Origin: Candidatus Krumholzibacteriota bacterium
Lineage (GTDB): Bacteria > Krumholzibacteriota > Krumholzibacteriia > JAJRXK01
Assembly (NCBI GenBank): GCA_029262065.1
Contig: JAJDAC010000014.1
Span: 248,001-312,000, forward strand
DNA: 64,000 bases
Direction: 5' to 3'
Made by a program: the position numbers and the translations under genes. A model generated the notes under the pieces. That model saw nothing but the letters and a program-made list of their open reading frames with translations. It had not been told where the DNA came from and ran no database searches. Of the stretch, positions 1-64,000 are shown piece after piece (the stretch's first letter is position 1; the number at the start of each line of letters is the position of its first letter).

Positions 1-417
1 GTATGGTACCAGGCGCAAGCAGGGGGCCCCGAAGACCCCTTTGCGGCCCAATCCTGGTCGCAGGTTCACGTGCGCCTGGAGGGGCCGACGCCACGGGCCC
101 CCGCATGGGCTACCGGGTTTGATAAGCTCTATCGAAAGTTCTTCCAGGAGAGGAAAGGGCGCAGCGCGACACGCTTTGGCCGGGGTTGGATTCCCTTCGA
201 CGGCGTGCGGCCGCCGCACCGATGGGCAGGTGAAGTCGTGAGTGAAGTCCGATCGATTCCGGTCCCGACCTACATCCGTCCGGGCAAGTACGTCATGCAA
301 CCAACCACCCAGCCCACAGCCTGGCGCGCCAATCGGCATTGGCGGGACTATCTGCGCAATGCGGATCGCTTCGCGGGCCCCGGCGTGGTCGAGTTCACGG
401 TGGAGGTGGGACAATGA
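1..417 (+). CDS. C-terminal part of an unrecognised protein (5' truncated by window)
   Basis: An open frame runs from the first base to a TGA at 415-417, giving the last 138 residues of a protein that starts outside the window. The visible part is soluble-looking, rich in Trp, Arg and Pro, with no hydrophobic segment and no motif I recognise. Its stop overlaps the ATG of the next gene (ATGA at 414-417), so it is translationally coupled to the O-antigen ligase-like gene and probably belongs to the same envelope polysaccharide operon. It could be the periplasmic tail of a membrane protein, but the sequence does not decide this. Confidence 0.6.
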   Translation, partial: VWYQAQAGGPEDPFAAQSWSQVHVRLEGPTPRAPAWATGFDKLYRKFFQERKGRSATRFGRGWIPFDGVRPPHRWAGEVVSEVRSIPVPTYIRPGKYVMQPTTQPTAWRANRHWRDYLRNADRFAGPGVVEFTVEVGQ

Positions 418-1880
418 ACCTACGCCGTATCCTGCCCTACCGCGCTCCGTCCCCCGTGCGTGGTCAGTCCACTTCGGGCGGTGGGGGTCCGGCCTGGCGC
501 GCGTTCGTGACCATCGTGTTGGTGCTGGGGGCCAGTTACCTGCTGGCCAGCATCATCCTGCAGCCAACCAAGCGCAACGTAGAGGCCCTGGCCGGTATCA
601 TCTTCATTTGTATTGCGCTGGTAGCCGACCCGTTCAAGGCCTTGATCTTTACCGTGCTGGTGGTTCCGTACCCCGCGTACACGTCGATAGGTACCACGAA
701 CACGCTTCTGATCTTCGCGGTCGCGGGCCTCGTCATGGTGAAGAGTCGCCAGCTTCGCCTGGAGAGTCCCTTCGTAAAGCGCGACGTGGACCTGGCCATG
801 ATGGGGTGGATGATCATGGTCGCGCTGAGTTTCTACGCGCAGCCGAAGTCGGAGATGGGGGGTGCGGTCTATACCGCCCTGGGCCTGACGTCGGCGGTAG
901 TCCTCTTCTACATGGTCGTACAGCTCTGCAACACACGGGCCCGGGTCTGGCGACTGCTGTGGGCATCACAGTTGGGAGCCGCCACGCTGGCTCTGTTGGG
1001 CGTGATGCAGTACGTGTTCCCGGACAAGAAGCTGCTGCCCGAGTTCTTTTCGTTTTCGCGCCGCGTGGCCAACATGGAGGAGATCCGGCGCGGTACCGTG
1101 CGCGTCATGGGTACCTTCAGCGGGCAGGAGTTGTACGCGGAGTACATCGCATGTTGCATCATTTTCCAGTTTTTTCTCATGCAGCGGGCGCGCACCATCA
1201 ACGGGAAGTTGTTCTGGGGTTTCGTCATGCTGCTGTCGCTGGCTGCATTGTTCGCGACGGCGACCCGCGGCAGCTTGATCGTGCTCATCCTGGGGTTCGG
1301 GTATATGACGGTGTTCGGCAACCGAGCGGTGCCGCGCGCGACGTTTCTCAAGCTTATCTTCGTGGCCATCGCGGTCTTCTACCTGAGCTTGGGTTTCATC
1401 GAGCCACTGGTTTCGCACATGATGGATCGCGTGGCCAATATCGGATCGGCCGATGAAAGTATCCAGGCTCGCTCGGTCGTGCTTACCCAGGCAATCGATG
1501 CGGTGGCCGACAGTCCCATCATAGGACACGGCCTGGCGGTTCCGCCGGGGACATTCCGCGGCTACGTGACCATGAACATCCACAACCTGTACGTTACGTT
1601 GGCCTACACCATTGGATTGGTCGGGCTGACGGCTTTCGTGGCATTGTTGGTGGGGCTCTTTCGCGCCGGCTGGACAACGATGCGTGATCCACGTGTCGAC
1701 GCCGACGCGCGGCGCTTGGGGCTGGCGTTGAACACGGCCCTGGTGATGTTCATCGTGGACGAAATCAAGATCGAGTTCACGCGGCAAGCATTGTACATGC
1801 ATCTCGTGTTCTTGATGTTTGGCATGATCGTGGCCACCTGGCGGACACGGTTTGAAGACTCTTCCAACGAGACGTGGTGA
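414..1880 (+). CDS. O-antigen ligase / Wzy-type polymerase family membrane protein
   Basis: The 488-residue protein is strongly hydrophobic, with about ten or more membrane segments from residue 28 onward. The Wzy_C/O-antigen ligase signature is visible: an ATATRGS motif in a membrane helix near residue 281, a SPIIGHG segment near 366 in the large periplasmic loop, and HNLYVTLAYTIGLVG near 390. Family members join lipid-linked oligosaccharide repeats (Wzy) or move them to lipid A or protein (WaaL); the sequence does not say which. I chose ATG 414 because it overlaps the upstream stop; an upstream GTG at 339 would lie inside the previous gene. It lies next to glycosyltransferases and asnB, which supports a repeat-unit polymerase. 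Confidence 0.85.
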   Translation: MNLRRILPYRAPSPVRGQSTSGGGGPAWRAFVTIVLVLGASYLLASIILQPTKRNVEALAGIIFICIALVADPFKALIFTVLVVPYPAYTSIGTTNTLLIFAVAGLVMVKSRQLRLESPFVKRDVDLAMMGWMIMVALSFYAQPKSEMGGAVYTALGLTSAVVLFYMVVQLCNTRARVWRLLWASQLGAATLALLGVMQYVFPDKKLLPEFFSFSRRVANMEEIRRGTVRVMGTFSGQELYAEYIACCIIFQFFLMQRARTINGKLFWGFVMLLSLAALFATATRGSLIVLILGFGYMTVFGNRAVPRATFLKLIFVAIAVFYLSLGFIEPLVSHMMDRVANIGSADESIQARSVVLTQAIDAVADSPIIGHGLAVPPGTFRGYVTMNIHNLYVTLAYTIGLVGLTAFVALLVGLFRAGWTTMRDPRVDADARRLGLALNTALVMFIVDEIKIEFTRQALYMHLVFLMFGMIVATWRTRFEDSSNETW

Positions 1881-3490
1881 GGGGGGCGGCGATGGAAACG
1901 GAAGCTGAGGGGGAGACCGCACGACACGAGAGCGTGTGGCGAATGATCATAGAGTGCGGCGCCATCATTTTTGTCTACGCCATTCTGCACAAGCTCGTGT
2001 TCCGTTACACGTACCTGCCCGAAAGTTCCTACGAACAGGGCTTTCTGCTACCGCAGGCATTTCTTCGCCCCAAGCTGTTGATTACCGTCATTCTTCCCAT
2101 GGTCGTGCTGTTCGTTCGTTTTCGACACTTGCGATGGACGAGTTTCGAGCACGGAAGATATCTACGATGGTTCGTGTTCGTGGTGACGCTGGCGTCCGCC
2201 TGGACGTTTGCCTCGTACGAGTACAACCTCTACCTCGATCAGTCCCACGCCCTCGACCGGTTGTTGTTGTTGGTGTTTGCCGGGCTCGTGCTGTGGCATC
2301 CGGTATTCGTGGCTCCCTACGTGCTCTTGGGTACCGTTCTCGTGCACCAGTTCCATCTGGGTATTGCCGGCTTCAACTGGCTCGACAAGCGCATTCTGTT
2401 CGACGTCCTGATCCTGTTCATGGCCGTGCTGTATCTGAGTTTGCTGAAGAAGCAGAGGCTGGCCATCTATTTCGGTTTGGTTGTGTGCCTGTTGTCGGCC
2501 AACTACTTCGTGCCCGGCCTGGCCAAGCTGCGAACCGTCTGGGTGTTTGAAGACGATCTGGCCAACCTCGCCCTGGCGTGCCACGCGAACGGTTGGTTGC
2601 GCGGCGTGGGAGAAAGCGATTTCGTGGCCGCGGTCCAAAAGCTGGGGTGGCTGAATCGCCCGCTGGTGGTCGGTACCCTGGTCATCGAGCTGCTGTCCCT
2701 GATCATCTTCGTGCGCCGTCGGTTCGTGACCACCATGCTGCTGATGGCCGTGGCCCTGCACGTGGGGATCTACATCAGTTCCGGGATCTGCTTCTGGAAG
2801 TGGGCGTTGCTCAACGTGCTGGCCATCGTATTCCTGGCCCGTGCGCCGCAGTCGTTCGTGGCGCCACTGTTCACGCGGGCGTTCTTCGTTACGTCCATGG
2901 CCGTGATCGCCTTGTCCCCGCTCTACGCCAGGCCTACCTGGTTGGTTTGGTTCGATACTCCGCTCGACGAGTTCTACGAGTTCGAGGCGGTTGGCCAGAG
3001 TGGGCAGGTCTACCACGTTCCGCGCACATTCATGGCGCCCTACGATCTGGTATTCGCGCAGAACCGTTTCTGGTACCTGACCGAGGAACCGCTGTTGGTG
3101 GGAACCTTTGGCGCGACGTCTGACATCGAGTTGGACCGGGCTCTACGAAAGTCCACCGCCGAGGGTGTCGCGGACTTGAGCAAGACCCAGGGCAAGTCCA
3201 GGTTCAACACCCAGGCCCGCGACCAGCTGGATCGGTTCCTGCGCATCTATTTCTCCACGCTGAACGAGGGGCGGTCCAAGGACTGGTTGCTCTCCCCGTT
3301 GCAGCCTCCCTTTCATATCCAGAGCTCGCCGCGCGATATCTCCTACGCCGGTCAGGAGCCGGTCACAGAGATTCGGGTCTGGTTCTATCGTCGTTTCTAC
3401 GACGGGACAAAACTGGTTACGTTGGAGGAGCGACTGGAGCATTCGGTTCCTATTCCCATGACCCGAGCCGAGGCCGTGGGGCAGGGGTGA
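1874..3490 (+). CDS. polytopic membrane protein, HTTM-like, with C-terminal soluble domain
   Basis: The 538-residue protein has roughly ten hydrophobic segments in residues 20-370 and then a soluble C-terminal domain of about 170 residues. Phrases such as NYFVPGLAKLR and a late helix with GICFWKWALLN resemble the HTTM fold (membrane part of vitamin K-dependent gamma-carboxylase-like proteins), but the match is by eye and weak. It overlaps the Wzy-like gene by 7 bp and is followed after 4 bp by a glycosyltransferase, so it is co-transcribed with polysaccharide genes. The start may be ATG 1874 or ATG 1892. Function unknown; a carboxylase or acyl-transfer role on the polymer would be speculation. 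Confidence 0.6.
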   Translation: MVRGAAMETEAEGETARHESVWRMIIECGAIIFVYAILHKLVFRYTYLPESSYEQGFLLPQAFLRPKLLITVILPMVVLFVRFRHLRWTSFEHGRYLRWFVFVVTLASAWTFASYEYNLYLDQSHALDRLLLLVFAGLVLWHPVFVAPYVLLGTVLVHQFHLGIAGFNWLDKRILFDVLILFMAVLYLSLLKKQRLAIYFGLVVCLLSANYFVPGLAKLRTVWVFEDDLANLALACHANGWLRGVGESDFVAAVQKLGWLNRPLVVGTLVIELLSLIIFVRRRFVTTMLLMAVALHVGIYISSGICFWKWALLNVLAIVFLARAPQSFVAPLFTRAFFVTSMAVIALSPLYARPTWLVWFDTPLDEFYEFEAVGQSGQVYHVPRTFMAPYDLVFAQNRFWYLTEEPLLVGTFGATSDIELDRALRKSTAEGVADLSKTQGKSRFNTQARDQLDRFLRIYFSTLNEGRSKDWLLSPLQPPFHIQSSPRDISYAGQEPVTEIRVWFYRRFYDGTKLVTLEERLEHSVPIPMTRAEAVGQG

Positions 3491-3494
3491 CCGA

Positions 3495-4610
3495 GTGCGC
3501 TTGACCATTGTGTCACCCACCGCGTACCCGGTGCTGGTACCCGGCGATTACGATGTGGCGGGGGGAGCCGAGCTACAGCTGGCTCTGCTGGGCCGTACGC
3601 TACGAGACCGAGGGCACTCAATTGCGTTCGTGGTGGGCGACCATGGCCAACCTCAGCGGATGGAGCGGGACGGGTTTGAGATTGTCAGCGCGTTCCAGTT
3701 GTACCGGGGTGCGCGCAAGCTTCGATTCGTCCCCGACATGCTCAAGTTACGTGCGGCCATCCGCGGCACCAAGCCAGACATGGTGCACCAGCGGGCTACT
3801 GCCTTCTACACGGGACAATGCTGTCTGTTCGCGCACGAGGCCAAGGCAGCATTTTCATTCACCACCGGCCTGGACGCCAATTGCTATCGCGATCTCCAGG
3901 GGCGAGTACCGCCCGTGTTGCGCGGCCTCTACCGATGGGGGATCAGAAACGCCGATCTGGTCTTGGCCCAGACGCGGCACCAATCGCAACTGCTCAAGGA
4001 CAATTTCGATCGGCATAGCGAGTTGCTGCCCAACATGATGGAGCTTCCCGCCGACGACGGAAACCAACCGGACGGCCCGGTGGTGTGGGTTGGAAGTCTG
4101 AGTCCGCGCAAGCGTCCCGAGCGATTCCTGGCCCTGGCGCGGGCATTGCCCGACGTGCCGTTTCGCATGATCGGCGGCGGCGGTGACGACGCCGGGGCAA
4201 CCCAGGCTTTGTTGCGGGACGCGACGAGCGTTCCCAACTTGGAGATGGTCGGATTCGTGGCGCCGGATCATATGGACGACGTGTATCGAGGAGCAAGCCT
4301 CTACGTGAACACTTCTTTGCACGAAGGATTTCCCAACGCATTTCTTCAGGCCAGTTCGTTTCGCGTGCCCACGGCCAGCATCAGCATCGACCCCGACGGT
4401 GTGATCGTCGACCGTGGTCTGGGAATGGTGGTCGGCGAAGATGGTGATCTGACGGCCGCCGTGCGTCACTTGTTGGCCTCGACCGACGCCCGCGATCGCA
4501 TGGGCGCCGCCGCCCGACGGTACGTGGAGGAAAACCATGACGTCGTAGCGGTTGCCCCACGCGCCGAGGAACTCCTTCAACGCGCGGTCCAGGCGCGAAG
4601 GGGGATGTGA
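3495..4610 (+). CDS. GT4-family glycosyltransferase
   Basis: The 371-residue protein has a GT-B layout. The N-terminal Rossmann half opens with LTIVSPTAYPVL and a glycine-rich GGAELQLALL loop. The C-terminal half has GSLSPRKRPERFL near residue 200 and HEGFPNAFLQA near 275. The usual EX7E pair is E...Q here, so the second acidic residue is substituted, which is tolerated in some GT4 enzymes. It should add a sugar from a nucleotide donor to a lipid-linked acceptor at the inner membrane face. It starts at GTG 3495, 4 bp after the HTTM-like gene; its stop is 2 bp before the asnB start. Confidence 0.85.
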   Translation: MRLTIVSPTAYPVLVPGDYDVAGGAELQLALLGRTLRDRGHSIAFVVGDHGQPQRMERDGFEIVSAFQLYRGARKLRFVPDMLKLRAAIRGTKPDMVHQRATAFYTGQCCLFAHEAKAAFSFTTGLDANCYRDLQGRVPPVLRGLYRWGIRNADLVLAQTRHQSQLLKDNFDRHSELLPNMMELPADDGNQPDGPVVWVGSLSPRKRPERFLALARALPDVPFRMIGGGGDDAGATQALLRDATSVPNLEMVGFVAPDHMDDVYRGASLYVNTSLHEGFPNAFLQASSFRVPTASISIDPDGVIVDRGLGMVVGEDGDLTAAVRHLLASTDARDRMGAAARRYVEENHDVVAVAPRAEELLQRAVQARRGM

Positions 4611-4612
4611 CC

Positions 4613-6493
4613 ATGTGTGGAATCGCCGGCTTCCTCCACCACGATCCCAATCGCCCCGCGGACGCCGCGGTCGTCAAGCGAATGACCGATGCCGTGATTC
4701 ATCGGGGACCCGACGGCGAGGGCTTCCACGTGACCGGCCCCCTGGCCCTTGGTCATCGCCGTCTGGCGATCATCGATCTGGCCGGCGGCGATCAACCCAT
4801 GGCTTCGGCCGATGCATCCCTGACGCTGATCTTCAACGGCGAGATCTACAACTATCTGGAACTGCGAGAGGAACTGGAGGCGTTGGGGCACGCGTTCCGG
4901 ACGCAGTCCGACACCGAGGTTCTCCTGGCCGCCTATCGACAGTGGGGGGTCGACTGCCAGGAACACCTCAATGGCATGTGGGCGTTCGCCCTGTGGGATG
5001 ATTCTGCTCGTCGATTGTTCTTGTCGCGCGATCGGCTGGGCGAGAAGCCACTGCATTTTGCTGAGCACGAGGGCAGCTTCTACTTCGCGTCCGAAATGAA
5101 GAGTCTGTTTGCGGCGGGAGTCCCCCGTGAGTTCGATAGCCAGTGGCTGGAGGTCTTCACCTGTCTGGGGTATCTGCCCGCGCCCCACAGCTTTTTCCAC
5201 GGCGTTCGCAAGTTGCTGCCCGGGCACTGCCTGGTGGTGGAGAATGGCCGGATCAGTGAACGCAAGTACTGGGACCTGCCGCTCGTGGACGAGGGCGACA
5301 TGGAGCGAAACGCCGCGACCGTACGGGCACGGTTCGAAGAACTGTTGGCGGATTCGGTTCGGATCCGCATGCGCAGCGACGTCCCCTACGGGGCCTTTCT
5401 CAGCGGCGGCCTGGACAGCAGCAGCATCGTTGCCTTGATGGCCGACGTCTCGAGTCACCCGGTGAATACGTTCACCATAGGGTTCCGACAGCCCGAGTAC
5501 GATGAGCGCGAGTTGGCCCAGAACGTAGCCGACGCTTTCGCTACCAATCACCGCGCGATCGAGGTGGAACCCGAATCATTCGATGCCTCGCTCGAACGAA
5601 TCCTGCATCACTACGATGAGCCCTTCGGCGACAGTTCGGCCATACCCACGGGCATCGTTTCTCGCCACGCGCGCCGTCATGTGAAGATGGTCCTTACGGG
5701 CGACGGCGGCGATGAGGTGTTGTCTGGCTACACCATGTACCAAGGCGAGAAGTTCGCCGAACGATTCCGGCGTCTCCCGGCGGTGCTGCGCGAACCCATA
5801 CCGGCGGTGGCCGGCGCGATGGCGCGGGGACTACGGGGTCAAGCGCGGTATCGGATGAACCGCGCCCGCAACGTGGCCCATGCCTCGAATCTGGATTTCG
5901 ATGCTCGATTCCTGCAGAAGTTGTCGTGGGTAGACCCGGCCAGGGTCAAGGCATTGCTTCGCAATCACACCGATGTGGCCCCGGTCGTGTCGATCGAAGA
6001 CTTCATGCGCGAGCGATTGAAAAAATGTCCCTACGCCGACGGGTTCTATCGCCTCATGTACTACCACCTGAAGGTTTCATTGCCCGACGACATGTTGGTG
6101 AAGGTAGACCGGATGAGCATGGCCGAATCGTTGGAAGTACGTCCTCCATTCTTGGATCACCGGTTGGTGGAGTACATGGTGGGCGTACACAAGGATGTCA
6201 AGATGGACGGGCTCACCCGCAAGGCGGTGCTACGCGATACGGTCGCGCGCCGTCTGCCTCCGTCGTTGCTTCAAGCCCCCAAGCGGGGATTCGGCGTGCC
6301 CCTGGGCGATTGGTTCAGAGGCGACTCTTTCGACCGCTACGCGCGAACGCTACTCGATGCCAACGCTACCCACGGTTTGGACACGGATGTCGTGGGCGAC
6401 GTGTTGGCGCGAAACGAAGCGCGCAAGGAGAACGTCGGCAACTTCCTTTGGATCCTCGTGGTGTTAGCTCGGCACCTGGGCGAGCAAGCGTGA
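4613..6493 (+). CDS. asnB: glutamine-dependent asparagine synthase-type amidotransferase
   Basis: The 626-residue protein has the full AsnB architecture. The N-terminal class II glutamine amidotransferase domain begins MCGIAGF, with Cys2 as nucleophile, and contains HRGPDGEG and NGEIYNY. The synthetase domain has the ATP-pyrophosphatase loop SGGLDSSS near residue 265 and TGDGGDEVLSGY near 361. I set the start at ATG 4613 rather than GTG 4607 because Cys must follow the initiator Met. It sits inside an exopolysaccharide operon, and AsnB-like amidotransferases are known companions of exosortase/EPS loci, where they probably amidate a sugar acid or cell-surface component instead of making free asparagine. 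Its stop overlaps the next start (TGATG). Confidence 0.9.
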   Translation: MCGIAGFLHHDPNRPADAAVVKRMTDAVIHRGPDGEGFHVTGPLALGHRRLAIIDLAGGDQPMASADASLTLIFNGEIYNYLELREELEALGHAFRTQSDTEVLLAAYRQWGVDCQEHLNGMWAFALWDDSARRLFLSRDRLGEKPLHFAEHEGSFYFASEMKSLFAAGVPREFDSQWLEVFTCLGYLPAPHSFFHGVRKLLPGHCLVVENGRISERKYWDLPLVDEGDMERNAATVRARFEELLADSVRIRMRSDVPYGAFLSGGLDSSSIVALMADVSSHPVNTFTIGFRQPEYDERELAQNVADAFATNHRAIEVEPESFDASLERILHHYDEPFGDSSAIPTGIVSRHARRHVKMVLTGDGGDEVLSGYTMYQGEKFAERFRRLPAVLREPIPAVAGAMARGLRGQARYRMNRARNVAHASNLDFDARFLQKLSWVDPARVKALLRNHTDVAPVVSIEDFMRERLKKCPYADGFYRLMYYHLKVSLPDDMLVKVDRMSMAESLEVRPPFLDHRLVEYMVGVHKDVKMDGLTRKAVLRDTVARRLPPSLLQAPKRGFGVPLGDWFRGDSFDRYARTLLDANATHGLDTDVVGDVLARNEARKENVGNFLWILVVLARHLGEQA

Positions 6494-7488
6494 TGCGTCC
6501 GCTGTCGGTGCTGCATGTGGTGGGCGGGTATCCGTCTGACCGCGATCAGACCAAGCTCGTGTTCGTGCGCACGCAGATCGAGTCACTCAGGGACGCGGGC
6601 ATGGATTGCGACGTCCTGGTCTTGCAGGGAGAGGGCGCGCGGAAGTACCTGACGGGATGGAAGCAGGTGAGGGATAGGCTGCGGAACCGCGACTTCGACC
6701 TGATCCACTCGCACTATTCGTTCTGCGGACTGGTCGCCCTGGGGCATCGAAAGCCCACGGTGGTGTCGTTCCTGGGGAGCGACGTATTCAGCCCCTTGGC
6801 CGCCGACGGTTCGTATCGCCGCGTGAGCCAGTTGTTCCACGGGACTCTGTCCAACTTCGTGGCGCGACGTTCGGACGCCGTCATCGTGAAGTCCGAAGAA
6901 ATGGGGGCGGCTCTGGAGTCGGAGTCGCATGTGATTCCCAACGGGGTCGACCTGGAGTTCTTCCATCCCCCGGCCAACGGCGAGCGCGACACACTGCGCG
7001 ACCGTCTGGGCATGGATGCGGACAAGCGGTACATCCTGTTCGCAAGCAATCCCGCCAATTCGGTCAAGCGCCACGGCCTGGCCGTGGCGGCGGTGGCGGA
7101 AGCGGCCCGTCGCATGGGTTCCCCGGTCGAACTGGTCGTGGTTCACGGGCGCCCGCAGTCGGAAGCGGCTCAATTGATGCGCGTCTGCGACGCGCTGGTG
7201 TTGAGCTCAGCCCATGAAGGCTCACCCAACGTCGTGAAGGAAGCCTTGGCCAGCGCCCTGCCAATTGCTTCGGTGGATTGCGGCGACGTACGCGAGCGGC
7301 TCGACGGCGTCGGCGGTTGTCGTGTGGTCGACGACGGAAGCGCCGAGGCGCTCGGGGCCGCATTGTGCGAGCTGTTGGTAAAACGTGAACCCAGCGGCGG
7401 ACGCGAGGCGATCCAGCCGCTGGGTCTTGCTACCGTCGCTGGCCAGGTGGAGCGTGTCTACCGCTCCGTGCTGGACTCTCGGCGCTAG
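6493..7488 (+). CDS. GT4-family glycosyltransferase
   Basis: The 331-residue GT-B glycosyltransferase starts MRPLSVLHVVGGYPSDRD at ATG 6493, overlapping the asnB stop by one base. The N-terminal half has FDLIHSHYSFCGLVAL and VVSFLGSDVF; the C-terminal half has VIPNGVDLEFF and the EX7E signature in HEGSPNVVKEALAS near residue 239. A longer upstream frame exists but overlaps asnB and has no homology-like character. It is the last gene of the first plus-strand operon; the wbpBDE genes converge on it with 20 bp between stops and no visible terminator. Confidence 0.85.
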   Translation: MRPLSVLHVVGGYPSDRDQTKLVFVRTQIESLRDAGMDCDVLVLQGEGARKYLTGWKQVRDRLRNRDFDLIHSHYSFCGLVALGHRKPTVVSFLGSDVFSPLAADGSYRRVSQLFHGTLSNFVARRSDAVIVKSEEMGAALESESHVIPNGVDLEFFHPPANGERDTLRDRLGMDADKRYILFASNPANSVKRHGLAVAAVAEAARRMGSPVELVVVHGRPQSEAAQLMRVCDALVLSSAHEGSPNVVKEALASALPIASVDCGDVRERLDGVGGCRVVDDGSAEALGAALCELLVKREPSGGREAIQPLGLATVAGQVERVYRSVLDSRR

Positions 7489-7508
7489 GACGTTGGGTCG
7501 TCGGGCGA

Positions 7509-8627
7509 CTAGGCCGTGGCCTGCGCTCGCATCGACGCGTGGACATGCTCGGCCACGTACGCCTGTTGATCGGCCGTGAGCTCCGGAAAGATCGGCAGCG
7601 ATACGATGTCGGTGCCGGTGGTCTCGGTAACCGGAAAGCTGCCCTCGCCCAGACCCAGATGCGCATACGCCGGCTGCAGATGCAGCGGCATCGGATAGTG
7701 AACCCCGGAGGCAATGCCGGCCGCGCCAAGATCCTTCTGCAACTGGTCGCGATCCGGTACTCGTACGACGTACAGGTGGTAGACCGGTACGATATGGTCC
7801 TGTTCGGCGGGAACGACCAGATTCGGTACGTCCGCCAATAGGCTGTGATAGCGTGCGGCGGCCTCACGTCGTTTCTGCCCCCAGGAATCCAGATGGGGAA
7901 GCTTCACCGATAGAATCGCGGCCTGCAGGCCGTCGAGCCGGCAGTTGAAACCCTCTACATCGTGGAAATACTTGGAGCGCCGTCCGTGGTTGCGCATGAG
8001 CCGAACGTACTCGGCGATATCCTCGTCGTCGGTGGCGATGCCCCCGGCATCGCCGTACGCGCCGAGGTTCTTGCCAGGGTAGAAACTGAAACAACTCACG
8101 TCGGCCAACGTGGCCACGGGACGTCCGCGGTACGTGGAGCCGTGAGCCTGCGCCGCGTCACCAATGACCTTCAGGCCGTGCTTGCGGGCGATGGCCAAGA
8201 TGGGATCCATCTCGGCCGGACGGCCGTACAGGTGCACGGGGATGATGGCTTTGGTTCGGTCGGTGATCGCGGCCTCGATCAGACTGGGATCCATGTTGTA
8301 GGTGTCAGCCTCGACATCGACGAAGCGAACCTGGGCCCCAACCATGGCAATGGCTTCCGTGGTGGCAATGAAGGTATTGGCGGCGGTGATCACCTCGTCA
8401 CCGGGACCGACACCACACGCTCCCAGCGCGAGGCGCAACGCGTCAGTGCCGTTGCTGAGGCCCACGGCATGCTTGGTGCCACAATATTCCGCGAACGATT
8501 CTTCGAACGCCTTGACGTACGGGCCGCCGATAAACGCGGTCTCGGCGATCACGTTGGCGATGGCGGTGTCGATCTCGGGCTTGAGGCTCTGGTACTGGGC
8601 CTTGAGGTCCACGAACGGAATCTGCAT
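7509..8627 (-). CDS. wbpE: DegT/DnrJ/EryC1 PLP aminotransferase, WbpE-like
   Basis: The 372-residue sugar aminotransferase begins MQIPFVDLKAQYQSL. The PLP-binding lysine lies in FSFYPGKNLGAYGDAGG, followed by VRLMRNHGRRSKYFHDVEGFNCRLDG, all typical of the WbpE/WlbC branch. WbpE transaminates UDP-3-keto-GlcNAcA at C3 using glutamate. The start is ATG 8627, with GGAG about 6 nt upstream, not the TTG at 8639. It is the third gene of a minus-strand set with an acetyltransferase and an oxidoreductase, which is the exact enzyme trio for UDP-2,3-diacetamido-2,3-dideoxyglucuronate, so the assignment rests on both family and context. Confidence 0.85.
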   Translation of the reverse strand: MQIPFVDLKAQYQSLKPEIDTAIANVIAETAFIGGPYVKAFEESFAEYCGTKHAVGLSNGTDALRLALGACGVGPGDEVITAANTFIATTEAIAMVGAQVRFVDVEADTYNMDPSLIEAAITDRTKAIIPVHLYGRPAEMDPILAIARKHGLKVIGDAAQAHGSTYRGRPVATLADVSCFSFYPGKNLGAYGDAGGIATDDEDIAEYVRLMRNHGRRSKYFHDVEGFNCRLDGLQAAILSVKLPHLDSWGQKRREAAARYHSLLADVPNLVVPAEQDHIVPVYHLYVVRVPDRDQLQKDLGAAGIASGVHYPMPLHLQPAYAHLGLGEGSFPVTETTGTDIVSLPIFPELTADQQAYVAEHVHASMRAQATA

Positions 8628-8639
8628 GGGTGGCTCCAA

Positions 8640-9269
8640 CTAGTAAGGAAGTTCTTTGAGGGTCTTGATGACGATCGCGGGGTTGCCCGCGACCACGGCG
8701 TAATCTGCGACATCTTTGGTAACCACCGCGCCCGCGCCTACCAGCGCGCCTTCGCCAATAGTGACTCCCGGCAACAGCGTGGCGTTGGCCCCAATCTTGG
8801 CCCGCGGGCCCACGTGGGCTCCGCGCAGGTCGTTCTTCACGTTGGGCGATTGCGGATACTTCGCGTTGGTAATGACTACGTTGGGACCAATCCAGCACTC
8901 TTCTTCCAGGACCGAGTACTCGGGTATGAACGCCTGCGTGTGGATGCGCACACCGTTGGCCAGACGAACGTGATGTTCGACCACCGAACCGGTGCCGATG
9001 CTTACGTCGTCACCGATCTCGTTCAGTTCGCGCACCATGGTGCCGTGTCCCGTCTGGAAGTTGCGCCCGATCCGATTGCCCGCGTAGATCACGGTGTGGC
9101 TACGCACCACGGCGCCTTCACCCAGTACGGTTAGCAAGCTGCCCTCGTCGTGACCGCGGGGTGGTACTCCCAGTAGCACGAACGGGCCGATTTGGATCGT
9201 GGTGGGAAGTTCCACGCCGGCGTAGATCCGGGCGTCGGGAAACCGTGGATCGATGGGGGGATTCGTCAT
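8640..9269 (-). CDS. wbpD: hexapeptide-repeat sugar N-acetyltransferase, WbpD-like
   Basis: The 209-residue left-handed beta-helix acyltransferase has repeated hexapeptide rungs (for example IGENF-, VGAGAVV- and IGPNVVI-type turns) across residues 25-195. The C-terminal half, with CWIGPNVVI, GPRAKIGANATLLPGV and LVGAGAVVTKDVADYAVVAGNPA, is close to WbpD/WlbB. These enzymes acetylate the 3-amino group of UDP-GlcNAc(3N)A with acetyl-CoA. The ATG at 9269 overlaps the stop of the oxidoreductase by 4 bp, and wbpE follows after 12 bp, so the three form one operon. Confidence 0.85.
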   Translation of the reverse strand: MTNPPIDPRFPDARIYAGVELPTTIQIGPFVLLGVPPRGHDEGSLLTVLGEGAVVRSHTVIYAGNRIGRNFQTGHGTMVRELNEIGDDVSIGTGSVVEHHVRLANGVRIHTQAFIPEYSVLEEECWIGPNVVITNAKYPQSPNVKNDLRGAHVGPRAKIGANATLLPGVTIGEGALVGAGAVVTKDVADYAVVAGNPAIVIKTLKELPY

Positions 9270-10324
9270 GACGGAAGTCCGAGTCGACAGCGCTTGGGGG
9301 TGAAGCGCAGGGGGACCTCGCGTCCGGTCTCGGCCGATTCGTAGAGGGCGTTGATCAGTTCCAGCGAACGGCGACCCTCAAGACCGTCGACCAGGCCGCG
9401 GCGGCCGTCCCGCAGCGCATCGACCACGCCCGCCAGGTAGCGCCCGTGGTTCCAGCCGAACCCCTCGGGGTTGGTCCCATGCTCTTCGAACACACGCTCG
9501 TCTTCGGGGATTGGATCGGTGAAGCGCCAGGTTTCCAGCTTGTCCATGGCGAAACCGCCCACGACGACCGAGCCCTTTTCTCCCAGGATCGAAATCGACC
9601 CTTCCAGATCGGCCGGGCGTGTGGCTGTGGTCGCTTCGATGACGCCCAGGGCACCGCTGCGGAAGCGAAGTATGGCCACGCCCGTGTCTTCGGCCTCGAT
9701 GTCGGCCAGTTGCGTGGCGGTCATGGCGGTGACGCTGTCGACGTCGCCCAGCATCCATTCCAACATGTCGATGTGGTGGCTGGCCTGGTTGGTCAGTACG
9801 CCGCCGTCCATTTCCCAGGTGCCGCGCCAGGGGGCGGCGTCGTAGTAGGGCTGGGGCCGACACCAGCGTACGCGGATCGTGCCCATGACCAGGCGGCCGA
9901 ACCGTCCGTCGTCGAGGGCGCGCCGCAGGGCCTGAATGGGTGCGTTGTATCGGTTCTGCTTCACCACGAACAACTTGATGCCTTTGGCGTCGCAAGCCCG
10001 GATGACCGCGTCGGCGTCTTCGAGGCGCAGCGCCAAGGGCTTTTCGACCACGATGTGCTTGCCAAACCGGACCACATCCATGGCGTGACGGGCGTGGTGG
10101 CCCGACGGCGTGAGAACCGATAGAACGTCGATTTCCTCGTTCTGGACCATCTTCTCGTAGCTCTCGTAGGCCGGCACGTCGTACTCGTCGGCCAGCTCCC
10201 GGGCCCGATCCAGGTCCAGGTCGCAGACCGCGGCCAATTGGCCACCCTCGACGCCGGCGAGGCCCGAGGCGTGTTTGCGGGCGATCTTGCTACAGCCGAT
10301 CAGCCCGAAGCGGAGGTCTGCCAT
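9266..10324 (-). CDS. wbpB: Gfo/Idh/MocA oxidoreductase, WbpB/WlbA-like
   Basis: The 352-residue NAD-dependent oxidoreductase has an N-terminal Rossmann fold (LRFGLIGCSKIARKHASGL), the family EKPLAL motif near residue 96, then FVVKQNRYNAPIQ and GGVLTNQASHHIDML, which are hallmarks of WlbA/WbpB. This enzyme oxidises C3 of UDP-GlcNAcA before transamination. It is the first gene of the minus-strand trio and is divergent from the glycosyltransferase at 10433, leaving a 108 bp shared upstream region. The UDP-GlcNAc 6-dehydrogenase needed for its substrate is not adjacent, but a WbpA-like gene is present at 52979. Confidence 0.87.
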   Translation of the reverse strand: MADLRFGLIGCSKIARKHASGLAGVEGGQLAAVCDLDLDRARELADEYDVPAYESYEKMVQNEEIDVLSVLTPSGHHARHAMDVVRFGKHIVVEKPLALRLEDADAVIRACDAKGIKLFVVKQNRYNAPIQALRRALDDGRFGRLVMGTIRVRWCRPQPYYDAAPWRGTWEMDGGVLTNQASHHIDMLEWMLGDVDSVTAMTATQLADIEAEDTGVAILRFRSGALGVIEATTATRPADLEGSISILGEKGSVVVGGFAMDKLETWRFTDPIPEDERVFEEHGTNPEGFGWNHGRYLAGVVDALRDGRRGLVDGLEGRRSLELINALYESAETGREVPLRFTPKRCRLGLPS

Positions 10325-10374
10325 GGGTGTGGGTTCCGGATGGAAGGGGACGGTTCGAGGCCCGACGAAGAATC

Positions 10375-10380
10375 ATTGTA
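10375..10380 (-). promoter_or_regulatory. possible -10 box for the wbpBDE operon
   Basis: Read on the minus strand, these bases are TACAAT, 51 bp upstream of the wbpB ATG in the divergent intergenic region. No convincing -35 hexamer lies at the right distance, so this is only a candidate. Confidence 0.25.
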
Positions 10381-10432
10381 AAGCAAGCGAGGTGCCGCCG
10401 CAGCCTTGTCGAAGCCACCGGCCCCAACTACC

Positions 10433-11683
10433 ATGCGGGCCGTAATGACTATGCCACCGGACACTGCGCCGGGCATCCGTGGTCGGGTGCTCATGTTGCT
10501 GGAGAACAACTCGTTCGCCCGGGATCGTCGCGTCCGGTTGGAGGCCGCGGCCCTACGCGAAGACGGTTGGGACGTCACGGTGATTGCCCCACGGGCCGCC
10601 GACGAGACGGGCTGGACGCAGTCACACGAGGGTGTGCGGGTCTACGGCTACCCGGCACCGCCGCCCGGAGAGGGCGCCCTGGGTTACGCCTGGGAGTATT
10701 TCTATTCCATGGTGATGGCGTGTCTGCTGACCCTGCGGGCGGCCTTCGGGCCCGGCTTCGATGTGGTGCACGCCCACAACCCGCCGGATCTGTACTTCTT
10801 GATCGGAGCGGTGGGGCGACTGTTCGGTAGGAAATTCGTGTACGACCACCACGATCTGGCGCCGGAGCTGTACCTGGACAAGTTCGGTGGCGGACGAGGC
10901 GCGGTCTTCACGGTCCTGAACACGCTGCGCGGTCTCTCGTGCCGCGTCGCCCATCGGGTGCTGGTCGTCAACGAGTCCTGCCGGCGGGCCTGCGTCGAAG
11001 AATCCGGAGCCGACGATGAGCGTATCGTCACCATCCGCAACGGCCCCGACGATGCCCGGTTTCGGCGTACCAAGGCCGACCCCGAGTTGCGCTCGCTGGC
11101 TCCCAAGTTGGTCGGGTACGTGGGCATCATGGGTTCGCAGGACGGTGTGGACCACCTGATCGATGCCATGCACACCATCAAGCACGACCACGGTCGCCAC
11201 GACATCCACTGTCTGCTCGTAGGTACGGGGGACGAATTGGAACAGCTGCGGGCGCGGGCCGATCGCCTCGAAGTGTCCGATCAGCTTCATTTCCTGGGTT
11301 GGATTTCCGACGACCAGCGCCTCATGCAGGTGTTGTCCTCGGTCGACGTGTGCGTGGTTCCCGACCCTTCAAATCCACTGACCGACAAGTGCACCATGAT
11401 CAAGGTCATGGAGTACATGTGCCTGGGCCAACCGATCGTGGCGTTCGATCTGCCAGAGACGCGCACCAGTGCGGGCGACGCGGCCGTATACGCCGGGAAG
11501 AACGACGCCAAACGCCTGGCGCAGGAAATCCTGGCGGTGCTCGACGACCCCGATCGTGCCGCGCGGATGGGGCAACTGGGGCTCTCCAGAATTCAGGACC
11601 AGTTCGCCTGGCGCTATTCGGCTGAGCGACTCCAACTCCTCTATCGTTCGTTCGGGCGATCTCTCCGCTCGCCGTCAGCATGA
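10433..11683 (+). CDS. GT4-family glycosyltransferase
   Basis: This glycosyltransferase of about 416 residues has an N-terminal half with VLMLLENNSFARDRRVRLEA, FDVVHAHNPPDLYFLIG and KFVYDHHDLAPELYLDKF, a pattern shared by many GT4 enzymes of EPS loci. The C-terminal half has GYVGIMGSQDGVDHLI and KVMEYMCLGQPIVAFDLPETR. The start is uncertain among in-frame ATG codons at 10433, 10445 and 10451; none has a clear ribosome site. The stop overlaps the next gene by an ATGA. It is divergent from wbpB and first in a two-gene glycosyltransferase unit. Confidence 0.82.
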   Translation: MRAVMTMPPDTAPGIRGRVLMLLENNSFARDRRVRLEAAALREDGWDVTVIAPRAADETGWTQSHEGVRVYGYPAPPPGEGALGYAWEYFYSMVMACLLTLRAAFGPGFDVVHAHNPPDLYFLIGAVGRLFGRKFVYDHHDLAPELYLDKFGGGRGAVFTVLNTLRGLSCRVAHRVLVVNESCRRACVEESGADDERIVTIRNGPDDARFRRTKADPELRSLAPKLVGYVGIMGSQDGVDHLIDAMHTIKHDHGRHDIHCLLVGTGDELEQLRARADRLEVSDQLHFLGWISDDQRLMQVLSSVDVCVVPDPSNPLTDKCTMIKVMEYMCLGQPIVAFDLPETRTSAGDAAVYAGKNDAKRLAQEILAVLDDPDRAARMGQLGLSRIQDQFAWRYSAERLQLLYRSFGRSLRSPSA

Positions 11684-12819
11684 GCGAAGGAGCCAAGCGA
11701 AGCCTCTCGGTGGCCATATTGGGCACACGGGGAATGCCGCCGCGTTACGGCGGTCGGGAGACCGCGACCGATGAGATCGGCCGTCGACTGGCCGAGCGCG
11801 GGCACGACGTACTGGTGTACGCCCGCAACAGCAATTCATCGCCGCCGCGGCCCGATGAATACGCGGGCATGCGCCAGGTTCACCTGCCTTCGCTGCCGGG
11901 GAAGAACCTGGATACCCCCAGCCATCTCTGGCTGTCGACCTGGCACCTGACCGCCCGCGAGCGGCCGCGCCCCGACGTGGCCGTGCTGAGCGACGTGGGC
12001 ACATCGATGGTCATCCCCTGGTTACGCGCGGCGGGCATCCCGTGCGTCTGGTGGGTCGATGGACCCGCCTGGGAGCGAGGCAAATGGGGCCTGCTGGCGC
12101 GATGGTATCTGCGGGCCGCGAACAAGCTGGGGATTCGTTCTAGTGACGCGGTCATCTGTGATACGCAGATCGCCCAGCGCTACTACCAGACTCAACACAA
12201 CCTCGCCTCGCGGTTCATACCCTACGGCGCCAGCGTGGTGGACGATCCTGGCGACGCGGCGCTGCGCGAATTCGACCTGGAGCCCGGTCGCTACGTTCTC
12301 TTCGTGGGTCGCCTCACACCGGAAAAGGGTGTGCACTATCTGGTGCAGGGATTTCGCCAGATGGCCACCGACGCCAAATTGGTGATCGTTGGCGACAATC
12401 CCTACGACCCCGAGTACGTGGCCACATTGCACGCCGCGGCTGACGATCGGACCGTATTCACCGGCTACCAGTTCGACGAACCATTCCATCAGCTCATGAG
12501 TCATTGTGCGGTCTACGTGCAGCCCAGCGAGGTCGAGGGGACGAGCCCCGTGCTGTTGACCGCAATGGGCTACGGTCGTCCGGTCATCGTCAACGGCATC
12601 GCCGAAAACCGGGAGACGGTTGGCGATGCCGGGCTGGTGTTCGCGCGCGGCGAAGTGTCGGAGTTGCAGGCGCACCTGGAGACGCTGTTGGGAGACGCGG
12701 CGCAACGGCTTGAATGGGGCGCGCGCGCCAAGCGGCGCGTGACCGAATGGTACGACTGGAATTCGATAACCACCGACTTCGAATCGCTTCTGCGCGACGT
12801 CAGCCAGAAACGTCGATGA
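11680..12819 (+). CDS. DUF1972-type glycosyltransferase (GT4)
   Basis: The 379-residue protein opens VAILGTRGMPPRYGGRETATDEI, the signature of the DUF1972 N-terminal domain found in rhamnosyl- and related glycosyltransferases (typically LGTRGIPARYGGFET). The C-terminal GT1-fold half has YVLFVGRLTPEKGVHYLVQGF near residue 205 and QPSEVEGTSPVLLTAMGYGRPVIV. It is translationally coupled to the previous glycosyltransferase, and its 3' end overlaps the convergent rmlD-like gene by 20 bp. The donor sugar cannot be read from the sequence, though a deoxyhexose would fit the neighbouring reductase. Confidence 0.85.
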   Translation: MSEGAKRSLSVAILGTRGMPPRYGGRETATDEIGRRLAERGHDVLVYARNSNSSPPRPDEYAGMRQVHLPSLPGKNLDTPSHLWLSTWHLTARERPRPDVAVLSDVGTSMVIPWLRAAGIPCVWWVDGPAWERGKWGLLARWYLRAANKLGIRSSDAVICDTQIAQRYYQTQHNLASRFIPYGASVVDDPGDAALREFDLEPGRYVLFVGRLTPEKGVHYLVQGFRQMATDAKLVIVGDNPYDPEYVATLHAAADDRTVFTGYQFDEPFHQLMSHCAVYVQPSEVEGTSPVLLTAMGYGRPVIVNGIAENRETVGDAGLVFARGEVSELQAHLETLLGDAAQRLEWGARAKRRVTEWYDWNSITTDFESLLRDVSQKRR

Positions 12820-13687
12820 GCGTGCTCTGAATGTATTCGCGCAGCGAGTCGCGCCAGGGTCGCATGGCCGGCAGTCCCACCAGCTTGGCGTGTAGCCCTA
12901 CCATGCCCTCCTGACGCGGCCGGGGCGCGGGCAGCGGAAACTCGGCCGACGAACACGGCTGTACATCGGCTTCGAGTCCGGCAAAATCCACGATCGCTCG
13001 CGCCATCTCGTACCGGCTACAGCAGCCCTCATTGGCGGAGTGATAGGTCCCGTAGCGGTCGGTATCGAGAACCTCCAGGCATCGTTGCGACACGTCCACC
13101 GTGTAGGACGGCGATCCAAACTTGTCGTCCACGGCCCGCAGGGAGCCTCCCGACCGTACGCGATCGATCATCTTGGCGACGAACTTCTTGTCCTCTGGTC
13201 CACCGCCGAACATCCAACCCGCGCGCAACACGAAGTGTTTGGGCACGAGCGTGCGGACGATCTGCTCTCCCTGCCATTTGCTGCGGGCGTACGCACTGAG
13301 CGGGGCGGGGTCGTCGAATTCGTGGTAAGGGTCCGCCTTGGTGCCATCGAAGACGCTTCCGGTGGAGATGTAGACCAACGGCAAATCGTGACGCGCGCAC
13401 AGTAGGGCCAGGTTCTCGGTCCCCACGGTATTTACCAGGTAGGCCCGTTCGGGAAAACGCTCGCAGTCGTCGACGTTGGTCATGGCGGCAAGGTGCGCGA
13501 TCGCGTCGGGACGGAAGGTATCGATGGCCGCCTTCAGTCCTGGCTGGTCGGTGACATCCAGCCGCCCATCGGGCGCCGAGCCGGCCTCGGCCAGATCGGT
13601 GGGCCATACCTCAACGTTTCGGGTCGCGGCCAGGCGGACCAGGTCGCGCCCCAGCATGCCTTGGGCACCGGTGACCAACAATTTCAT
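12800..13687 (-). CDS. RmlD-like NAD(P)-dependent sugar reductase (dTDP-4-dehydrorhamnose reductase family)
   Basis: This 295-residue short-chain reductase has a GAQGMLGRDLV nucleotide-binding loop at residues 7-17, LAAMTNVDDCE, YISTGSVFDG and the catalytic SAYARSKWQGE (YxxxK), in the arrangement of the RmlD_sub_bind family. RmlD reduces dTDP-4-keto-rhamnose to dTDP-rhamnose, but no rmlA, rmlB or rmlC is present in the window, so the real substrate could be another 4-keto sugar. It starts at ATG 13687 and runs toward the glycosyltransferase, overlapping its end by 20 bp. The 227 bp upstream separates it from the divergent DegT gene. Confidence 0.8.
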   Translation of the reverse strand: MKLLVTGAQGMLGRDLVRLAATRNVEVWPTDLAEAGSAPDGRLDVTDQPGLKAAIDTFRPDAIAHLAAMTNVDDCERFPERAYLVNTVGTENLALLCARHDLPLVYISTGSVFDGTKADPYHEFDDPAPLSAYARSKWQGEQIVRTLVPKHFVLRAGWMFGGGPEDKKFVAKMIDRVRSGGSLRAVDDKFGSPSYTVDVSQRCLEVLDTDRYGTYHSANEGCCSRYEMARAIVDFAGLEADVQPCSSAEFPLPAPRPRQEGMVGLHAKLVGLPAMRPWRDSLREYIQSTLIDVSG

Positions 13688-13768
13688 GGAGTTTTCGCCT
13701 CTTCAAAGTGGGACCGAGGGTTCAGTCCTGATTTCATGGAAAAATTTGCCCAAAGCGGGCCCCGGCGC

Positions 13769-13787
13769 CTGGGGGAGATTCCCCCAG
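13769..13787. repeat. perfect 8-bp inverted repeat in divergent intergenic region
   Basis: CTGGGGGA, three bases, then TCCCCCAG form a perfect palindrome between the divergent rmlD-like gene (start 13687) and the DegT gene (start 13915). It has no T-tract and lies upstream of both genes, so it is more likely an operator or a leader hairpin than a terminator. Confidence 0.5.
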
Positions 13788-13899
13788 ATCCTTCAAGTAT
13801 ATACGATACAACGAATTGGAACGACAAAAGAACCCCCGTGGCCGACGCCGAACTTTGTTCAGAAGCGGTCACATTGTGGCCGCTCCTGGGTCACTGTGC

Positions 13900-13905
13900 T
13901 ATACT
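13900..13905 (+). promoter_or_regulatory. -10 box TATACT upstream of the DegT gene
   Basis: TATACT lies 9 bp before the ATG at 13915. If used, transcription would begin within a few bases of the start codon and give a leaderless or nearly leaderless mRNA. TTGTGG at 13874-13879 is the only -35-like hexamer, and its 20 bp spacing is poor. Confidence 0.35.
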
Positions 13906-13914
13906 CGCCCGACC

Positions 13915-15027
13915 ATGCGAACAGACATCTTGCAGGTGCCATTCCTGGACCTCACCGCGCAGCATCGCCCGATTCGTTCAGAGATCGACGCAGCCATTGC
14001 GAAGATCATCGACACGAATGCTTTCATCCTCGGTGGTCCGGTAGATCGCTTCGAGGCTGAATTCGCAGATTACTGCAACGCGCGTCGTTGTGTAGGCGCT
14101 GGTTCGGGCACTGCCGCAATCTCGTTGCTTCTCAGGGCTCACGGCGTGGGCCCCGGCGACGAGGTAATCACGCCTCCGAATACATTTATCGCCACGGTCG
14201 AGGCCATCGCCGCGGTTGGAGCCACACCGGTTCTGGCCGACGTAGACCCCGATTCGTGGTTGTTGGACCCCGTTGCCGTGGAATCGCGCATCACGGCACG
14301 GACGCGGGCGATCCTGGCCGTGCATCTGTACGGACACGTGGCCGATCTGGGCGCTCTGCGCGCGCTCGCCGATCGTCACGGGATTCTCCTGCTTGAAGAT
14401 GCAGCCCAAGCCCACGGTGCCCGTTGGCAGGGGCAACGCATCGGACATGGCTCGCAGGGTGCCGCGTTCAGTTTCTATCCTGGCAAGAACCTGGGCGCAT
14501 TGGGTGATGGAGGGGCCGTGGTCGTGGACGACGAGAGCGTCGCCGACACGATCGTTGCCTTGCGTCACCATGGACAAAGCGGTAAGAACCTCCATACCTA
14601 TGTAGGGGGAACCGATCGGCTGGATGGAATCCAGGCGGCCGTGCTGTCGGTGAAGTTGGCCTATCTTGATGGGTGGAATGCGGCTCGACGCCAGCATGCT
14701 GCCCGCTACCGTGAATTCCTCGCCGATTCGCGGTTTTCGATTCCGGTCTCGCTGGAGGGGACCGAACCGGTTCATCATCTGTTCGTCATCAATCATCCTG
14801 AAGTTCATCGGGTAAAGATGGCTCTGTCGGAGAATGGCATCGGCTGGGGGGAACACTACCCCCGTGCCGTCCATCTCCAACCGGCCTTCTCCCATCTTGG
14901 GCTCGAGGGTGAGTTTCCGGTGGCCGAAGCAATTTGTGCGAACATCGTATCACTACCCATGTTCGCGGAATTGCCGAGTGAGTTGATCGATCGGACTTGC
15001 GACGTCTTGCTTCGGGTTGACTCCTGA
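13915..15027 (+). CDS. DegT/DnrJ/EryC1 PLP-dependent sugar aminotransferase
   Basis: The 370-residue paralogue of the WbpE-like enzyme begins MRTDILQVPFLDLTAQH and has ITPPNTFIATVEAI, HLYGHVADL, the PLP lysine in FSFYPGKNLGALGDGG near residue 185, and HHGQSGKNLHTYVGGTDRLDG. Family members transfer an amino group to a keto-sugar nucleotide. ATG 13915 was chosen over an upstream GTG/ATG frame extension because the protein family starts at this point. It is followed by the initiating sugar transferase and a second Gfo/Idh/MocA enzyme, suggesting that an amino sugar is made here as well. Confidence 0.85.
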   Translation: MRTDILQVPFLDLTAQHRPIRSEIDAAIAKIIDTNAFILGGPVDRFEAEFADYCNARRCVGAGSGTAAISLLLRAHGVGPGDEVITPPNTFIATVEAIAAVGATPVLADVDPDSWLLDPVAVESRITARTRAILAVHLYGHVADLGALRALADRHGILLLEDAAQAHGARWQGQRIGHGSQGAAFSFYPGKNLGALGDGGAVVVDDESVADTIVALRHHGQSGKNLHTYVGGTDRLDGIQAAVLSVKLAYLDGWNAARRQHAARYREFLADSRFSIPVSLEGTEPVHHLFVINHPEVHRVKMALSENGIGWGEHYPRAVHLQPAFSHLGLEGEFPVAEAICANIVSLPMFAELPSELIDRTCDVLLRVDS

Positions 15028-15041
15028 TACCTCGAGGCATG

Positions 15042-15072
15042 TTGTCGTTTGGCGGGAAAGTTAGGCTAGAGA
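15042..15072 (+). promoter_or_regulatory. candidate promoter of the initiating sugar transferase gene
   Basis: TTGTCG at 15042-15047 and AGGCTAGAGAT from 15063 resemble the AGGCTA-type promoters seen before the ZapB-like gene and dxs. The spacing to TAGAGA (15067) is 19 bp. It sits in the 109 bp gap before the gene at 15137. Confidence 0.3.
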
Positions 15073-15136
15073 TCTGGTGGCGGGGGCAATCCGCCATCAC
15101 GCAGACTTGTCGACGACATCCGAGGGACGGCTCCCG

Positions 15137-15856
15137 ATGAAGAAAGATGCGACCGCCTTGAACCTGGCTGCGCCCGACACACAACCCGCCGCTGCCTTCC
15201 AGATACGGATTGGTGTACCCCGACACAATCAGTTGGCCCTTTTCACCAAGCGCGCGATCGACGTGATCGCTTGTGGTGCCATCATGATCGTCGGTGCTCC
15301 ACTGTTTCTGATCATCGCCGCGCTGATCAAACTCACAAGCCGAGGACCAATATTCTTCCGGCAGGTGCGTCTGGGACGCGATGGCGAACCGTTTACCTTC
15401 TACAAGTTCCGAACGATGCGCCATAACAACGACGACTCGGTGCATCGGTCGTTTTCCCGCGACTTCATCAAGGGACAGGCCGAGGGCGCAGACGAGCACG
15501 GCGTGTTCAAGATGGTGAGGGATCCTCGCGTGACCTCCGTGGGCCGGTTCCTCCGACGCACGAGTCTCGATGAACTGCCTCAGTTCTGGAATGTCATTCG
15601 CGGGGAGATGAGCCTGGTTGGACCCAGACCACCCATTTCCTACGAGATCGAGCATTACGAAGACTGGCACAAGGATCGCTTGCGAGTAAAGCCAGGGCTG
15701 ACCGGCTTGTGGCAGGTAAGTGGCCGCAGCCAGGTGCCTTTCGACGAAATGGTCAAACTCGACCTATACTACATTTCCCAGTGGAGTGTGGCGTTGGACC
15801 TGAAGATCATCTGGAAGACGATTCCTGTGATGGTCAAGGGTGACGGCGCCTACTAA
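15137..15856 (+). CDS. undecaprenyl-phosphate sugar phosphotransferase (WcaJ/WbaP C-domain type)
   Basis: This 239-residue small phosphoglycosyltransferase has one N-terminal membrane or re-entrant helix (FTKRAIDVIACGAIMIVGAPLFLI, about residues 38-60). It then has the family core: GPIFFRQVRLGRDG, FYKFRTMR, DPRVTSVGRFLRRTSLDELPQ, GEMSLVGPRPP and KPGLTGLWQVSGRS. It transfers a sugar 1-phosphate from a UDP-sugar to undecaprenyl phosphate at the inner membrane, starting repeat-unit assembly. ATG 15137 has GAGGGA about 10 nt upstream. It is the only initiating transferase in the window, so it likely serves the whole locus. Confidence 0.92.
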   Translation: MKKDATALNLAAPDTQPAAAFQIRIGVPRHNQLALFTKRAIDVIACGAIMIVGAPLFLIIAALIKLTSRGPIFFRQVRLGRDGEPFTFYKFRTMRHNNDDSVHRSFSRDFIKGQAEGADEHGVFKMVRDPRVTSVGRFLRRTSLDELPQFWNVIRGEMSLVGPRPPISYEIEHYEDWHKDRLRVKPGLTGLWQVSGRSQVPFDEMVKLDLYYISQWSVALDLKIIWKTIPVMVKGDGAY

Positions 15857-15910
15857 CATCTTCCGGGAAAGTTCTTCCGATCTCAGCGTTCTCGTAGGAG
15901 ACCCTTCCAA

Positions 15911-16948
15911 TTGTCTGAAAGCATCACCGTCGGTGTGATCGGGGTGGGCTATTGGGGCCCCAACCTCGTTCGAAATTTTGCGAGCTTGCGTGACGTGAAC
16001 GCCAAGTGGGCGGCCGATCTCAGTACTGAGCGGCTGGATCACATGCGGACGCTGTACCCCAAGCTCGAGACCACCACGAACTACCAGGATATCCTCGACG
16101 ACCCCGAGGTCGACGCGGTCGTGATTGCCACGCCGGCCGATACGCACTGCAAGCTTGCTTGTGAGGCGTTGGACCGCGGCAAACACGTCTTCGTGGAAAA
16201 GCCCATGGCGTCCTCGAGCGAGGACTGCCGGCGCATGATCCAGGCGGCCGAGAAGGCCAAGAAGCAGATCATGGTGGGCCACACATTCCTGTACAACAGC
16301 GCCCTGCACCATATCAAGCGCCTGATAGACGACGGCGAGTTGGGCGAGATCTTCTACGTCTACATCAATCGTGTGAACCTGGGTTTGTTCCGCGAGGACT
16401 GCAATGTCGTCTGGGATCTGGCGCCGCACGACGTGGCCATTCTCAACTGGTTGTTGGGCAACCCGCCCCGGAGTTTGACGGCGGTTGGCCATAGCTACGT
16501 GCAGCCCGGTATCGAAGACGTGGCGTTCGTGAATCTGCAGTATCCCAACAACGTGATGGCCCACTTGCACGTGAGCTGGTTGGACCCCAACAAGATCCGC
16601 ACGATCACCGTGGTCGGTAGCCGCAAGATGCTCATGTACGACGATGTGTCCAACACCGAGAAGCTTCGCGTATACGACAAGGGCGTGAACGTCTTGCCGC
16701 ACTACGATACCTTCGGCGAGTTCCAACTCAGCTATCGGTACGGAGACATCAGCATTCCCCGTCTGGATGAGGGCGAGCCGCTGAAGAACGAGGCCGAGCA
16801 TTTCGCCGAGTGCATCCGCCAGAACAAGGCGCCGCGTAGCGACGGTTACAACGGGCTCGAGGTGGTCGAAGCGCTCGAAGCCGCGTGTCGTTCCATCGCT
16901 GAAGACGGTCGGAGCATCGAACTCCCCGGGGTCAGGAGCTCGCGCTGA
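15911..16948 (+). CDS. Gfo/Idh/MocA-family NAD-dependent sugar oxidoreductase
   Basis: This 345-residue oxidoreductase has a Rossmann motif (VGVIGVGYWGPNLVRNFA), HVFVEKPMASS near residue 95, VGHTFLYNSALHHIK and VWDLAPHDVAILNWLLG. The family is common in O-antigen and EPS clusters, where it oxidises or reduces a UDP-sugar acid. It starts at TTG 15911 with AGGAG at 15896-15900, 10 nt upstream. It is less WlbA-like than the enzyme at 9266, so a different substrate is likely. It is followed by a glycosyltransferase whose non-canonical start overlaps its stop. Confidence 0.83.
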   Translation: MSESITVGVIGVGYWGPNLVRNFASLRDVNAKWAADLSTERLDHMRTLYPKLETTTNYQDILDDPEVDAVVIATPADTHCKLACEALDRGKHVFVEKPMASSSEDCRRMIQAAEKAKKQIMVGHTFLYNSALHHIKRLIDDGELGEIFYVYINRVNLGLFREDCNVVWDLAPHDVAILNWLLGNPPRSLTAVGHSYVQPGIEDVAFVNLQYPNNVMAHLHVSWLDPNKIRTITVVGSRKMLMYDDVSNTEKLRVYDKGVNVLPHYDTFGEFQLSYRYGDISIPRLDEGEPLKNEAEHFAECIRQNKAPRSDGYNGLEVVEALEAACRSIAEDGRSIELPGVRSSR

Positions 16949-18108
16949 GCGAAGATCGTCTGTCGCCACGCGTCCGTATCCGCGTCCACTTTCTGGTCAA
17001 TAGCCTGGTCATCGGTGGCGCCGAAAGAGTCGTCGAGGCGCTTTGCCTCGATCTTCCCAAACACGACATCGATGTGACCCTGGCGTGCCTACGCGACGCG
17101 GGCCCCATCGGTCGCTCGCTGGCCGATCGCGGCCTTCGCGTGGATCAGAATCTCGCCCCCGCGCGCCGCTCGTTCAGCCAGGTGATTTCGCTCCGCCGCT
17201 ACCTCAAGCGCGCGAAACCGCACGTGGCCTACGTGCTCGACCACACCAACGCCCTGTTCTACGGGCGATTGGCGGCGCGTCTGGCCGGCGTGCCGAACCA
17301 GATCATGGCCGTACACCGCACCGGCCGCGCGGACGGATCACCGAGCCTGGGTAGGACCGACCGACTGCTGGCCGGACTGAGCCATCGGGTGATCGCGGTC
17401 AGCCAGGGGCATCGTAGGTACCTGCAAGAAGTGGAGGGGGTGGCGGGCGATCGGCTGCGGGTCATCTACAACGGTGTGAGCGCCGACAGCTTTCTCGCAC
17501 CTGCCCACGGCGAAGCCAGGACGGCCCAACGAACCGAGCTGGGGTTGCCCGCCGAGGGTGGTGTGGTGGCCGTGGTGGCCGCCCTGCGTCCCGAGAAGAA
17601 CCATCGACTGCTCTTCGAGGCCATTGCCAGAATGGAGGCCGAACATCGGCCCACCGTGGCTATCGTAGGCGATGGCGGTGAGCGCGACCGGCTGCGGCAC
17701 GATGTATCCGAGCTGGGGATCGATCGGTGGATCCGTTGGTTGGGACAACGCGACCAGGTCGCTCCTATTCTGGCCGTGTCCGACGTCTTGTGCTTGCCAT
17801 CGCACCCGATGGTGGAGACATTTCCCATGTGTGTGTTGGAGGCGATGGCCGCTCGTCTGCCCGTGGTGGCCACGAGGGTTGGGTCGCTCGACGAGATGGT
17901 GGAGGATGGTCGCACCGGCGTCCTGGTGGCCCCCAACCAACCCTCGCAGCTGGCGGATGCTCTGGGCCAGCTGCTGGCCGACCCCGAACGTGCGCGGGCC
18001 ATGGGCGAGGCGGGCCGTCAACGCGTCGAGAGTGAATTCACGCGCCAGGCCATGGTTGAATCCACCGCGAGTCTCCTGTGGGAACTGGCGCGTCGCTCGG
18101 GCGTCTGA
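16945..18108 (+). CDS. GT4-family glycosyltransferase with probable CTG start
   Basis: The 387-residue glycosyltransferase has an N-terminal strand and glycine loop (IRVHFLVNSLVIGGAERVVEAL) encoded upstream of the first ATG/GTG/TTG, so a start at GTG 17074 would delete the first fold element. The open frame reaches back to CTG 16945, which overlaps the previous stop as CTGA and has AGGAG at 16934-16938 with a 6 nt spacer. The C-terminal half has VVAALRPEKNHRLLFEAI and the EX7E signature HPMVETFPMCVLEAMAARLPVV. It probably adds one sugar of the repeat unit. Confidence 0.8.
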   Translation: MSEDRLSPRVRIRVHFLVNSLVIGGAERVVEALCLDLPKHDIDVTLACLRDAGPIGRSLADRGLRVDQNLAPARRSFSQVISLRRYLKRAKPHVAYVLDHTNALFYGRLAARLAGVPNQIMAVHRTGRADGSPSLGRTDRLLAGLSHRVIAVSQGHRRYLQEVEGVAGDRLRVIYNGVSADSFLAPAHGEARTAQRTELGLPAEGGVVAVVAALRPEKNHRLLFEAIARMEAEHRPTVAIVGDGGERDRLRHDVSELGIDRWIRWLGQRDQVAPILAVSDVLCLPSHPMVETFPMCVLEAMAARLPVVATRVGSLDEMVEDGRTGVLVAPNQPSQLADALGQLLADPERARAMGEAGRQRVESEFTRQAMVESTASLLWELARRSGV

Positions 18109-18194
18109 TATGACATGCTTCGGCGCCCGGGTCATCCAGGTCCACGCGCATACCCATCGGCTCACCTGCGCGTCGGGTTTCACGAGGAAAACGG

Positions 18195-19076
18195 TTGAAC
18201 GAATCGCTCAACGACTATCTTCGGGCATTCCGGGGAGATTTCGAGCCTGCCCTGGTTCGCGCGATGGACGGTGTGCAACATCGGTACACGCCGCGGTTGC
18301 TCGACGCAATGCGATACACGCCCTTGGCCGGCGGCAAGCGCATTCGGCCCGCGGTGATCGACCTGTTTGCCCGCGCCACTCCGGCTCCGTCTGAGCCTGA
18401 CATCCATGCCGCCGGTATCGCCGTCGAACTCATCCACGCCTGTTCCCTGGTTCTCGATGATCTTCCCAGTATGGATGACGCCACGCTGCGGCGAGGCCGT
18501 CCGTGCTGCCACATAGAATTCGGACTCGACACGGCGATTCTGGCGGCAAATGCCCAACTGATGCTTGCGTTCGAGCATTTGGCCACGCTTGATCAACGAC
18601 ATCCCACTTTGGGCGCGACGGCTACGATGGCAAGGGCGGTGGGCGCGGCCGGTATGATTGGAGGCCAGCACGTCGACTTGCATCTGGCCACGGCCGACCG
18701 CGAACTCCAGAGTCTCGAGTATATTCATCGACACAAGACCGGAGTGTTGTTCGAGGCCTGCGCAAAGATTGGCGTGGGCCTGGGTGGAGGCGATGATGCG
18801 TTGCAACAACGTGCCCTCGTGTATGCGCGCAATCTCGGACTCGCCTTCCAGATCAAGGACGACCTGCTCGACGCCACGGGCCACGCAAGTGAAATGGGCA
18901 AGGATGCACGCATGGATCGCGGTAAGGAGACATTTGTAACGGCCCTGGGTGATGCCGAGAGCAAGGAAATCATGCTTCGGCTGCTTGCCACCGCCCGCCA
19001 GTCCGTGCACGACGTGGGGCCCACTGGCCCGCGCCTGGGAGACCTGTGCGACTATGTCGCGACGCGAAGAAACTGA
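18195..19076 (+). CDS. trans-polyprenyl diphosphate synthase (GGPP/FPP synthase family)
   Basis: This 293-residue all-helical prenyltransferase has GGKRIRP, a first aspartate-rich motif (LVLDDLPSMDD, DDxxxxD type) near residue 92, RRGRPCCH, GGQHVDL, HRHKTGVLFEAC and the second aspartate-rich motif FQIKDDLLD near 221. It condenses isopentenyl diphosphate with allylic diphosphates. It starts at TTG 18195 with GAGG 7 nt upstream. It is the second copy in the window (the other is at 39322 beside dxs) and lies between a glycosyltransferase and a large membrane protein. It may supply a lipid carrier or a specific prenyl chain, or be a lineage-specific duplicate. Confidence 0.85.
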   Translation: MNESLNDYLRAFRGDFEPALVRAMDGVQHRYTPRLLDAMRYTPLAGGKRIRPAVIDLFARATPAPSEPDIHAAGIAVELIHACSLVLDDLPSMDDATLRRGRPCCHIEFGLDTAILAANAQLMLAFEHLATLDQRHPTLGATATMARAVGAAGMIGGQHVDLHLATADRELQSLEYIHRHKTGVLFEACAKIGVGLGGGDDALQQRALVYARNLGLAFQIKDDLLDATGHASEMGKDARMDRGKETFVTALGDAESKEIMLRLLATARQSVHDVGPTGPRLGDLCDYVATRRN

Positions 19077-20958
19077 ACCATCCGCGCGCCTCGAAGAGGG
19101 CATTCGTCGATTGCAGGAGATGGGTTACCTGCAGTCGCACGCCGAGTTGTTCGTGGCGCAGCGCGTTCCGGTCGACGCGGGGAGTCTTCGTACCGCGTTG
19201 GTCGTGGGCGTATGGATTGGCTCGATCGGCGGGGCCCTGCTCGGCCTTCTGATGACGGCTACCGCCGTGCTTGCAGACACAACGTTGCTCGATCGCCCCG
19301 CTGACCTGGGTTGGCTGGCCCTGCAGTTCGTGGGCGTGGCCGCCGTGGGCGCGAGTTTGGCGCTCACTCTGCTCCTGTGGCCGGTGCTGGCGTGGATGCA
19401 GAGTCACTCCGGGGCCATGAGTCATTGGGCACCGCTGATACCGTCGGCGTTGCTGGGGCTGTACGTGTCCGACGCTTCGGGTCGACACGTATTGCCGCGG
19501 TTGGACTCCGTCCAATGGCCAGCGGCGTCGCTTGTCACCGCGGTTTGCGCCGGTGGTGCGGGCTGGCTGTTGTGGCGCTTTCTGCGCGCGATGGTCGCGG
19601 CTGCACGTGTGCGATTGCGCGGTGCGCCGAAGATTCGAGCCCGGCGCCGCGGCGACGTCTGGTTCGCGCCGTTGTTGGCCGGTGTATTGGGACTGGTTCT
19701 GCTGATCGTGGGTCCGTACCGGGAACACCGTCCGTTGCCGCGTCTGGACCAGATCCAGGTACGGTCTGCTTCTCCCGGGCCGCCCACCCTGATCGTTGCG
19801 ATCGAAGGACTCGATCGCGCCGACCGCGAACGGTTGGCCGGATGGTCGACGGCCGGCCGGTGGTGGAGCAGCGGAGCAGTTACCACGCTGCCATCTGCCG
19901 CCGGGCACCCGGCGTCGTTCTGGAACGAGGTGGCCACCGGGTTCGACGCGCACGTACACGGGTTGGGGTCGGCCACCGCCAGTGCTCCGCGCGGCGTGCA
20001 AACGAATCCCGAGGGGCTGCGTCAGAATCCCTGGGTGGACACGGTCCTGAGAAACCTGCTTCCCGGCATAGGATTGGCCACGGTCGAAGCGGCGGACCAA
20101 CGCGAGCTTCGACGTCCGCCGGTTTGGGAAATGGCCACAAGGGCCGGCGTGCGGTGCCGGGTGGTCAACTGGTGGGCGACATACCCGGCCGCGCAGCAGC
20201 CGCCGCTGGAAGTGGTAAGTGATCGCTGGTTCCTGCGCCTCTGGGAGAACCGTTCGCTGGCCCAGTCCGATTCCCTGCTTCGGACGCCCGACGCGTTGGA
20301 GCAGGAGTTCGAGCGGACCGGCCGCGGTATTCTGCAGGAGGTCTTTCGTCGAAGGGCGCGGTCACCGTTCGCCGCGCGCGGCGATTCCATCCTCAGCGCG
20401 TTTGAAACGGAGAATGCGTTCGTGGACGATCTGGCGGCCACCTGGAGCTACGCCACGGCCAGCGACGTGTTCCATAGTGGCTTGACGTCACCGCCGGCGG
20501 CGGGCAACGTGCGGCTGGTGGCCGCGCACTGGAACGGCCTGGACGTCTTCAAGCGCGGTCTCGTGCGCGTGGCCGAGTCGGGTCAGACCTCCGTTGTTCG
20601 CGTGGGCGCCGAGTTGCTCGATCTGTATCTCCGGCTCCTGGACGAGCTGTTGGTCCAGTTCGTCGAGCGCTCCGAGGCCGATGTGACGCTCCTTGCCTCC
20701 TCGCCGTCGGATGTCGGACGGGAACTCTGGGCGTGGGAGCGCATGCAAGGAAGAGAGGCGGGGGTCTCCCTGCGGGCGACCCAATGGGCTCCCGCCGTGC
20801 TCGAGCGACTGGGGCTACCCGTGGCTCGCGACATGGACGCTGCCACCGTGGATTCGGGCTTGGCCACCTACGGTCGTCGACCGCGGTGGACGCCGCTGGT
20901 AGAGCGCAGTCAGCGCGATCTGGAACGCTTGCGGAGCCTGGGATATATTGGCCCGTAG
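19054..20958 (+). CDS. membrane protein with degenerate alkaline phosphatase-superfamily domain
   Basis: The 634-residue protein has about five membrane helices in residues 45-225 and then a domain with the layout of AlkP/phosphodiesterase proteins: TLIVAIEGLDRADRERL, HPASFWNEVATGFDAHVHGLG, PPVWEMATRAGVRCRVVNWWATYPA and a C-terminal LRSLGYI tail common in such proteins. Key catalytic positions differ: the first metal Asp (normally DG) is Glu251, the nucleophile Thr region reads SAAGHPASFW, and the SDHG motif reads SPSDVG. It therefore looks like an inactive relative. It overlaps the prenyl synthase by 23 bp. ATG 19054 is the first start with sensible sequence. Confidence 0.65.
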   Translation: MSRREETEPSARLEEGIRRLQEMGYLQSHAELFVAQRVPVDAGSLRTALVVGVWIGSIGGALLGLLMTATAVLADTTLLDRPADLGWLALQFVGVAAVGASLALTLLLWPVLAWMQSHSGAMSHWAPLIPSALLGLYVSDASGRHVLPRLDSVQWPAASLVTAVCAGGAGWLLWRFLRAMVAAARVRLRGAPKIRARRRGDVWFAPLLAGVLGLVLLIVGPYREHRPLPRLDQIQVRSASPGPPTLIVAIEGLDRADRERLAGWSTAGRWWSSGAVTTLPSAAGHPASFWNEVATGFDAHVHGLGSATASAPRGVQTNPEGLRQNPWVDTVLRNLLPGIGLATVEAADQRELRRPPVWEMATRAGVRCRVVNWWATYPAAQQPPLEVVSDRWFLRLWENRSLAQSDSLLRTPDALEQEFERTGRGILQEVFRRRARSPFAARGDSILSAFETENAFVDDLAATWSYATASDVFHSGLTSPPAAGNVRLVAAHWNGLDVFKRGLVRVAESGQTSVVRVGAELLDLYLRLLDELLVQFVERSEADVTLLASSPSDVGRELWAWERMQGREAGVSLRATQWAPAVLERLGLPVARDMDAATVDSGLATYGRRPRWTPLVERSQRDLERLRSLGYIGP

Positions 20959-20988
20959 TAGGGAAACGCCGATATCGAGGGAAGATCC

Positions 20989-21615
20989 ATGAAAATCCAT
21001 CACCGGACTGCTGTTTTCCTGACATTGTTCTCGGGCGCGGCCATGGTGTTCGGTGCCTGCGCTCGGCCGTCGACGTCGCCCGCGGTGGACCCGAGCCAGC
21101 GCAGCGAGTCGCCTGACACTCCGCGCGAGGAAATGTCAGACACACCCTACCGGCTCGAGCAGGAGGGCACGGCCCCGCCATCAGCGGATGTAGCCTTCGA
21201 AGAGGACTCATTGCCCGGCGGGACGCCAGCCCAGAGCGAGACCCCGCCGGAAGCCGCCGATGCAAATCCGCTGTCGCGGCCAGCGGTGAACAGCGAGGTC
21301 GTGGAAGAAGAGCCGGTATCCGTCCCGGTGGAACCGACGGTGGTCACACCGGTACCGCCGACCGAGCGCGTGAATCCGGCCAGCCGGGGCTTCCGGGTCC
21401 AATTGGCGGCGTCCACCGACCACGCCGAGGCCCGGCGACTTGCGCGCGAAGCGGGTCAGCGGCTGGGAACCGAGGTCTACGTGGAATTCGAGGCTCCGTA
21501 CTACAAGGTCCGCGCCGGAGACTTTGCCGGGCGGGGACCAGCTCTCCAGCTTCGCGACCGCGCCAAGGGCTACGGATACGCTGAGGCCTGGGTCGTGGCC
21601 ACGACCATCAGGTGA
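20989..21615 (+). CDS. SPOR-domain lipoprotein
   Basis: This 208-residue protein has a lipoprotein signal peptide ending in VFGAC (lipidated Cys at residue 24). A long low-complexity Pro/Glu/Thr linker follows, then a C-terminal SPOR domain (about residues 135-208: FRVQLAASTDHAEARRLAREAG, VYVEFEAPYYKVRAGDF). SPOR domains bind denuded peptidoglycan at division sites, so the protein probably sits on the periplasmic face of a membrane near the septum. GAGGGAAG lies 7 nt before ATG 20989. It follows the AlkP-like gene by 30 bp and precedes the tRNA cluster. Confidence 0.85.
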   Translation: MKIHHRTAVFLTLFSGAAMVFGACARPSTSPAVDPSQRSESPDTPREEMSDTPYRLEQEGTAPPSADVAFEEDSLPGGTPAQSETPPEAADANPLSRPAVNSEVVEEEPVSVPVEPTVVTPVPPTERVNPASRGFRVQLAASTDHAEARRLAREAGQRLGTEVYVEFEAPYYKVRAGDFAGRGPALQLRDRAKGYGYAEAWVVATTIR

Positions 21616-21644
21616 TGATCTGGTGCAAATCGTGGTTGGTGGCC

Positions 21645-21672
21645 TTGACGCAGAGTCGAGATTGAATAGAAT
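21645..21672 (+). promoter_or_regulatory. tRNA-Gly promoter
   Basis: TTGACG (21645-21650), a 16 bp spacer and TAGAAT (21667-21672) match sigma-70 consensus at five of six bases in each box. The predicted transcript would begin about 6 nt before the tRNA. Confidence 0.6.
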
Positions 21673-21684
21673 AGACGATTCGGG

Positions 21685-21760
<76 letters not shown>

Positions 21761-21839
21761 TATCTCCTTCTTTTCCCTTCACTCATTTGCACTGCGATGC
21801 CCCTTGGCTGGTCCGCGGTGGGGTGTGGGGGATTTCGAG

Positions 21840-21916
21840 GGCGGCATAGCCAAGTGGTCTAAGGCGACGGTTTGCAAAACCGTTATTCCCCAGTTCGAAT
21901 CTGGGTGCCGCCTCCA
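21840..21916 (+). tRNA. tRNA-Cys (GCA)
   Basis: A cloverleaf with acceptor GGCGGCA pairing TGCCGCC, anticodon loop TTGCAAA with GCA at 21874-21876, T loop AGTTCGAATCT and encoded CCA at 21914-21916. It lies 79 bp after tRNA-Gly and just before a strong terminator, so the two are probably co-transcribed. Confidence 0.96.
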
Positions 21917-21926
21917 CCGCCCTCGT

Positions 21927-21958
21927 AGCGCGGACGACAAATGTCGTCCGCGCTTTTT
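21927..21958 (+). terminator. rho-independent terminator after tRNA-Cys
   Basis: A 13 bp perfect stem (AGCGCGGACGACA with its complement at 21942-21954) is followed by a five-base T-run. It ends the tRNA-Gly/tRNA-Cys transcript. Confidence 0.9.
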
Positions 21959-22000
21959 CGTTTGGCGGATCTGGTGTAGGAACAAGGGTGGAATGCAGGT

Positions 22001-22089
22001 GCCTGGGTGGCGGAATGGTAGACGCCGCGGACTTAAAATCCGCTGGGACCTAGCGTCCCGTGAGGGTTCGAGTCCCTCCCCGGGCACCA
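22001..22089 (+). tRNA. tRNA-Leu (TAA)
   Basis: An 89 nt class II tRNA: acceptor GCCTGGG pairs with CCCGGGC (one G-T), the anticodon loop CTTAAAA gives TAA at 22034-22036, a long variable arm (about 22044-22064) is present, then GGTTCGAGTCC and encoded CCA. It lies beyond the terminator of the other two tRNAs, so it has its own promoter, which I could not identify. Confidence 0.96.
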
Positions 22090-22132
22090 ATACTGCTCGT
22101 CTTGTTCTCGCTCGATCGGGAAACCATCGTCC

Positions 22133-23311
22133 ATGCGTCGCACCGTAACCATCCTGTCGTCGGAAATGGACGGCACTGCCCTGATTCGCGACCACGCCCT
22201 CGCGCGCATGCTGGCTTCCGAATACAACGTGCAGATCGTCGGTTTTTCTCGCGGCGGAGGTGTGTGGCCGCCCCTGGCGGGCGACACCTCGGTGGACTTC
22301 CGCCCCCTGCGTATCGACAACGCCTGGGACCTGTGGACGAAGGGTGCGAGTCTGGCTCGCCGCGTGATCGAGGGCGATGTCATCTACGCCATGAAGCCAC
22401 GCGCGACCTCATTCGGGTTGGGCCTGCGCGCGCGACGGGCGCTGGGTCGTCCACTGGTGCTGGACATCGACGACTGGGAGATGGGATTCCTGGGCCAATC
22501 CATCTACTGGGAGGCCCGTCTCAACAAGCACCACTGGCTGAAGGATCCGCTCAGTCCGTTGTTCACCAGGATCCTCGATCGGCGGACGGATACGGCAGAT
22601 GCGCGTACGGTCACGACGAGCTATCTGCAGCGCCTGTACGACGGCGTGTGGATCCCGCATACGCGTGACGCGGCCGAGTTCGACGCGGCGGCGTTTCCAC
22701 CATCGCAGTCACCGCCACTCCAGGTGCTCTATCTCGGCGCGGTTCGACCCCACAAGGGCTTGGGCGTTTTGGTAGACGCGTGGAACGAGCTTCGGCCCGA
22801 CAACGCCGTGCTGCGCATGGTGGGCACGCCGCTTGACTCGCGTCACCTCGAGCCGCTACGGGCCAAGGCCGACGACAGCGTTCGTTTCGAGGGGCCCGTC
22901 GCCTTCGACCAGGTCGCACGCGTGATCTCGGAGGTTCACGTGGTGGTCATCCCGCAGCTCGACACGCGTGCCGCGTGGGGGCAGCTGCCCACCAAGTTGA
23001 TCGAGGCGATGGCCCTGGGGCGCGCCATCATCACAACGCGTGTGGGAGACATTCCCATGTGGATCGAGCCAGGCGCCGGCTTGCTGATCGCGCCGGGTGA
23101 TCAACGCGAGCTCGCGACCGCTCTGGGTACCCTGCTCAACGACGCGGCCCTGCGCGAACGTCTGGGAAGCACCGCGCGCGAACGTTTTCTGCTGAACGCG
23201 GCCTCCTCGGCGGTGGCGCCGCGCCTCTGCGCCCTCATGGACGCCGTGCTGAACGGTCGCCCGTGGCCGATCGAGCCGGCGGCAATGGCGGTCGAGAGCG
23301 TCCCGCGGTGA
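22133..23311 (+). CDS. GT4-family glycosyltransferase
   Basis: This 392-residue GT-B protein has an N-terminal half with [24 protein letters not shown] and [11 protein letters not shown], and a C-terminal half with [19 protein letters not shown] near residue 200, [15 protein letters not shown] and [28 protein letters not shown]. It starts at ATG 22133, 43 bp after tRNA-Leu, and heads a three-glycosyltransferase run. The acceptor and donor are unknown. Confidence 0.83.
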
Positions 23312-23317
23312 TATACT
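23312..23317 (+). promoter_or_regulatory. -10 box TATACT before the glycosyltransferase at 23367
   Basis: TATACT followed by CTC lies directly after the previous stop and 49 bp before GTG 23367. No -35 hexamer is evident at the right distance. The same TATACTC string precedes the DegT gene at 13915. Confidence 0.35.
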
Positions 23318-23366
23318 CTCAGGCCACCTTTTGTTCTTCCTCCCGCGAGCGATCGAGGTCCTGCGC

Positions 23367-24506
23367 GTGCGCATTGTCTACCTGAGCATCGGTCGTCACG
23401 TCCACACCGAGCGCTGGATTCGGTACTTCGCGCAACGGGGACACGACTGCCATCTTCTTACCGTCCAGCCCGGCCCGATCGACGGCGTCACTGTGCACGA
23501 CATCACCAGCGCGGGGCCGGGCAAGCCGGTGCGCTATTGGCGCAGTCTACAGGTCGTACGGGCGCACCTGGCGCAACTCCAACCGTCGATTCTGCACACG
23601 CACTTTCTCACCGGCTACGGTTACTGGGGGGCATTCTCTGGCTTTCGGCCCAACGTGCTGACCGTGTGGGGGGACGATGTGTACGTAACGCCGCACGAGA
23701 ACGCCGTGAAGAAATGGTTGGCGCAGACGGCGCTTCGACGGGCGGACGCGATCACGGGCGATTCGGTGGACATCCTCAAGGACTGCGTGGAATTGGGAGC
23801 CGATGCCGACCGGTGCTACGAAGTCCAGTGGGGAGTCGACTTCGATCGGTTTCGCCCTCAGACCGCGCCCGACGTGCGCGAGCGTCTGGGCATTCCGCGC
23901 GACGCCCAGGTCATACTGAGTCCACGCAGTTTCACGCAGCCCTACTACAACATCGACGTGATCATCGAGGCGACCGCGCGTGCATTGCAAGACCACGCCG
24001 ATGCCCACGTCATCTTCTCCGGGTACGAAGGCGACCCCACTCCGTTCGTGGCCCGCGCCAAGGCGGCGGGGTTGGAGGAGCGGGCGCACTTTGTGGGCCG
24101 CATTCCCCACGATGAGTTTCATCGCACTCTGGCCGCCAGCGACATCTTCGTCTCAGTACCCTCGGTCGATGCCACGGCCGTTTCCCTGCTTGAGTCCATG
24201 GCCATGGGGTGCGGCATCATCGTCAGCTCGTTGGCTAGCGCGATGGAATGGATCGTGGATGGCGAGAACGGTTTGATCGTCGCTCCGCGCGACGAGGATG
24301 CCCTGGTGAAGGCGCTTGATCGCATGCTGACCGACCGAATCGAGCGCAAGGCGTTCGGCGAGCGTTGTGTGCGGGAAGTCCTCGGGCGCGCCGATCATTT
24401 CGTGAACATGGATCGGATGGAGCGGCTCTACCTGCATCTGGCCGAAGGCGCGCCGGTGCCCAACGATCTGGTGAGTTTGTCACGACGGTTGGAACTCGCA
24501 TGCTGA
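23367..24506 (+). CDS. GT4-family glycosyltransferase
   Basis: The 379-residue glycosyltransferase begins MRIVYLSIGRHVHTERWIRYFAQRGH at GTG 23367, with GAGG 8 nt upstream; a longer in-frame start (23331) lacks a site. It has HTHFLTGYGYWGAF and VLTVWGDDVYV in the N-terminal half, VILSPRSFTQPYYNIDVIIEA near residue 185, and VPSVDATAVSLLESMAMGCGIIVSSL near 270 in the C-terminal half. Its stop overlaps the start of the GT2 gene by 7 bp. Confidence 0.85.
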   Translation: MRIVYLSIGRHVHTERWIRYFAQRGHDCHLLTVQPGPIDGVTVHDITSAGPGKPVRYWRSLQVVRAHLAQLQPSILHTHFLTGYGYWGAFSGFRPNVLTVWGDDVYVTPHENAVKKWLAQTALRRADAITGDSVDILKDCVELGADADRCYEVQWGVDFDRFRPQTAPDVRERLGIPRDAQVILSPRSFTQPYYNIDVIIEATARALQDHADAHVIFSGYEGDPTPFVARAKAAGLEERAHFVGRIPHDEFHRTLAASDIFVSVPSVDATAVSLLESMAMGCGIIVSSLASAMEWIVDGENGLIVAPRDEDALVKALDRMLTDRIERKAFGERCVREVLGRADHFVNMDRMERLYLHLAEGAPVPNDLVSLSRRLELAC

Positions 24507-25435
24507 GCGTGGTGATCCCCACGTTTCGAAAACCCGTCTTGCTTCGCCGAACGCTCGAAGCTCTTGCGCCGCAGGTGCGGGAATTGTCGGTGGCGTGCGA
24601 GATCGTAGTCGTGGACGATGGGTCCAACGACGAAACACCGGCCGTCATCGCAAGCCTCGCGTCTCAGTTGCCGGTGCGGCGCGAAGCACCGCCGCGAAAC
24701 GAAGGGCGCGCTCGCGCGCGCAACCGCGGGTGGCGGGCCGCGCGCGGCGAATGGGTGCTCTTTCTCGACGACGACATCGTCCTGCGCCGGGGCGCGTTGG
24801 CCGCGCACGTGGCGGCGCAGCAAACGCGTCCGGCCGCCTACCTCGGTGATGTCGTGACTGCACCCGAGGTCATCGACTCATCGTTGTTCGAATATCTCGA
24901 CACGCGAGGCGTGGCCAAGACCGCGGCCGGCGCGGAAGTACCCTCTCGATACCTGCTCACCCAGAATGTCTCCGTGCCCCGCATGTCACTCGACCAGATC
25001 GGTGGCTTCGACGAGGAGTTCGGCGCCTACGGTTTCGAGGACATGGAGATCGCGTTTCGCCTGGAAGACGAGTGTGGGCTGCGTTTCTATCATCTGGGCG
25101 GCGCGGTGGGCGAGCACATCCACCATCACACGCTGCGCGAGTACCTGGACAAGAAGCAGATGTGCGGTCGCGAAACCCTGCCGCAGTTGGCCCGGCTCCA
25201 TCCGCACCGGATGGCCGAGATGCGGCTCGACGTTCTTCGTCTACCGGTGCCCGGCAGTGGGAATGGTCTGGTGGCCACGCTTCTGGACCTTTCCTTCCGC
25301 GCGGGAGTTCCCGGGCTGGTGGCCTGGACCGTGGGCTGGTGGCCGGCGGGGGTGGGCAGGTCGTACCGCCACCGCGCCTACGACTATCTGGTGATGGCTG
25401 CCTATGCGGCAGGACTCAGGCGCTCCCAGGTCTGA
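24500..25435 (+). CDS. GT2-family glycosyltransferase
   Basis: The 311-residue GT-A glycosyltransferase starts MLSVVIPTFRKPVLLRRTLEAL. It has VVDDGSNDETP, EGRARARNRGWRAARGEWVLFLDDDIVL (DXD metal/nucleotide site near residue 92) and GGFDEEFGAYGFEDMEIAFRLE, which carries the ED acid-base motif of GT2 enzymes. There is no strong membrane segment apart from a hydrophobic C-terminal stretch. It overlaps the preceding glycosyltransferase and is last before the dnaK region. Confidence 0.88.
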   Translation: MLSVVIPTFRKPVLLRRTLEALAPQVRELSVACEIVVVDDGSNDETPAVIASLASQLPVRREAPPRNEGRARARNRGWRAARGEWVLFLDDDIVLRRGALAAHVAAQQTRPAAYLGDVVTAPEVIDSSLFEYLDTRGVAKTAAGAEVPSRYLLTQNVSVPRMSLDQIGGFDEEFGAYGFEDMEIAFRLEDECGLRFYHLGGAVGEHIHHHTLREYLDKKQMCGRETLPQLARLHPHRMAEMRLDVLRLPVPGSGNGLVATLLDLSFRAGVPGLVAWTVGWWPAGVGRSYRHRAYDYLVMAAYAAGLRRSQV

Positions 25436-25439
25436 ACAT

Positions 25440-25457
25440 TTGGCAGGACACTGCCAA
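25440..25457. terminator. stem-loop after the GT2 gene (no T-run)
   Basis: TTGGCAG, GACA, CTGCCAA form a perfect 7 bp hairpin beginning 4 bp after the stop codon. The lack of a T-tract makes intrinsic termination uncertain; it may instead block exonucleases. Confidence 0.4.
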
Positions 25458-25487
25458 TACGGCATATCGGTGCGCAATCGTTTACCG

Positions 25488-25516
25488 ATGAAAATCCTCG
25501 TAAAAACCAGTATGGT
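25488..25516 (+). promoter_or_regulatory. candidate dnaK promoter
   Basis: ATGAAA (25488-25493), a 17 bp spacer and TATGGT (25511-25516) match sigma-70 consensus at four of six bases each, 114 bp upstream of dnaK. No sigma-32-type CCCCAT box and no CIRCE element were seen. Confidence 0.3.
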
Positions 25517-25524
25517 AATGAGTT

Positions 25525-25584
25525 AGGCCTGTTTTCGCAGGCCTGGCACGGCCATTGTATGGGGTGCAGTGAACACTTCCATAC
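25525..25584 (+). promoter_or_regulatory. dnaK leader with two inverted repeats
   Basis: The leader holds a hairpin AGGCCTG-TTTTCG-CAGGCCT (25525-25544). It also holds a 28 bp imperfect palindrome (25557-25584) with outer arms GTATGG/CCATAC and inner GTG/CAC. These lie between the candidate promoter and the ATG and could be a heat-shock operator or a structured 5' UTR. Confidence 0.4.
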
Positions 25585-25629
25585 GGAACTGACAATTTGG
25601 ACGGAATAGACCTGGAGGATACGAGGACC

Positions 25630-27564
25630 ATGGGCAAGATCATTGGGATAGATCTGGGAACCACCAACAGCTGTGTTGCGGTGGTCGAGGGCGGTGAAGT
25701 GAAGGTCATCGCCAACGCCGAGGGGCAGAAGACCACCCCGTCGGTAGTGGGTTGGAACAAAGACGGCGAACGCCTCGTCGGTGTGGTGGCGAAGCGTCAG
25801 GCGGTTACGCAGCCCAAACAGACGGTATTCTCTATCAAACGATTCATGGGTCGTCAGCACGACGAGGTGCAGGACGAGCTGACCGAGGTGACCTACGACG
25901 TGGGCAAGAGCGCCAACGGCGCCATCACCGTAAAGGTGCCCGCGGGCGAGTTCACGCCGCCTGAGGTTTCCGCGGTGATCCTGCGGAAGATGAAGGAGAC
26001 CGCCGAGGCGTACCTGGGTGAGCCGGTCACGGAAGCCGTGATTACGGTGCCCGCGTATTTCAACGACGCGCAGCGACAGGCGACCAAAGATGCCGGCCGC
26101 ATCGCGGGTCTCGAGGTAAAGCGCATCATCAACGAGCCTACCGCCGCGGCGCTGGCTTACGGACTGGACAAGAAGGACAAGAACCAAACCATTGCGGTCT
26201 ACGATCTGGGTGGTGGAACCTTTGACGTCTCGGTGCTCGAACTGGGTGACGGAGTATTCGAGGTCAAGTCGACCAACGGCGATACGCACCTCGGTGGCGA
26301 TGACTTCGACAAGGCCATCATCGACTGGCTCGTGAAGGAGTTCAAGGGCACCGACGGCATCGACCTGAGCCAGGATCCCATGGCCGTTCAACGCCTCAAG
26401 GAAGCGGCGGAACGCGCCAAGTGCGAGCTCAGTAGTTCAGCCCAGTCGGAGATCAATCTACCGTTCATCACCGCCGACGCCAGCGGCCCCAAGCATCTCA
26501 ACCTGACGCTGACGCGGGCGCGCTTCGAGCAACTCGTGGATGGATTGATCGAGCGCACCGTGAACCCGTGCAAACAGGCCATGGCCGACGCCGGTCTTTC
26601 GGCCAGTGATATCGACGAGATCATCCTGGTCGGCGGATCTACCCGCATGCCCGCGGTGCAGGAGAAAGTGAAAGAGCTATTCGGCAAGGAACCCAATCGT
26701 TCGGTGAATCCGGATGAGTGCGTCGCCATCGGCGCCGCGGTACAGGGCGGGGTGCTGGCGGGCGAGTCACACCTGAGCGATGTGGTTCTGCTCGACGTCA
26801 CGCCGTTGTCGCTGGGCATCGAGACGTTGGGTGGCATCTTCACGCGACTGATCGACCGCAACACGACCATTCCGACCAAGAAGTCACAGGTGTTCTCGAC
26901 GGCCGAAGACAACCAGAGCCAGGTCGAGATCCATGTGCTTCAGGGTGAGCGCGACATGTCGGCCGACAACAAGACCATCGGTCAGTTCAATCTCACGGGC
27001 ATTCCGCCCGCCAAGCGGGGTACGCCGCAGGTCGAGGTCACGTTCGACATCGATGCCAACGGCATTCTCAACGTGAGTGCGAAGGACAAGGCCACGGGCA
27101 AAGAGCATTCGATTCAGATCGAGGCTTCCAGTGGTCTGTCCGAGTCCGAGATCCAACGCATGGTGACCGACGCCGAGTCGCACGCCGACGAAGATCAGGC
27201 TCGTCGCGATTCGGTCGAGACGCGCAATCAGGCCGACGCCCTGGTGTACCAGGCTCGCAAGAGCTTGGCTGAGCTGGGGGACAAGGTCGATGAGGCAGCT
27301 CGTCAGCCCGTCGAGGGCGCCATCTCCGATCTGGAGGATGCGCTCAAGGGTGAGGATTTCGAATTGATCAAATCCAAAACGGAAACCCTGACGAACCTCA
27401 TGCAGGAGATCGCACAGAAGGCCTACGAGTCGTCAGGTCCCGAGGCCGGGGCCGAAGCGGCCGCGGGTGCATCGGCTGGAGCGGCGGGTGGTCCCGCCGG
27501 AGACGGCGCGGACGACGGACCGGTGGATGCCGATTTCGAAGTGGTGGACGACGAAGCAAAGTAG
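25630..27564 (+). CDS. dnaK: molecular chaperone DnaK (Hsp70)
   Basis: The 644-residue Hsp70 has a nucleotide-binding domain with [13 protein letters not shown] (residues 5-17), [32 protein letters not shown] and [11 protein letters not shown]. Its substrate-binding domain includes [17 protein letters not shown] and [24 protein letters not shown], followed by a helical lid and a Gly/Ala-rich tail ending FEVVDDEAK. It binds unfolded segments in an ATP cycle in the cytosol, with DnaJ and GrpE as partners; neither is adjacent. ATG 25630 follows CTGGAGGA. The gene is flanked by a leader with inverted repeats and a strong terminator, so it is monocistronic. Confidence 0.98.
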
Positions 27565-27577
27565 GGCCGTAGTCTGT

Positions 27578-27621
27578 ATCGGGACTACGAGTCCAAGCTC
27601 GTGGTCCCGATGTTGTCTTTT
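27578..27621 (+). terminator. rho-independent terminator of dnaK
   Basis: A 14 bp stem (27578-27591 pairing 27598-27611, one G-T pair) with loop TCCAAG is followed by TTGTCTTTTAT. It starts 13 bp after the dnaK stop. Confidence 0.9.
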
Positions 27622-27636
27622 ATCCGAGGCGGCGGC

Positions 27637-27665
27637 TTGACATTGCAGACGGGGCGGCGGATGAT
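27637..27665 (+). promoter_or_regulatory. candidate sigma-70 promoter of the sigma factor gene
   Basis: A perfect TTGACA (27637-27642) is separated by 17 bp from GATGAT (27660-27665, four of six matches). It lies 16 bp beyond the dnaK terminator. Confidence 0.5.
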
Positions 27666-27690
27666 TGCAGCGCTTTTTGGGCCAGCGATG

Positions 27691-27723
27691 CCAAACCTCG
27701 GTCAAGAAATTGACCCGGTTTGG
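27691..27723 (+). repeat. 13-bp hairpin with GAAA tetraloop in sigma factor leader
   Basis: CCAAACC pairs with GGTTTGG and, after a small bulge, GGTCAA pairs with TTGACC, closing on a GAAA loop. No T-run follows. GNRA tetraloops are common in structured RNA, so this probably acts at RNA level. Confidence 0.6.
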
Positions 27724-27983
27724 CGGCTAGGTGCGGCCCTTGCAGCTTTCGACCTTCGGTATCCCTCGGGTTTACAGGGAATTGACGGAACCCACGGGTG
27801 GTTTCGGGGTACGATCCCACAGGGCAAGAAGCGTTCAGGCAGGGACGCTTCGCCCGGTTCTCTGCGGGTTCCTGATTCGATCGGGAACACTGCGAAGGAC
27901 CAACAACCAGGAGCGCGTCGAGGCTTGGCAGAGCCCTTCGTGTTTCGAGCCGGCGTGGATGTCGGGGTGGAGGACTGGTTCCA

Positions 27984-28841
27984 ATGTATGAAGTAGAGCG
28001 AAGCCCTGATCGGCGACAAGATCAGGCGCTACAACATTATCTCAAAGTCATCGGCCGCTACCCCTTGCTCACCAAGGAGCAGGAGTTCGACCTGGCGCGT
28101 CGCATTCGCAAGGGTGACGACCCGGCCCTCGAGAAACTGGTGTACTCGAACTTGCGGTTCGTGGTCAGCGTGGCCAAGCGCTACGTGGGTCACGGCCTGA
28201 GCTTCCTGGACCTGATTGCCGAGGGCAACGTCGGACTGATCACCGCGGCCCACCGATTCGACGAGCGGCGTAACTTCCGTTTCATCAGCTACGCGGTTTG
28301 GTGGATCCGGCAGGCCATCCAGAAGGCGTTGGCCGAGCAAACGCACACCGTGCGGCTGCCGATCAATCGGGCCCAGCAGGCTCAGAAGCTGCGCAAGATC
28401 AACAACCGGCTCGAGCAGGAGCGCGGTGGTTCGATCCACGAAGAAGATCTGGCCAAGCAGCTCGACATCACCGTGAGCAAGCTCAACGAGATCAACGCCG
28501 TGCTTCGGCCACTGTTGTCGCTGGATGAGAGTGTTCACGACGACGACAGTCAGCCGCTGCAGGAGATCCTGGCGAATCCCGATGAGGAGACGCCCGAGGA
28601 CAGCTTCGTGCAAGGCGAGCTGCACGAGCAATTGGTGAGTGCCATGGACAAACTCACCGATCGCGAAAAGGACATCGTCGTGCGGTACTACGGGCTTGGG
28701 GGCGAGGAAAGCACCTCGCTCGAGGCCATCGGCGAAGACATCAACCTTTCGCGCGAGCGTGTGCGGCAGATCCGGAACGACGCGTTGCGCAAGATGCGCC
28801 ATGCGGTGGCCGGAGCCAACCTGGCCGATTACCTGTCGTAG
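27984..28841 (+). CDS. rpoD: RNA polymerase sigma-70 factor, RpoD/SigA type, short form
   Basis: This 285-residue sigma factor has region 1.2 (LKVIGRYPLLTKEQEFDLARRIRKGD), region 2 (NLRFVVSVAKRYVGHGLSFLDLIAEGNVGLITAAHRFD and FRFISYAVWWIRQAIQKALAEQ), regions 3.0-3.1, and region 4 (LTDREKDIVVRYYGLGGEE, then LSRERVRQIRNDALRKMR). Region 1.1 and the non-conserved insert are absent. That size is typical of the primary sigma factor of Bacteroidetes and relatives, but also of group 2 sigma factors elsewhere, so the essential role is inferred. ATG 27984 follows GGAGG by 10 nt. It is a single gene between terminators. Confidence 0.9.
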   Translation: MYEVERSPDRRQDQALQHYLKVIGRYPLLTKEQEFDLARRIRKGDDPALEKLVYSNLRFVVSVAKRYVGHGLSFLDLIAEGNVGLITAAHRFDERRNFRFISYAVWWIRQAIQKALAEQTHTVRLPINRAQQAQKLRKINNRLEQERGGSIHEEDLAKQLDITVSKLNEINAVLRPLLSLDESVHDDDSQPLQEILANPDEETPEDSFVQGELHEQLVSAMDKLTDREKDIVVRYYGLGGEESTSLEAIGEDINLSRERVRQIRNDALRKMRHAVAGANLADYLS

Positions 28842-28868
28842 TTGAACGCCGCGGAATTGTTTCTTCGT

Positions 28869-28896
28869 AAGGGCCCAGCAATGGGCCCTTTCGTTT
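28869..28896 (+). terminator. terminator after the sigma factor gene
   Basis: AAGGGCCC-AGCAAT-GGGCCCTT forms an 8 bp stem followed by TCGTTT, 27 bp after the stop codon. Confidence 0.75.
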
Positions 28897-28918
28897 ACCA
28901 CCGGGAGCGGCCAGCGCC

Positions 28919-29167
28919 ATGCACATTACGGTTCTCTACTTCGCCCAGGCCGCGACGCTCTGCGAAGCCAAGAGCGAGCGGTTCGAGTTGAAAACGGCCG
29001 CGCCGCGGCTGCTCGACGCCGTCCAGCACGTGATGGACGCGCACCCCTCCCTGAAGCGACTCGAGTCGTCGCTGCAGTGGGCGGTGGACGAGTCGATCGT
29101 CGGCCTCGAGTCGCCGCTGCGCGACGGCGCGACGGTGGCCGTCATGCCCCCCTTCAGCGGAGGCTGA
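28919..29167 (+). CDS. moaD: molybdopterin synthase sulfur carrier subunit MoaD
   Basis: This 82-residue ubiquitin-fold protein starts MHITVLYFAQAATLCEA and ends PPFSGG. The C-terminal Gly-Gly is the site of adenylation and thiocarboxylation in MoaD. It donates sulfur to MoaE for conversion of cPMP to molybdopterin. ATG 28919 has GGGAG upstream. moaE follows with a 2 bp gap. No other molybdenum cofactor gene lies nearby. Confidence 0.88.
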   Translation: MHITVLYFAQAATLCEAKSERFELKTAAPRLLDAVQHVMDAHPSLKRLESSLQWAVDESIVGLESPLRDGATVAVMPPFSGG

Positions 29168-29169
29168 CC

Positions 29170-29571
29170 GTGGAGGACGCCATCCTGATCACCGCGAAGG
29201 CCCTCGATTCCAGCGAACTCCTGCGGGATCTGGCGACGGAAGAAGATGGGGCGGTGGTCACGTTCGCCGGCGTGGTGCGGCGGCTGGAGGGAGACCGCGA
29301 GCTGTCGTCGATAGACTACGAGGCCTACGGGTCCATGGCACGTTCGGCCCTGGTGGATATCCTCGCCGAAGCCCATCAGCGCTGGCCCCGATTCCGCGCC
29401 AGGATTGCGCACCGGACGGGCCTCGTGGAAGTGGGCGAGCCATCGGTATTGGTGGTCGTGGCCGCGGGCCATCGGGGCGAGGCCTTCGAGGTAGCCCGGT
29501 TCCTCATCGACGAGCTGAAGGCCCGCGTCCCCATCTGGAAACGCGATCACATCTACCGATCTCATCAATAG
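29170..29571 (+). CDS. moaE: molybdopterin synthase catalytic subunit MoaE
   Basis: This 133-residue protein has GAVVTFAGVVRRLEGDRELSSIDYEAYGSMA, IAHRTGLVEVGEPSVLVVVAAGHR and the catalytic lysine region DELKARVPIWKRDHI, as in MoaE. With MoaD it forms the heterotetrameric molybdopterin synthase in the cytosol. I chose GTG 29170, preceded by GGAGG at 29159-29163, over an upstream frame extension that overlaps moaD. The pair implies molybdoenzymes elsewhere in the genome. Confidence 0.9.
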   Translation: MEDAILITAKALDSSELLRDLATEEDGAVVTFAGVVRRLEGDRELSSIDYEAYGSMARSALVDILAEAHQRWPRFRARIAHRTGLVEVGEPSVLVVVAAGHRGEAFEVARFLIDELKARVPIWKRDHIYRSHQ

Positions 29572-29584
29572 AGGGTGCGGGGGG

Positions 29585-29612
29585 TTGACACCCCAGCGGC
29601 CACGATTAAAGT
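29585..29612 (+). promoter_or_regulatory. tRNA-Val promoter
   Basis: Perfect TTGACA (29585-29590), a 16 bp spacer and TAAAGT (29607-29612). The geometry matches the tRNA-Gly promoter, and the start would lie about 6 nt before the tRNA. Confidence 0.6.
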
Positions 29613-29624
29613 AGTAGGTTCCGT

Positions 29625-29701
29625 GGGCGATTAGCTCAGTTGGTTAGAGCGCTTGCTCGACACGCAAGAGGTCACTGGTTCGAATCCAGTATCGCCCACC
29701 A
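29625..29701 (+). tRNA. tRNA-Val (GAC) with C at position 33
   Basis: A complete 77 nt cloverleaf: acceptor GGGCGAT pairs ATCGCCC, the D arm has GCTCAGTTGG, the anticodon stem CTTGC/GCAAG is intact, the T arm GGTTCGAATCC and CCA are encoded. The seven-base anticodon loop is TCGACAC, which places GAC at 29659-29661 but C instead of the near-universal T at position 33 (29658). A CT to TC swap relative to the usual loop CTGACAC explains it; this may be real or an assembly error. Confidence 0.88.
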
Positions 29702-29774
29702 TTTCCGCCTTCATTGCTCGCCGGTCGACGTAGCTGATCAACATGGCCACCTCGATCGTGGGACCCCAAGACAA

Positions 29775-29796
29775 GCACGGCCAGCCATGGCCGTGC
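29775..29796 (+). repeat. 9-bp hairpin between tRNA-Val and thrS
   Basis: GCACGGCCA, GCCA, TGGCCGTGC form a perfect 9 bp stem with a 4-base loop, 14 bp before the terminator hairpin at 29811. It could be part of the tRNA 3' trailer or of a thrS leader. Confidence 0.45.
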
Positions 29797-29810
29797 ACCA
29801 GGCAGACGCG

Positions 29811-29831
29811 GCGGGTTCCACCCGCTTTTTT
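29811..29831 (+). terminator. rho-independent terminator upstream of thrS
   Basis: GCGGGT-TCC-ACCCGC followed by six T. It lies 110 bp after tRNA-Val and 55 bp before the thrS ATG, so it either ends the tRNA transcript or acts as a thrS attenuator. Confidence 0.8.
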
Positions 29832-29885
29832 CGTACATTGGCCGCTTCATGCTTTTGACAGTGGGCCTTCGACAGAGGAACCCAG

Positions 29886-31811
29886 ATGGCGCCAGACAAT
29901 GTGACCCTCACCCTCCCCGATGGATCGCAAAAAGAACTGCCACGCGGCACGACGGTCCGGGGCGCTATCGAAGCGATTGGGCCCGGTCTGCTCAGGGCCG
30001 CCGTGGCCGCTCGGCTAGACGGCGAGTGGGAGCCATTTGATCTGCCGCTCGAAAGCGATGGGCGGCTCGAGGTGGTCACGCGAAACCAACCCGACGCGCT
30101 CTACGTCCTGCGTCACTCAACCGCGCATCTCATGGCCTACGCCATCCAGGAGTTGTATCCCGACGCGCGTTTCGGTTTCGGACCGCCGGTTGAAAACGGT
30201 TTCTACTACGACATCCTGATCGACGAGCCGTTCACCGATGAAGACCTGGAGAAGATAGAGAAGCGAATGCGCGAGTTGGCCAAGCAGGGTCACGCCATCG
30301 TGCGCGAAGAGTTGAGTCGCGAGGAAGCGCAGACCCGCTTCGAAGGACAGCACCTGAAGCAGGAGCAAGCGTCGGACCTTGGTGACGCGCAGTTGTTCTC
30401 CTACCACATGGGCAACTTCGAAGACCTGTGTGAAGGGCCGCACCTGCCCAACACCAAGGAGATCAAGGCATTCAAGCTGATGACCGTGGCCGGCGCCTAC
30501 TGGCGCGGCGACGAGTCGCGCGAACAGCTGCAACGAATCTACGGTACCAGCTGGTTCTCCAAGAAAGATCTCGACGAGCACCTGCATCGACTGGAAGAGG
30601 CCAAGAAGCGCGACCACCGCAAGCTGGGTCGCGAGTTGGACCTGTTTGGCATGCAGGAAGACGCTGGCGGGGGCCTGGCGTTCTACTATCCCAAGGGGTC
30701 GATGCTACGCAACGTGCTGATCGACTTCTGGAAGGATCAGCATCAGCGCGGCGGGTACGAGCTCGTCGACACGCCGCACATCAGCAAGGGCGACCTCTGG
30801 CGCACCTCGGGTCACATGGAGTTCTACAAGGACAACATGTACCTGTTCGAAATCGAGGGGCAGGAGTACGTGGTGAAGCCCATGAACTGTCCGGGGCATG
30901 TACTCATCTACAAGCGTCGGATGTGGAGCTACCGCGAGCTGCCGGCACGGTACGCCGAGCTGGGCACCGTGTATCGTTACGAACGCAGTGGCACGTTGCA
31001 CGGGATGCTTCGCGTGCGCGGGTTTACCCAGGATGACGCGCACATCTTCTGTCGTCCCGATCAGGTCGAGGATGAAATCGTCGGTGTGCTGCAATTGCTG
31101 CGATCGATTCTCACCGCCTGCGGATTCGATTCGTACGAGGTTGAACTGTCCGTGCGTGATTCGCAGAACAAGGAAAAGTACGCGGGCAGCGACGAGGAAT
31201 GGGACCACGCCGAGAACTCGCTCATCCGCGCCATGGATCGCGAAGGTTTGAGCTACACCCGGATGGAGGGTGAGGCCGTGTTCTACGGACCGAAAATCGA
31301 CGTGAAACTGGTGGATGCCCTCGGCCGCCGTTGGCAGACCAGCACGGTCCAGTTCGATTTCAATCTGCCGCGCCGCTTTGGCGTGGAGTACGTGACGGCC
31401 GGTGGCGAACGCCAGAACGCCTACATGGTGCACCGCGCCATCTATGGATCGCTCGAGCGTTTCACGGGCATGCTGGTGGAACACTACGCGGGCACGTTTC
31501 CCGCCTGGATGGCCCCGGTTCAGGCTGCGGTGTTGCCGGTGGGCGACGATTTCGTGGACTACGCCCAGGATGTCAGACGCCAGCTGCTGGCGACCGGACT
31601 GAGGGTCGAGGCCGACCTGCGCGAAGAGAAGATCGGACGCAAGATCCGCGAGGCGGAACTCCAGAAAACGCCCTACATGCTGGTGGTGGGGGCGCGCGAG
31701 ATGGAGGCGGGCACCGTGACGGTGCGCCGACACGGCGGCGAAGATCTGGGGGCGAAGACGGTCGCTGACTTTGCGGCGCAGTTGCTTGACGAGGTCGCCA
31801 GCAAGCGTTAG
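29886..31811 (+). CDS. thrS: threonyl-tRNA synthetase
   Basis: The 641-residue class II synthetase has an N-terminal TGS domain (residues 1-65) and the editing domain with HSTAH near residue 77 and CEGPH near 183. The catalytic core has MNCPGH, RGFTQDDAHIF and VHRAIYGSLER, supplying the zinc ligands Cys and two His, and the C-terminal anticodon-binding domain starts near residue 540. It charges tRNA-Thr. AGAGGA precedes ATG 29886. It heads the conserved thrS-infC-rpmI-rplT-pheST block, though a leader terminator separates it from infC. Confidence 0.98.
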   Translation: MAPDNVTLTLPDGSQKELPRGTTVRGAIEAIGPGLLRAAVAARLDGEWEPFDLPLESDGRLEVVTRNQPDALYVLRHSTAHLMAYAIQELYPDARFGFGPPVENGFYYDILIDEPFTDEDLEKIEKRMRELAKQGHAIVREELSREEAQTRFEGQHLKQEQASDLGDAQLFSYHMGNFEDLCEGPHLPNTKEIKAFKLMTVAGAYWRGDESREQLQRIYGTSWFSKKDLDEHLHRLEEAKKRDHRKLGRELDLFGMQEDAGGGLAFYYPKGSMLRNVLIDFWKDQHQRGGYELVDTPHISKGDLWRTSGHMEFYKDNMYLFEIEGQEYVVKPMNCPGHVLIYKRRMWSYRELPARYAELGTVYRYERSGTLHGMLRVRGFTQDDAHIFCRPDQVEDEIVGVLQLLRSILTACGFDSYEVELSVRDSQNKEKYAGSDEEWDHAENSLIRAMDREGLSYTRMEGEAVFYGPKIDVKLVDALGRRWQTSTVQFDFNLPRRFGVEYVTAGGERQNAYMVHRAIYGSLERFTGMLVEHYAGTFPAWMAPVQAAVLPVGDDFVDYAQDVRRQLLATGLRVEADLREEKIGRKIREAELQKTPYMLVVGAREMEAGTVTVRRHGGEDLGAKTVADFAAQLLDEVASKR

Positions 31812-31885
31812 ATTCCTGGCTCGAACAATTGAGCAAGAAGAAGAACTGCTTCTCACCGGGCAGAGGCGGGCAAAAGCCCGTAAGT

Positions 31886-31908
31886 GTCTAATTCCAAAGA
31901 AATTAGAC
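31886..31908 (+). repeat. 8-bp hairpin in the infC leader
   Basis: GTCTAATT, seven bases, AATTAGAC form a perfect stem 75 bp after the thrS stop, upstream of the attenuator-like terminator. A smaller GGGC-AAAA-GCCC hairpin lies just before it. Confidence 0.5.
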
Positions 31909-31961
31909 CGCCATCCGACCCGGTTTCATCGACCAGACGGCGCCCGCGGGGCGTCGGTCGA

Positions 31962-31993
31962 GGAGCAGTTCCGTACGGACTGCTCCATTTTTT
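31962..31993 (+). terminator. terminator or attenuator in the infC leader
   Basis: GGAGCAG pairs with CTGCTCC (31980-31986), with inner TCCG/CGGA, followed by a six-T run. It lies 61 bp upstream of the infC start codon. Its position fits either thrS termination or an attenuator controlling infC-rpmI-rplT. Confidence 0.75.
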
Positions 31994-32054
31994 GTGCCCG
32001 GGAAGCGTCTTTTCGGCGTTTTCCAAGACCGGGATAGCCCACGAGGAGGTTCCC

Positions 32055-32591
32055 ATTTCGGCCCCAACGCGGATCAACGAACAAATCCGGATTCCGAAAG
32101 TCCGGGTCATCGATGAAGAAGGCGAACAGCTTGGAATCCTCGATACGCGCGATGCGCTGAACATTGCCCAGGAACGTGGTCTGGATCTGGTGGAAGTGGC
32201 GCCCAACGCGCACCCGCCGGTTTGCCGGGTCATGGATTACGGCAAGTTCAAGTACGAGGAAAGTAAGAAGGCCAAACGGGCGAAGGCAAAGCAGCACGTC
32301 CAGAGGGTCAAGATGATCAAGTTCCGTCCCAAGACGGATGATCACGACTACAACTTCAAGAAGAACCACATCATCGAGTTCCTGGAACACGGTGACAAAG
32401 TGAAGGTCGTGGTGATGTTCCGGGGGCGCGAAATGGTGCACCTGGACTACGGCCAACGAATCGTGGACCGCTTGCTTGAGGATCTTCAGGAGATCGCGTT
32501 GATCGACGACGAGCCAAAACTCGAGGGTCGGAACCTCAGCCTCATGCTCTCACCGCGCAAGAAGCGCGTGGGAGAGGCCGAGCCGCAGTAG
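32055..32591 (+). CDS. infC: translation initiation factor IF-3 (ATT start)
   Basis: The 178-residue IF-3 begins (I/M)SAPTRINEQIRIPKVRVIDEEGEQLG, then a Lys-rich linker and a C-terminal domain with KMIKFRPKTDDHDYNFKKNHI and VVVMFRGREM. It binds the 30S subunit and rejects poor start codons. No ATG, GTG or TTG occurs near the conserved N-terminus; ATT at 32055 is preceded by GAGGAGGT with a 5 nt gap. Rare ATT starts on infC are known from E. coli, where they let IF-3 repress its own synthesis, so the same loop is likely here. Confidence 0.95.
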   Translation: MSAPTRINEQIRIPKVRVIDEEGEQLGILDTRDALNIAQERGLDLVEVAPNAHPPVCRVMDYGKFKYEESKKAKRAKAKQHVQRVKMIKFRPKTDDHDYNFKKNHIIEFLEHGDKVKVVVMFRGREMVHLDYGQRIVDRLLEDLQEIALIDDEPKLEGRNLSLMLSPRKKRVGEAEPQ

Positions 32592-32639
32592 AGGCCCGAA
32601 GGTGAAGAACCAGAGGGACAGCCAAAGGTACTGATAGCC

Positions 32640-32837
32640 ATGCCGAAGATGAAATCCAACCGTGCGGCGATGAAGCGATTCCGGAAGACCGGAACCGGAA
32701 AAATCCGCCGCCAGCAAGCTTTCCATGGTCACATTCTCACGAAGAAGACCAGCAAGAGGAAGCGCAACCTACGGAAGATCACGCTGGTAGCCGCCGTAGA
32801 TGTCAACCGCGTTCGCCGGATGCTGGCGGGAAACTAG
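32640..32837 (+). CDS. rpmI: 50S ribosomal protein L35
   Basis: This 65-residue basic protein starts [24 protein letters not shown] and contains [16 protein letters not shown], the L35 signature. It is a component of the large ribosomal subunit. It lies 48 bp after infC and 13 bp before rplT in the standard order. ATG 32640 gives the usual length. Confidence 0.97.
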
Positions 32838-32850
32838 GAGGCCACAGGTC

Positions 32851-33204
32851 ATGTCGAGAGCAACCAACAATCCCGCCAGTCGTCAACGTCGAAACAAGGT
32901 CCTGCGCCAGGCGCGTGGCTACTTCGGCGGCAACAGCAAACTGAATCGGACAGCCCAGGAAGCGGTGAACCGCGGTCTTGCGTTCGCCTACCGCGACCGC
33001 AAGGTGCGCAAACGTCAGTTCCGTCGGTTGTGGATTACCCGTATCAATGCCGCGGCACGCGTCCACGGACTCAGCTACAGCCGTTTCATCAACGGCTTGA
33101 AGGCCGCCGAGGTCGATATCGATCGTAAGATCCTGGCCGATCTGGCCGTGCGGGACGAAGGCACTTTTGCCAAGCTCGCCGAAATCGCCAAGGCCAACGG
33201 CTAA
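32851..33204 (+). CDS. rplT: 50S ribosomal protein L20
   Basis: This 117-residue protein has [59 protein letters not shown] and [14 protein letters not shown], diagnostic of L20, which binds 23S rRNA and is needed for early 50S assembly. AGGAGG at 32836-32841 sets ATG 32851. The extreme N-terminus ([10 protein letters not shown]) departs from the usual PRVKRGV sequence. In other bacteria L20 autoregulates this operon through the infC leader. Confidence 0.97.
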
Positions 33205-33230
33205 CCACGGAGTTCGTGCCCGTCCAGAGT

Positions 33231-33263
33231 AGCCGCCGTGGTCCTTGGCCGCGGCGGCTCTTT
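33231..33263 (+). terminator. GC-rich hairpin between rplT and pheS
   Basis: AGCCGCCG and CGGCGGCT (33252-33259) form an 8 bp stem with a 13 nt loop, followed by CTTTGCTT. The T-tract is weak, so partial termination or attenuation of pheST is possible. Confidence 0.5.
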
Positions 33264-33281
33264 GCTTCCAGGAGGTGAGCG

Positions 33282-34268
33282 TTGCAGCAGCAGATCCAGA
33301 GCATGATGGAGCGCGCGCTGTCGGAGGTGGCCCAGGCTACTGACCCCGACGCGCTCGAAGAGACGCGCATCGAGTATCTCGGTCGCAAGGGCAAGCTCAC
33401 GTCGCTGTTGCGTGGCCTGGGGTCCATGGATGCGGCGGAGCGTCCGGCCGCGGGGCAGGCCCTCAACCGCGCCAAGGAAGCGGTGAAAGTGGCGGTCGAC
33501 GAACGTGTCACTTCGCTGTTGTCGGCGCAGGATGACGCACCGCTGACCATCGATCTCACTCTGCCCGGTCGTGCCTCGCGCCCGGGAAGCCTGCATGTCC
33601 TGCCCCAGATCATCGAGGAAATCTGCGAGATCTTCCATGGCATGGGATACAGCCGTGCGGTGGGGCCCGAGGTCGAGCTCGACGAGTTCAACTTCGCCAA
33701 ACTCAACTTTCCCGACGACCACCCCAGTCGTGACCTGCAGGATACGTTCTACGTGAACGACGCGGTCGTGATGCGGACGCAGACCTCACCCGTGCAGCTG
33801 CGCTATATGCAGGAGCACGAGCCACCGCTGGCCATCGTCAGCCCCGGGCGTGTCTACCGACACGAGCAGATCGACGCCAGCCACGCGGCGGAGTTCTACC
33901 AGATCGAAGGCCTGTTCGTGGACCACGACGTTTCGTTGGCCGATTTGAAATCGACCATCCATGCCTTCATCCACGCACTCTTCGGCGAAGACAAGAAGCT
34001 GCGTTTTCGGCCACACTTTTTCCCGTTCACCGAACCCAGCGTCGAGGTAGACCTGTGGTGGGAGAGCGACCGCAAGAGCGGTTGGCTCGAGATCATGGGG
34101 GCCGGAATGGTACACCCCCACGTCTTCGCGAACGCGGGCTACGATCCCGATCGTTACACCGGATTCGCGTTCGGCATGGGCATCGACCGTATTGCGATGG
34201 TGCGACACGGCATTCCTGACATCCGTTTGTTGTACGAAAACGACCTGCGGTTCCTGCGGCAGTTCTAG
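33282..34268 (+). CDS. pheS: phenylalanyl-tRNA synthetase alpha subunit
   Basis: The 328-residue protein has an N-terminal coiled-coil (residues 1-75) and a class II core with GMGYSRAVGPEVELDEFNF, DTFYVNDAVVMRTQTSPVQLRYM, RVYRHEQIDASHAAEFYQIEGL and GAGMVHPHVFANAGYDPD, ending with a GFAFGMGIDRIAM motif 3. It forms the alpha2-beta2 enzyme with PheT. TTG 33282 is preceded by a near-perfect AGGAGGTGA at 33270-33278. pheT follows after 12 bp. Confidence 0.97.
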   Translation: MQQQIQSMMERALSEVAQATDPDALEETRIEYLGRKGKLTSLLRGLGSMDAAERPAAGQALNRAKEAVKVAVDERVTSLLSAQDDAPLTIDLTLPGRASRPGSLHVLPQIIEEICEIFHGMGYSRAVGPEVELDEFNFAKLNFPDDHPSRDLQDTFYVNDAVVMRTQTSPVQLRYMQEHEPPLAIVSPGRVYRHEQIDASHAAEFYQIEGLFVDHDVSLADLKSTIHAFIHALFGEDKKLRFRPHFFPFTEPSVEVDLWWESDRKSGWLEIMGAGMVHPHVFANAGYDPDRYTGFAFGMGIDRIAMVRHGIPDIRLLYENDLRFLRQF

Positions 34269-34280
34269 GAAAGGAAGCCA

Positions 34281-36701
34281 GTGAAACTCTCGGTCGCCTG
34301 GCTGCGGGAGCTCGTGGAGCTGCCCACTGAAATCGACGCAATCGTCGATCGTATGACCATGCTGGGTCTGGAAGTCGAAGATGTCGCTTCCGTGGGCCTG
34401 AGCTATCCGCACGTCGTCGTGGGGCACGTGCTCGACGCCCAGCCCCATCCCAACGCCGATCGCCTTCGCGTGTGTCGCGTATCGGTGGGGGACGGCGAAC
34501 TCAATATCGTCTGCGGCGCTTCGAACGTGCGTACCGGATTGAAGGTCCTCGTGGCCAAGCCGGGTGCGGTGTTGCCGGGCGACTTCAAGATCAAGAAATC
34601 GAAGATCCGGGGCGAAGAATCGCATGGCATGATCTGTAGCGAGCGCGAGTTGGGTCTGGGCGACGCCCACGAGGGAATCCTCGAGCTTTCCGAGGGCGAC
34701 ATCGGCCAGCCCGCCGACGCCCTGTATGGGTTCCAGGACACGGCGATCGAAATCGAGGTTACGCCCAACCGGCCCGACTGGTTGAGTCACATCGGCGTCG
34801 CGCGCGAGTTGGGTGCGTTCTACGAGAAGCCCGTTTCCATTCCCGACGTGGGTCAACTGCCGGCGGTGGGCAATGACGACGCCGGCTGGCGTGTGGATAT
34901 TGTCGACCGGTCGGCCTGTTCACTGTTCACGGGCCGCCTCGTCGATGGTCTCGCCGTGGGCCCTTCGCCGTTGTGGTTGCGCCATAGGCTCCTGAGTATT
35001 GGGCAGCGGTCCATCAACAACGTCGTCGATGTGAGCAATCTGGTGCTGCACGAGTGCGGACAGCCCAATCACGTGTTCGACCGACAGCTGTTGTCGGGAA
35101 TGGAGATTCGGGTACGCCGCGCCACCGAAGGCGAAAAGCTCACAACCCTCGACGCGACCGAACGCGAGTTGGCCGCCGAACATCTGGTGATTGCCGACGC
35201 CGAAAAAGCAGTGGCCCTGGCCGGCATCATGGGCGGTGCCGAAACCGAGGTGACCACCGCGACGACCGAGGCCTTTGTCGAGGTGGCGGTATTCGACCCG
35301 CGGGTCGTTCGCAAAGGCCGGCGCCGAGTCAATCTCGTGTCAGACGCCAGCTACCGGTTCGAACGTGGCGTGGACTTCAACCGCGTGGAGTGGGCCAGCC
35401 AACGCGTCGCGCAACTGCTGACGCAGGTGGCCGGTGCGAAGGCCAGCGATACGGTCATACGAACCCTCGGCGATGCGCCTCCCAAGCCCGCCCGCTTCTT
35501 CGTGCGCGCTTCGCAGGTGAATCGGGTGGTCGGAGTGCCCATTCCCCCCCAGGACATCGCGGCCATGCTCGGGCGCCTGGAGATCCCTGCGAGTGCCGTC
35601 ACCAATGATGGCGCGCCCGGCGTGGCGGTGGAGCAACCGAGCTTTCGCCACGACCTGCTCGAGGAAGTCGACGCCGTCGAAGAGGTCGCGCGCCTCTACG
35701 GCTACGATCGGATCGAAGTGATGCCGCATGCTCCCATGGTGAGGCCGGGAGTGCGATCGGATCGCGAACGCTTCGTGGGCCGCGTTCGCGAGCGCCTGGC
35801 CGGGCGTGGCTACAGCGAGGTGGTCTACACCAGTTTCATGAACGAACAGGATCCCGATCGTCTCAACCTACCCGCGACCGACACCCGGCGCGTCACGGTG
35901 AACGTGCTCAACCCACTGGTCGTGGGCGAAGAGGCCTTGCGTACGAGTCTGGTGCCCGAGCTCCTGCGTATCGTCGACCGCAATCGGAAGCGGGGTCATA
36001 CCGATCCAGTACGATTGTTCCATCTGGGCCGCACCTTCGAGCCGCGCGCCGGGGAAACCCTTCCGTGTGAAGTGGAACGTCTGGCCCTGGCGTGGAACGG
36101 ATCGGCCCACAAGGCGCATTTCGATCGACCCGCCCGTGATATCGATCTGTACGACGTGCTTGGCGAGACCGAAAATATCCTGGAGTCGATGGGTGTGGAT
36201 GCCGTACGCAACGTCCAGGGGGGCGAGCCGTACCATCGCAACGGAGCCGGCGTTGTCATCGAATCGCGGGATGGACAACGGTTGGGCGTGGTGGGAGAGA
36301 TAGCGCCGTCGGTCAGACGCGCCTTCGACCTGGACCAGGCGACGTTCGTGGCCGAGTTCGATGTGGATGCACTGGTGGCGTCCGGACGTAGCGACCTGGG
36401 CTTCCAGCGTTTCTCGATGTATCCCCCGGTGCGACGTGACCTGAGCCTGTTGGTGCCCAGCGCGGTGCCCTACGCCGAGGTGGTCGGGTGCCTGCGGGAG
36501 TCGTTGGATCCACTGCTGGAGTCGCACGAGGTCTTCGATCTCTACGAGGGTGAAGGCATTGCGGCCAATGAGCGAGCGATCGGCGTGCGACTTGTGCTTC
36601 GCAGCCAAAGTGGCACCTTGAAGGACAAGAAGGTCGATGGCATGCTGTCGCGATTGCTGACCACGTTGGAGCAACGACACGGCGCACGCCTGCGGGCCTG
36701 A
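34281..36701 (+). CDS. pheT: phenylalanyl-tRNA synthetase beta subunit
   Basis: The 806-residue protein has an N-terminal tRNA-binding OB domain (about residues 40-150, VVVGHVLDAQPHPNADRLRVCRV) and the B3/B4 editing region with QRSINNVVDVSNLVLHE. It continues with the B5 domain (near 400-480), a catalytic-like core (VVYTSFMNEQDPDRLNL), and a C-terminal FDX-ACB domain (YPPVRRDLSLLVPSAVPYAEV). Length and order are standard for long bacterial PheT. GTG 34281 follows AAGGAAG. Confidence 0.97.
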   Translation: MKLSVAWLRELVELPTEIDAIVDRMTMLGLEVEDVASVGLSYPHVVVGHVLDAQPHPNADRLRVCRVSVGDGELNIVCGASNVRTGLKVLVAKPGAVLPGDFKIKKSKIRGEESHGMICSERELGLGDAHEGILELSEGDIGQPADALYGFQDTAIEIEVTPNRPDWLSHIGVARELGAFYEKPVSIPDVGQLPAVGNDDAGWRVDIVDRSACSLFTGRLVDGLAVGPSPLWLRHRLLSIGQRSINNVVDVSNLVLHECGQPNHVFDRQLLSGMEIRVRRATEGEKLTTLDATERELAAEHLVIADAEKAVALAGIMGGAETEVTTATTEAFVEVAVFDPRVVRKGRRRVNLVSDASYRFERGVDFNRVEWASQRVAQLLTQVAGAKASDTVIRTLGDAPPKPARFFVRASQVNRVVGVPIPPQDIAAMLGRLEIPASAVTNDGAPGVAVEQPSFRHDLLEEVDAVEEVARLYGYDRIEVMPHAPMVRPGVRSDRERFVGRVRERLAGRGYSEVVYTSFMNEQDPDRLNLPATDTRRVTVNVLNPLVVGEEALRTSLVPELLRIVDRNRKRGHTDPVRLFHLGRTFEPRAGETLPCEVERLALAWNGSAHKAHFDRPARDIDLYDVLGETENILESMGVDAVRNVQGGEPYHRNGAGVVIESRDGQRLGVVGEIAPSVRRAFDLDQATFVAEFDVDALVASGRSDLGFQRFSMYPPVRRDLSLLVPSAVPYAEVVGCLRESLDPLLESHEVFDLYEGEGIAANERAIGVRLVLRSQSGTLKDKKVDGMLSRLLTTLEQRHGARLRA

Positions 36702-36750
36702 GCCGAAAAACGAATCAGATCGAGACGTTGGCCCGGCCCTCGGGGTACGC

Positions 36751-36780
36751 TTGCGATCGGGCCCGAAGCCAGGCTAATCT
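36751..36780 (+). promoter_or_regulatory. candidate promoter before the ZapB-like gene
   Basis: TTGCGA (36751-36756), an 18 bp spacer and TAATCT (36775-36780). The arrangement TTGCGA-14 bp-AGGCTA is identical to that upstream of dxs (40672-40701). Confidence 0.5.
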
Positions 36781-36793
36781 CATGGGGAGAACG

Positions 36794-37081
36794 ATGCAGG
36801 ACGATACGAGCTTTCAGCGGCTGGAGAAGAAGGTTGGAGAAGCAATCTCGATGATCCAGATCCTGCGTACCGAGCGGGACGAACTGGCGGTGCGCCGCCA
36901 GGAGCTCGCCGATCAGATGCGGGCGCTGGAAGACAACAACCAGAAATTGGAACAGGAGCTCGAGCGGGTGCGCACCGATTCAGTGCCTCGCGAAGACCTC
37001 GAGCAACGAAAAGCCGAAATCCAACGCCGCGTGGCGGCGTTGCTGGACCGCTTCGACGAACTGAACGAGCCGGGTCAGTAG
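36794..37081 (+). CDS. ZapB-like coiled-coil protein
   Basis: The 95-residue protein is almost entirely a heptad coiled-coil (FQRLEKKVGEAISMIQILRTERDELAVRRQELADQM and onward) with no membrane segment. Its place directly before zapA, with 33 bp between them, and its size fit the ZapB group, which helps organise the FtsZ ring. I chose ATG 36794, preceded by GGGGAGA, over ATG 36782. The similarity is structural and positional; a coiled-coil alone is weak evidence. Confidence 0.65.
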   Translation: MQDDTSFQRLEKKVGEAISMIQILRTERDELAVRRQELADQMRALEDNNQKLEQELERVRTDSVPREDLEQRKAEIQRRVAALLDRFDELNEPGQ

Positions 37082-37114
37082 ATCACGAACCTCTCGGTGG
37101 CCGGGGAGACGACC

Positions 37115-37450
37115 ATGGATCCCGACGCAACGACAGTGAAAATCTTCGGCCAGGATTACACCGTGCGCGGCGGTGACGATCCTGAGTACGTGGCGGAGAT
37201 CGCGGCCTACCTCGACGAGCGCATGCGTGAGCTGGCCCGTTCTTCGAGTCAGGTCTCTTCTTCGCGGGTTGCGATTCTGGCCGCGCTGAACATAACCGAC
37301 GAGCTGTTCCGGGCCCGCCGCAGTGGCGGCGGCATCGAAGACCTACAGGAGCGGACGCAACGGCTTCTACACACTTTGGAATCGACCATGGCCCGCGAAT
37401 CTGCGGGCCAACAGGGAGAGACGGGAGGAGAGAACCTGCCCAATTCGTGA
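37115..37450 (+). CDS. zapA: cell division protein ZapA
   Basis: This 111-residue protein starts MDPDATTVKIFGQDYTVRGGDDPEYVAEIAAYLDERMREL and continues with VAILAALNITDELFRAR and a C-terminal coiled-coil, the ZapA pattern. ZapA cross-links FtsZ filaments in the cytosol. ATG 37115 has GGGGAG 7 nt upstream. It follows the ZapB-like gene, and a 214 bp non-coding gap with possible RNA structure follows before ymdB. Confidence 0.85.
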   Translation: MDPDATTVKIFGQDYTVRGGDDPEYVAEIAAYLDERMRELARSSSQVSSSRVAILAALNITDELFRARRSGGGIEDLQERTQRLLHTLESTMARESAGQQGETGGENLPNS

Positions 37451-37660
37451 TGCACTTGCAGAGTTGAGCCAACACTTCGATCCTGGAAGCCCACCGTCGG
37501 ATACGCCAGGCCAAGTCCTCAAAAGGAACGGCCGACCGTTTTCGTAGGGCATCCACATTTGTCAGGCTGGTTCATACCAGCACTGTGCACACGGTCGGCG
37601 CGGGGGATCTTCCTCCTGCTCTTCGAATTCCAGTTTTTCCTCCCTGCGGCGGGTTCCCAC
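37451..37660 (+). ncRNA. candidate structured RNA (6S-like position) between zapA and ymdB
   Basis: The gap after zapA holds no credible gene. It contains a long-range perfect 9 bp pairing, GCCGACCGT (37531-37539) with ACGGTCGGC (37591-37599), enclosing a GCTGGT-TCAT-ACCAGC hairpin (37566-37581). A T-run occurs near 37635. In many bacteria 6S RNA lies directly downstream of zapA, so synteny and a long interrupted stem suggest 6S. I could not recognise the conserved central bubble, so this stays tentative. Confidence 0.35.
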
Positions 37661-37664
37661 CGAC

Positions 37665-38456
37665 ATGCGAATCCTATTGATCGGAGACATCATCGGGCGC
37701 CCGGGGCGCGATGTGCTGCGCAAACACCTGCCTTCCATCAAGCGGGCTGAGTCAGTGGACCTGGTCGTGGCCAACGTGGAAAACGCGGCCGCCGGATTTG
37801 GACTCACCGAGTCGGTGGGGCAGGAGATCCTGCGGGCTGGCGTGGACATCATGACCGGTGGCAACCACCTGTGGGACAAGCGCGGAACCGAAACCTACAT
37901 CGACAGTGAGCCGTTCCTGGCGCGGCCGGCCAACTACCCCGCGGGCACCCCCGGCCAACGTTTCGTGCAACACGACGTGGGTGACACCCGCGTCACCGTG
38001 CTCAGCTTGCAGGGTCGCGTGTTCATGCCGCCGATGGATTGTCCGTTCCGGTGCCTCGACGAGCTGATCGAGAAGCTTTCGAAGGAAACCGACGTCTTCA
38101 TCCTGGACTTCCACGCCGAAGCCACCAGCGAGAAGCAGGCCATGGGTCGGTACGCCGATGGTCGAGTCTCGGTGGTCGTGGGTACGCACACCCACGTGCC
38201 CACCGCCGACGAGCGGATCCTTCCCAAGGGAACCGGGTTCGTGACCGACCTGGGCATGACCGGACCCTATGACTCCATCATCGGCATGCGCGAAGACGCC
38301 GTGATGCGACGATTTCTCACCAGCCTCCCCAGCCGATTCGAAGTCGCCAGCGGCGACACGCGGTTGAGTGGTTTGATGGTGGACGTGGATACGTCCAGCG
38401 GGCGAGCGCTGAGTGTGAAGCGGGTGCATGTTTTCGACGAAGATAAAGTCCAATGA
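37665..38456 (+). CDS. ymdB: YmdB-family metallophosphoesterase
   Basis: This 263-residue enzyme has motifs GDIIGRPGRDVL, NVENAAAGFG, GGNHLWDK, DFHAEATSEK and GTHTHVPTADERIL, which together provide the two-metal site of YmdB/TIGR00282 phosphodiesterases (acting on 2',3'-cyclic nucleotides in B. subtilis). It is usually linked to rny (RNase Y), which is absent here. The stop overlaps the folD start (ATGA), so the two are coupled. Confidence 0.9.
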   Translation: MRILLIGDIIGRPGRDVLRKHLPSIKRAESVDLVVANVENAAAGFGLTESVGQEILRAGVDIMTGGNHLWDKRGTETYIDSEPFLARPANYPAGTPGQRFVQHDVGDTRVTVLSLQGRVFMPPMDCPFRCLDELIEKLSKETDVFILDFHAEATSEKQAMGRYADGRVSVVVGTHTHVPTADERILPKGTGFVTDLGMTGPYDSIIGMREDAVMRRFLTSLPSRFEVASGDTRLSGLMVDVDTSSGRALSVKRVHVFDEDKVQ

Positions 38457-39325
38457 CCGCGATCCGTATCGACGGGAAGGTCGTGGCCCAACGACGCCGC
38501 GAGCAATGTCGGGTCGAAGCCAGCCGCGTGGCCCAATCCATTGGGCGGGCGCCCGCGTTGGCGGTGGTATTGGTTGGGGATGATCCCGCTTCGCACGTCT
38601 ACGTGCGCAACAAGCATCGCGCCTGCGCCGAAGCTGGAGTCGACACGCACGATGTGCGCCTGCCGGATTCGTGTTCTTCGCGCGAGCTACGCGCCGCGGT
38701 CGAACGCATCAACGAAGATGACACCATCGACGGGCTGCTGGTTCAGCTTCCGGTGCCCGATGCCATCGACCCGGCCGAGGTGCGAGGCTGGATCGACCCG
38801 AGCAAAGACGTCGACGGCTTGCACCCGGAGAACGTTGGCCTACTGGCCAGCGGCACCCCGCGCTTCGTGCCCTGCACGCCGGCCGGTTGCCTCGAGCTGT
38901 TGCGCGAGTACGACATTCCCACGGCGGGCCGGGAGGCCGTGGTGATTGGCCGTAGCCTCATCGTCGGACGGCCGATGGCTACGCTGCTGTCTACCAAGGG
39001 CGTGGACGCCACCGTGACCATGGGCCATAGCCGGAGCGGAAACCTGAAGGAAATCTGCCAGCGCGCTGACATCCTGGTGGTGGCGGCGGGACAGGCCGAA
39101 ATGGTCGAACCCGATTGGGTGAAACCAGGCGCGGCCGTGATCGATGTTGGCATCCACCGGATAGCGGACGCCAGCCGCCCGCGTGGCTCCCGCCTGGTGG
39201 GTGACGTCGCGCCGGCGGTGGGCGAGGTGGCTGGTCATCTGACGCCGGTACCCGGGGGCGTTGGCCCCATGACAATCGCCATGCTGCTTCAGAACACGGT
39301 CGAGGCCGCCGGGAGGAAGGCTTGA
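38453..39325 (+). CDS. folD: methylenetetrahydrofolate dehydrogenase/cyclohydrolase
   Basis: The 290-residue bifunctional FolD has LVGDDPASHVYVRNKHRACAEAG (catalytic Lys), DGLLVQLPVPDAID, DVDGLHPENVG, VVIGRSLIVGRPMATLL (NADP site) and TPVPGGVGPMTIAMLLQNT. It interconverts methylene-, methenyl- and formyl-tetrahydrofolate in the cytosol. It overlaps ymdB by 4 bp and ispA by 4 bp (TTGA). Confidence 0.96.
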   Translation: MTAIRIDGKVVAQRRREQCRVEASRVAQSIGRAPALAVVLVGDDPASHVYVRNKHRACAEAGVDTHDVRLPDSCSSRELRAAVERINEDDTIDGLLVQLPVPDAIDPAEVRGWIDPSKDVDGLHPENVGLLASGTPRFVPCTPAGCLELLREYDIPTAGREAVVIGRSLIVGRPMATLLSTKGVDATVTMGHSRSGNLKEICQRADILVVAAGQAEMVEPDWVKPGAAVIDVGIHRIADASRPRGSRLVGDVAPAVGEVAGHLTPVPGGVGPMTIAMLLQNTVEAAGRKA

Positions 39326-40203
39326 ACGGGCTCGACGCTCGACTACGGTCGGAGGGCGCCGCGTTCAACCAGGCGTTGAACGACTACCTGACCGCGAATT
39401 CGGGGGTGGCCCCCCGGCTGGATGAGGCCATGCGCTACAGCCTGATGGCGGGAGGCAAGCGTCTGCGGCCGATCCTGTGCCTGTGGGCGCACGACGCCCT
39501 GGCCGGCGAGCGCACCGTGGCCGTGTGGCACGCGGCGCTGTCGCTGGAAATGGTGCACACCTATTCGCTCATCCACGACGATCTGCCGGCCATGGACGAT
39601 GATGATCTTCGTCGAGGGCAACCTTCCTGCCATCGACGCTTCGATGAGGCCACCGCCATCCTGGCCGGCGATGCGCTGCATTCGGAGGCTTTCGCGGCCT
39701 TGTCGCACCAGGTGCCCGCCGAACTGGCTGTTCAGTTGATATCGGTCCTGGCCCGCGCCATCGGCAACCAGGGGATGGCGGGAGGACAGCAACTCGATTT
39801 GTCGGCGACCGCCGGCGATCCCCAGCCCGAGGAACTCACCGTCATCCATGAGCGTAAGACCGGATGCCTGATGGGCGCGGCTCTCGTCATGGGCGCGCTT
39901 TGTGGGGGGCTTGATCCCGCCCACATCGATACCGTGGAGCAGGCGGGGCGTGGCCTGGGACTCGCGTTCCAGATCGCCGACGATGTGCTCGATGCCACGG
40001 TCGACAGCCAACAACTGGGAAAAAGCGCCGGTAAGGATCGGGCCCAGGGAAAGCTCACCGCTGTGGGGGCCCTGGGTGTCGACCGGGCCCGTACCACCGC
40101 CGAGGAAGAGGTCGAGACCAGCCTTCAATTGCTACGCTCGTGTGCCCTCGTCAGCGATCAGCTGGAAGCGTTGGCGCATTTCCTCGTGGGGAGAGATCGC
40201 TGA
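39322..40203 (+). CDS. ispA: farnesyl/geranylgeranyl diphosphate synthase
   Basis: This 293-residue prenyl synthase has GGKRLRPILC, SLIHDDLPAMDDDDLRRG (first Asp-rich motif), GGQQLDL, HERKTGCLMGAA and FQIADDVLDAT (second Asp-rich motif). TTG 39322 overlaps the folD stop and follows GGGAGGAAGG. Its position between folD and dxs is the common ispA context in the isoprenoid pathway. It is more canonical than the second copy at 18195. Confidence 0.93.
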   Translation: MNGLDARLRSEGAAFNQALNDYLTANSGVAPRLDEAMRYSLMAGGKRLRPILCLWAHDALAGERTVAVWHAALSLEMVHTYSLIHDDLPAMDDDDLRRGQPSCHRRFDEATAILAGDALHSEAFAALSHQVPAELAVQLISVLARAIGNQGMAGGQQLDLSATAGDPQPEELTVIHERKTGCLMGAALVMGALCGGLDPAHIDTVEQAGRGLGLAFQIADDVLDATVDSQQLGKSAGKDRAQGKLTAVGALGVDRARTTAEEEVETSLQLLRSCALVSDQLEALAHFLVGRDR

Positions 40204-40652
40204 TGTCCTTGCCACCGTGGGCCATGGTATTGATGACCGGCGCTTTGTCGCAGGTTCTGAAATTCCTGCTCTACGGCGTGGCCAATCGCGAGTTGAGTCT
40301 TCGCGTACTGGTTACCACCAACGGACTGCCCTCTCTCTACGCCGTGACGTTTGGCTGTCTCACCACGCTGGTCCTGCTCGATCAGGGGTACAAGTCGCCC
40401 ATGTTCGTGGCCTCGTTCATTTTCTCGGGCATCATCCTGCACGATTCGGTACGGCTTCAGGGGTCCATGGACCGCGGCGGCCGGGCCGCTCTGCTGGTGG
40501 CCGAGACCATGGCCCCGGCGCCGACACGAACGCGCTGGCTCGATTTGCTGAGGCCGCTCCTGGGTGATCGCCGCCACCGCCCGCTGCATATTGCCGTGGG
40601 GCTGGTTCTGGGGGCGTTGGCCGCATTTGCGTGGCTACCACTAGCCGGCTAA
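40203..40652 (+). CDS. DUF212 (divergent PAP2) membrane protein, active site altered
   Basis: The 149-residue protein has four hydrophobic segments and the DUF212 layout: GALSQVLKFLLY, then TTNGLPSLYAVTFGCLTTLVLLDQGYKSPMFVASFIFSGIILHDSVRLQG with a following GGRAALLV. In typical members the second segment reads GGMPSSHSA, with the His implicated in phosphatase chemistry; here it is NGLPSLYAV, so the motif is lost. ATG 40203 overlaps the ispA stop (TGATG). It may once have handled prenyl or phosphatidyl phosphates. Confidence 0.65.
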   Translation: MSLPPWAMVLMTGALSQVLKFLLYGVANRELSLRVLVTTNGLPSLYAVTFGCLTTLVLLDQGYKSPMFVASFIFSGIILHDSVRLQGSMDRGGRAALLVAETMAPAPTRTRWLDLLRPLLGDRRHRPLHIAVGLVLGALAAFAWLPLAG

Positions 40653-40671
40653 ACGTCGTTTCGACTACCTT

Positions 40672-40701
40672 TTGCGAATGGACGTGGGTCTAGGCTAGAC
40701 T
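40672..40701 (+). promoter_or_regulatory. candidate dxs promoter
   Basis: TTGCGA (40672-40677), an 18 bp spacer and TAGACT (40696-40701), 37 bp before the dxs ATG. It has the same TTGCGA-14 bp-AGGCTA pattern as the promoter before the ZapB-like gene. Confidence 0.55.
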
Positions 40702-40737
40702 CCCGACTTCGCCGTCCAATGAAGGGGAAGGAATCCA

Positions 40738-42669
40738 ATGTCGGATCGACCCATGCTCGACAGCATCGAATCTCCCGACCAGATCTCCGGTCTCACGCCC
40801 GAAGAGTTACGGCAGCTCAGCGACGAGCTGCGCGACGAGATCATCACGGAAGTAAGCAAGATCGGTGGTCACCTTGGCGCCAGCCTGGGAGTCATCGAAC
40901 TCACGGTGGCGCTGCACCACTGTTTCGATTCGCCCAAGGACAAGCTGGTCTGGGACGTGGGTCATCAAGCCTACGGCCACAAGTTGTTGACCGGTCGACG
41001 TCACCAGCTACCTACCATACGGCAGCACGGCGGCATCGCCGGCTTTCCCAAACGCAGCGAAAGCGATCACGACACGTTTGGCGTGGGGCATGCTTCGACG
41101 GCCATCAGCGCCGCGTTGGGTTACGCGGTGGCTCGCGACCTGCGAAAAGAGCGGCACCACGTCGTGGCGGTCGTCGGTGACGGAGCGCTCACGGGCGGAA
41201 TAGCCTACGAAGGCATGAACAACGCCGGCCACGTCGACACCGAACTCATTGTCATCCTCAACGACAACGACATGTCGATCAGCCCCAATGTAGGTGCGAT
41301 CAGTCGCTACCTGACGCAGATCACGACGGGGCACCTCTACAACAAACTCGAGGGAGAGGTCTGGGAACTCCTGGGCAAACTGCCCAAGGGTGATCAGGCC
41401 CGGTCGCTTGCGCATCGCGTGAAGGAAGGCCTCAAATCGGCCATGGTTCCGGGGCAGCTTTTCGAAGCGTTGGGCTTTCGATACTTCGGACCGATCGATG
41501 GCCATGATCTGAACCTCCTGGTGGACACGTTGAACGACGTGAAGCATCTCAAGGGCCCCACGCTGATCCACTGCATCACCGAGAAGGGTAAGGGCTATAG
41601 TTTCGCCGAGGCCGACCCGTTGCGGTACCACGGCGTCAGCAAGTTCGATCGCACCGAGGGAATGATCAGCAAGCCCTCGTCGGGTCCACCCAGTTACACC
41701 GCGGTCTTTGGTTCCACCATGCAACGCCTGGCCCGAGACGACAAACGGGTGGTGGCCATTACCGCGGCCATGCCCGATGGAACGGGCCTGGTGCCCTTCA
41801 GCCAGGAATTCGAGGATCGGTTCTTCGACGTGGGGATCGCCGAACAGCACGCCATAACCTTCGCGGGCGGACTTGCCTGCCGCGGTCTGAAACCCGTGGC
41901 GGCGATCTACTCCACGTTCCTGCAGCGAGCCTACGATCAGGTCATCCACGACATCGCTCTGCAGAAACTGAATGTGGTGTTCGCCATGGATCGTGGCGGC
42001 CTGGTCGGCGCCGATGGACCGACCCATCACGGCGCATTCGACATGGCCTACCTGCGGGCGGTTCCCAACATGGTGATCATGGCGCCCAAGGACGAAAACG
42101 AACTGCAACACATGATGTACACCAGCGTGCAATACGACGATGGTCCCGTGGCGTTGCGCTACCCGCGTGGCAATGGCCTGGGCGTCGACATGGACGAAGA
42201 GTTCGTGGCGTTGCCGATCGGACGCGGTGAAATTCTCCACGAAGGCAACCAGGTGCTGATGCTCGCGGTGGGAAGTGGGGTCGAGCTGGCGCGCAGGACA
42301 GCCGCCATGCTGGTTGAACACGGTCTGGATCCCACGGTCGTCAATGCGCGCTTCATAAAGCCGCTGGACGAGACTCTCATTCTTGAGCAATCGGCGCGGC
42401 ATGATCTCGTGTGCACGTTCGAAGAAGGCACCGTGAGCGGCGGTTTCGGGTCGGCGGTGCTTGAACTCCTGCATGCGAAGCTCCATTCGGTCCCCGCCTG
42501 CCGGATCTTTGGCATCCCCGATGAGTTCGTCGAGCACGGCACTCCCGAGCAGCTGTACGAAGACGTGGGCTTCACGCCCGAGGTAATAAGCGAGTCGATT
42601 CTGGCGGCCTTACGGGGGTCGGAACAGACCGTCGATCTGGCCAGCCGTCGCCGGGCGACGCCCGGTTGA
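40738..42669 (+). CDS. dxs: 1-deoxy-D-xylulose-5-phosphate synthase
   Basis: The 643-residue thiamine diphosphate enzyme has GGHLGASLGVIELTVALH, WDVGHQAYGHKLLTGR, VVAVVGDGALTGGIAYEGMNNAG (ThDP/Mg site), a transketolase pyrimidine domain with FFDVGIAEQHA and DRGGLVGADGPTHHG, and a C-terminal domain. It condenses pyruvate and glyceraldehyde 3-phosphate, the first step of the MEP isoprenoid pathway. GGGGAAGGA precedes ATG 40738. It starts the dxs-nadK-recN-trp run. Confidence 0.98.
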   Translation: MSDRPMLDSIESPDQISGLTPEELRQLSDELRDEIITEVSKIGGHLGASLGVIELTVALHHCFDSPKDKLVWDVGHQAYGHKLLTGRRHQLPTIRQHGGIAGFPKRSESDHDTFGVGHASTAISAALGYAVARDLRKERHHVVAVVGDGALTGGIAYEGMNNAGHVDTELIVILNDNDMSISPNVGAISRYLTQITTGHLYNKLEGEVWELLGKLPKGDQARSLAHRVKEGLKSAMVPGQLFEALGFRYFGPIDGHDLNLLVDTLNDVKHLKGPTLIHCITEKGKGYSFAEADPLRYHGVSKFDRTEGMISKPSSGPPSYTAVFGSTMQRLARDDKRVVAITAAMPDGTGLVPFSQEFEDRFFDVGIAEQHAITFAGGLACRGLKPVAAIYSTFLQRAYDQVIHDIALQKLNVVFAMDRGGLVGADGPTHHGAFDMAYLRAVPNMVIMAPKDENELQHMMYTSVQYDDGPVALRYPRGNGLGVDMDEEFVALPIGRGEILHEGNQVLMLAVGSGVELARRTAAMLVEHGLDPTVVNARFIKPLDETLILEQSARHDLVCTFEEGTVSGGFGSAVLELLHAKLHSVPACRIFGIPDEFVEHGTPEQLYEDVGFTPEVISESILAALRGSEQTVDLASRRRATPG

Positions 42670-42688
42670 AGCAACGGAGGCACCGAAG

Positions 42689-43588
42689 TTGATCTCGCGC
42701 CTGGGCATCATTGCCAACCTGGGAAAACCACAGGTCAAGGACGCCGTCGAGCGGTGTCTGCGTGCGGCCGAAGACAACGGCCTGACGGCCGTGGTGGCGC
42801 AGACCGAAGCCGAGAACCTGGGACTCGACAGCGATAGTTGCCTGGAGAGTGAGCTTCCCGACCGCGTCGATGCCGTCGTCAGCTTCGGCGGAGACGGTAC
42901 GTTCCTGCGCGCCGCTCGCATCGTCGGAGACAGCGGGACGCCCCTGCTGGGTATCAATCTGGGCAGTCTTGGGTTCATGGCTGACGTGCGGGTGGAGAAG
43001 ATCGCCGACGCCATGGAATTGTTGGCGCGCGCCGAGTATCGACTCGAGCGCCGACGCCGCGTCGGGGTCGATGTAATCCGCGGCGGCGAGGTGGTGTTCC
43101 AGACCTCGGCGTTGAACGACATCGTGCTCAACATGGGACCGGTGCCAAGGGCCATCGATCTGGACGTGCGCATCGAGGACACGCGCGTGGGCCAGTATCT
43201 TTCCGATGGACTGATCGTGGCCACGCCGACCGGCAGCACCGCGTACAACCTGTCGGCCGGTGGTCCCATCGTGGATTCGAGCGTGGAGGCCTTCCTGCTC
43301 ACGCCTATCTGCCCTCACACTCTTGCCGTGCGTCCGATGATCCTCTCCGACAACAAGCCCATCCAGGTCCGTCTGGCCCAGTGTCCCGGTGGCGTACTGA
43401 CGGGCGATGGGCAAGTCAGTATTCCGGTGAAGACCAACGACGTCCTGGTATTCCATCGCGTGCCGCACGTGGCCTATTTCATTCGACTCTCGGGTCTGAA
43501 TCTGTTTCAGGTCATTCAAGAGAAGCTGAAGTGGGGTGGGCATCCTCGCCGTCTCGATCCGAGCGACGAGGGCTACGATGTTGGTTGA
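42689..43588 (+). CDS. nadK: NAD kinase
   Basis: This 299-residue kinase has SFGGDGTFLRAARI (the GGDGT motif near residue 68), GINLGSLGFMADV and GLIVATPTGSTAYNLSAGGPIV. It phosphorylates NAD to NADP using ATP. TTG 42689 has GGAGG 8 nt upstream, 19 bp after dxs. Its end overlaps recN by 11 bp. The order dxs-nadK-recN is common in several phyla. Confidence 0.95.
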   Translation: MISRLGIIANLGKPQVKDAVERCLRAAEDNGLTAVVAQTEAENLGLDSDSCLESELPDRVDAVVSFGGDGTFLRAARIVGDSGTPLLGINLGSLGFMADVRVEKIADAMELLARAEYRLERRRRVGVDVIRGGEVVFQTSALNDIVLNMGPVPRAIDLDVRIEDTRVGQYLSDGLIVATPTGSTAYNLSAGGPIVDSSVEAFLLTPICPHTLAVRPMILSDNKPIQVRLAQCPGGVLTGDGQVSIPVKTNDVLVFHRVPHVAYFIRLSGLNLFQVIQEKLKWGGHPRRLDPSDEGYDVG

Positions 43589-45302
43589 ACTGCGGCTGCA
43601 GAATCTCGCGATCGCAGCCGACGTGCAGTTCGAACTCGATTCGGGGTTCAACGTCCTGACCGGGCGCACCGGTGCGGGCAAATCGCTCGTGGTGGAAGCC
43701 CTGCAGTGGCTACGTGGCGAGCGCGTCGACCGCGGCCTGGTTCGGCAGGGGGCGGGCCAAGCCAGCGCCGAGGCCCTGTTTGATCTGACGCAGCGCCAGG
43801 AGCTTCTGGACCGACTGGCCGAGCTGGGCATCGACGTACCCGAAGACGGCATGATCCGTCTGCGACGCGAGGTGAAGGCCGAAGGGCGTTCACGCGCCTG
43901 GATCGGGGCGCGTCTCACGACCGCGGCCGTGCTGCAGGGAGCTTGCGCCATTCTCGTGGAGCTGCAGAGCCAGCATCACCAGTTGGCGCTCCTGAGCCCG
44001 CGGGCCCACCGCGACCTGCTTGACGCCTGTGGAATCGATCCGCAGCTCAGCGTCTTGTACGAAGCGGCGCGCGAACGCTACGAACGAGCGCGCCAGGAAG
44101 TGGAGCGTTGGCAACGCCGCCGACAGCAGATTCGCGAACAACGCGACATGCTCGAGTTCCAGTTCCGTGAGCTCGACGACGCCGGTCCGCGGGGCGGCGA
44201 GATAGAAGAGCTGCGGGCACGTGTGGCCCGTTTGTCGGGTGGAGTTCAACTGTTCGAGGCAGTGGCCGAGGCGCGCGAGGCCCTTGACCACGAAGACAGC
44301 GGTGCGTTGCGACAGCTCGCTCGCGCGCAGGCCCGGCTCGAGAGCGTGGGCCACGATCTGCCGCCGTTGGCCGAGGCGCTGGACGCGCTGACCACGGCGT
44401 TGGACCTGGCGCAGGACGCGGCCATGGGCCTGTCGGGATTCGCCGACGAAGAAGAGTCGGAGCCGCAGGCGCTCGAACTCGCGCAGTCTCGCCTGGCCCT
44501 GTTGGAAACCCTTTGTCGCAAGTACGCGCGCACGGAAAACGAATTGGTGGAGCTGCACCAGCAGCTCGAGCGCGAGTTGACCGACATCGGCACGCACGAC
44601 GAAGTACCGCCGGAACTGGCGGAGGGGCTCGAAGTCACCCGCAACGAAGTGGAATCGCGAGCCAAGGCTCTGTTCCGGGCGCGTCGGACGCTGGCACAGC
44701 GCGTAGCGAAGGACGCCAAGCCTCTGCTGGAGGGCCTTGGCATGCCACAGGCCACTCTGGAGTTCGAGGTGGAGCCCATGCGCGACGCCGAGGGTCCCAT
44801 CAAACTCAATGGCGCCCGGGTCCGGCCCGGCCCGGGTGGCGCTGAAGACATTTCGCTGCGCGTACGCACCAACGTAGGTGAGCGCGCGGGCGCTATCGAG
44901 CGCGTGGCCAGCGGCGGCGAATTGAGTCGTTTCGGCCTCGTGCTGCGCACGCTCTCCGCCGGTCACCGACGCCCGGCGTTGACCATTCTGGACGAGGTCG
45001 ACGCGGGACTCAGCGCCGATCTGGGACCGGCCGTGGCGCAACGCCTTCAAGCGATGTCGGCCCACACGCAACTCCTGGTCATCAGTCATCTGCCGGCGGT
45101 TGCCGCCGCGGCCGGCCGGCACCTGGTGGCACGCAAGGAGCCACGGGGTTCGCGCACCATCAGCGATGTCGCGGTAATCGAGGGCGACGAGCGACTGGCG
45201 GAGTTGGCTCGCATGATCGGCGGAAGCGGCAACGGTCCGCTGCGGTTGGCTCGAGAACTGTTGCGGTCCCAGAGGCCGGCCGAGGCCAAGGGGACCGCGT
45301 GA
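43578..45302 (+). CDS. recN: DNA repair protein RecN
   Basis: The 574-residue SMC-like ATPase has a Walker A loop LTGRTGAGKSLVVEAL near residue 33 (the usual GETGAGKS has Arg here), two coiled-coil arms (about 140-340), the ABC signature VASGGELSRFGLVLR and Walker B LTILDEVDAGLSADLG. It helps recombinational repair of double-strand breaks. ATG 43578 overlaps nadK; the stop overlaps trpE (GTGA), so repair and tryptophan genes are translationally coupled here. Confidence 0.95.
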   Translation: MLVELRLQNLAIAADVQFELDSGFNVLTGRTGAGKSLVVEALQWLRGERVDRGLVRQGAGQASAEALFDLTQRQELLDRLAELGIDVPEDGMIRLRREVKAEGRSRAWIGARLTTAAVLQGACAILVELQSQHHQLALLSPRAHRDLLDACGIDPQLSVLYEAARERYERARQEVERWQRRRQQIREQRDMLEFQFRELDDAGPRGGEIEELRARVARLSGGVQLFEAVAEAREALDHEDSGALRQLARAQARLESVGHDLPPLAEALDALTTALDLAQDAAMGLSGFADEEESEPQALELAQSRLALLETLCRKYARTENELVELHQQLERELTDIGTHDEVPPELAEGLEVTRNEVESRAKALFRARRTLAQRVAKDAKPLLEGLGMPQATLEFEVEPMRDAEGPIKLNGARVRPGPGGAEDISLRVRTNVGERAGAIERVASGGELSRFGLVLRTLSAGHRRPALTILDEVDAGLSADLGPAVAQRLQAMSAHTQLLVISHLPAVAAAAGRHLVARKEPRGSRTISDVAVIEGDERLAELARMIGGSGNGPLRLARELLRSQRPAEAKGTA

Positions 45303-46804
45303 GCCGCACGATCCCCGACGCCCGTCGGTTCCGGCGACTGGCCGCCCAACACACCCTGATTCCCGTGGTACGCAAACTCCTGGGCGACATGGACACGCCG
45401 GTATCGGCATTCGCCAAACTGCGTCAGGGAGATGAGCCCGGTTTCCTGCTGGAGAGTGTCGAGGGTGGCGAGACCTGGGGCCGATTTTCGATTCTGGGAA
45501 GCAGTCCCGCGGGTCGCTTCCGGGCCGAAGACGGTCGGGTCGAACTGACCTGGCGGGGCAAGACGAAACGGGTCCGGGCCCAGGATCCCATGAAGGTCCT
45601 GGCCGCCTGGCTCGACACCTACAACCCGGCCACGATCGAGGGACTGCCCCGGTTCATCGGCGGCGCGGTGGGCTACGTCAGCTACGACGCGGTGCGTTCG
45701 ATCGAACGCATTCCCGATCGGCACGTCGATGCCCGGACCATGCCCGATGTCGATCTGCACCTGGTATCGGACCTCGTGGTCTTCGACAATCTGACGCATA
45801 CGATGAAATTGGTAGCATGCGCGTTCGTGGAAGATGATGCCGCCGCCGCGTATCGGGACGCGCAGGTGCGCTTGGATGCCATGGAAGCTCGCTTGCGCGA
45901 GCCGGTTCCCAGTAGCGCGGCGTTCAAGACCGATGCCCCGCGCCCGGGTTCCAAGGCCAACGCGAGTCCCGTGTTCAAGAGCGACACCACTGAACGCCGG
46001 TTTGCGTCCGCGGTGACGAAAGCAAAGGACTACATCAGGAAAGGCGACGCCTTCCAGATCGTGTTGAGCCACGAGCTGTCATGCCGTTTGTCGGCGCGTC
46101 CCTACGATGTGTACCGGGCGTTGCGTCGCCTGAATCCCAGTCCCTACATGTTCTACCTGCATCAACCCGAAAGACAGATCCTGGGAGCATCGCCCGAAGT
46201 CCTGGTCCGGGTCGAAGACGCGAAGGCAACGGTACGTCCGATCGCCGGGACGCGGCGACGTGGAGCCAACGACGAAGAAGACGAAGCTCTGATCGCCGAG
46301 CTTTTGGCTGACAGCAAGGAGCGCGCGGAGCACACCATGCTGGTGGACCTTGGCCGCAACGATCTGGGGCGGTTCTGTCGATTCGGTTCGGTGGACACCG
46401 AACGTTTCATGACGGTGGAGCGCTACAGCCACGTGATCCACCTCGTGAGCCACGTCACTGGTATCATGAGCGAGGGCAAGACGTGCTTCGATGCCCTGCG
46501 TGCGTGCTTTCCCGCCGGCACGGTTTCTGGCGCACCCAAGATCCGGGCGATGGAAATCATCGATGAGTTGGAGCAGCGCCGACGCGGCGTATACGCCGGT
46601 GCCGTGGGATACTTCTCGTTCGATGGCGCCATGGATACCTGCATCGCCATTCGCACCGTGGTTTGTGAGGATGGCCAAGCACGTCTGGGAGTGGGTGCCG
46701 GCATCGTTCTCGACAGTGATCCGAGTCGGGAGTTGGCCGAGACGCACGAGAAAGCGAACGCGGCCCGCACGGCCATAGAAATGGCGGAAAGAGGACTCGA
46801 ATGA
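45299..46804 (+). CDS. trpE: anthranilate synthase component I
   Basis: This 501-residue protein has an N-terminal LLES element (PGFLLESVEGGETWGRFS) linked in the family to tryptophan feedback binding. The chorismate-binding core has YMFYLHQPERQILGASPEVLV, VRPIAGTRRRG, DLGRNDLGR, CFPAGTVSGAPKIRAMEIIDELE and GVGAGIVLDSDP. With TrpG it converts chorismate and glutamine to anthranilate. It starts at GTG 45299 overlapping recN and ends overlapping trpG (ATGA). No leader peptide or attenuator precedes it. Confidence 0.97.
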   Translation: MSRTIPDARRFRRLAAQHTLIPVVRKLLGDMDTPVSAFAKLRQGDEPGFLLESVEGGETWGRFSILGSSPAGRFRAEDGRVELTWRGKTKRVRAQDPMKVLAAWLDTYNPATIEGLPRFIGGAVGYVSYDAVRSIERIPDRHVDARTMPDVDLHLVSDLVVFDNLTHTMKLVACAFVEDDAAAAYRDAQVRLDAMEARLREPVPSSAAFKTDAPRPGSKANASPVFKSDTTERRFASAVTKAKDYIRKGDAFQIVLSHELSCRLSARPYDVYRALRRLNPSPYMFYLHQPERQILGASPEVLVRVEDAKATVRPIAGTRRRGANDEEDEALIAELLADSKERAEHTMLVDLGRNDLGRFCRFGSVDTERFMTVERYSHVIHLVSHVTGIMSEGKTCFDALRACFPAGTVSGAPKIRAMEIIDELEQRRRGVYAGAVGYFSFDGAMDTCIAIRTVVCEDGQARLGVGAGIVLDSDPSRELAETHEKANAARTAIEMAERGLE

Positions 46805-47403
46805 AGCGCGCGCCTCTGATCGCGGTGATCGACAACTACGATAGCTTCACGTTCAATCTGGTGCAGTACATCGGCGAGCAGGGCGCACAACCGCAGGTGT
46901 TCCGAAACGATCAGGTTTCCGTAGCCAAGCTGCGGCGGTTGCGTCCCGACGGTCTACTGGTGTCGCCGGGCCCCGGCACGCCCGACGACGCGGGCATCAG
47001 CGTCGAAGCGATTCGAGCCTTCGACGGTCGAATCCCGATCCTGGGTGTCTGTCTGGGGCATCAATGCCTGGCCACCGCGTACGACGGTCACATCGCCCAG
47101 AGCGCGCAGATCCTGCACGGGAAGACCTCCGAGGTGTTCCACGCGGGCCGGGGTATCTTCGAGGGGCTGGCCAACCCCTTCGTGGCCACGCGCTACCACT
47201 CCCTGGAAATTCCCCGCGCCGGCCTGCCGTCGGGATTCGAGGTGTTGGCGTGGACGCGCGACGATGAAATCATGGCCATCCGTAGCCGCGAAAGTGAAAC
47301 CTGGGGAGTTCAGTTCCATCCCGAATCGATCCTGACCGAAGGCGGCAAGATGCTCGTGGGTCAGTGGGTGCAGGAGTGTCGTACCCGGGAGGTGCGCCGA
47401 TGA
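46801..47403 (+). CDS. trpG: anthranilate synthase component II (glutamine amidotransferase)
   Basis: This 200-residue class I amidotransferase has IDNYDSFTFNLVQYIGE, LLVSPGPGTPDDAG, the nucleophile in LGVCLGHQCLA near residue 84, and the His-Glu pair in GVQFHPESILTEGG. It supplies ammonia to TrpE; the same family also serves 4-amino-4-deoxychorismate synthase. ATG 46801 overlaps trpE, and the stop overlaps trpD. Confidence 0.96.
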   Translation: MKRAPLIAVIDNYDSFTFNLVQYIGEQGAQPQVFRNDQVSVAKLRRLRPDGLLVSPGPGTPDDAGISVEAIRAFDGRIPILGVCLGHQCLATAYDGHIAQSAQILHGKTSEVFHAGRGIFEGLANPFVATRYHSLEIPRAGLPSGFEVLAWTRDDEIMAIRSRESETWGVQFHPESILTEGGKMLVGQWVQECRTREVRR

Positions 47404-48419
47404 AAGAGTCGGCCCACCTGCTCGAACGGATCCTGTCGGGCAAGTCGCTGACGGAAGACGAAGCCGCCGCGTGTATGCGGAACGTACTCGATGGCGACGC
47501 CGATCCGGCTTGGACCGCGGGTTGGCTGGTGGCATTGCGTGCTCGCGGTGAGACGGTCGAAGAGATCACCGGCTTTGCGCGCACCATGCGAGCCTGTGCC
47601 ACGCCAATCGTCTGTACGAAGGGCCCGCTGGTGGACACGTGTGGCACCGGTGGCGATGGCTCCGGCACCTTCAACATCTCTACCACGGCCGCCTTCGTGG
47701 TCGCCGGAGCGGGCGCGTTCGTGGCGAAGCACGGAAACCGGAGTGTCAGCAGCCGCTGCGGCAGTGCCGACGTGCTCGAAGCGCTGGGGGCGCGGCTCGA
47801 CCTTGAGCCGTCACGGGTAGCGCAATGTGTAGACCAGGTTGGCTTTGGATTCCTGTTCGCACCGGCTCTGCACGGCGCCATGCGTCACGCCATGGGCCCC
47901 AGGCGTGCGCTCGGCGTGCGGACCGTGTTCAACATCTTGGGGCCACTGACCAATCCGGCCGGGGCTCCGCACCAGGTCATGGGCGTGTTCAGCGAAACGC
48001 TGCTGATCCCACTGGCCCACGTCATGAAGAAACTCGGGAATGGACGTTCGCTGCTGGTGCATGGTCACGACGGGCTCGATGAGCTGACGGTGACGGGGGT
48101 GAGTTCATTCGTGACCACCGACGAGCCCGACGTCGTACAGGAATTGGATCCCTCCCAGTTCGGACTGGGCCAACACGACTCGGCCGCGTTGGCCGGAGGC
48201 GATGCTCGGGAGAACGCCGCCATTACGCGGGCGGTCTTGGCCGGGCAGACGGGGGCGCCGCGCGACATCGTGGTCTTGAACGCGGCGGCGGCCCTTTGGG
48301 CGGCCGGTATCGCCGCCGATCTCGCCGCTGGCGTCGAAGCCGCAGCCGCGGCGATCGATTCGGGCGCCGCGGCCAAGTCGCTCGAAAACTATGTGGAGTT
48401 CACGCGGAGTGAGTCGTGA
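47400..48419 (+). CDS. trpD: anthranilate phosphoribosyltransferase
   Basis: This 339-residue enzyme has VDTCGTGGDGSGTFNISTTAAFVVAGAGAFVAKHGNRSVSSRCGSADVLEALG, the PRPP and anthranilate sites of TrpD, followed by FLFAPALHGAMRHAMGPRRALGVRTVFNILGPLTNPA. It transfers phosphoribose to anthranilate. ATG 47400 was chosen (ATGA overlap with trpG) over an in-frame GTG at 47364. Confidence 0.97.
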   Translation: MKESAHLLERILSGKSLTEDEAAACMRNVLDGDADPAWTAGWLVALRARGETVEEITGFARTMRACATPIVCTKGPLVDTCGTGGDGSGTFNISTTAAFVVAGAGAFVAKHGNRSVSSRCGSADVLEALGARLDLEPSRVAQCVDQVGFGFLFAPALHGAMRHAMGPRRALGVRTVFNILGPLTNPAGAPHQVMGVFSETLLIPLAHVMKKLGNGRSLLVHGHDGLDELTVTGVSSFVTTDEPDVVQELDPSQFGLGQHDSAALAGGDARENAAITRAVLAGQTGAPRDIVVLNAAAALWAAGIAADLAAGVEAAAAAIDSGAAAKSLENYVEFTRSES

Positions 48420-49231
48420 GCGATCGCCTGGACCGCATCGTGGCCAAGGTCCGTCAGCGGCTCGAAGAGCGGCGTCCGCACCAGCCCGAGAGCGAGTGGG
48501 TAGCCCAGGCGGCCGCCCTGGCGCCGGCGCTCTCACTGCGACAGGCGCTCAGGCGACCCGGCAAGGCGACCGCGTCGCCCGCGCCACTTCGCGTCATTGG
48601 TGAGTTGAAGCGCAAAAGCCCCTCCGCCGGAATGATTCACGGGGAACTGGATGCGTCGGCCGTGGCCCCCGTGCTGGCCCGGGCCGGCTGCCAGGCTCTG
48701 TCGGTGCTGACCGAACCAGATTTCTTCGGCGGGTCGCTCGAAACGCTACGCGAAGTTCGGCGCGTCGTGCACGTGCCCCTGCTGCGCAAGGACTTCATCG
48801 TGGACCCGTACCAGGTACATGAGGCCCGTGCCCACGGAGCCGATGCGGTGCTCTTGCTGGCGGCCGTGCTCGATGATTCCATGCTGGAGCGGTGCGCGGA
48901 CGCCGCCGCGCGGTGGGGCATGGACGTGTTGGCCGAGTCCCACGGGCCGCGCGAACTCGAGCGGATTCTTCGCCTGGAGTTTCCCATCGTTGGCATCAAC
49001 GCGCGCGATCTCACCACGTTCGAAGTGGATCTCGACGGCGCGTTGGAAGCCGCCAGGGACGTTCCCCTCGACCGGGTTCTGGTGGCGGAGAGCGGGGTGC
49101 GCACGGCTGACGACGCAAAGAAGGTGGCGCGAGCGGGCGTCGACGCCACATTGGTGGGTGAGGGGTTGATGCGGGGCGGCGACCCTGGCCGCGCCTACCG
49201 AAGTCTGTTTTCCCACGCAAACCAGCAGTAG
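48416..49231 (+). CDS. trpC: indole-3-glycerol phosphate synthase
   Basis: This 271-residue TIM barrel has VIGELKRKSPSAGMI, ALSVLTEPDFFGGS, VPLLRKDFIVDPYQVHEARAHGADAVLLLAAVL, VGINARDLTTFEVD and VAESGVRTADDA. It closes the indole ring from carboxyphenylamino-deoxyribulose phosphate. GTG 48416 overlaps the trpD stop. It is a single-function enzyme; trpF is separate and 5 bp downstream. Confidence 0.96.
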   Translation: MSDRLDRIVAKVRQRLEERRPHQPESEWVAQAAALAPALSLRQALRRPGKATASPAPLRVIGELKRKSPSAGMIHGELDASAVAPVLARAGCQALSVLTEPDFFGGSLETLREVRRVVHVPLLRKDFIVDPYQVHEARAHGADAVLLLAAVLDDSMLERCADAAARWGMDVLAESHGPRELERILRLEFPIVGINARDLTTFEVDLDGALEAARDVPLDRVLVAESGVRTADDAKKVARAGVDATLVGEGLMRGGDPGRAYRSLFSHANQQ

Positions 49232-49236
49232 GAGTC

Positions 49237-49836
49237 ATGGGCACCAGGACACGTGTGAAGATATGCGGCTTGCGTCGGCGTGCAGACGTCGAGCAGGCGG
49301 TGCAGTGCGGCGCTGACTACATCGGATTCGTATTCGGTGCGGGCCCGCGCGCGGTTGACGTCGAGGACCTTGCCAAGTGGCTGGATGATGTGCGCGATCC
49401 GGCGGAAGTGGTGGGGGTGTTTCGCGACGCCTCGTTCGAGCAGGTGGTCGAGACCGTCACGCGTTTCGACCTGGATTTCGTGCAGTTGCACGGCGACGAG
49501 CAGGGCCAACAGTGGCACCGGCTGCCGGTACGGCTGCTTGAGGCGAGAATCGTTCGCGACCACGTCGTTGCGCCGGCTCGGTTTGCGGGAGCCGCCTGGG
49601 CCGAGCTACTCGACTCGGGCGCGGGATCGGGCCAGACGTTTGATTGGTCGCTGGCCCCGTCGCTGGCGAGGGCTCGGCGTACCTTCCTGGCCGGTGGACT
49701 GACGCCGGAAAACGTGGGCCGGGCCATCGCCGAGGTTCGTCCGTTCGCCGTCGATACTTCGTCGGGCGTGGAAGACTCCCCCGGAATCAAGAATCACGAG
49801 CGCATTCAGGCGTTTCTCGAAGCAGCGCGGGGCTAG
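49237..49836 (+). CDS. trpF: phosphoribosylanthranilate isomerase
   Basis: This 199-residue TIM barrel begins [28 protein letters not shown], with the catalytic Cys in KICGL, then [24 protein letters not shown] and [19 protein letters not shown]. It carries out the Amadori rearrangement step of tryptophan synthesis. ATG 49237 follows AGGAG. trpB starts 2 bp after its stop. Confidence 0.95.
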
Positions 49837-49838
49837 AT

Positions 49839-51041
<1,203 letters not shown>

Positions 51042-51097
51042 GGCTCCTGGAGGACCCACCGGGCCGGCCATCGGTCTGGCAATCGGTGACGGAGGGA

Positions 51098-51126
51098 TTG
51101 CGTACTCTGGGGGCATTTGGCATAGT
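51098..51126 (+). promoter_or_regulatory. possible tRNA-Arg promoter
   Basis: TTGCGT (51098-51103), 17 bp, CATAGT (51121-51126), 38 bp before the tRNA. Weak -10 agreement. Confidence 0.3.
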
Positions 51127-51164
51127 GTGGCCATCCACAGGCCAACCCCATGCCTGGTCGAAGG

Positions 51165-51241
51165 GCGCCCGTAGCTCAGCTGGATAGAGCGTCTGCCTCC
51201 GGAGCAGAAGGCCACAGGTTCGAATCCTGTCGGGCGCACCA
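51165..51241 (+). tRNA. tRNA-Arg (CCG)
   Basis: A complete cloverleaf: acceptor GCGCCCG pairs CGGGCGC, D arm GCTCAGCTGG, anticodon loop CTCCGGA with CCG at 51199-51201, T arm GGTTCGAATCC and encoded CCA at 51239-51241. Confidence 0.97.
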
Positions 51242-51272
51242 CTTTCATCGACCGGCCCCCAGGACGACCTCC

Positions 51273-51455
51273 ATGGGCGTAATACTTCGAATCCTCTTCC
51301 TCTTGCTGATGTTCGGCCTTGTTCGCCGCGGCGTGCGCGCGATCGTGCGTCGCTTTGTCGAAAAGCCGAAGCCTCAGGCCGCCGACCAGGAGCCGCCTCT
51401 GGAAGGCTACACGGACCAGCGGATCGAGGACGCGGAGTATGAGGAGCTTCCTTAG
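51273..51455 (+). CDS. small single-span membrane protein
   Basis: The 60-residue protein has one N-terminal membrane helix (ILRILFLLLMFGLVRRGVRAIV) followed by a charged tail ending in DAEYEELP. No family recognised. Upstream in-frame sequence runs through tRNA-Arg and is rejected; ATG 51273 is preceded by a modest AGGACGACC. It overlaps the next small membrane gene by 17 bp, so the two are likely co-expressed. Confidence 0.6.
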   Translation: MGVILRILFLLLMFGLVRRGVRAIVRRFVEKPKPQAADQEPPLEGYTDQRIEDAEYEELP

Positions 51456-51837
51456 TCCCGGGCGCCGCACGCGCCATCGGGAGCGATTCGAGAGCAAGTT
51501 CCAGCGGCGCACGGGACGCGGTGGGCGCAACGCCATTCGCTTCCGGCGCAATCGCGAGCTGCTGGCGCGGGAAATCACCACACTGCTACTCTGGTCGGCG
51601 ATCGCCGTCATGCTCGCGATCCTGGGCAAGACCCTGGCCGAGGTAGCTCGCGTTCATCTGGCGGACCGTGCGTTCGCCGTCCGGGCATCGCTACCCGGGG
51701 CCGCGGTGATTGCATGCGCGGCCTGTACCTGGCGTGCCCGCCGTTCGTTGCTGGAGTTCCTCGACATCCGGCGCGAGCAGACCGAATTGGTAGCGCGCCT
51801 GAAACGGGACCTCGCGGACCTCGAAGGCGAATCGTAA
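51439..51837 (+). CDS. two-span membrane protein of unknown function
   Basis: The 132-residue protein has a basic N-terminus (about 50 residues, many Arg), two hydrophobic segments (EITTLLLWSAIAVMLAILG and SLPGAAVIACAACTW) and a C-terminal amphipathic coiled-coil (LLEFLDIRREQTELVARLKRDLADLEGES). Family not recognised. ATG 51439 overlaps the upstream small gene. It is followed by a 92 bp gap before the diguanylate cyclase. Confidence 0.6.
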   Translation: MRSFLSPGRRTRHRERFESKFQRRTGRGGRNAIRFRRNRELLAREITTLLLWSAIAVMLAILGKTLAEVARVHLADRAFAVRASLPGAAVIACAACTWRARRSLLEFLDIRREQTELVARLKRDLADLEGES

Positions 51838-51929
51838 TTCTTTCGGAAACAACGTGTTACGAGCATGTGGCACAGTGTTTGCTGAACTCACCGTAAGACG
51901 GGAATGGAGGAGCCTGTTCCTGAAAGTCG

Positions 51930-52982
51930 GTGGGGGAAACCGTGGATGGGCCACAGCAGTCAACCTGTACGTGGGAACGGCTCGGGCGCGCCCTGGCCGA
52001 CGTGGCGGCGCATGTTCATCCCGATGCTCCCGTGGAGATCATCATCGATCGCGTGTTGCGGGGATGTCTGGACGCGTTGCCCCACGCCGAAGGGGCCTGT
52101 CTGGTCGAACAGCGCGACGGAACGGTCTGGCGTTATCAGCGCCACCGCGACCAGGAGACCGAGGTGCAGGAGCCTCAGGTCCTGGCTACCGGCAACCAAC
52201 ACCCGTTCCAGCCATGGCCAGACGAGGGGATCCAGGCCACCGAGACCGAAGGGGTCACGCGCGTGCTGGAGGATCTTCCCACCGGGGATGCCAACTGTCT
52301 GGTCGCCGGATTGCCGGCAACGACGGCCAGGGGGCGGCCAGGGTACCTCGTGGTGTGGGGGTGGTTCTTTGAACCCGACGAATACGAGGCGCTCGAGACC
52401 ATGGCGGCCCATGCTGCCCACTCGCTTCACGCCGCGGCGCTCTGCCGGCGCTTCGCCCAGGAAGCGCGCACCGATGGCCTGACCGGCGCGTTCAACTATC
52501 GACACTTCATGGACAGCCTCTGGCGAGAGATACGGCGGGCGGGCCGCTTTCGCGAGACGTTCGCCGTGGTCATGGTTGATGTGGACAATCTGAAGGAATA
52601 CAATGATCGCTTCGGCCATTTGGGTGGTAGCGCGGCCCTCAAGGCCATCGCCGAGATCCTGCTACGCAACGCGCGAGACATCGATATCATTGCCAAGTAC
52701 GGCGGCGACGAGTTCAGCGTGCTGCTTCCGAACACCTCGATCGACGGCGCCCTGGCCTTTGCCCAGCGTATGCGAGTAGAGGTTCAGGCTCACCAATTCG
52801 AGGGCGACGCCGCTCGGGCCCTGACCATCAGCATTGGAATCGCGGCCTACCCAGAAGACGGAATGGATGCTCGCGGCCTGTTGAACCGGGCCGACGCAAG
52901 ATTGTATCGGGCCAAGGCCGACGGAAAGAACCGTGTTGGTCGGCCAACTGTAGAAACCACGACCGAGGACGTTGATCGATGA
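51930..52982 (+). CDS. diguanylate cyclase (GAF-like sensor + GGDEF)
   Basis: The 350-residue protein has an N-terminal GAF-like sensory region (about 1-170) and a C-terminal GGDEF domain beginning ARTDGLTGAFNYRHF. The active-site loop reads GGDEF at residues 258-262, and an RxxD inhibitory site (RDID) lies five residues before it, so it should make cyclic di-GMP and be product-inhibited. The start is GTG 51930 or GTG 51942. Its stop overlaps the UDP-sugar dehydrogenase start (ATGA), placing second-messenger synthesis directly in the polysaccharide operon. Confidence 0.88.
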   Translation: MGETVDGPQQSTCTWERLGRALADVAAHVHPDAPVEIIIDRVLRGCLDALPHAEGACLVEQRDGTVWRYQRHRDQETEVQEPQVLATGNQHPFQPWPDEGIQATETEGVTRVLEDLPTGDANCLVAGLPATTARGRPGYLVVWGWFFEPDEYEALETMAAHAAHSLHAAALCRRFAQEARTDGLTGAFNYRHFMDSLWREIRRAGRFRETFAVVMVDVDNLKEYNDRFGHLGGSAALKAIAEILLRNARDIDIIAKYGGDEFSVLLPNTSIDGALAFAQRMRVEVQAHQFEGDAARALTISIGIAAYPEDGMDARGLLNRADARLYRAKADGKNRVGRPTVETTTEDVDR

Positions 52983-54274
52983 GTTTGAAGACGAAGCTCG
53001 AAACGAAGAACGCGCGACTGGGTGTAATTGGCCTGGGCTATGTCGGCTTGCCATTGGCCGTCGAATACGCGCGCAGTGGTTTCGACGTGGTCGGGATCGA
53101 CGTCAGCCAGGAGAAGGTCGACCAGATCCTGCGTGGTGAAAGCTACATCGACGATGTCGGTAGCGAGGTGCTTGCGCCGCTGGTGGAAGCGGGCAAGCTT
53201 ACGGCCACGACCGACTACGCCGCGCTGGCTGAGGTGGACAGCGTGAACATCTGCGTTCCCACACCGCTGTCCAAGACGCGCGACCCAGACATCAGTTTCA
53301 TCGACGCGTCGGTGGAGCGCATCGCCGAGACGCTTCACCGCGATCAGTTGATCATCCTGGAGAGCACTACGTATCCGGGCACCACCGAGGAAGTGATCCT
53401 GCCGCGACTGCAGGAACAGGGACTCACGGTAGGTCGTGATTTCTATCTGGCGTTCTCGCCCGAGCGCGTGGACCCGGGAAATCCGAACTTCAGCACCAAG
53501 AACATTCCCAAGGTCGTGGGCGGAATCACGCCGGCCTGCACCGAGATGGCGGCCACGTTGTATCGGAATGCGCTGACCGAGGTGGTGCCGGTGTCGAGCG
53601 CGCGCGTGGCCGAAACCGTCAAGCTGCTCGAAAACACATTTCGCAGCGTCAACATCGGAATGGTGAACGAGATGGCGCAGATGTGCCAGAAGATGGACAT
53701 CAATGTGTGGGAGGTCATCGACGCCGCCGCCACCAAGCCGTTCGGCTTCATGCCTTTCTACCCTGGTCCGGGCCTGGGCGGGCATTGCATTCCCATCGAC
53801 CCGTTCTACCTGAGCTGGAAGGCGCGCGCCAGTGGCTTCGAGGCGCGTTTCATCGAACTGGCGGGAGCCGTGAACAGTTCCATGCCCGACTTCGTGGTGA
53901 GTCTGGTCTCGCGCGCACTCAACGATCACAGTAAGCCCATTCGTGGGTCCCGGATCATGGTCGTCGGCGTGGCCTACAAGAGTGACATCGACGATACGCG
54001 GGAGTCGCCCGCGCTGGATGTCATCGAACTCCTGCGCGGCGGCGGTGCCACCGTGCGCTACCACGATCCCTACGTGCCCTCGCTGACGACCGCGCCCGAC
54101 GTGGAACGGGTGGAGCGCCTGGACGCGGAATCGTTGAAGAACATCGACTGCGCCGTCATCACAACCGCGCACAAGTCAGTGGACCATTCCATCTTGGCCG
54201 AATTGTGCCCATTGGTCGTCGACACCCGCAATGCGCTTCGCGACAATCGGTCCGCGCACATCCATCGACTCTGA
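52979..54274 (+). CDS. wbpA: UDP-N-acetylglucosamine/UDP-glucose-type 6-dehydrogenase, WbpA/TviB-like
   Basis: This 431-residue nucleotide-sugar dehydrogenase has LGVIGLGYVGLPLAVEYARSGF (NAD site), ICVPTPL, ESTTYPGTTEEV, AFSPERVDPGNP, the catalytic Cys270 in GLGGHCIPIDPFYLSWKAR and a C-terminal domain with VVGVAYKSDIDDTRESPALDV. The phrase IPIDPFYLSWKAR favours the UDP-GlcNAc/UDP-GalNAc (WbpA, WbpO, TviB) branch over UDP-glucose. It would feed the WbpB-E set at 7509-10324 or, with the adjacent epimerase, make UDP-GalNAcA. Confidence 0.88.
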   Translation: MSLKTKLETKNARLGVIGLGYVGLPLAVEYARSGFDVVGIDVSQEKVDQILRGESYIDDVGSEVLAPLVEAGKLTATTDYAALAEVDSVNICVPTPLSKTRDPDISFIDASVERIAETLHRDQLIILESTTYPGTTEEVILPRLQEQGLTVGRDFYLAFSPERVDPGNPNFSTKNIPKVVGGITPACTEMAATLYRNALTEVVPVSSARVAETVKLLENTFRSVNIGMVNEMAQMCQKMDINVWEVIDAAATKPFGFMPFYPGPGLGGHCIPIDPFYLSWKARASGFEARFIELAGAVNSSMPDFVVSLVSRALNDHSKPIRGSRIMVVGVAYKSDIDDTRESPALDVIELLRGGGATVRYHDPYVPSLTTAPDVERVERLDAESLKNIDCAVITTAHKSVDHSILAELCPLVVDTRNALRDNRSAHIHRL

Positions 54275-54296
54275 TCTCCGGAGAAGGACTTCACCC

Positions 54297-55247
54297 ATGG
54301 CTCGAGTACTCGTAACCGGCGGCGCCGGCTTCATTGGATCCCACATCACCTCCGGATTGATCGCCCAGGGCGACGAGGTGCGGGTCCTGGACGACATGTC
54401 CACGGGCTATCAGCGCAACCTCGACGAGAATCCCCAGGCTGAACTTTTTCGTGCGTCGGTCACCGATCTCGACGCCGTGCGCAAGGCCGTCGATGGCTGT
54501 GACTACGTGTTTCACCAGGCGGCCCTTGCGTCCGTGCCTCGAAGCATTGCCGAGCCCATCGCCAACAACGAAGCCAACGTCGCCGGCACCCTGAACGTTC
54601 TGGTGGCTGCCCGCGATGCCAAGGTCAAGCGCGTGATCTACGCGGCCAGCAGTTCGGCCTACGGCGACAGCGAACGCCTGCCGAAGGTCGAGACCATGGC
54701 CACGGTGCCGAAGTCGCCTTACGCCGTCGCGAAGCTGGCCGCCGAGCAATACGTGTCGGTCTTTGCGCAGGTCTACGGGATGGAGACGCTGGCGATTCGA
54801 TACTTCAACGTGTTCGGTCCCCGTCAGGATCCCACCAGTCAGTACGCAGCGGTGATTCCCCTGTTCATCGACGCGCTACTGGAGGGAAAGCCGCCTACCA
54901 TCCACGGAGATGGCGATCAGTCGCGCGACTTCACGTACATCGACAACGTGGTCCACGCGAATCTACTGGCCTTGAAGGCACCCAAATTGGGGGGCGAGGT
55001 CGTCAACGTCGCGCTGGGCGACCGCATCACGCTGAACGAGCTCTTCTCCAGAATCGCCGCCGAGTTGGGATCGGACATCCAACCCATACACGGCGATCCG
55101 CGCGCGGGCGATGTGCGGCATAGCCAGGCCGATATCCAGAAGGCCACGAAACTTCTGACCTACCAGGCGCAAGTGTCTGTGGAAGAAGGGATTTCGCGAA
55201 CAGTGGCCTGGTACAAGCAGTTCAAGGCGCAGCAGACCGGTTCCTGA
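54297..55247 (+). CDS. NAD-dependent UDP-sugar C4-epimerase (WbpP/TviC-like)
   Basis: This 316-residue extended short-chain dehydrogenase has VLVTGGAGFIGSHITSGL, FHQAALASVPRSIAEP, the catalytic SSSAYGDSE and SPYAVAKLAAEQY (YxxxK), RYFNVFGPRQDP and GDGDQSRDFTYIDN. The ASVPRS and QYAAVIP segments are typical of UDP-GlcNAc 4-epimerases of the WbpP/TviC type. ATG 54297 follows GGAGAAGGA. It is last in the GGDEF-dehydrogenase-epimerase unit. Confidence 0.85.
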   Translation: MARVLVTGGAGFIGSHITSGLIAQGDEVRVLDDMSTGYQRNLDENPQAELFRASVTDLDAVRKAVDGCDYVFHQAALASVPRSIAEPIANNEANVAGTLNVLVAARDAKVKRVIYAASSSAYGDSERLPKVETMATVPKSPYAVAKLAAEQYVSVFAQVYGMETLAIRYFNVFGPRQDPTSQYAAVIPLFIDALLEGKPPTIHGDGDQSRDFTYIDNVVHANLLALKAPKLGGEVVNVALGDRITLNELFSRIAAELGSDIQPIHGDPRAGDVRHSQADIQKATKLLTYQAQVSVEEGISRTVAWYKQFKAQQTGS

Positions 55248-55254
55248 CCCTACT

Positions 55255-55275
55255 GGGAATGCTGCGGCATTTCCC
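55255..55275. terminator. stem-loop after the epimerase gene (no T-run)
   Basis: GGGAATGC-TGCG-GCATTTCCC forms an 8 bp stem with one bulge starting 8 bp after the stop. Without a T-tract it is only a possible terminator. Confidence 0.4.
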
Positions 55276-55294
55276 TAAGGGTGAAAGGAAGTCG

Positions 55295-55323
55295 TTGACA
55301 CATATCTGACCCGTCGTCATACT
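55295..55323 (+). promoter_or_regulatory. promoter of the PEP-CTERM gene
   Basis: Perfect TTGACA (55295-55300), 17 bp spacer, CATACT (55318-55323, four of six). It gives a leader of about 90 nt. A sigma-54 type TGGCAC/TTGC site was looked for and not found. Confidence 0.6.
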
Positions 55324-55420
55324 TTTGCTTGACAGCTTTGGGGGGAACAGCTGGCAAGGTCGCACTGACCGGCCGGCGCGCATCAACTGGCTTCACCCTC
55401 GTGGGGCCATAGAGGTTATA

Positions 55421-55996
55421 ATGTTTAGAGGCTTGCACTTGGCTATCGCCGTCTGTCTGGCGGCGAGCATCGTGTCGTTCGACACGGCGCAGGCGAACCT
55501 TCCTACCGATCCCGTGGCCACAACCATGGGCAGCGGTGGCTGGATCACGCCTCCGGCGACGACCCAGACCGACTCCGACCCCAATTTCATCCTGAACCTC
55601 TACGATTCCGTCGAAACGGTCACCCAGACCGTCGCCGACATCGACGTCATCAGCGGCACCGCCCGCTTGGACGTCGACGTGCCCATTCTGATCGATCGCC
55701 GCCGCCGCGTGCCCGGAGCCCCCGATCTGTCGGGAGCCGTCTTTGGGACTGGGCCGGACACTTTCGGCGGATCCTACACGGAATCCATGGAACCACTGGC
55801 CAGCGGCCTGGATGCCTTCGGGAGCCGTCGTGGCAACCGGACGCCAGGCATCGGCTCGGTGATCAACGGCGGCGACCCCAACCCGACGAACCCCGTGCCC
55901 GAACCGGCTACCGTCATGCTTCTTGCATCCGGCATGCTTTCGGCACTGACCGTCTGGATGATCCGACGCCGCAACGAACTCGAATCCGAGTCCTGA
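55421..55996 (+). CDS. PEP-CTERM sorting-domain surface protein
   Basis: The 191-residue exported protein has a signal peptide (cleavage after AQA, residue 25), a low-complexity mature region rich in Thr, Asp, Pro and Gly, and a C-terminal PEP-CTERM signal: VPEPATVM at residues 159-166, a hydrophobic helix (LLASGMLSALTVWM) and a basic RRR end. Exosortase should cut near the PEP motif and release or attach the protein. AGAGG lies 5 nt before ATG 55421. It has its own promoter and is flanked by hairpins, next to export genes and 7 kb from the exosortase. Confidence 0.85.
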   Translation: MFRGLHLAIAVCLAASIVSFDTAQANLPTDPVATTMGSGGWITPPATTQTDSDPNFILNLYDSVETVTQTVADIDVISGTARLDVDVPILIDRRRRVPGAPDLSGAVFGTGPDTFGGSYTESMEPLASGLDAFGSRRGNRTPGIGSVINGGDPNPTNPVPEPATVMLLASGMLSALTVWMIRRRNELESES

Positions 55997-56017
55997 TCCC
56001 AAGACCGGACCGAATAG

Positions 56018-56044
56018 GGCACGGACCGACCGTCGGTTCGTGCC
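56018..56044 (+). terminator. 12-bp hairpin after the PEP-CTERM gene
   Basis: GGCACGGACCGA, CCG, TCGGTTCGTGCC form a 12 bp stem with one G-T pair, 21 bp after the stop. No T-run follows, so termination efficiency is uncertain. Confidence 0.5.
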
Positions 56045-56060
56045 ATCTCGTTCGTTCGGT

Positions 56061-56089
56061 TTGACATTCTCGACGAGCGTCTGTACACC
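56061..56089 (+). promoter_or_regulatory. possible promoter of the export operon
   Basis: Perfect TTGACA (56061-56066), 17 bp, TACACC (56084-56089, weak). It lies 78 bp upstream of the Wza-like gene. Confidence 0.3.
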
Positions 56090-56166
56090 CGAGGTCGTGC
56101 CAACGATCCAAGTCGTCGCGCCTGGCTATGCCCGGCGCACGAGACCACGCCGGGAGCCGACCCAAC

Positions 56167-57129
56167 ATGTTTCTCAGCCCTCCGTTCGCGTCCCGAGCCG
56201 TTTCCGTGCTGATGACGGTTTTCGTGTTCGCGGCGAGCATTCCCACCCTGGCGACCGCTCAAACGCCGAGTACGACGGATACGTACCGTCTGGGACCCGG
56301 CGACGTGGTCCAGCTCTCGGTCTGGCAACAGCCCGATCTGGATCGCCAGTTGACCGTCCGCGACGATGGAGACCTCGTGGTCCCGCTGGTGGGCGCCGTG
56401 CCGGCCGCGGGACGAACCCTGCCCGAGCTGGAAGCTGATCTGGCGAGACGGCTGAGGGCCTTCAACCGGGACATCACCGAGGTGTCGCTGAACGTGTCGA
56501 CGTTCAAGGCGTTCGAAGTGTTCATCATGGGCTCGGTGCCCTCGCCGGGCTCCTATGCCTTCGACACCGTGCCCACGGTATGGGACGCCATCCGCGCCGC
56601 GGGCGGGCCATCGGCGACCGCCAACCTACGCCGGGTCAGGATCCTGCGCCCGCTCCAGAGTGGCACCAGCACCATCATCACCAATATCGCCGGGGTCATG
56701 GGGGGGACGGCGCCGACCGAGGAAATGGTGTTGCTGCAACCGGGCGACACCGTGATCGTGCCCGACCTCCAGGCGTTGAGCGCAGCCGACCGTGAAACCG
56801 GAGTCCACGTGATGGGAGCCGTGGGGAGTCCCGGTCTGTATCCTGTGGACGAGCCCAGTCCCTTGATGACGCTCGTGCTACAGGCGGGAGGCTTCTCCCC
56901 CGATGCCAATCTGGCCAATGTACGATGGGTCCATCCAACGACCTCGGGCCCGGTCGCCGCGCGCCCGGTCGACGTAAAGCTGTTCCTGGAGAATGGCCAA
57001 CAAGAGAGCAACCCCATGATTCAGCCCGGCGACACCATTTTCGTGGAGCGCAAGGGGACATTCAACTTCGTCCAGGCTATCGCGTCCAGCGCGGGTGTCC
57101 TTGGCTTGCTGATCAGCGTATTCCGCTAG
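56167..57129 (+). CDS. polysaccharide export protein, Wza-type (Poly_export + SLBB)
   Basis: The 320-residue exported protein has a signal peptide (MFLSPPFASRAVSVLMTVFVF..., cut after ATAQ near residue 32), a Poly_export domain (YRLGPGDVVQLSVWQQPDLDRQLTVRDDGDLVVPLVGAVPAAG) and two SLBB-like domains (VFIMGSVPSPGSY near 120, VHVMGAVGSPGLYPV near 217), with a hydrophobic C-terminus. It is not a lipoprotein, unlike classical Wza. It should form the outer-membrane or periplasmic channel. ATG 56167 was preferred over 56128. A GumC-like gene follows. Confidence 0.88.
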   Translation: MFLSPPFASRAVSVLMTVFVFAASIPTLATAQTPSTTDTYRLGPGDVVQLSVWQQPDLDRQLTVRDDGDLVVPLVGAVPAAGRTLPELEADLARRLRAFNRDITEVSLNVSTFKAFEVFIMGSVPSPGSYAFDTVPTVWDAIRAAGGPSATANLRRVRILRPLQSGTSTIITNIAGVMGGTAPTEEMVLLQPGDTVIVPDLQALSAADRETGVHVMGAVGSPGLYPVDEPSPLMTLVLQAGGFSPDANLANVRWVHPTTSGPVAARPVDVKLFLENGQQESNPMIQPGDTIFVERKGTFNFVQAIASSAGVLGLLISVFR

Positions 57130-57139
57130 GAGCCTTCCG

Positions 57140-58882
57140 GTGACCGACTCCGATCCCAGACCCCCTCTGAAACCCCGCGCCGTCGAACGGCAAGCGGCGG
57201 CCCAGGGGATCGCGTCCATCCTTCCCGCCGCGGCGTTCGATCCGCATCGTCTTTGGCAGCTGCTACGCCGCCGCCGGTTCTTCCTGATCCTGCCGATTCT
57301 GGTGGTTGGTATCACGGTGGGCGTGGGTCTGCGCAACATCACGCCAGTCTACATTTCCACCAGTGCCATATTGATGGAAGAGCGCAGTACGGGCACCAAC
57401 ATCGATCGCATCATGATCACCGAGCAAGCCCAGCGCAATCGCAACCGCAACCGGTTGACGGTGGTGGGCGAGCGGTTCCGCAGCCAAGACCTCATGAACC
57501 GCGTGATCAGCAACCTGCGACTACGCGAAGACCCCGGTGTGATCGCCGAGGCTACCTATCTACAGCAGACCAAGCTGCCTGATCAGACGGTCAGCCTGAT
57601 TGCCGAGCGGATTCTGGTGGATCGGCTGCGGGCCAAACTGAGCGTTCGAGCCAACGGCGCCGACATCTATCAGGTAAGCGTCGAGGACAACGATCCGACG
57701 ACCGCCTACAAGCTGAACGAAGCCATCACCGCGGCGTATATCGATCTGGTGGCTCGCGAGCGCTCCGACGAGATCCTCGACACCGAGCAGTTCACCGATG
57801 AACAGTTGGTGCAGGCGCGGGCCAGTCTGGATACGGCCGAGCAGGCTCTGCAGGAGTTCAAGCGCACCATGCTTCTGCGTGAAGAACTCAGCGGCAACCC
57901 GGTCACGGGCAAGAACAGCCAACGCGCCCGCAATCTGGTGCGGCTGGTTCGGCTCGACATTGACGAGACCGATCGTGAACTCGACCAGGTACGAGCTCGG
58001 CTGCGCCAGCTGGAGGTCGACTCCGATTCTTCTCCTCTCATTCTGAACGACGGTGAGGTTCGCGGTTTGACCGAGCGCCTCGTTGCCCTCGAGCGCGAGG
58101 ACTACCTGGCGCAATTGCGCGACAATGTGGACACGCGAGAGGGGATCTCGCCCGGTCGTCAGCGTATCGGTGTCCAACGCAATCGCCTCGCCGCGCGCGT
58201 CAGTCAACTGGTCGACCGTGAGTTTCCCGACCTCTCGAGCAGCCAGCGCGGCCAGGTGATCGCGCTACACGAGCTGACGGCAATCCGCGACATCTTCACT
58301 CAGCATCAGCAGGTCATCACGCGCGAGTACCAACGCTTCGTTGCCAACGTGCAGGATCAACCCGAGCAGGAGCAGGAGCTGCAGCGCCTGGAAAAAGAAG
58401 CGCGCCTGGCCGATGACATCGTGCAACGCCTGGTGACGGCCCAGCTTCAGGGCACCACCACGACCAGCGCCACCGAGTCCGGTTTTGGTACGCGGGTGCG
58501 ACAGCTGGAACCGCCCAAGAAACCCCTTTATCCCGCCAAGCCCAACAAGAAGAAGATCGCCGTCATGGCGTTGATGTTGGCGCTGGGAATCGGCGCGGGC
58601 GCCGTGTTCCTGGCCGAGTACGTCGACAGTAGTTTCAAGGACGTTCGCGATGTGTTCCGGCAAACGGGGCTCGAGGTGTTGGGTACGTTGCCGCGCTTCG
58701 CCGATGAATTCCAGTGGGAGAAGAAGAAGCGACGGGTCAACATGGCGTGGCGTACCGCGTTCGTCTTGACGCTGGTAACGGCCATGACGCTCTTCGTTCT
58801 GTACTACAAGCGTAGCACGGTGCAGAACCGAATCGAGCTCATCACCCAGGTGGAAAGCACCGTCAACGAGAGCGGGCGATAA
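57140..58882 (+). CDS. GumC/Wzz-type polysaccharide chain-length and co-polymerase protein
   Basis: The 580-residue protein has an N-terminal Wzz domain with a membrane helix (FFLILPILVVGITVGVGL, about residues 46-64), long coiled-coil arms (about 220-440) and two C-terminal helices (near 472-494 and 536-556). The PKKPLYPAKPNKKK segment before the second helix is the usual Pro-rich motif. It controls chain length and connects polymerase to exporter. The kinase domain is on the separate next gene, 2 bp away. GTG 57140 has AGGAG upstream. Confidence 0.88.
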   Translation: MTDSDPRPPLKPRAVERQAAAQGIASILPAAAFDPHRLWQLLRRRRFFLILPILVVGITVGVGLRNITPVYISTSAILMEERSTGTNIDRIMITEQAQRNRNRNRLTVVGERFRSQDLMNRVISNLRLREDPGVIAEATYLQQTKLPDQTVSLIAERILVDRLRAKLSVRANGADIYQVSVEDNDPTTAYKLNEAITAAYIDLVARERSDEILDTEQFTDEQLVQARASLDTAEQALQEFKRTMLLREELSGNPVTGKNSQRARNLVRLVRLDIDETDRELDQVRARLRQLEVDSDSSPLILNDGEVRGLTERLVALEREDYLAQLRDNVDTREGISPGRQRIGVQRNRLAARVSQLVDREFPDLSSSQRGQVIALHELTAIRDIFTQHQQVITREYQRFVANVQDQPEQEQELQRLEKEARLADDIVQRLVTAQLQGTTTTSATESGFGTRVRQLEPPKKPLYPAKPNKKKIAVMALMLALGIGAGAVFLAEYVDSSFKDVRDVFRQTGLEVLGTLPRFADEFQWEKKKRRVNMAWRTAFVLTLVTAMTLFVLYYKRSTVQNRIELITQVESTVNESGR

Positions 58883-58884
58883 CC

Positions 58885-59586
58885 ATGGGTGAACACATAA
58901 GTTTGTCGAAGATGCCGATACTCAGCGAACGCCCGGAGGACTTCGAAAGCCCACTGTCCGTCGAGATGCGACGCCTTTACACCAAGCTTCGCCCGGTTAT
59001 CAAGCGTGACTCCATCCGCTCGTTCATGATTACCAGCGCCGAACGTGGTGAGGGCAAGAGCACGACCTCGAGCAACCTGGCCGTGGCGATCGCTCGTCAT
59101 CGCGACACCAAAACGGTCCTGGTAGACGGTGACCTGAGACGGCCGACGCTTCACAAGCTCATGTCGCTGCCGCGCGAGCGGGGTCTGAGCGATCTGCTGG
59201 AAGGTAAGTGCAGCATCGAGGAGACCCTGCACGATACCGTGCACCCCAGCCTGAAGGTCATTACCTGCGGTACGCGGGTCACCAGCCCCGGCAGTCTGTT
59301 CGACACCGACCAGCTCACCCGTGTGATCGAAGGCCTGGAGTCGAGATTCGAGATGGTCGTTTTCGACGCGCCGCCGGTGCTTCCGGTGGCTGACCCGGTC
59401 ATGCTCGCGCAGGAAGTAGACGGCGTGATCATCGTGGTCATGGCCGGGCTTACGCCACGTGAAGTCGTGCGGCGCGCGCGTGACGTACTCGACGACGGTC
59501 GAGCCAGTTTGTTGGGTGTGGTGCTGAACAACGCGGCCGAAGTACTGCCTTACTACTACGACTACAGTTACTACGGCTACGAATAG
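58885..59586 (+). CDS. BY-type tyrosine autokinase (CpsD/Wzc kinase domain)
   Basis: The 233-residue cytosolic kinase has Walker A SAERGEGKSTTSSNLA near residue 51, Walker A' VLVDGDLRRP near 80 and Walker B VVFDAPPV near 158. Its C-terminal tyrosine cluster (YYYDYSYYGYE) is the autophosphorylation tail. It acts with the GumC-like membrane partner, whose cytosolic end activates it. ATG 58885. The gene converges on the UPF0104 gene with a 10 bp overlap. Confidence 0.92.
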   Translation: MGEHISLSKMPILSERPEDFESPLSVEMRRLYTKLRPVIKRDSIRSFMITSAERGEGKSTTSSNLAVAIARHRDTKTVLVDGDLRRPTLHKLMSLPRERGLSDLLEGKCSIEETLHDTVHPSLKVITCGTRVTSPGSLFDTDQLTRVIEGLESRFEMVVFDAPPVLPVADPVMLAQEVDGVIIVVMAGLTPREVVRRARDVLDDGRASLLGVVLNNAAEVLPYYYDYSYYGYE

Positions 59587-60578
59587 TCGCGCTCGGGCGT
59601 TGGCTCGCGCGCGGCCTCCTCTTGCACCTCTCGCCAGTGGAGTTGCCGATGCCCGATCGCGGTGACCAGCAACCCAAGCAACACAGCAAACCACAGCGTG
59701 GCGGCACGAACGAGAATGGTGGTCGCGAGAGCCGCTTGCGGCGTCACGTCGGCGTTGCGCAGCAGAGCCACCAGCGAGGCTTCGGTGGTGCCCAGGCCGC
59801 CGGGCAGGAACGTGACGTTGCCCACGACCGTACCCACGGCGTAGATCCACACGGCATCCACGGCCGCAAGCGCTTCGCCCAGGCCGCGCAGCAGCAAGAG
59901 CATGCCGATGCCCTCCGCCAGCCATCCCAGCACGCTCCAGGTCAGAGCAGGCGCGAAGACCCCGGGCGCGAGCAGACTCTGGTTGTGTTCGAGCATCTGA
60001 TCGAATGCCTCGCGGCGGGAGCGCAGGCGGGGCACGCGGGCAATCGTATTCAGAAGCGCGCGACGCAACGCGGCGTGACGCAAGGCCGCCGCGGTGAACA
60101 CCGCCAAGACCACGACCAGGAACGGCGCCCAAGGCACGGCGTGCCCGCGGCTCACGTACAGGCTGGCCAGGGCCAGGATGGCCAACGCGTCGGTGATTCG
60201 TTCCACCACCAGGACGGGCGCAGTCCTGCGAACCGAGATGCCGTGCAGGCGTCGCAGGAACACCGCCTTGTAGAACTCGCCCATGCGCGCGGGCGTAACC
60301 ACCATGGCAAAGCAAGCGAAGTAGATCCGGGCGCTGCTCGCCACGGGCACGCGCACGCCCACCGCGGCCAACAACTGCTGCCATTTCAGGAAACGCCAAC
60401 CGTAGTTCACCAGCGTCAGACCGATGACCGGAACCACGATCCAACGATCGAGTTGGTTCCAGGCGTTGGTCAGTTCGTCACGCGCGAACAAGATGCTCGC
60501 GCCGATGGCGGCGGCCACCACCACCGCCAGGTACGAGAACAGGTGACGAGCCAGGAATGCGCGAAGCTGCGAAGTCAC
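59577..60578 (-). CDS. UPF0104 / LPG synthase-type transmembrane protein
   Basis: The 333-residue polytopic protein has about eight helices and family motifs ARMGEFYKAVFLRR, VVERITDALAILAL and FLPGGLGTTEASLVALL, as in the flippase-like domain of MprF and related UPF0104 proteins. It may move lipids or glycolipids across the inner membrane. I chose GTG 60578 (AGGAA upstream) over GTG 60617. It overlaps the kinase gene at its 3' end and is divergent from the next glycosyltransferase. Confidence 0.8.
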   Translation of the reverse strand: MTSQLRAFLARHLFSYLAVVVAAAIGASILFARDELTNAWNQLDRWIVVPVIGLTLVNYGWRFLKWQQLLAAVGVRVPVASSARIYFACFAMVVTPARMGEFYKAVFLRRLHGISVRRTAPVLVVERITDALAILALASLYVSRGHAVPWAPFLVVVLAVFTAAALRHAALRRALLNTIARVPRLRSRREAFDQMLEHNQSLLAPGVFAPALTWSVLGWLAEGIGMLLLLRGLGEALAAVDAVWIYAVGTVVGNVTFLPGGLGTTEASLVALLRNADVTPQAALATTILVRAATLWFAVLLGLLVTAIGHRQLHWREVQEEAAREPTPERDYS

Positions 60579-60649
60579 GGGAATTCCTGGGAACAGACGG
60601 ACCGACGGGACGAACACGGTCTCGAGCGAGTGGCTTGAGGACCGTGACC

Positions 60650-61861
60650 ATGACCGAGCGAATCTACCCGCAGAGCCCGAACGGTGGCCAGGATATCCTG
60701 GCTCAGCCGTGGGTTGTGTTCGCCGACGACTTTGGCCGACACCCCAGCAGCGCGCAGCATCTCATGGCCAACCTGCCCCGCCGACAACCGTTGGTCTGGG
60801 TGAATACGATCGGGCTCCGACGGCCGTCGTTCTCCGTGTCGGACGCGCGTCGTGCGTTTGGTGTCGTGCGTCGATGGGTGGCCCCAACCGAGGACGACCA
60901 GACCCAGCCACCGGGCGATCGGCAGGGGCCCGTTCACGTCATCAGCCCCGCGATGAGTCCGGGTGCCCCCACGGGGCTCTCACGGCGTTTCAACCGGTGG
61001 TCGCTCGTACGCGGAATCCAGGCTGCCTTGCCCGAAGGAGCGCGTCCGGTCGTGTTGACCACGCTGCCGCTGACATCGGACCTCGTGGGACTTCTGAACG
61101 AATCTTTGCATGTCTACTACTGCGTGGACGATTATACGCAGTGGGCTGGGGGATACCAGACGGCCCTGAGGCAGCTCGAAGACGAATTGCTGACCCGCGT
61201 CGACGGGGTGGCCGCCACGAGCCGGCACCTTCTGAACACGCGCGTACCACGTAGCGGCCGAAGCCTGTACCTACCCCACGGTGTTGACCTGGACCGCTTC
61301 GGGGCCGAGGTACCAGCCCATCCGACGCTGGCCGCGGTGCCGTCGCCGCGGGTGGGGTACCTGGGACTGCTGGATGAACGTCACGATCTGGAGTTGTGGC
61401 AACGCGTCGTGAGTGAGATGCCCGACGTCCATTTCGTCCTGGTCGGCCCGCGCGCGATCGAACCATCGTTTCTGCACAAAGCCCACAACGTCACGTTGAT
61501 CGATGCCGTGCCCTACGAGGAAGTTCCCTCGGTCCTGGCTGGGTTCGACGTTGCGATTCTACCCTACCGAATCGATGGCGCGGGGCGCTCGATCAATCCA
61601 CTGAAGGGCAAGGAGATCCTGGCCGCTGGCGTTCCCCTGGTGGCCACGCCCTTGCCCGAATTTGAAGGTTGGCCCGAGACGGTGCTCCTGGCATCAACCG
61701 CCTCCGAGATGGTGCCGGCCGTGCGCCAGGCCCTGGCGATCTCAAGATCGTCGGCCCGGGCGACGGCGGAACAGTTCCTGCGTGGGGAGTCGTGGAGCGA
61801 CAAGGCTGCGTTGCTCGCCTCGACATTACAGAACTGGTGCACGGAGAAGGCGGATGTCTAA
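60650..61861 (+). CDS. glycosyltransferase, TuaH-like GT-B
   Basis: The 403-residue protein has WVVFADDFGRHPSSAQHLMANL, a variable region, VYYCVDDYTQWAGG, GVAATSRHLLNTRVPRSGRSLYLPHGVDLDRF and a C-terminal half with VGYLGLLDERHDLELW and INPLKGKEILAAGVPLVATPLPEFE. This layout resembles TuaH-type glycosyltransferases that use a membrane-linked acceptor. ATG 60650 follows GAGGA at about 10 nt. It overlaps the next glycosyltransferase by 8 bp. Confidence 0.82.
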   Translation: MTERIYPQSPNGGQDILAQPWVVFADDFGRHPSSAQHLMANLPRRQPLVWVNTIGLRRPSFSVSDARRAFGVVRRWVAPTEDDQTQPPGDRQGPVHVISPAMSPGAPTGLSRRFNRWSLVRGIQAALPEGARPVVLTTLPLTSDLVGLLNESLHVYYCVDDYTQWAGGYQTALRQLEDELLTRVDGVAATSRHLLNTRVPRSGRSLYLPHGVDLDRFGAEVPAHPTLAAVPSPRVGYLGLLDERHDLELWQRVVSEMPDVHFVLVGPRAIEPSFLHKAHNVTLIDAVPYEEVPSVLAGFDVAILPYRIDGAGRSINPLKGKEILAAGVPLVATPLPEFEGWPETVLLASTASEMVPAVRQALAISRSSARATAEQFLRGESWSDKAALLASTLQNWCTEKADV

Positions 61862-63110
61862 GCCCCGAGTGCTCGTCATCTCGACGATGTTTCCCAATAG
61901 TGAGCTCCCGGTCCACGCGGTGTTCGTGCAACAGCGAATCCAGGCATTGGCGAAGCGGGTACGCCTGGACGTGTGCTCGCCGATTCCCACCTTTCCACTG
62001 GCCGATCGTTGGGTGGCCAAGTACCAGCCTCGGCTGCGCATCCCCGACCGCGAAACGCAGGGCAACCTGTCTTGCCATTTTCCGCGGTTCCTTTCGGTGC
62101 CCAAGGTCGCCAAGCCTCTGGATGGCTGGGCGGTGTATCACACGTTGAAGAAGTTCCTGCGCCAGCACGATCCTGACCGCAACGTCGTGTTGCTCGACTC
62201 CCATCTGGCGTTTCCCGATGGTTGGGCCGCGGTGCGACTGGGTCGTGAGCTGGGCATTCCCGTTACCGTGACCCTGCGTGGCCACGACATCAACGAACTC
62301 GGGCACACGCGGGGTCGGCGTCGGATGGTCATGGAAGCGCTGCGCGGCGCTGACCGTGTATTCGGCGTGGCCCAGGCGCTGTGCGACGGCGCGGTGGAAC
62401 TGGGCGCTGATCCCAGTACCACGGTGGCGTCGAGCAACGGCGTGGATACCGAGCGGTTTCAGCCCAGCGATCGCACGCAGGCGCGGCATGCTTTGGGATT
62501 GCCGACCGATCGCCCGATCATCTTGTCGGTGGGACACCTGGTCGAGCGCAAGGGCTTCCATCACATCCTACAGGCGGCAGCCCGCCTCAAGCAGCAGGGT
62601 CACCCCGGCGTGTTCGTGGCGATCGTGGGATCCGGTGGAGAAGAGGGCAACTTCGAGCCCCAGTTGCGCGCGCTGGTCGACGAACTGGGTCTCGAGAACG
62701 ACGTGAAGTTCGCCGGCGCGGTGGCCAATCCTGAACTGCGTCCTTGGTACTGCGCCGCCGATGTCTTCTGCTTGGCGAGCGAGAAGGAGGGATGGCCCAA
62801 CGTCGTGCTGGAAAGTCTTGCTTGTGCGGTGCCCGTGGTTGCCACCGCGGTTTGGGGTACACCGGAAATCCTGCCTCGTCCCGAACTGGGAACCCTCGTG
62901 CAGTACGGCTCCATCGACCAGTTGTCGGCGGCGTTGTCGGACGCGCTGGCTCGCCAATGGAGCCCCCAGGTTCTGCGTGATCACGCATTGGCCCACACGT
63001 GGGACGACACCGCGGCCAAGTTGGCGCAACACATGCGGGAAGTCGTGGAGTCACGGGGACTGCCCTTGCCTCACCTGGAGCCTTCACCAACCCCGCAGGT
63101 TTTGCCGTGA
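61854..63110 (+). CDS. GT4-family glycosyltransferase
   Basis: The 418-residue GT-B glycosyltransferase begins RVLVISTMFPNSELPVHAVFVQQRI. It has VVLLDSHLAFPDGWAAVRLGRELGIPVTVTLRGHDIN, VASSNGVDTERF, ILSVGHLVERKGFHHIL and the EX7E signature EKEGWPNVVLESLACAVPVVATAVWGTPEIL. This is a common type in exosortase-linked EPS loci. ATG 61854 was chosen, not the longer frame, because the family N-terminus starts there. Its stop overlaps the exosortase GTG. Confidence 0.87.
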   Translation: MSKPRVLVISTMFPNSELPVHAVFVQQRIQALAKRVRLDVCSPIPTFPLADRWVAKYQPRLRIPDRETQGNLSCHFPRFLSVPKVAKPLDGWAVYHTLKKFLRQHDPDRNVVLLDSHLAFPDGWAAVRLGRELGIPVTVTLRGHDINELGHTRGRRRMVMEALRGADRVFGVAQALCDGAVELGADPSTTVASSNGVDTERFQPSDRTQARHALGLPTDRPIILSVGHLVERKGFHHILQAAARLKQQGHPGVFVAIVGSGGEEGNFEPQLRALVDELGLENDVKFAGAVANPELRPWYCAADVFCLASEKEGWPNVVLESLACAVPVVATAVWGTPEILPRPELGTLVQYGSIDQLSAALSDALARQWSPQVLRDHALAHTWDDTAAKLAQHMREVVESRGLPLPHLEPSPTPQVLP

Positions 63111-63916
63111 CCGTTCTCGCGGCGTCGGGTGTCGTGCTGATGGCGTATTTGGCCGCCTACTTTCCGGCTCTGCGGCTATGGGTCGGCGATACCCTGCGGG
63201 ATCCGAACTACGGCCACGCCGTGCCGCTGTCGTTGGGTTTGCTGGCGTTGGGGCTGTGGCGCTCCCGACAATCTTCGCCGCGGGGAACGTGGATGGTGTC
63301 GGGCGGCGCGTTGCTCGCGCTGGCCATGCCGCTGGGCGTATTGGGAATCCTGGGGTCCGAGGCATTCACGCTGCGCGTGAGTGGCATTCTGGCGGCCGCC
63401 GCGGCGGTCTCGATGCTGGCCTCGCCGCGAAGGGCTGGCGTATGGCAGCCGATCGTTTTGGCCCACCTGTTTCTGGTGCCTTGGCCTTACGTTGTGTTCT
63501 ACGCCACCACCGCCCGGCTCCAACGAATCAGTTCGGCCGTGGCGGGAGAGGCGCTTAGTGTGAGCGGCATACCACTCGTGCGCGAGGGCAACATGCTCAG
63601 GCTACCGGGGTATCAGTTGGAAGTAGTGGAAGCATGCAGCGGGTTGCGCGGCATTCTCACGCTCACGGCCTTGGCGGCCTGCATCGCCGTCTTCGCGGGA
63701 GCGAAGGGTATGCGCTTGGTGTGGCTGGTTGCACTCGCGCTGCCGTTGGCCTTGCTGGCCAACTTCCTTCGCTTGGTGGGAACCGGTTTCGCGGCCCAGC
63801 TGGTGGGTCCGGAAACGGCCGATCGCGTCTTCCACATCGCCGGCGGCATGGGCACGTTCGCGCTGGGCACGATAGTGCTTTCCTCGGTGGCATTCGCCGG
63901 CCGGAGGCAGTCTTGA
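63107..63916 (+). CDS. exosortase
   Basis: The 269-residue inner-membrane cysteine protease/transpeptidase has about eight helices. The catalytic Cys177 is in VVEACSGLRG, Arg222 in LANFLRLVGTG and His243 in VFHIAGGMG, the triad of the exosortase family. It cleaves PEP-CTERM proteins such as the one at 55421. GTG 63107 overlaps the preceding glycosyltransferase stop (GTGA). The next gene, starting at TTG 63913 (TTGA overlap), is cut by the window. Confidence 0.93.
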   Translation: MTVLAASGVVLMAYLAAYFPALRLWVGDTLRDPNYGHAVPLSLGLLALGLWRSRQSSPRGTWMVSGGALLALAMPLGVLGILGSEAFTLRVSGILAAAAAVSMLASPRRAGVWQPIVLAHLFLVPWPYVVFYATTARLQRISSAVAGEALSVSGIPLVREGNMLRLPGYQLEVVEACSGLRGILTLTALAACIAVFAGAKGMRLVWLVALALPLALLANFLRLVGTGFAAQLVGPETADRVFHIAGGMGTFALGTIVLSSVAFAGRRQS

Positions 63917-64000
63917 GTTCGCTGAACCGCAGGTGGTGGATCGTTCTGGTGGCGTTCCTGGCGCTGGCCGGTGTCCGGGTCTGGATCCAGCGACCCCAGG
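63913..64000 (+). CDS. N-terminus of a probable EpsI/DUF3485-type protein (3' truncated by window)
   Basis: The first 29 codons start at TTG 63913, overlapping the exosortase stop. They encode a short basic N-terminus (SSLNRRWW) and a membrane helix (IVLVAFLALAGVRVWI). Exosortase genes are usually followed by EpsI (DUF3485), which has this single-anchor N-terminus; the identity is inferred from context only. Confidence 0.5.
   Translation, partial: MSSLNRRWWIVLVAFLALAGVRVWIQRPQ

Follow-up and report, generated by a model that had tools for sequence, protein, structure and literature searches.

Uridine at position 33 of the anticodon loop is described as highly conserved, or as the residue present in almost all tRNAs, in passages of PMC9023262 and PMC3664417. 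A tRNA-Val(GAC) gene in the stretch of DNA analysed here (the window, 64,000 nucleotides) carries a cytosine at this position, which raises the question whether the gene contains a sequencing error, is a pseudogene, or encodes a working tRNA with a natural variant of the loop. The last reading is preferred: judged from its sequence, and with a probability of about 0.6, the gene would be a working tRNA-Val(GAC) that decodes GUC and GUU with a natural C33 loop. From the comparisons given below, the C33 residue itself is most likely a real, recurrent natural variant and not a sequencing error.

The tRNA-Val(GAC) gene and its genome

The gene was located by ARAGORN at 29625-29701 of the forward strand, with an encoded 3′ CCA (29699-29701), and scores 71.8 bits against Rfam family RF00005, of which the cut-off is 29. 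No unpaired helix position was flagged, in agreement with the initial annotation, in which all other arms had been called intact. Nucleotides 27-43 make up the anticodon arm (29652-29668, forward strand; CTTGC-TCGACAC-GCAAG), a 7-nucleotide loop with the anticodon GAC (29659-29661; expected codons GUC and GUU) on a stem of five pairs, as in a tRNA-Val(GAC). The loop reads U32-C33-GAC-A37-C38, with U32 at 29657, C33 at 29658, A37 at 29662 and C38 at 29663. The C33 that had been noticed in this arm was recovered by direct reading, by ARAGORN and by Rfam; it replaces the near-universal U33 and sets the gene apart from a canonical elongator tRNA. A73, A35 and C36, which are valine identity elements, can all be read from the sequence. 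The anticodon arm occurs once in the window when up to three mismatches are allowed.

The good promoter that had been proposed corresponds to a promoter-like site of the sigma-70 type, TTGACA-16-TAAAGT (29585-29612, forward strand), which matches 10 of 12 positions; shuffles of a 501-base region gave a mean of 0.1 such sites. An exact TTGACA within 50 bases 5′ of the tRNA gene is present in 15 of 20 genomes inspected from the window's taxonomic class, its own included, and the remainder of the leaders differs among these 20 genomes. A pseudogene was rejected on sequence grounds: the helices are intact, a promoter-like site is present and the C33 form is kept in relatives. Between the tRNA gene and the start of thrS lies a terminator-like hairpin with a T run (29810-29826), which may mark the end of the tRNA transcript or be part of the thrS leader.

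The source genome is a draft of 5.77 Mb in 59 contigs, 95.6% complete, with 44 Rfam tRNA matches and, according to ARAGORN, 43 distinct tRNAs. U33 is found in 42 of these 43, the exception being tRNA-Val(GAC). The valine set consists of one tRNA each with the anticodons UAC, CAC and GAC (ARAGORN); of the valine tRNAs found, the one in the window alone has G34 in its anticodon. A search for a second tRNA-Val(GAC) had been proposed in the initial annotation; none was found among the 44 Rfam matches or the 43 distinct tRNAs, which in a draft of 59 contigs and 95.6% completeness is no proof of absence. The codons expected for this tRNA are well used, as GUC (77) and GUU (16) together account for 93 of the 241 valine codons in six genes of the window (2827 codons). 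The 44th Rfam match is a tRNA fragment (L187, 1-121; C6:29850-29970 of the same genome) that has its first 49 bases in common with the genome's tRNA-Arg(UCU) and diverges thereafter, and that may have been left by an integrated element.

C33 and U33 in related genomes

The class was surveyed in 80 genomes, using one sequence pattern for each state at position 33 and a combined pattern. The C33 pattern was found in 25 genomes and the U33 pattern in 41; no genome had both and 14 had neither, the combined pattern matching 66. In a similarity search of 58 genomes, including the source genome, every one had a tRNA match, though the tRNA matched was not in each case tRNA-Val(GAC). Comparison with tRNA-Val of close relatives, which had been suggested as a check, revealed that C33 recurs: next to its presence in 25 of the 80 class genomes, a genome of a different genus in the same family (G002) has a tRNA identical to that of the window over 77 of 77 bases, C33 included. 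G002 and the U33 genome G003 belong to one genus and are adjacent on the first tree described below.

All 25 C33 class genomes have C at position 38, as in the window. Among the 41 U33 genomes, position 38 is U in 19 (loop TTGACAT) and G in 22 (loop TTGACAG). The loop CTGACAC, regarded in the initial annotation as the normal form, is not the norm here: it was present in none of the 66 class genomes with a tRNA-Val(GAC) match. As the U33 relatives have TTGACAT or TTGACAG and none has CTGACAC, the variant is best seen as a T-to-C change at position 33 with T32 kept, and not as a swap of CT to TC. The U33 tRNAs of G003 and G057 are identical over their 77 bases, the two genomes belonging to different families. 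Replacement of the whole tRNA at the switches was inspected in 20 of the 66 genomes; the tRNAs are too alike for inheritance to be separated from transfer, which holds also for the identity between G003 and G057.

In the window, the tRNA gene is preceded by a gene for a sigma-70-family factor (labelled RpoH; 27984-28841, forward strand; Pfam sigma-70 regions 1.2, 2, 3 and 4) and followed by thrS, specifying threonyl-tRNA synthetase (29886-31811, forward strand; Pfam). In tblastn searches of the 2 to 14 kb fetched around each tRNA, the sigma gene was detected in 37 and thrS in 59 of the 66 class genomes, so that 64 have at least one of them; 32 have the two together, 27 have thrS without the sigma gene and 5 the sigma gene without thrS. 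Neither was detected on the fetched stretch of G004 and G033. When the loci were cut at about 1.5 kb on each side, thrS was seen to start shortly after the tRNA in C33 and U33 genomes alike, and in some class genomes the opposite flank of the tRNA has dnaK where others have the sigma gene. Orthology of the window's tRNA to the tRNA-Val(GAC) of its relatives is indicated by the identity with G002 (77/77), the pattern matches (66 of 80) and the neighbours (64 of 66). By these comparisons, the C33 and U33 genes of the class are to be regarded as two states of one locus. G002 seems to lack thrS at the position it normally occupies: none was found on the 8.3-kb contig concerned (L188, G002:C38), on which the frames 3′ of the tRNA resemble, by eye, infC, rpmI, rplT and pheS.

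A first tree was made from two proteins, the products of thrS and the sigma gene, of 63 genomes; G004, G025 and G033 were excluded, having too little sequence. It required six changes at position 33, five of them forced by starred branches. The thrS hit of G008 is very divergent (end branch 2.66) and may be another protein. A second tree with G008 removed (62 genomes; LG+G4, no mixture) also gave six changes (bootstrap range 6-6). Positions 33 and 38 differ jointly in six of six independent pairs on this second tree (p 0.031) and in five of five on the first tree, in which the long branch of G008 was kept (p 0.0625). Whole clades are uniform in one state or the other.

Occurrence in other phyla and coupling with position 38

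Scanning the GTDB species genomes with a pattern for the bacterial form of C33 tRNA-Val(GAC) yielded at least 118 stretches. ARAGORN identified one tRNA-Val(GAC) with C33 in each of the 118 matches listed; a further 51 tRNAs lie on these stretches, and every one has U33. According to their titles, the 80 matches listed with a title represent Planctomycetota, Bacteroidota, Cyanobacteria, Campylobacterota, Pseudomonadota, Actinomycetota, Spirochaetota, Aquificota and others; at least one GTDB match (L107) falls in the window's own class. Cultured species with the C33 form include Paludisphaera soli, Nocardiopsis alkaliphila and Neptuniibacter pectenicola. Since the pattern required C33 in front of GAC, the scan reveals breadth and not frequency. 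Fifteen of the GTDB C33 genomes were searched whole with the combined pattern, and all 16 matches obtained were C33.

Frequencies were obtained in six groups, named after the titles of their entry genomes, among the genomes matched by the combined pattern, which is strict and leaves many genomes unmatched. C33 was present in 62 of 105 matched genomes of Planctomycetota (149 searched), 17 of 41 of Actinomycetota (119 searched), 5 of 94 of Campylobacterota (101 searched; counted by eye), 3 of 92 of Bacteroidota (138 searched), 1 of 48 of Pseudomonadota (140 searched) and 25 of 66 of the window's class (80 searched). Every group was entered via a known C33 genome, the class via the window, and thus holds one C33 genome by construction; with the entry genome removed, the counts are 0 of 47 for Pseudomonadota and 2 of 91 for Bacteroidota. 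None of the genomes in the six groups matched both C33 and U33. Two C33 tRNA-Val(GAC) matches with different anticodon stems, both with the loop TCGACAA, occur in a planctomycete genome (G123:C219 and G123:C267), and the genome that holds L131, of Nocardiopsis alkaliphila, has two C33 matches (G083:C129 and G083:C162) that are identical over the 40-base pattern.

Pooling of the six groups gave 115 C33 and 342 U33 matches, the class being counted once per genome. A38 was accompanied by C33 in 47 of 49 pooled matches, which are related by kinship, whereas U38 went with U33 in 226 of 232 and G38 with U33 in all 33, 22 of which are from the window's class. C38 was found with either state (62 C33, 81 U33). 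Fisher tests were extreme for A38, with p-values that are not to be taken at face value as the rows are related. The loop TTGACA is retained in 327 of the 342 U33 matches, and CTGACAC occurs in 10 matches, 8 from Actinomycetota and 2 from Bacteroidota, with none from the class. By these counts and by the independent pairs in the class, positions 33 and 38 of tRNA-Val(GAC) are coupled. The bacterial tRNA probably exists in two interchangeable states, one with U33 and usually U38, G38 or C38, the other with C33 and usually A38 or C38.

Possible roles of C33 and comparison with other tRNAs

According to passages of PMC5372741, a cross-loop bond between U33 and residue 37 could form, which is blocked by the modification of residue 37 in tRNAs for codons starting with U or A, while in tRNAs with G36 or C36 residue 37 is either modified or not. 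Parts of PMC5372741 and PMC9023292 also describe a bond that links the 2′-OH of residue 33 with N7 of residue 35, if this is a purine; according to the former, the bond stabilises the U-turn. Since tRNA-Val(GAC) has both C36 and A35, it may do without a bulky modification at position 37, and the 2′-OH bond would be possible with any base at position 33. The contact with the purine A35 would thus be independent of base 33, the amino group of cytosine 33 may replace the contact of U33 to phosphate 36, and a loop with C33 would still make its U-turn. In addition, C33 would be unable to pair with A37, which in C36 tRNAs need not be modified, so that the loop may stay open where a U32-A38 pair could otherwise collapse it. 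In a passage of PMC9654439, t6A is stated to block U33-A37 pairing and C33 is listed among the anti-determinants of t6A synthesis; the latter role should be irrelevant for an anticodon that ends in C.

Folding of the isolated arm is consistent with loop opening in the forms that have A38: if U32 is present as well, the predicted probability of a 33-37 pair is 0.67 for U33 and 0 for C33. With the C38 loop of the window, the values are 0.017 and 0, a near-zero effect in the model, and loop opening was therefore rejected as the cause in the window's own copy and kept for A38 forms only. Pairing is also predicted for U33 with G38 (0.56), and yet this combination is frequent, making up 33 of the 342 pooled U33 matches. 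Likewise, tRNA-Gly(GCC), tRNA-Gly(CCC) and tRNA-Ala(CGC) of the source genome retain U33 together with U32, A37 and A38, an equally pairable loop. For C33 with G38, a combination absent from the pooled matches, a C33-G38 pair is predicted at 0.33. In this model, loop opening would be a partial account, and the C33-C38 coupling in the class is beyond its reach. We tentatively consider a rule for bacterial tRNA-Val(GAC) by which C is allowed in place of U33 when, and partly because, position 38 is A (or C), C33 substituting for a modification of position 37 in preventing cross-loop pairing; as formulated here, the rule is doubtful. In the C38 form of the window, C33 is best regarded as a state that is either tolerated or serves fine-tuning, and that is tied to position 38.

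Several other explanations of C33 deserve consideration. A sequencing or assembly error at 29657-29658 could be suspected in a draft of 59 contigs. It is extremely improbable in view of the identical C33 tRNA in another genus, the C33 genes in 25 of the 80 class genomes and the at least 118 GTDB stretches in many phyla, of which the 80 listed by title come from many separately named assemblies. Near-neutral drift, in which U and C exchange freely because the U-turn hardly needs U33 when A35 is present, would fit the repeated switching (six changes among 62 genomes), the whole clades in one state or the other and the presence of C38 with both states across the groups (62 C33, 81 U33). However, drift predicts that positions 33 and 38 vary independently, which does not agree with their joint difference in all six independent pairs or with the near-restriction of A38 to C33 and of G38 to U33; nor does it fit with the fact that, in the source genome, C33 is seen in tRNA-Val(GAC) alone. 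It is a possible but unlikely explanation. The same low standing is given to the idea that C33 and the 32-38 pair jointly tune the strength of the loop so as to make decoding uniform or more accurate: the coupling of 33 with 38 and a passage in PMC5372741 speak for it, but it offers no reason why this isoacceptor alone should need tuning.

Two further proposals are far less probable. The U33 loop UUGACA is, in DNA, the -35 hexamer TTGACA, a likeness peculiar to tRNA-Val(GAC) with T32 and T33 as read from the sequence, and C33 (TCGACA) could have served to remove an internal -35 box. This is hard to reconcile with the retention of TTGACA in 327 of the 342 U33 matches, and a change of T32 to C would abolish the hexamer equally well. 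A deaminase that edited the transcript from C33 to U33 would bring the gene in line with the U33 rule; we know of no editing of C33 in bacteria. PF00383 matches, a count in which tRNA deaminases are mixed with others, were not in excess, with a mean of 2.76 in 25 C33 genomes and 3.21 in 39 U33 genomes (Mann-Whitney p 0.064), and editing is very improbable. A working tRNA with a natural C33 loop is the reading kept here. One published result counts against it: in the part of PMC3664417 concerned, U33C and U33A in yeast tRNA-Gln, and not U33G, caused a phenotype, which its authors interpret, in a preliminary way, as pointing to poorer decoding.

No description of C33 in bacterial tRNA-Val(GAC) was found in the open-access literature searched, which does not imply its absence from print. 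Sequences of this kind must be present in tRNA collections drawn from genomes. What makes C33 of interest is its recurrence, its restriction to one isoacceptor in the source genome and its coupling with position 38, more than the single gene. A bacterial isoacceptor that is repeatedly without U33 provides matched natural pairs of U33 and C33 tRNAs, which could be used to probe what U33 contributes to the U-turn, to decoding accuracy and to modification. A tRNA-Val(GAC) gene should not be labelled a pseudogene or an error for having C33 alone. If the rule linking 33 and 38 were true, U33 would be conserved elsewhere for reasons that tRNA-Val(GAC) escapes, making this tRNA a natural laboratory for U33 function.

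Natural tRNAs lacking U33 are described in passages of several papers. The tRNA-Cys(GCA) of Sulfolobales, with "an unusual C33", is like the window's tRNA an elongator tRNA of a whole clade, but it is archaeal and another isoacceptor, and its authors failed to isolate tRNA-Cys (PMC7668247). The eukaryotic initiator tRNA-Met is functional with C33, as the window's tRNA would be, but is an initiator and eukaryotic (PMC9023262). The tRNA-Ser(CAG) of CTG-clade yeasts is a natural non-U33 elongator, with G33, or C33 in Candida tropicalis; unlike the tRNA studied here, it is from yeast and is tied to codon reassignment and charging (PMC8645108). Close, too, is the bacterial tRNA-Val(GAC) with the loop UUGACAU, which has the same anticodon, the same fold and, within the class, the same neighbours as the window's tRNA, and combines U33 with U38 where the latter has C33 with C38.
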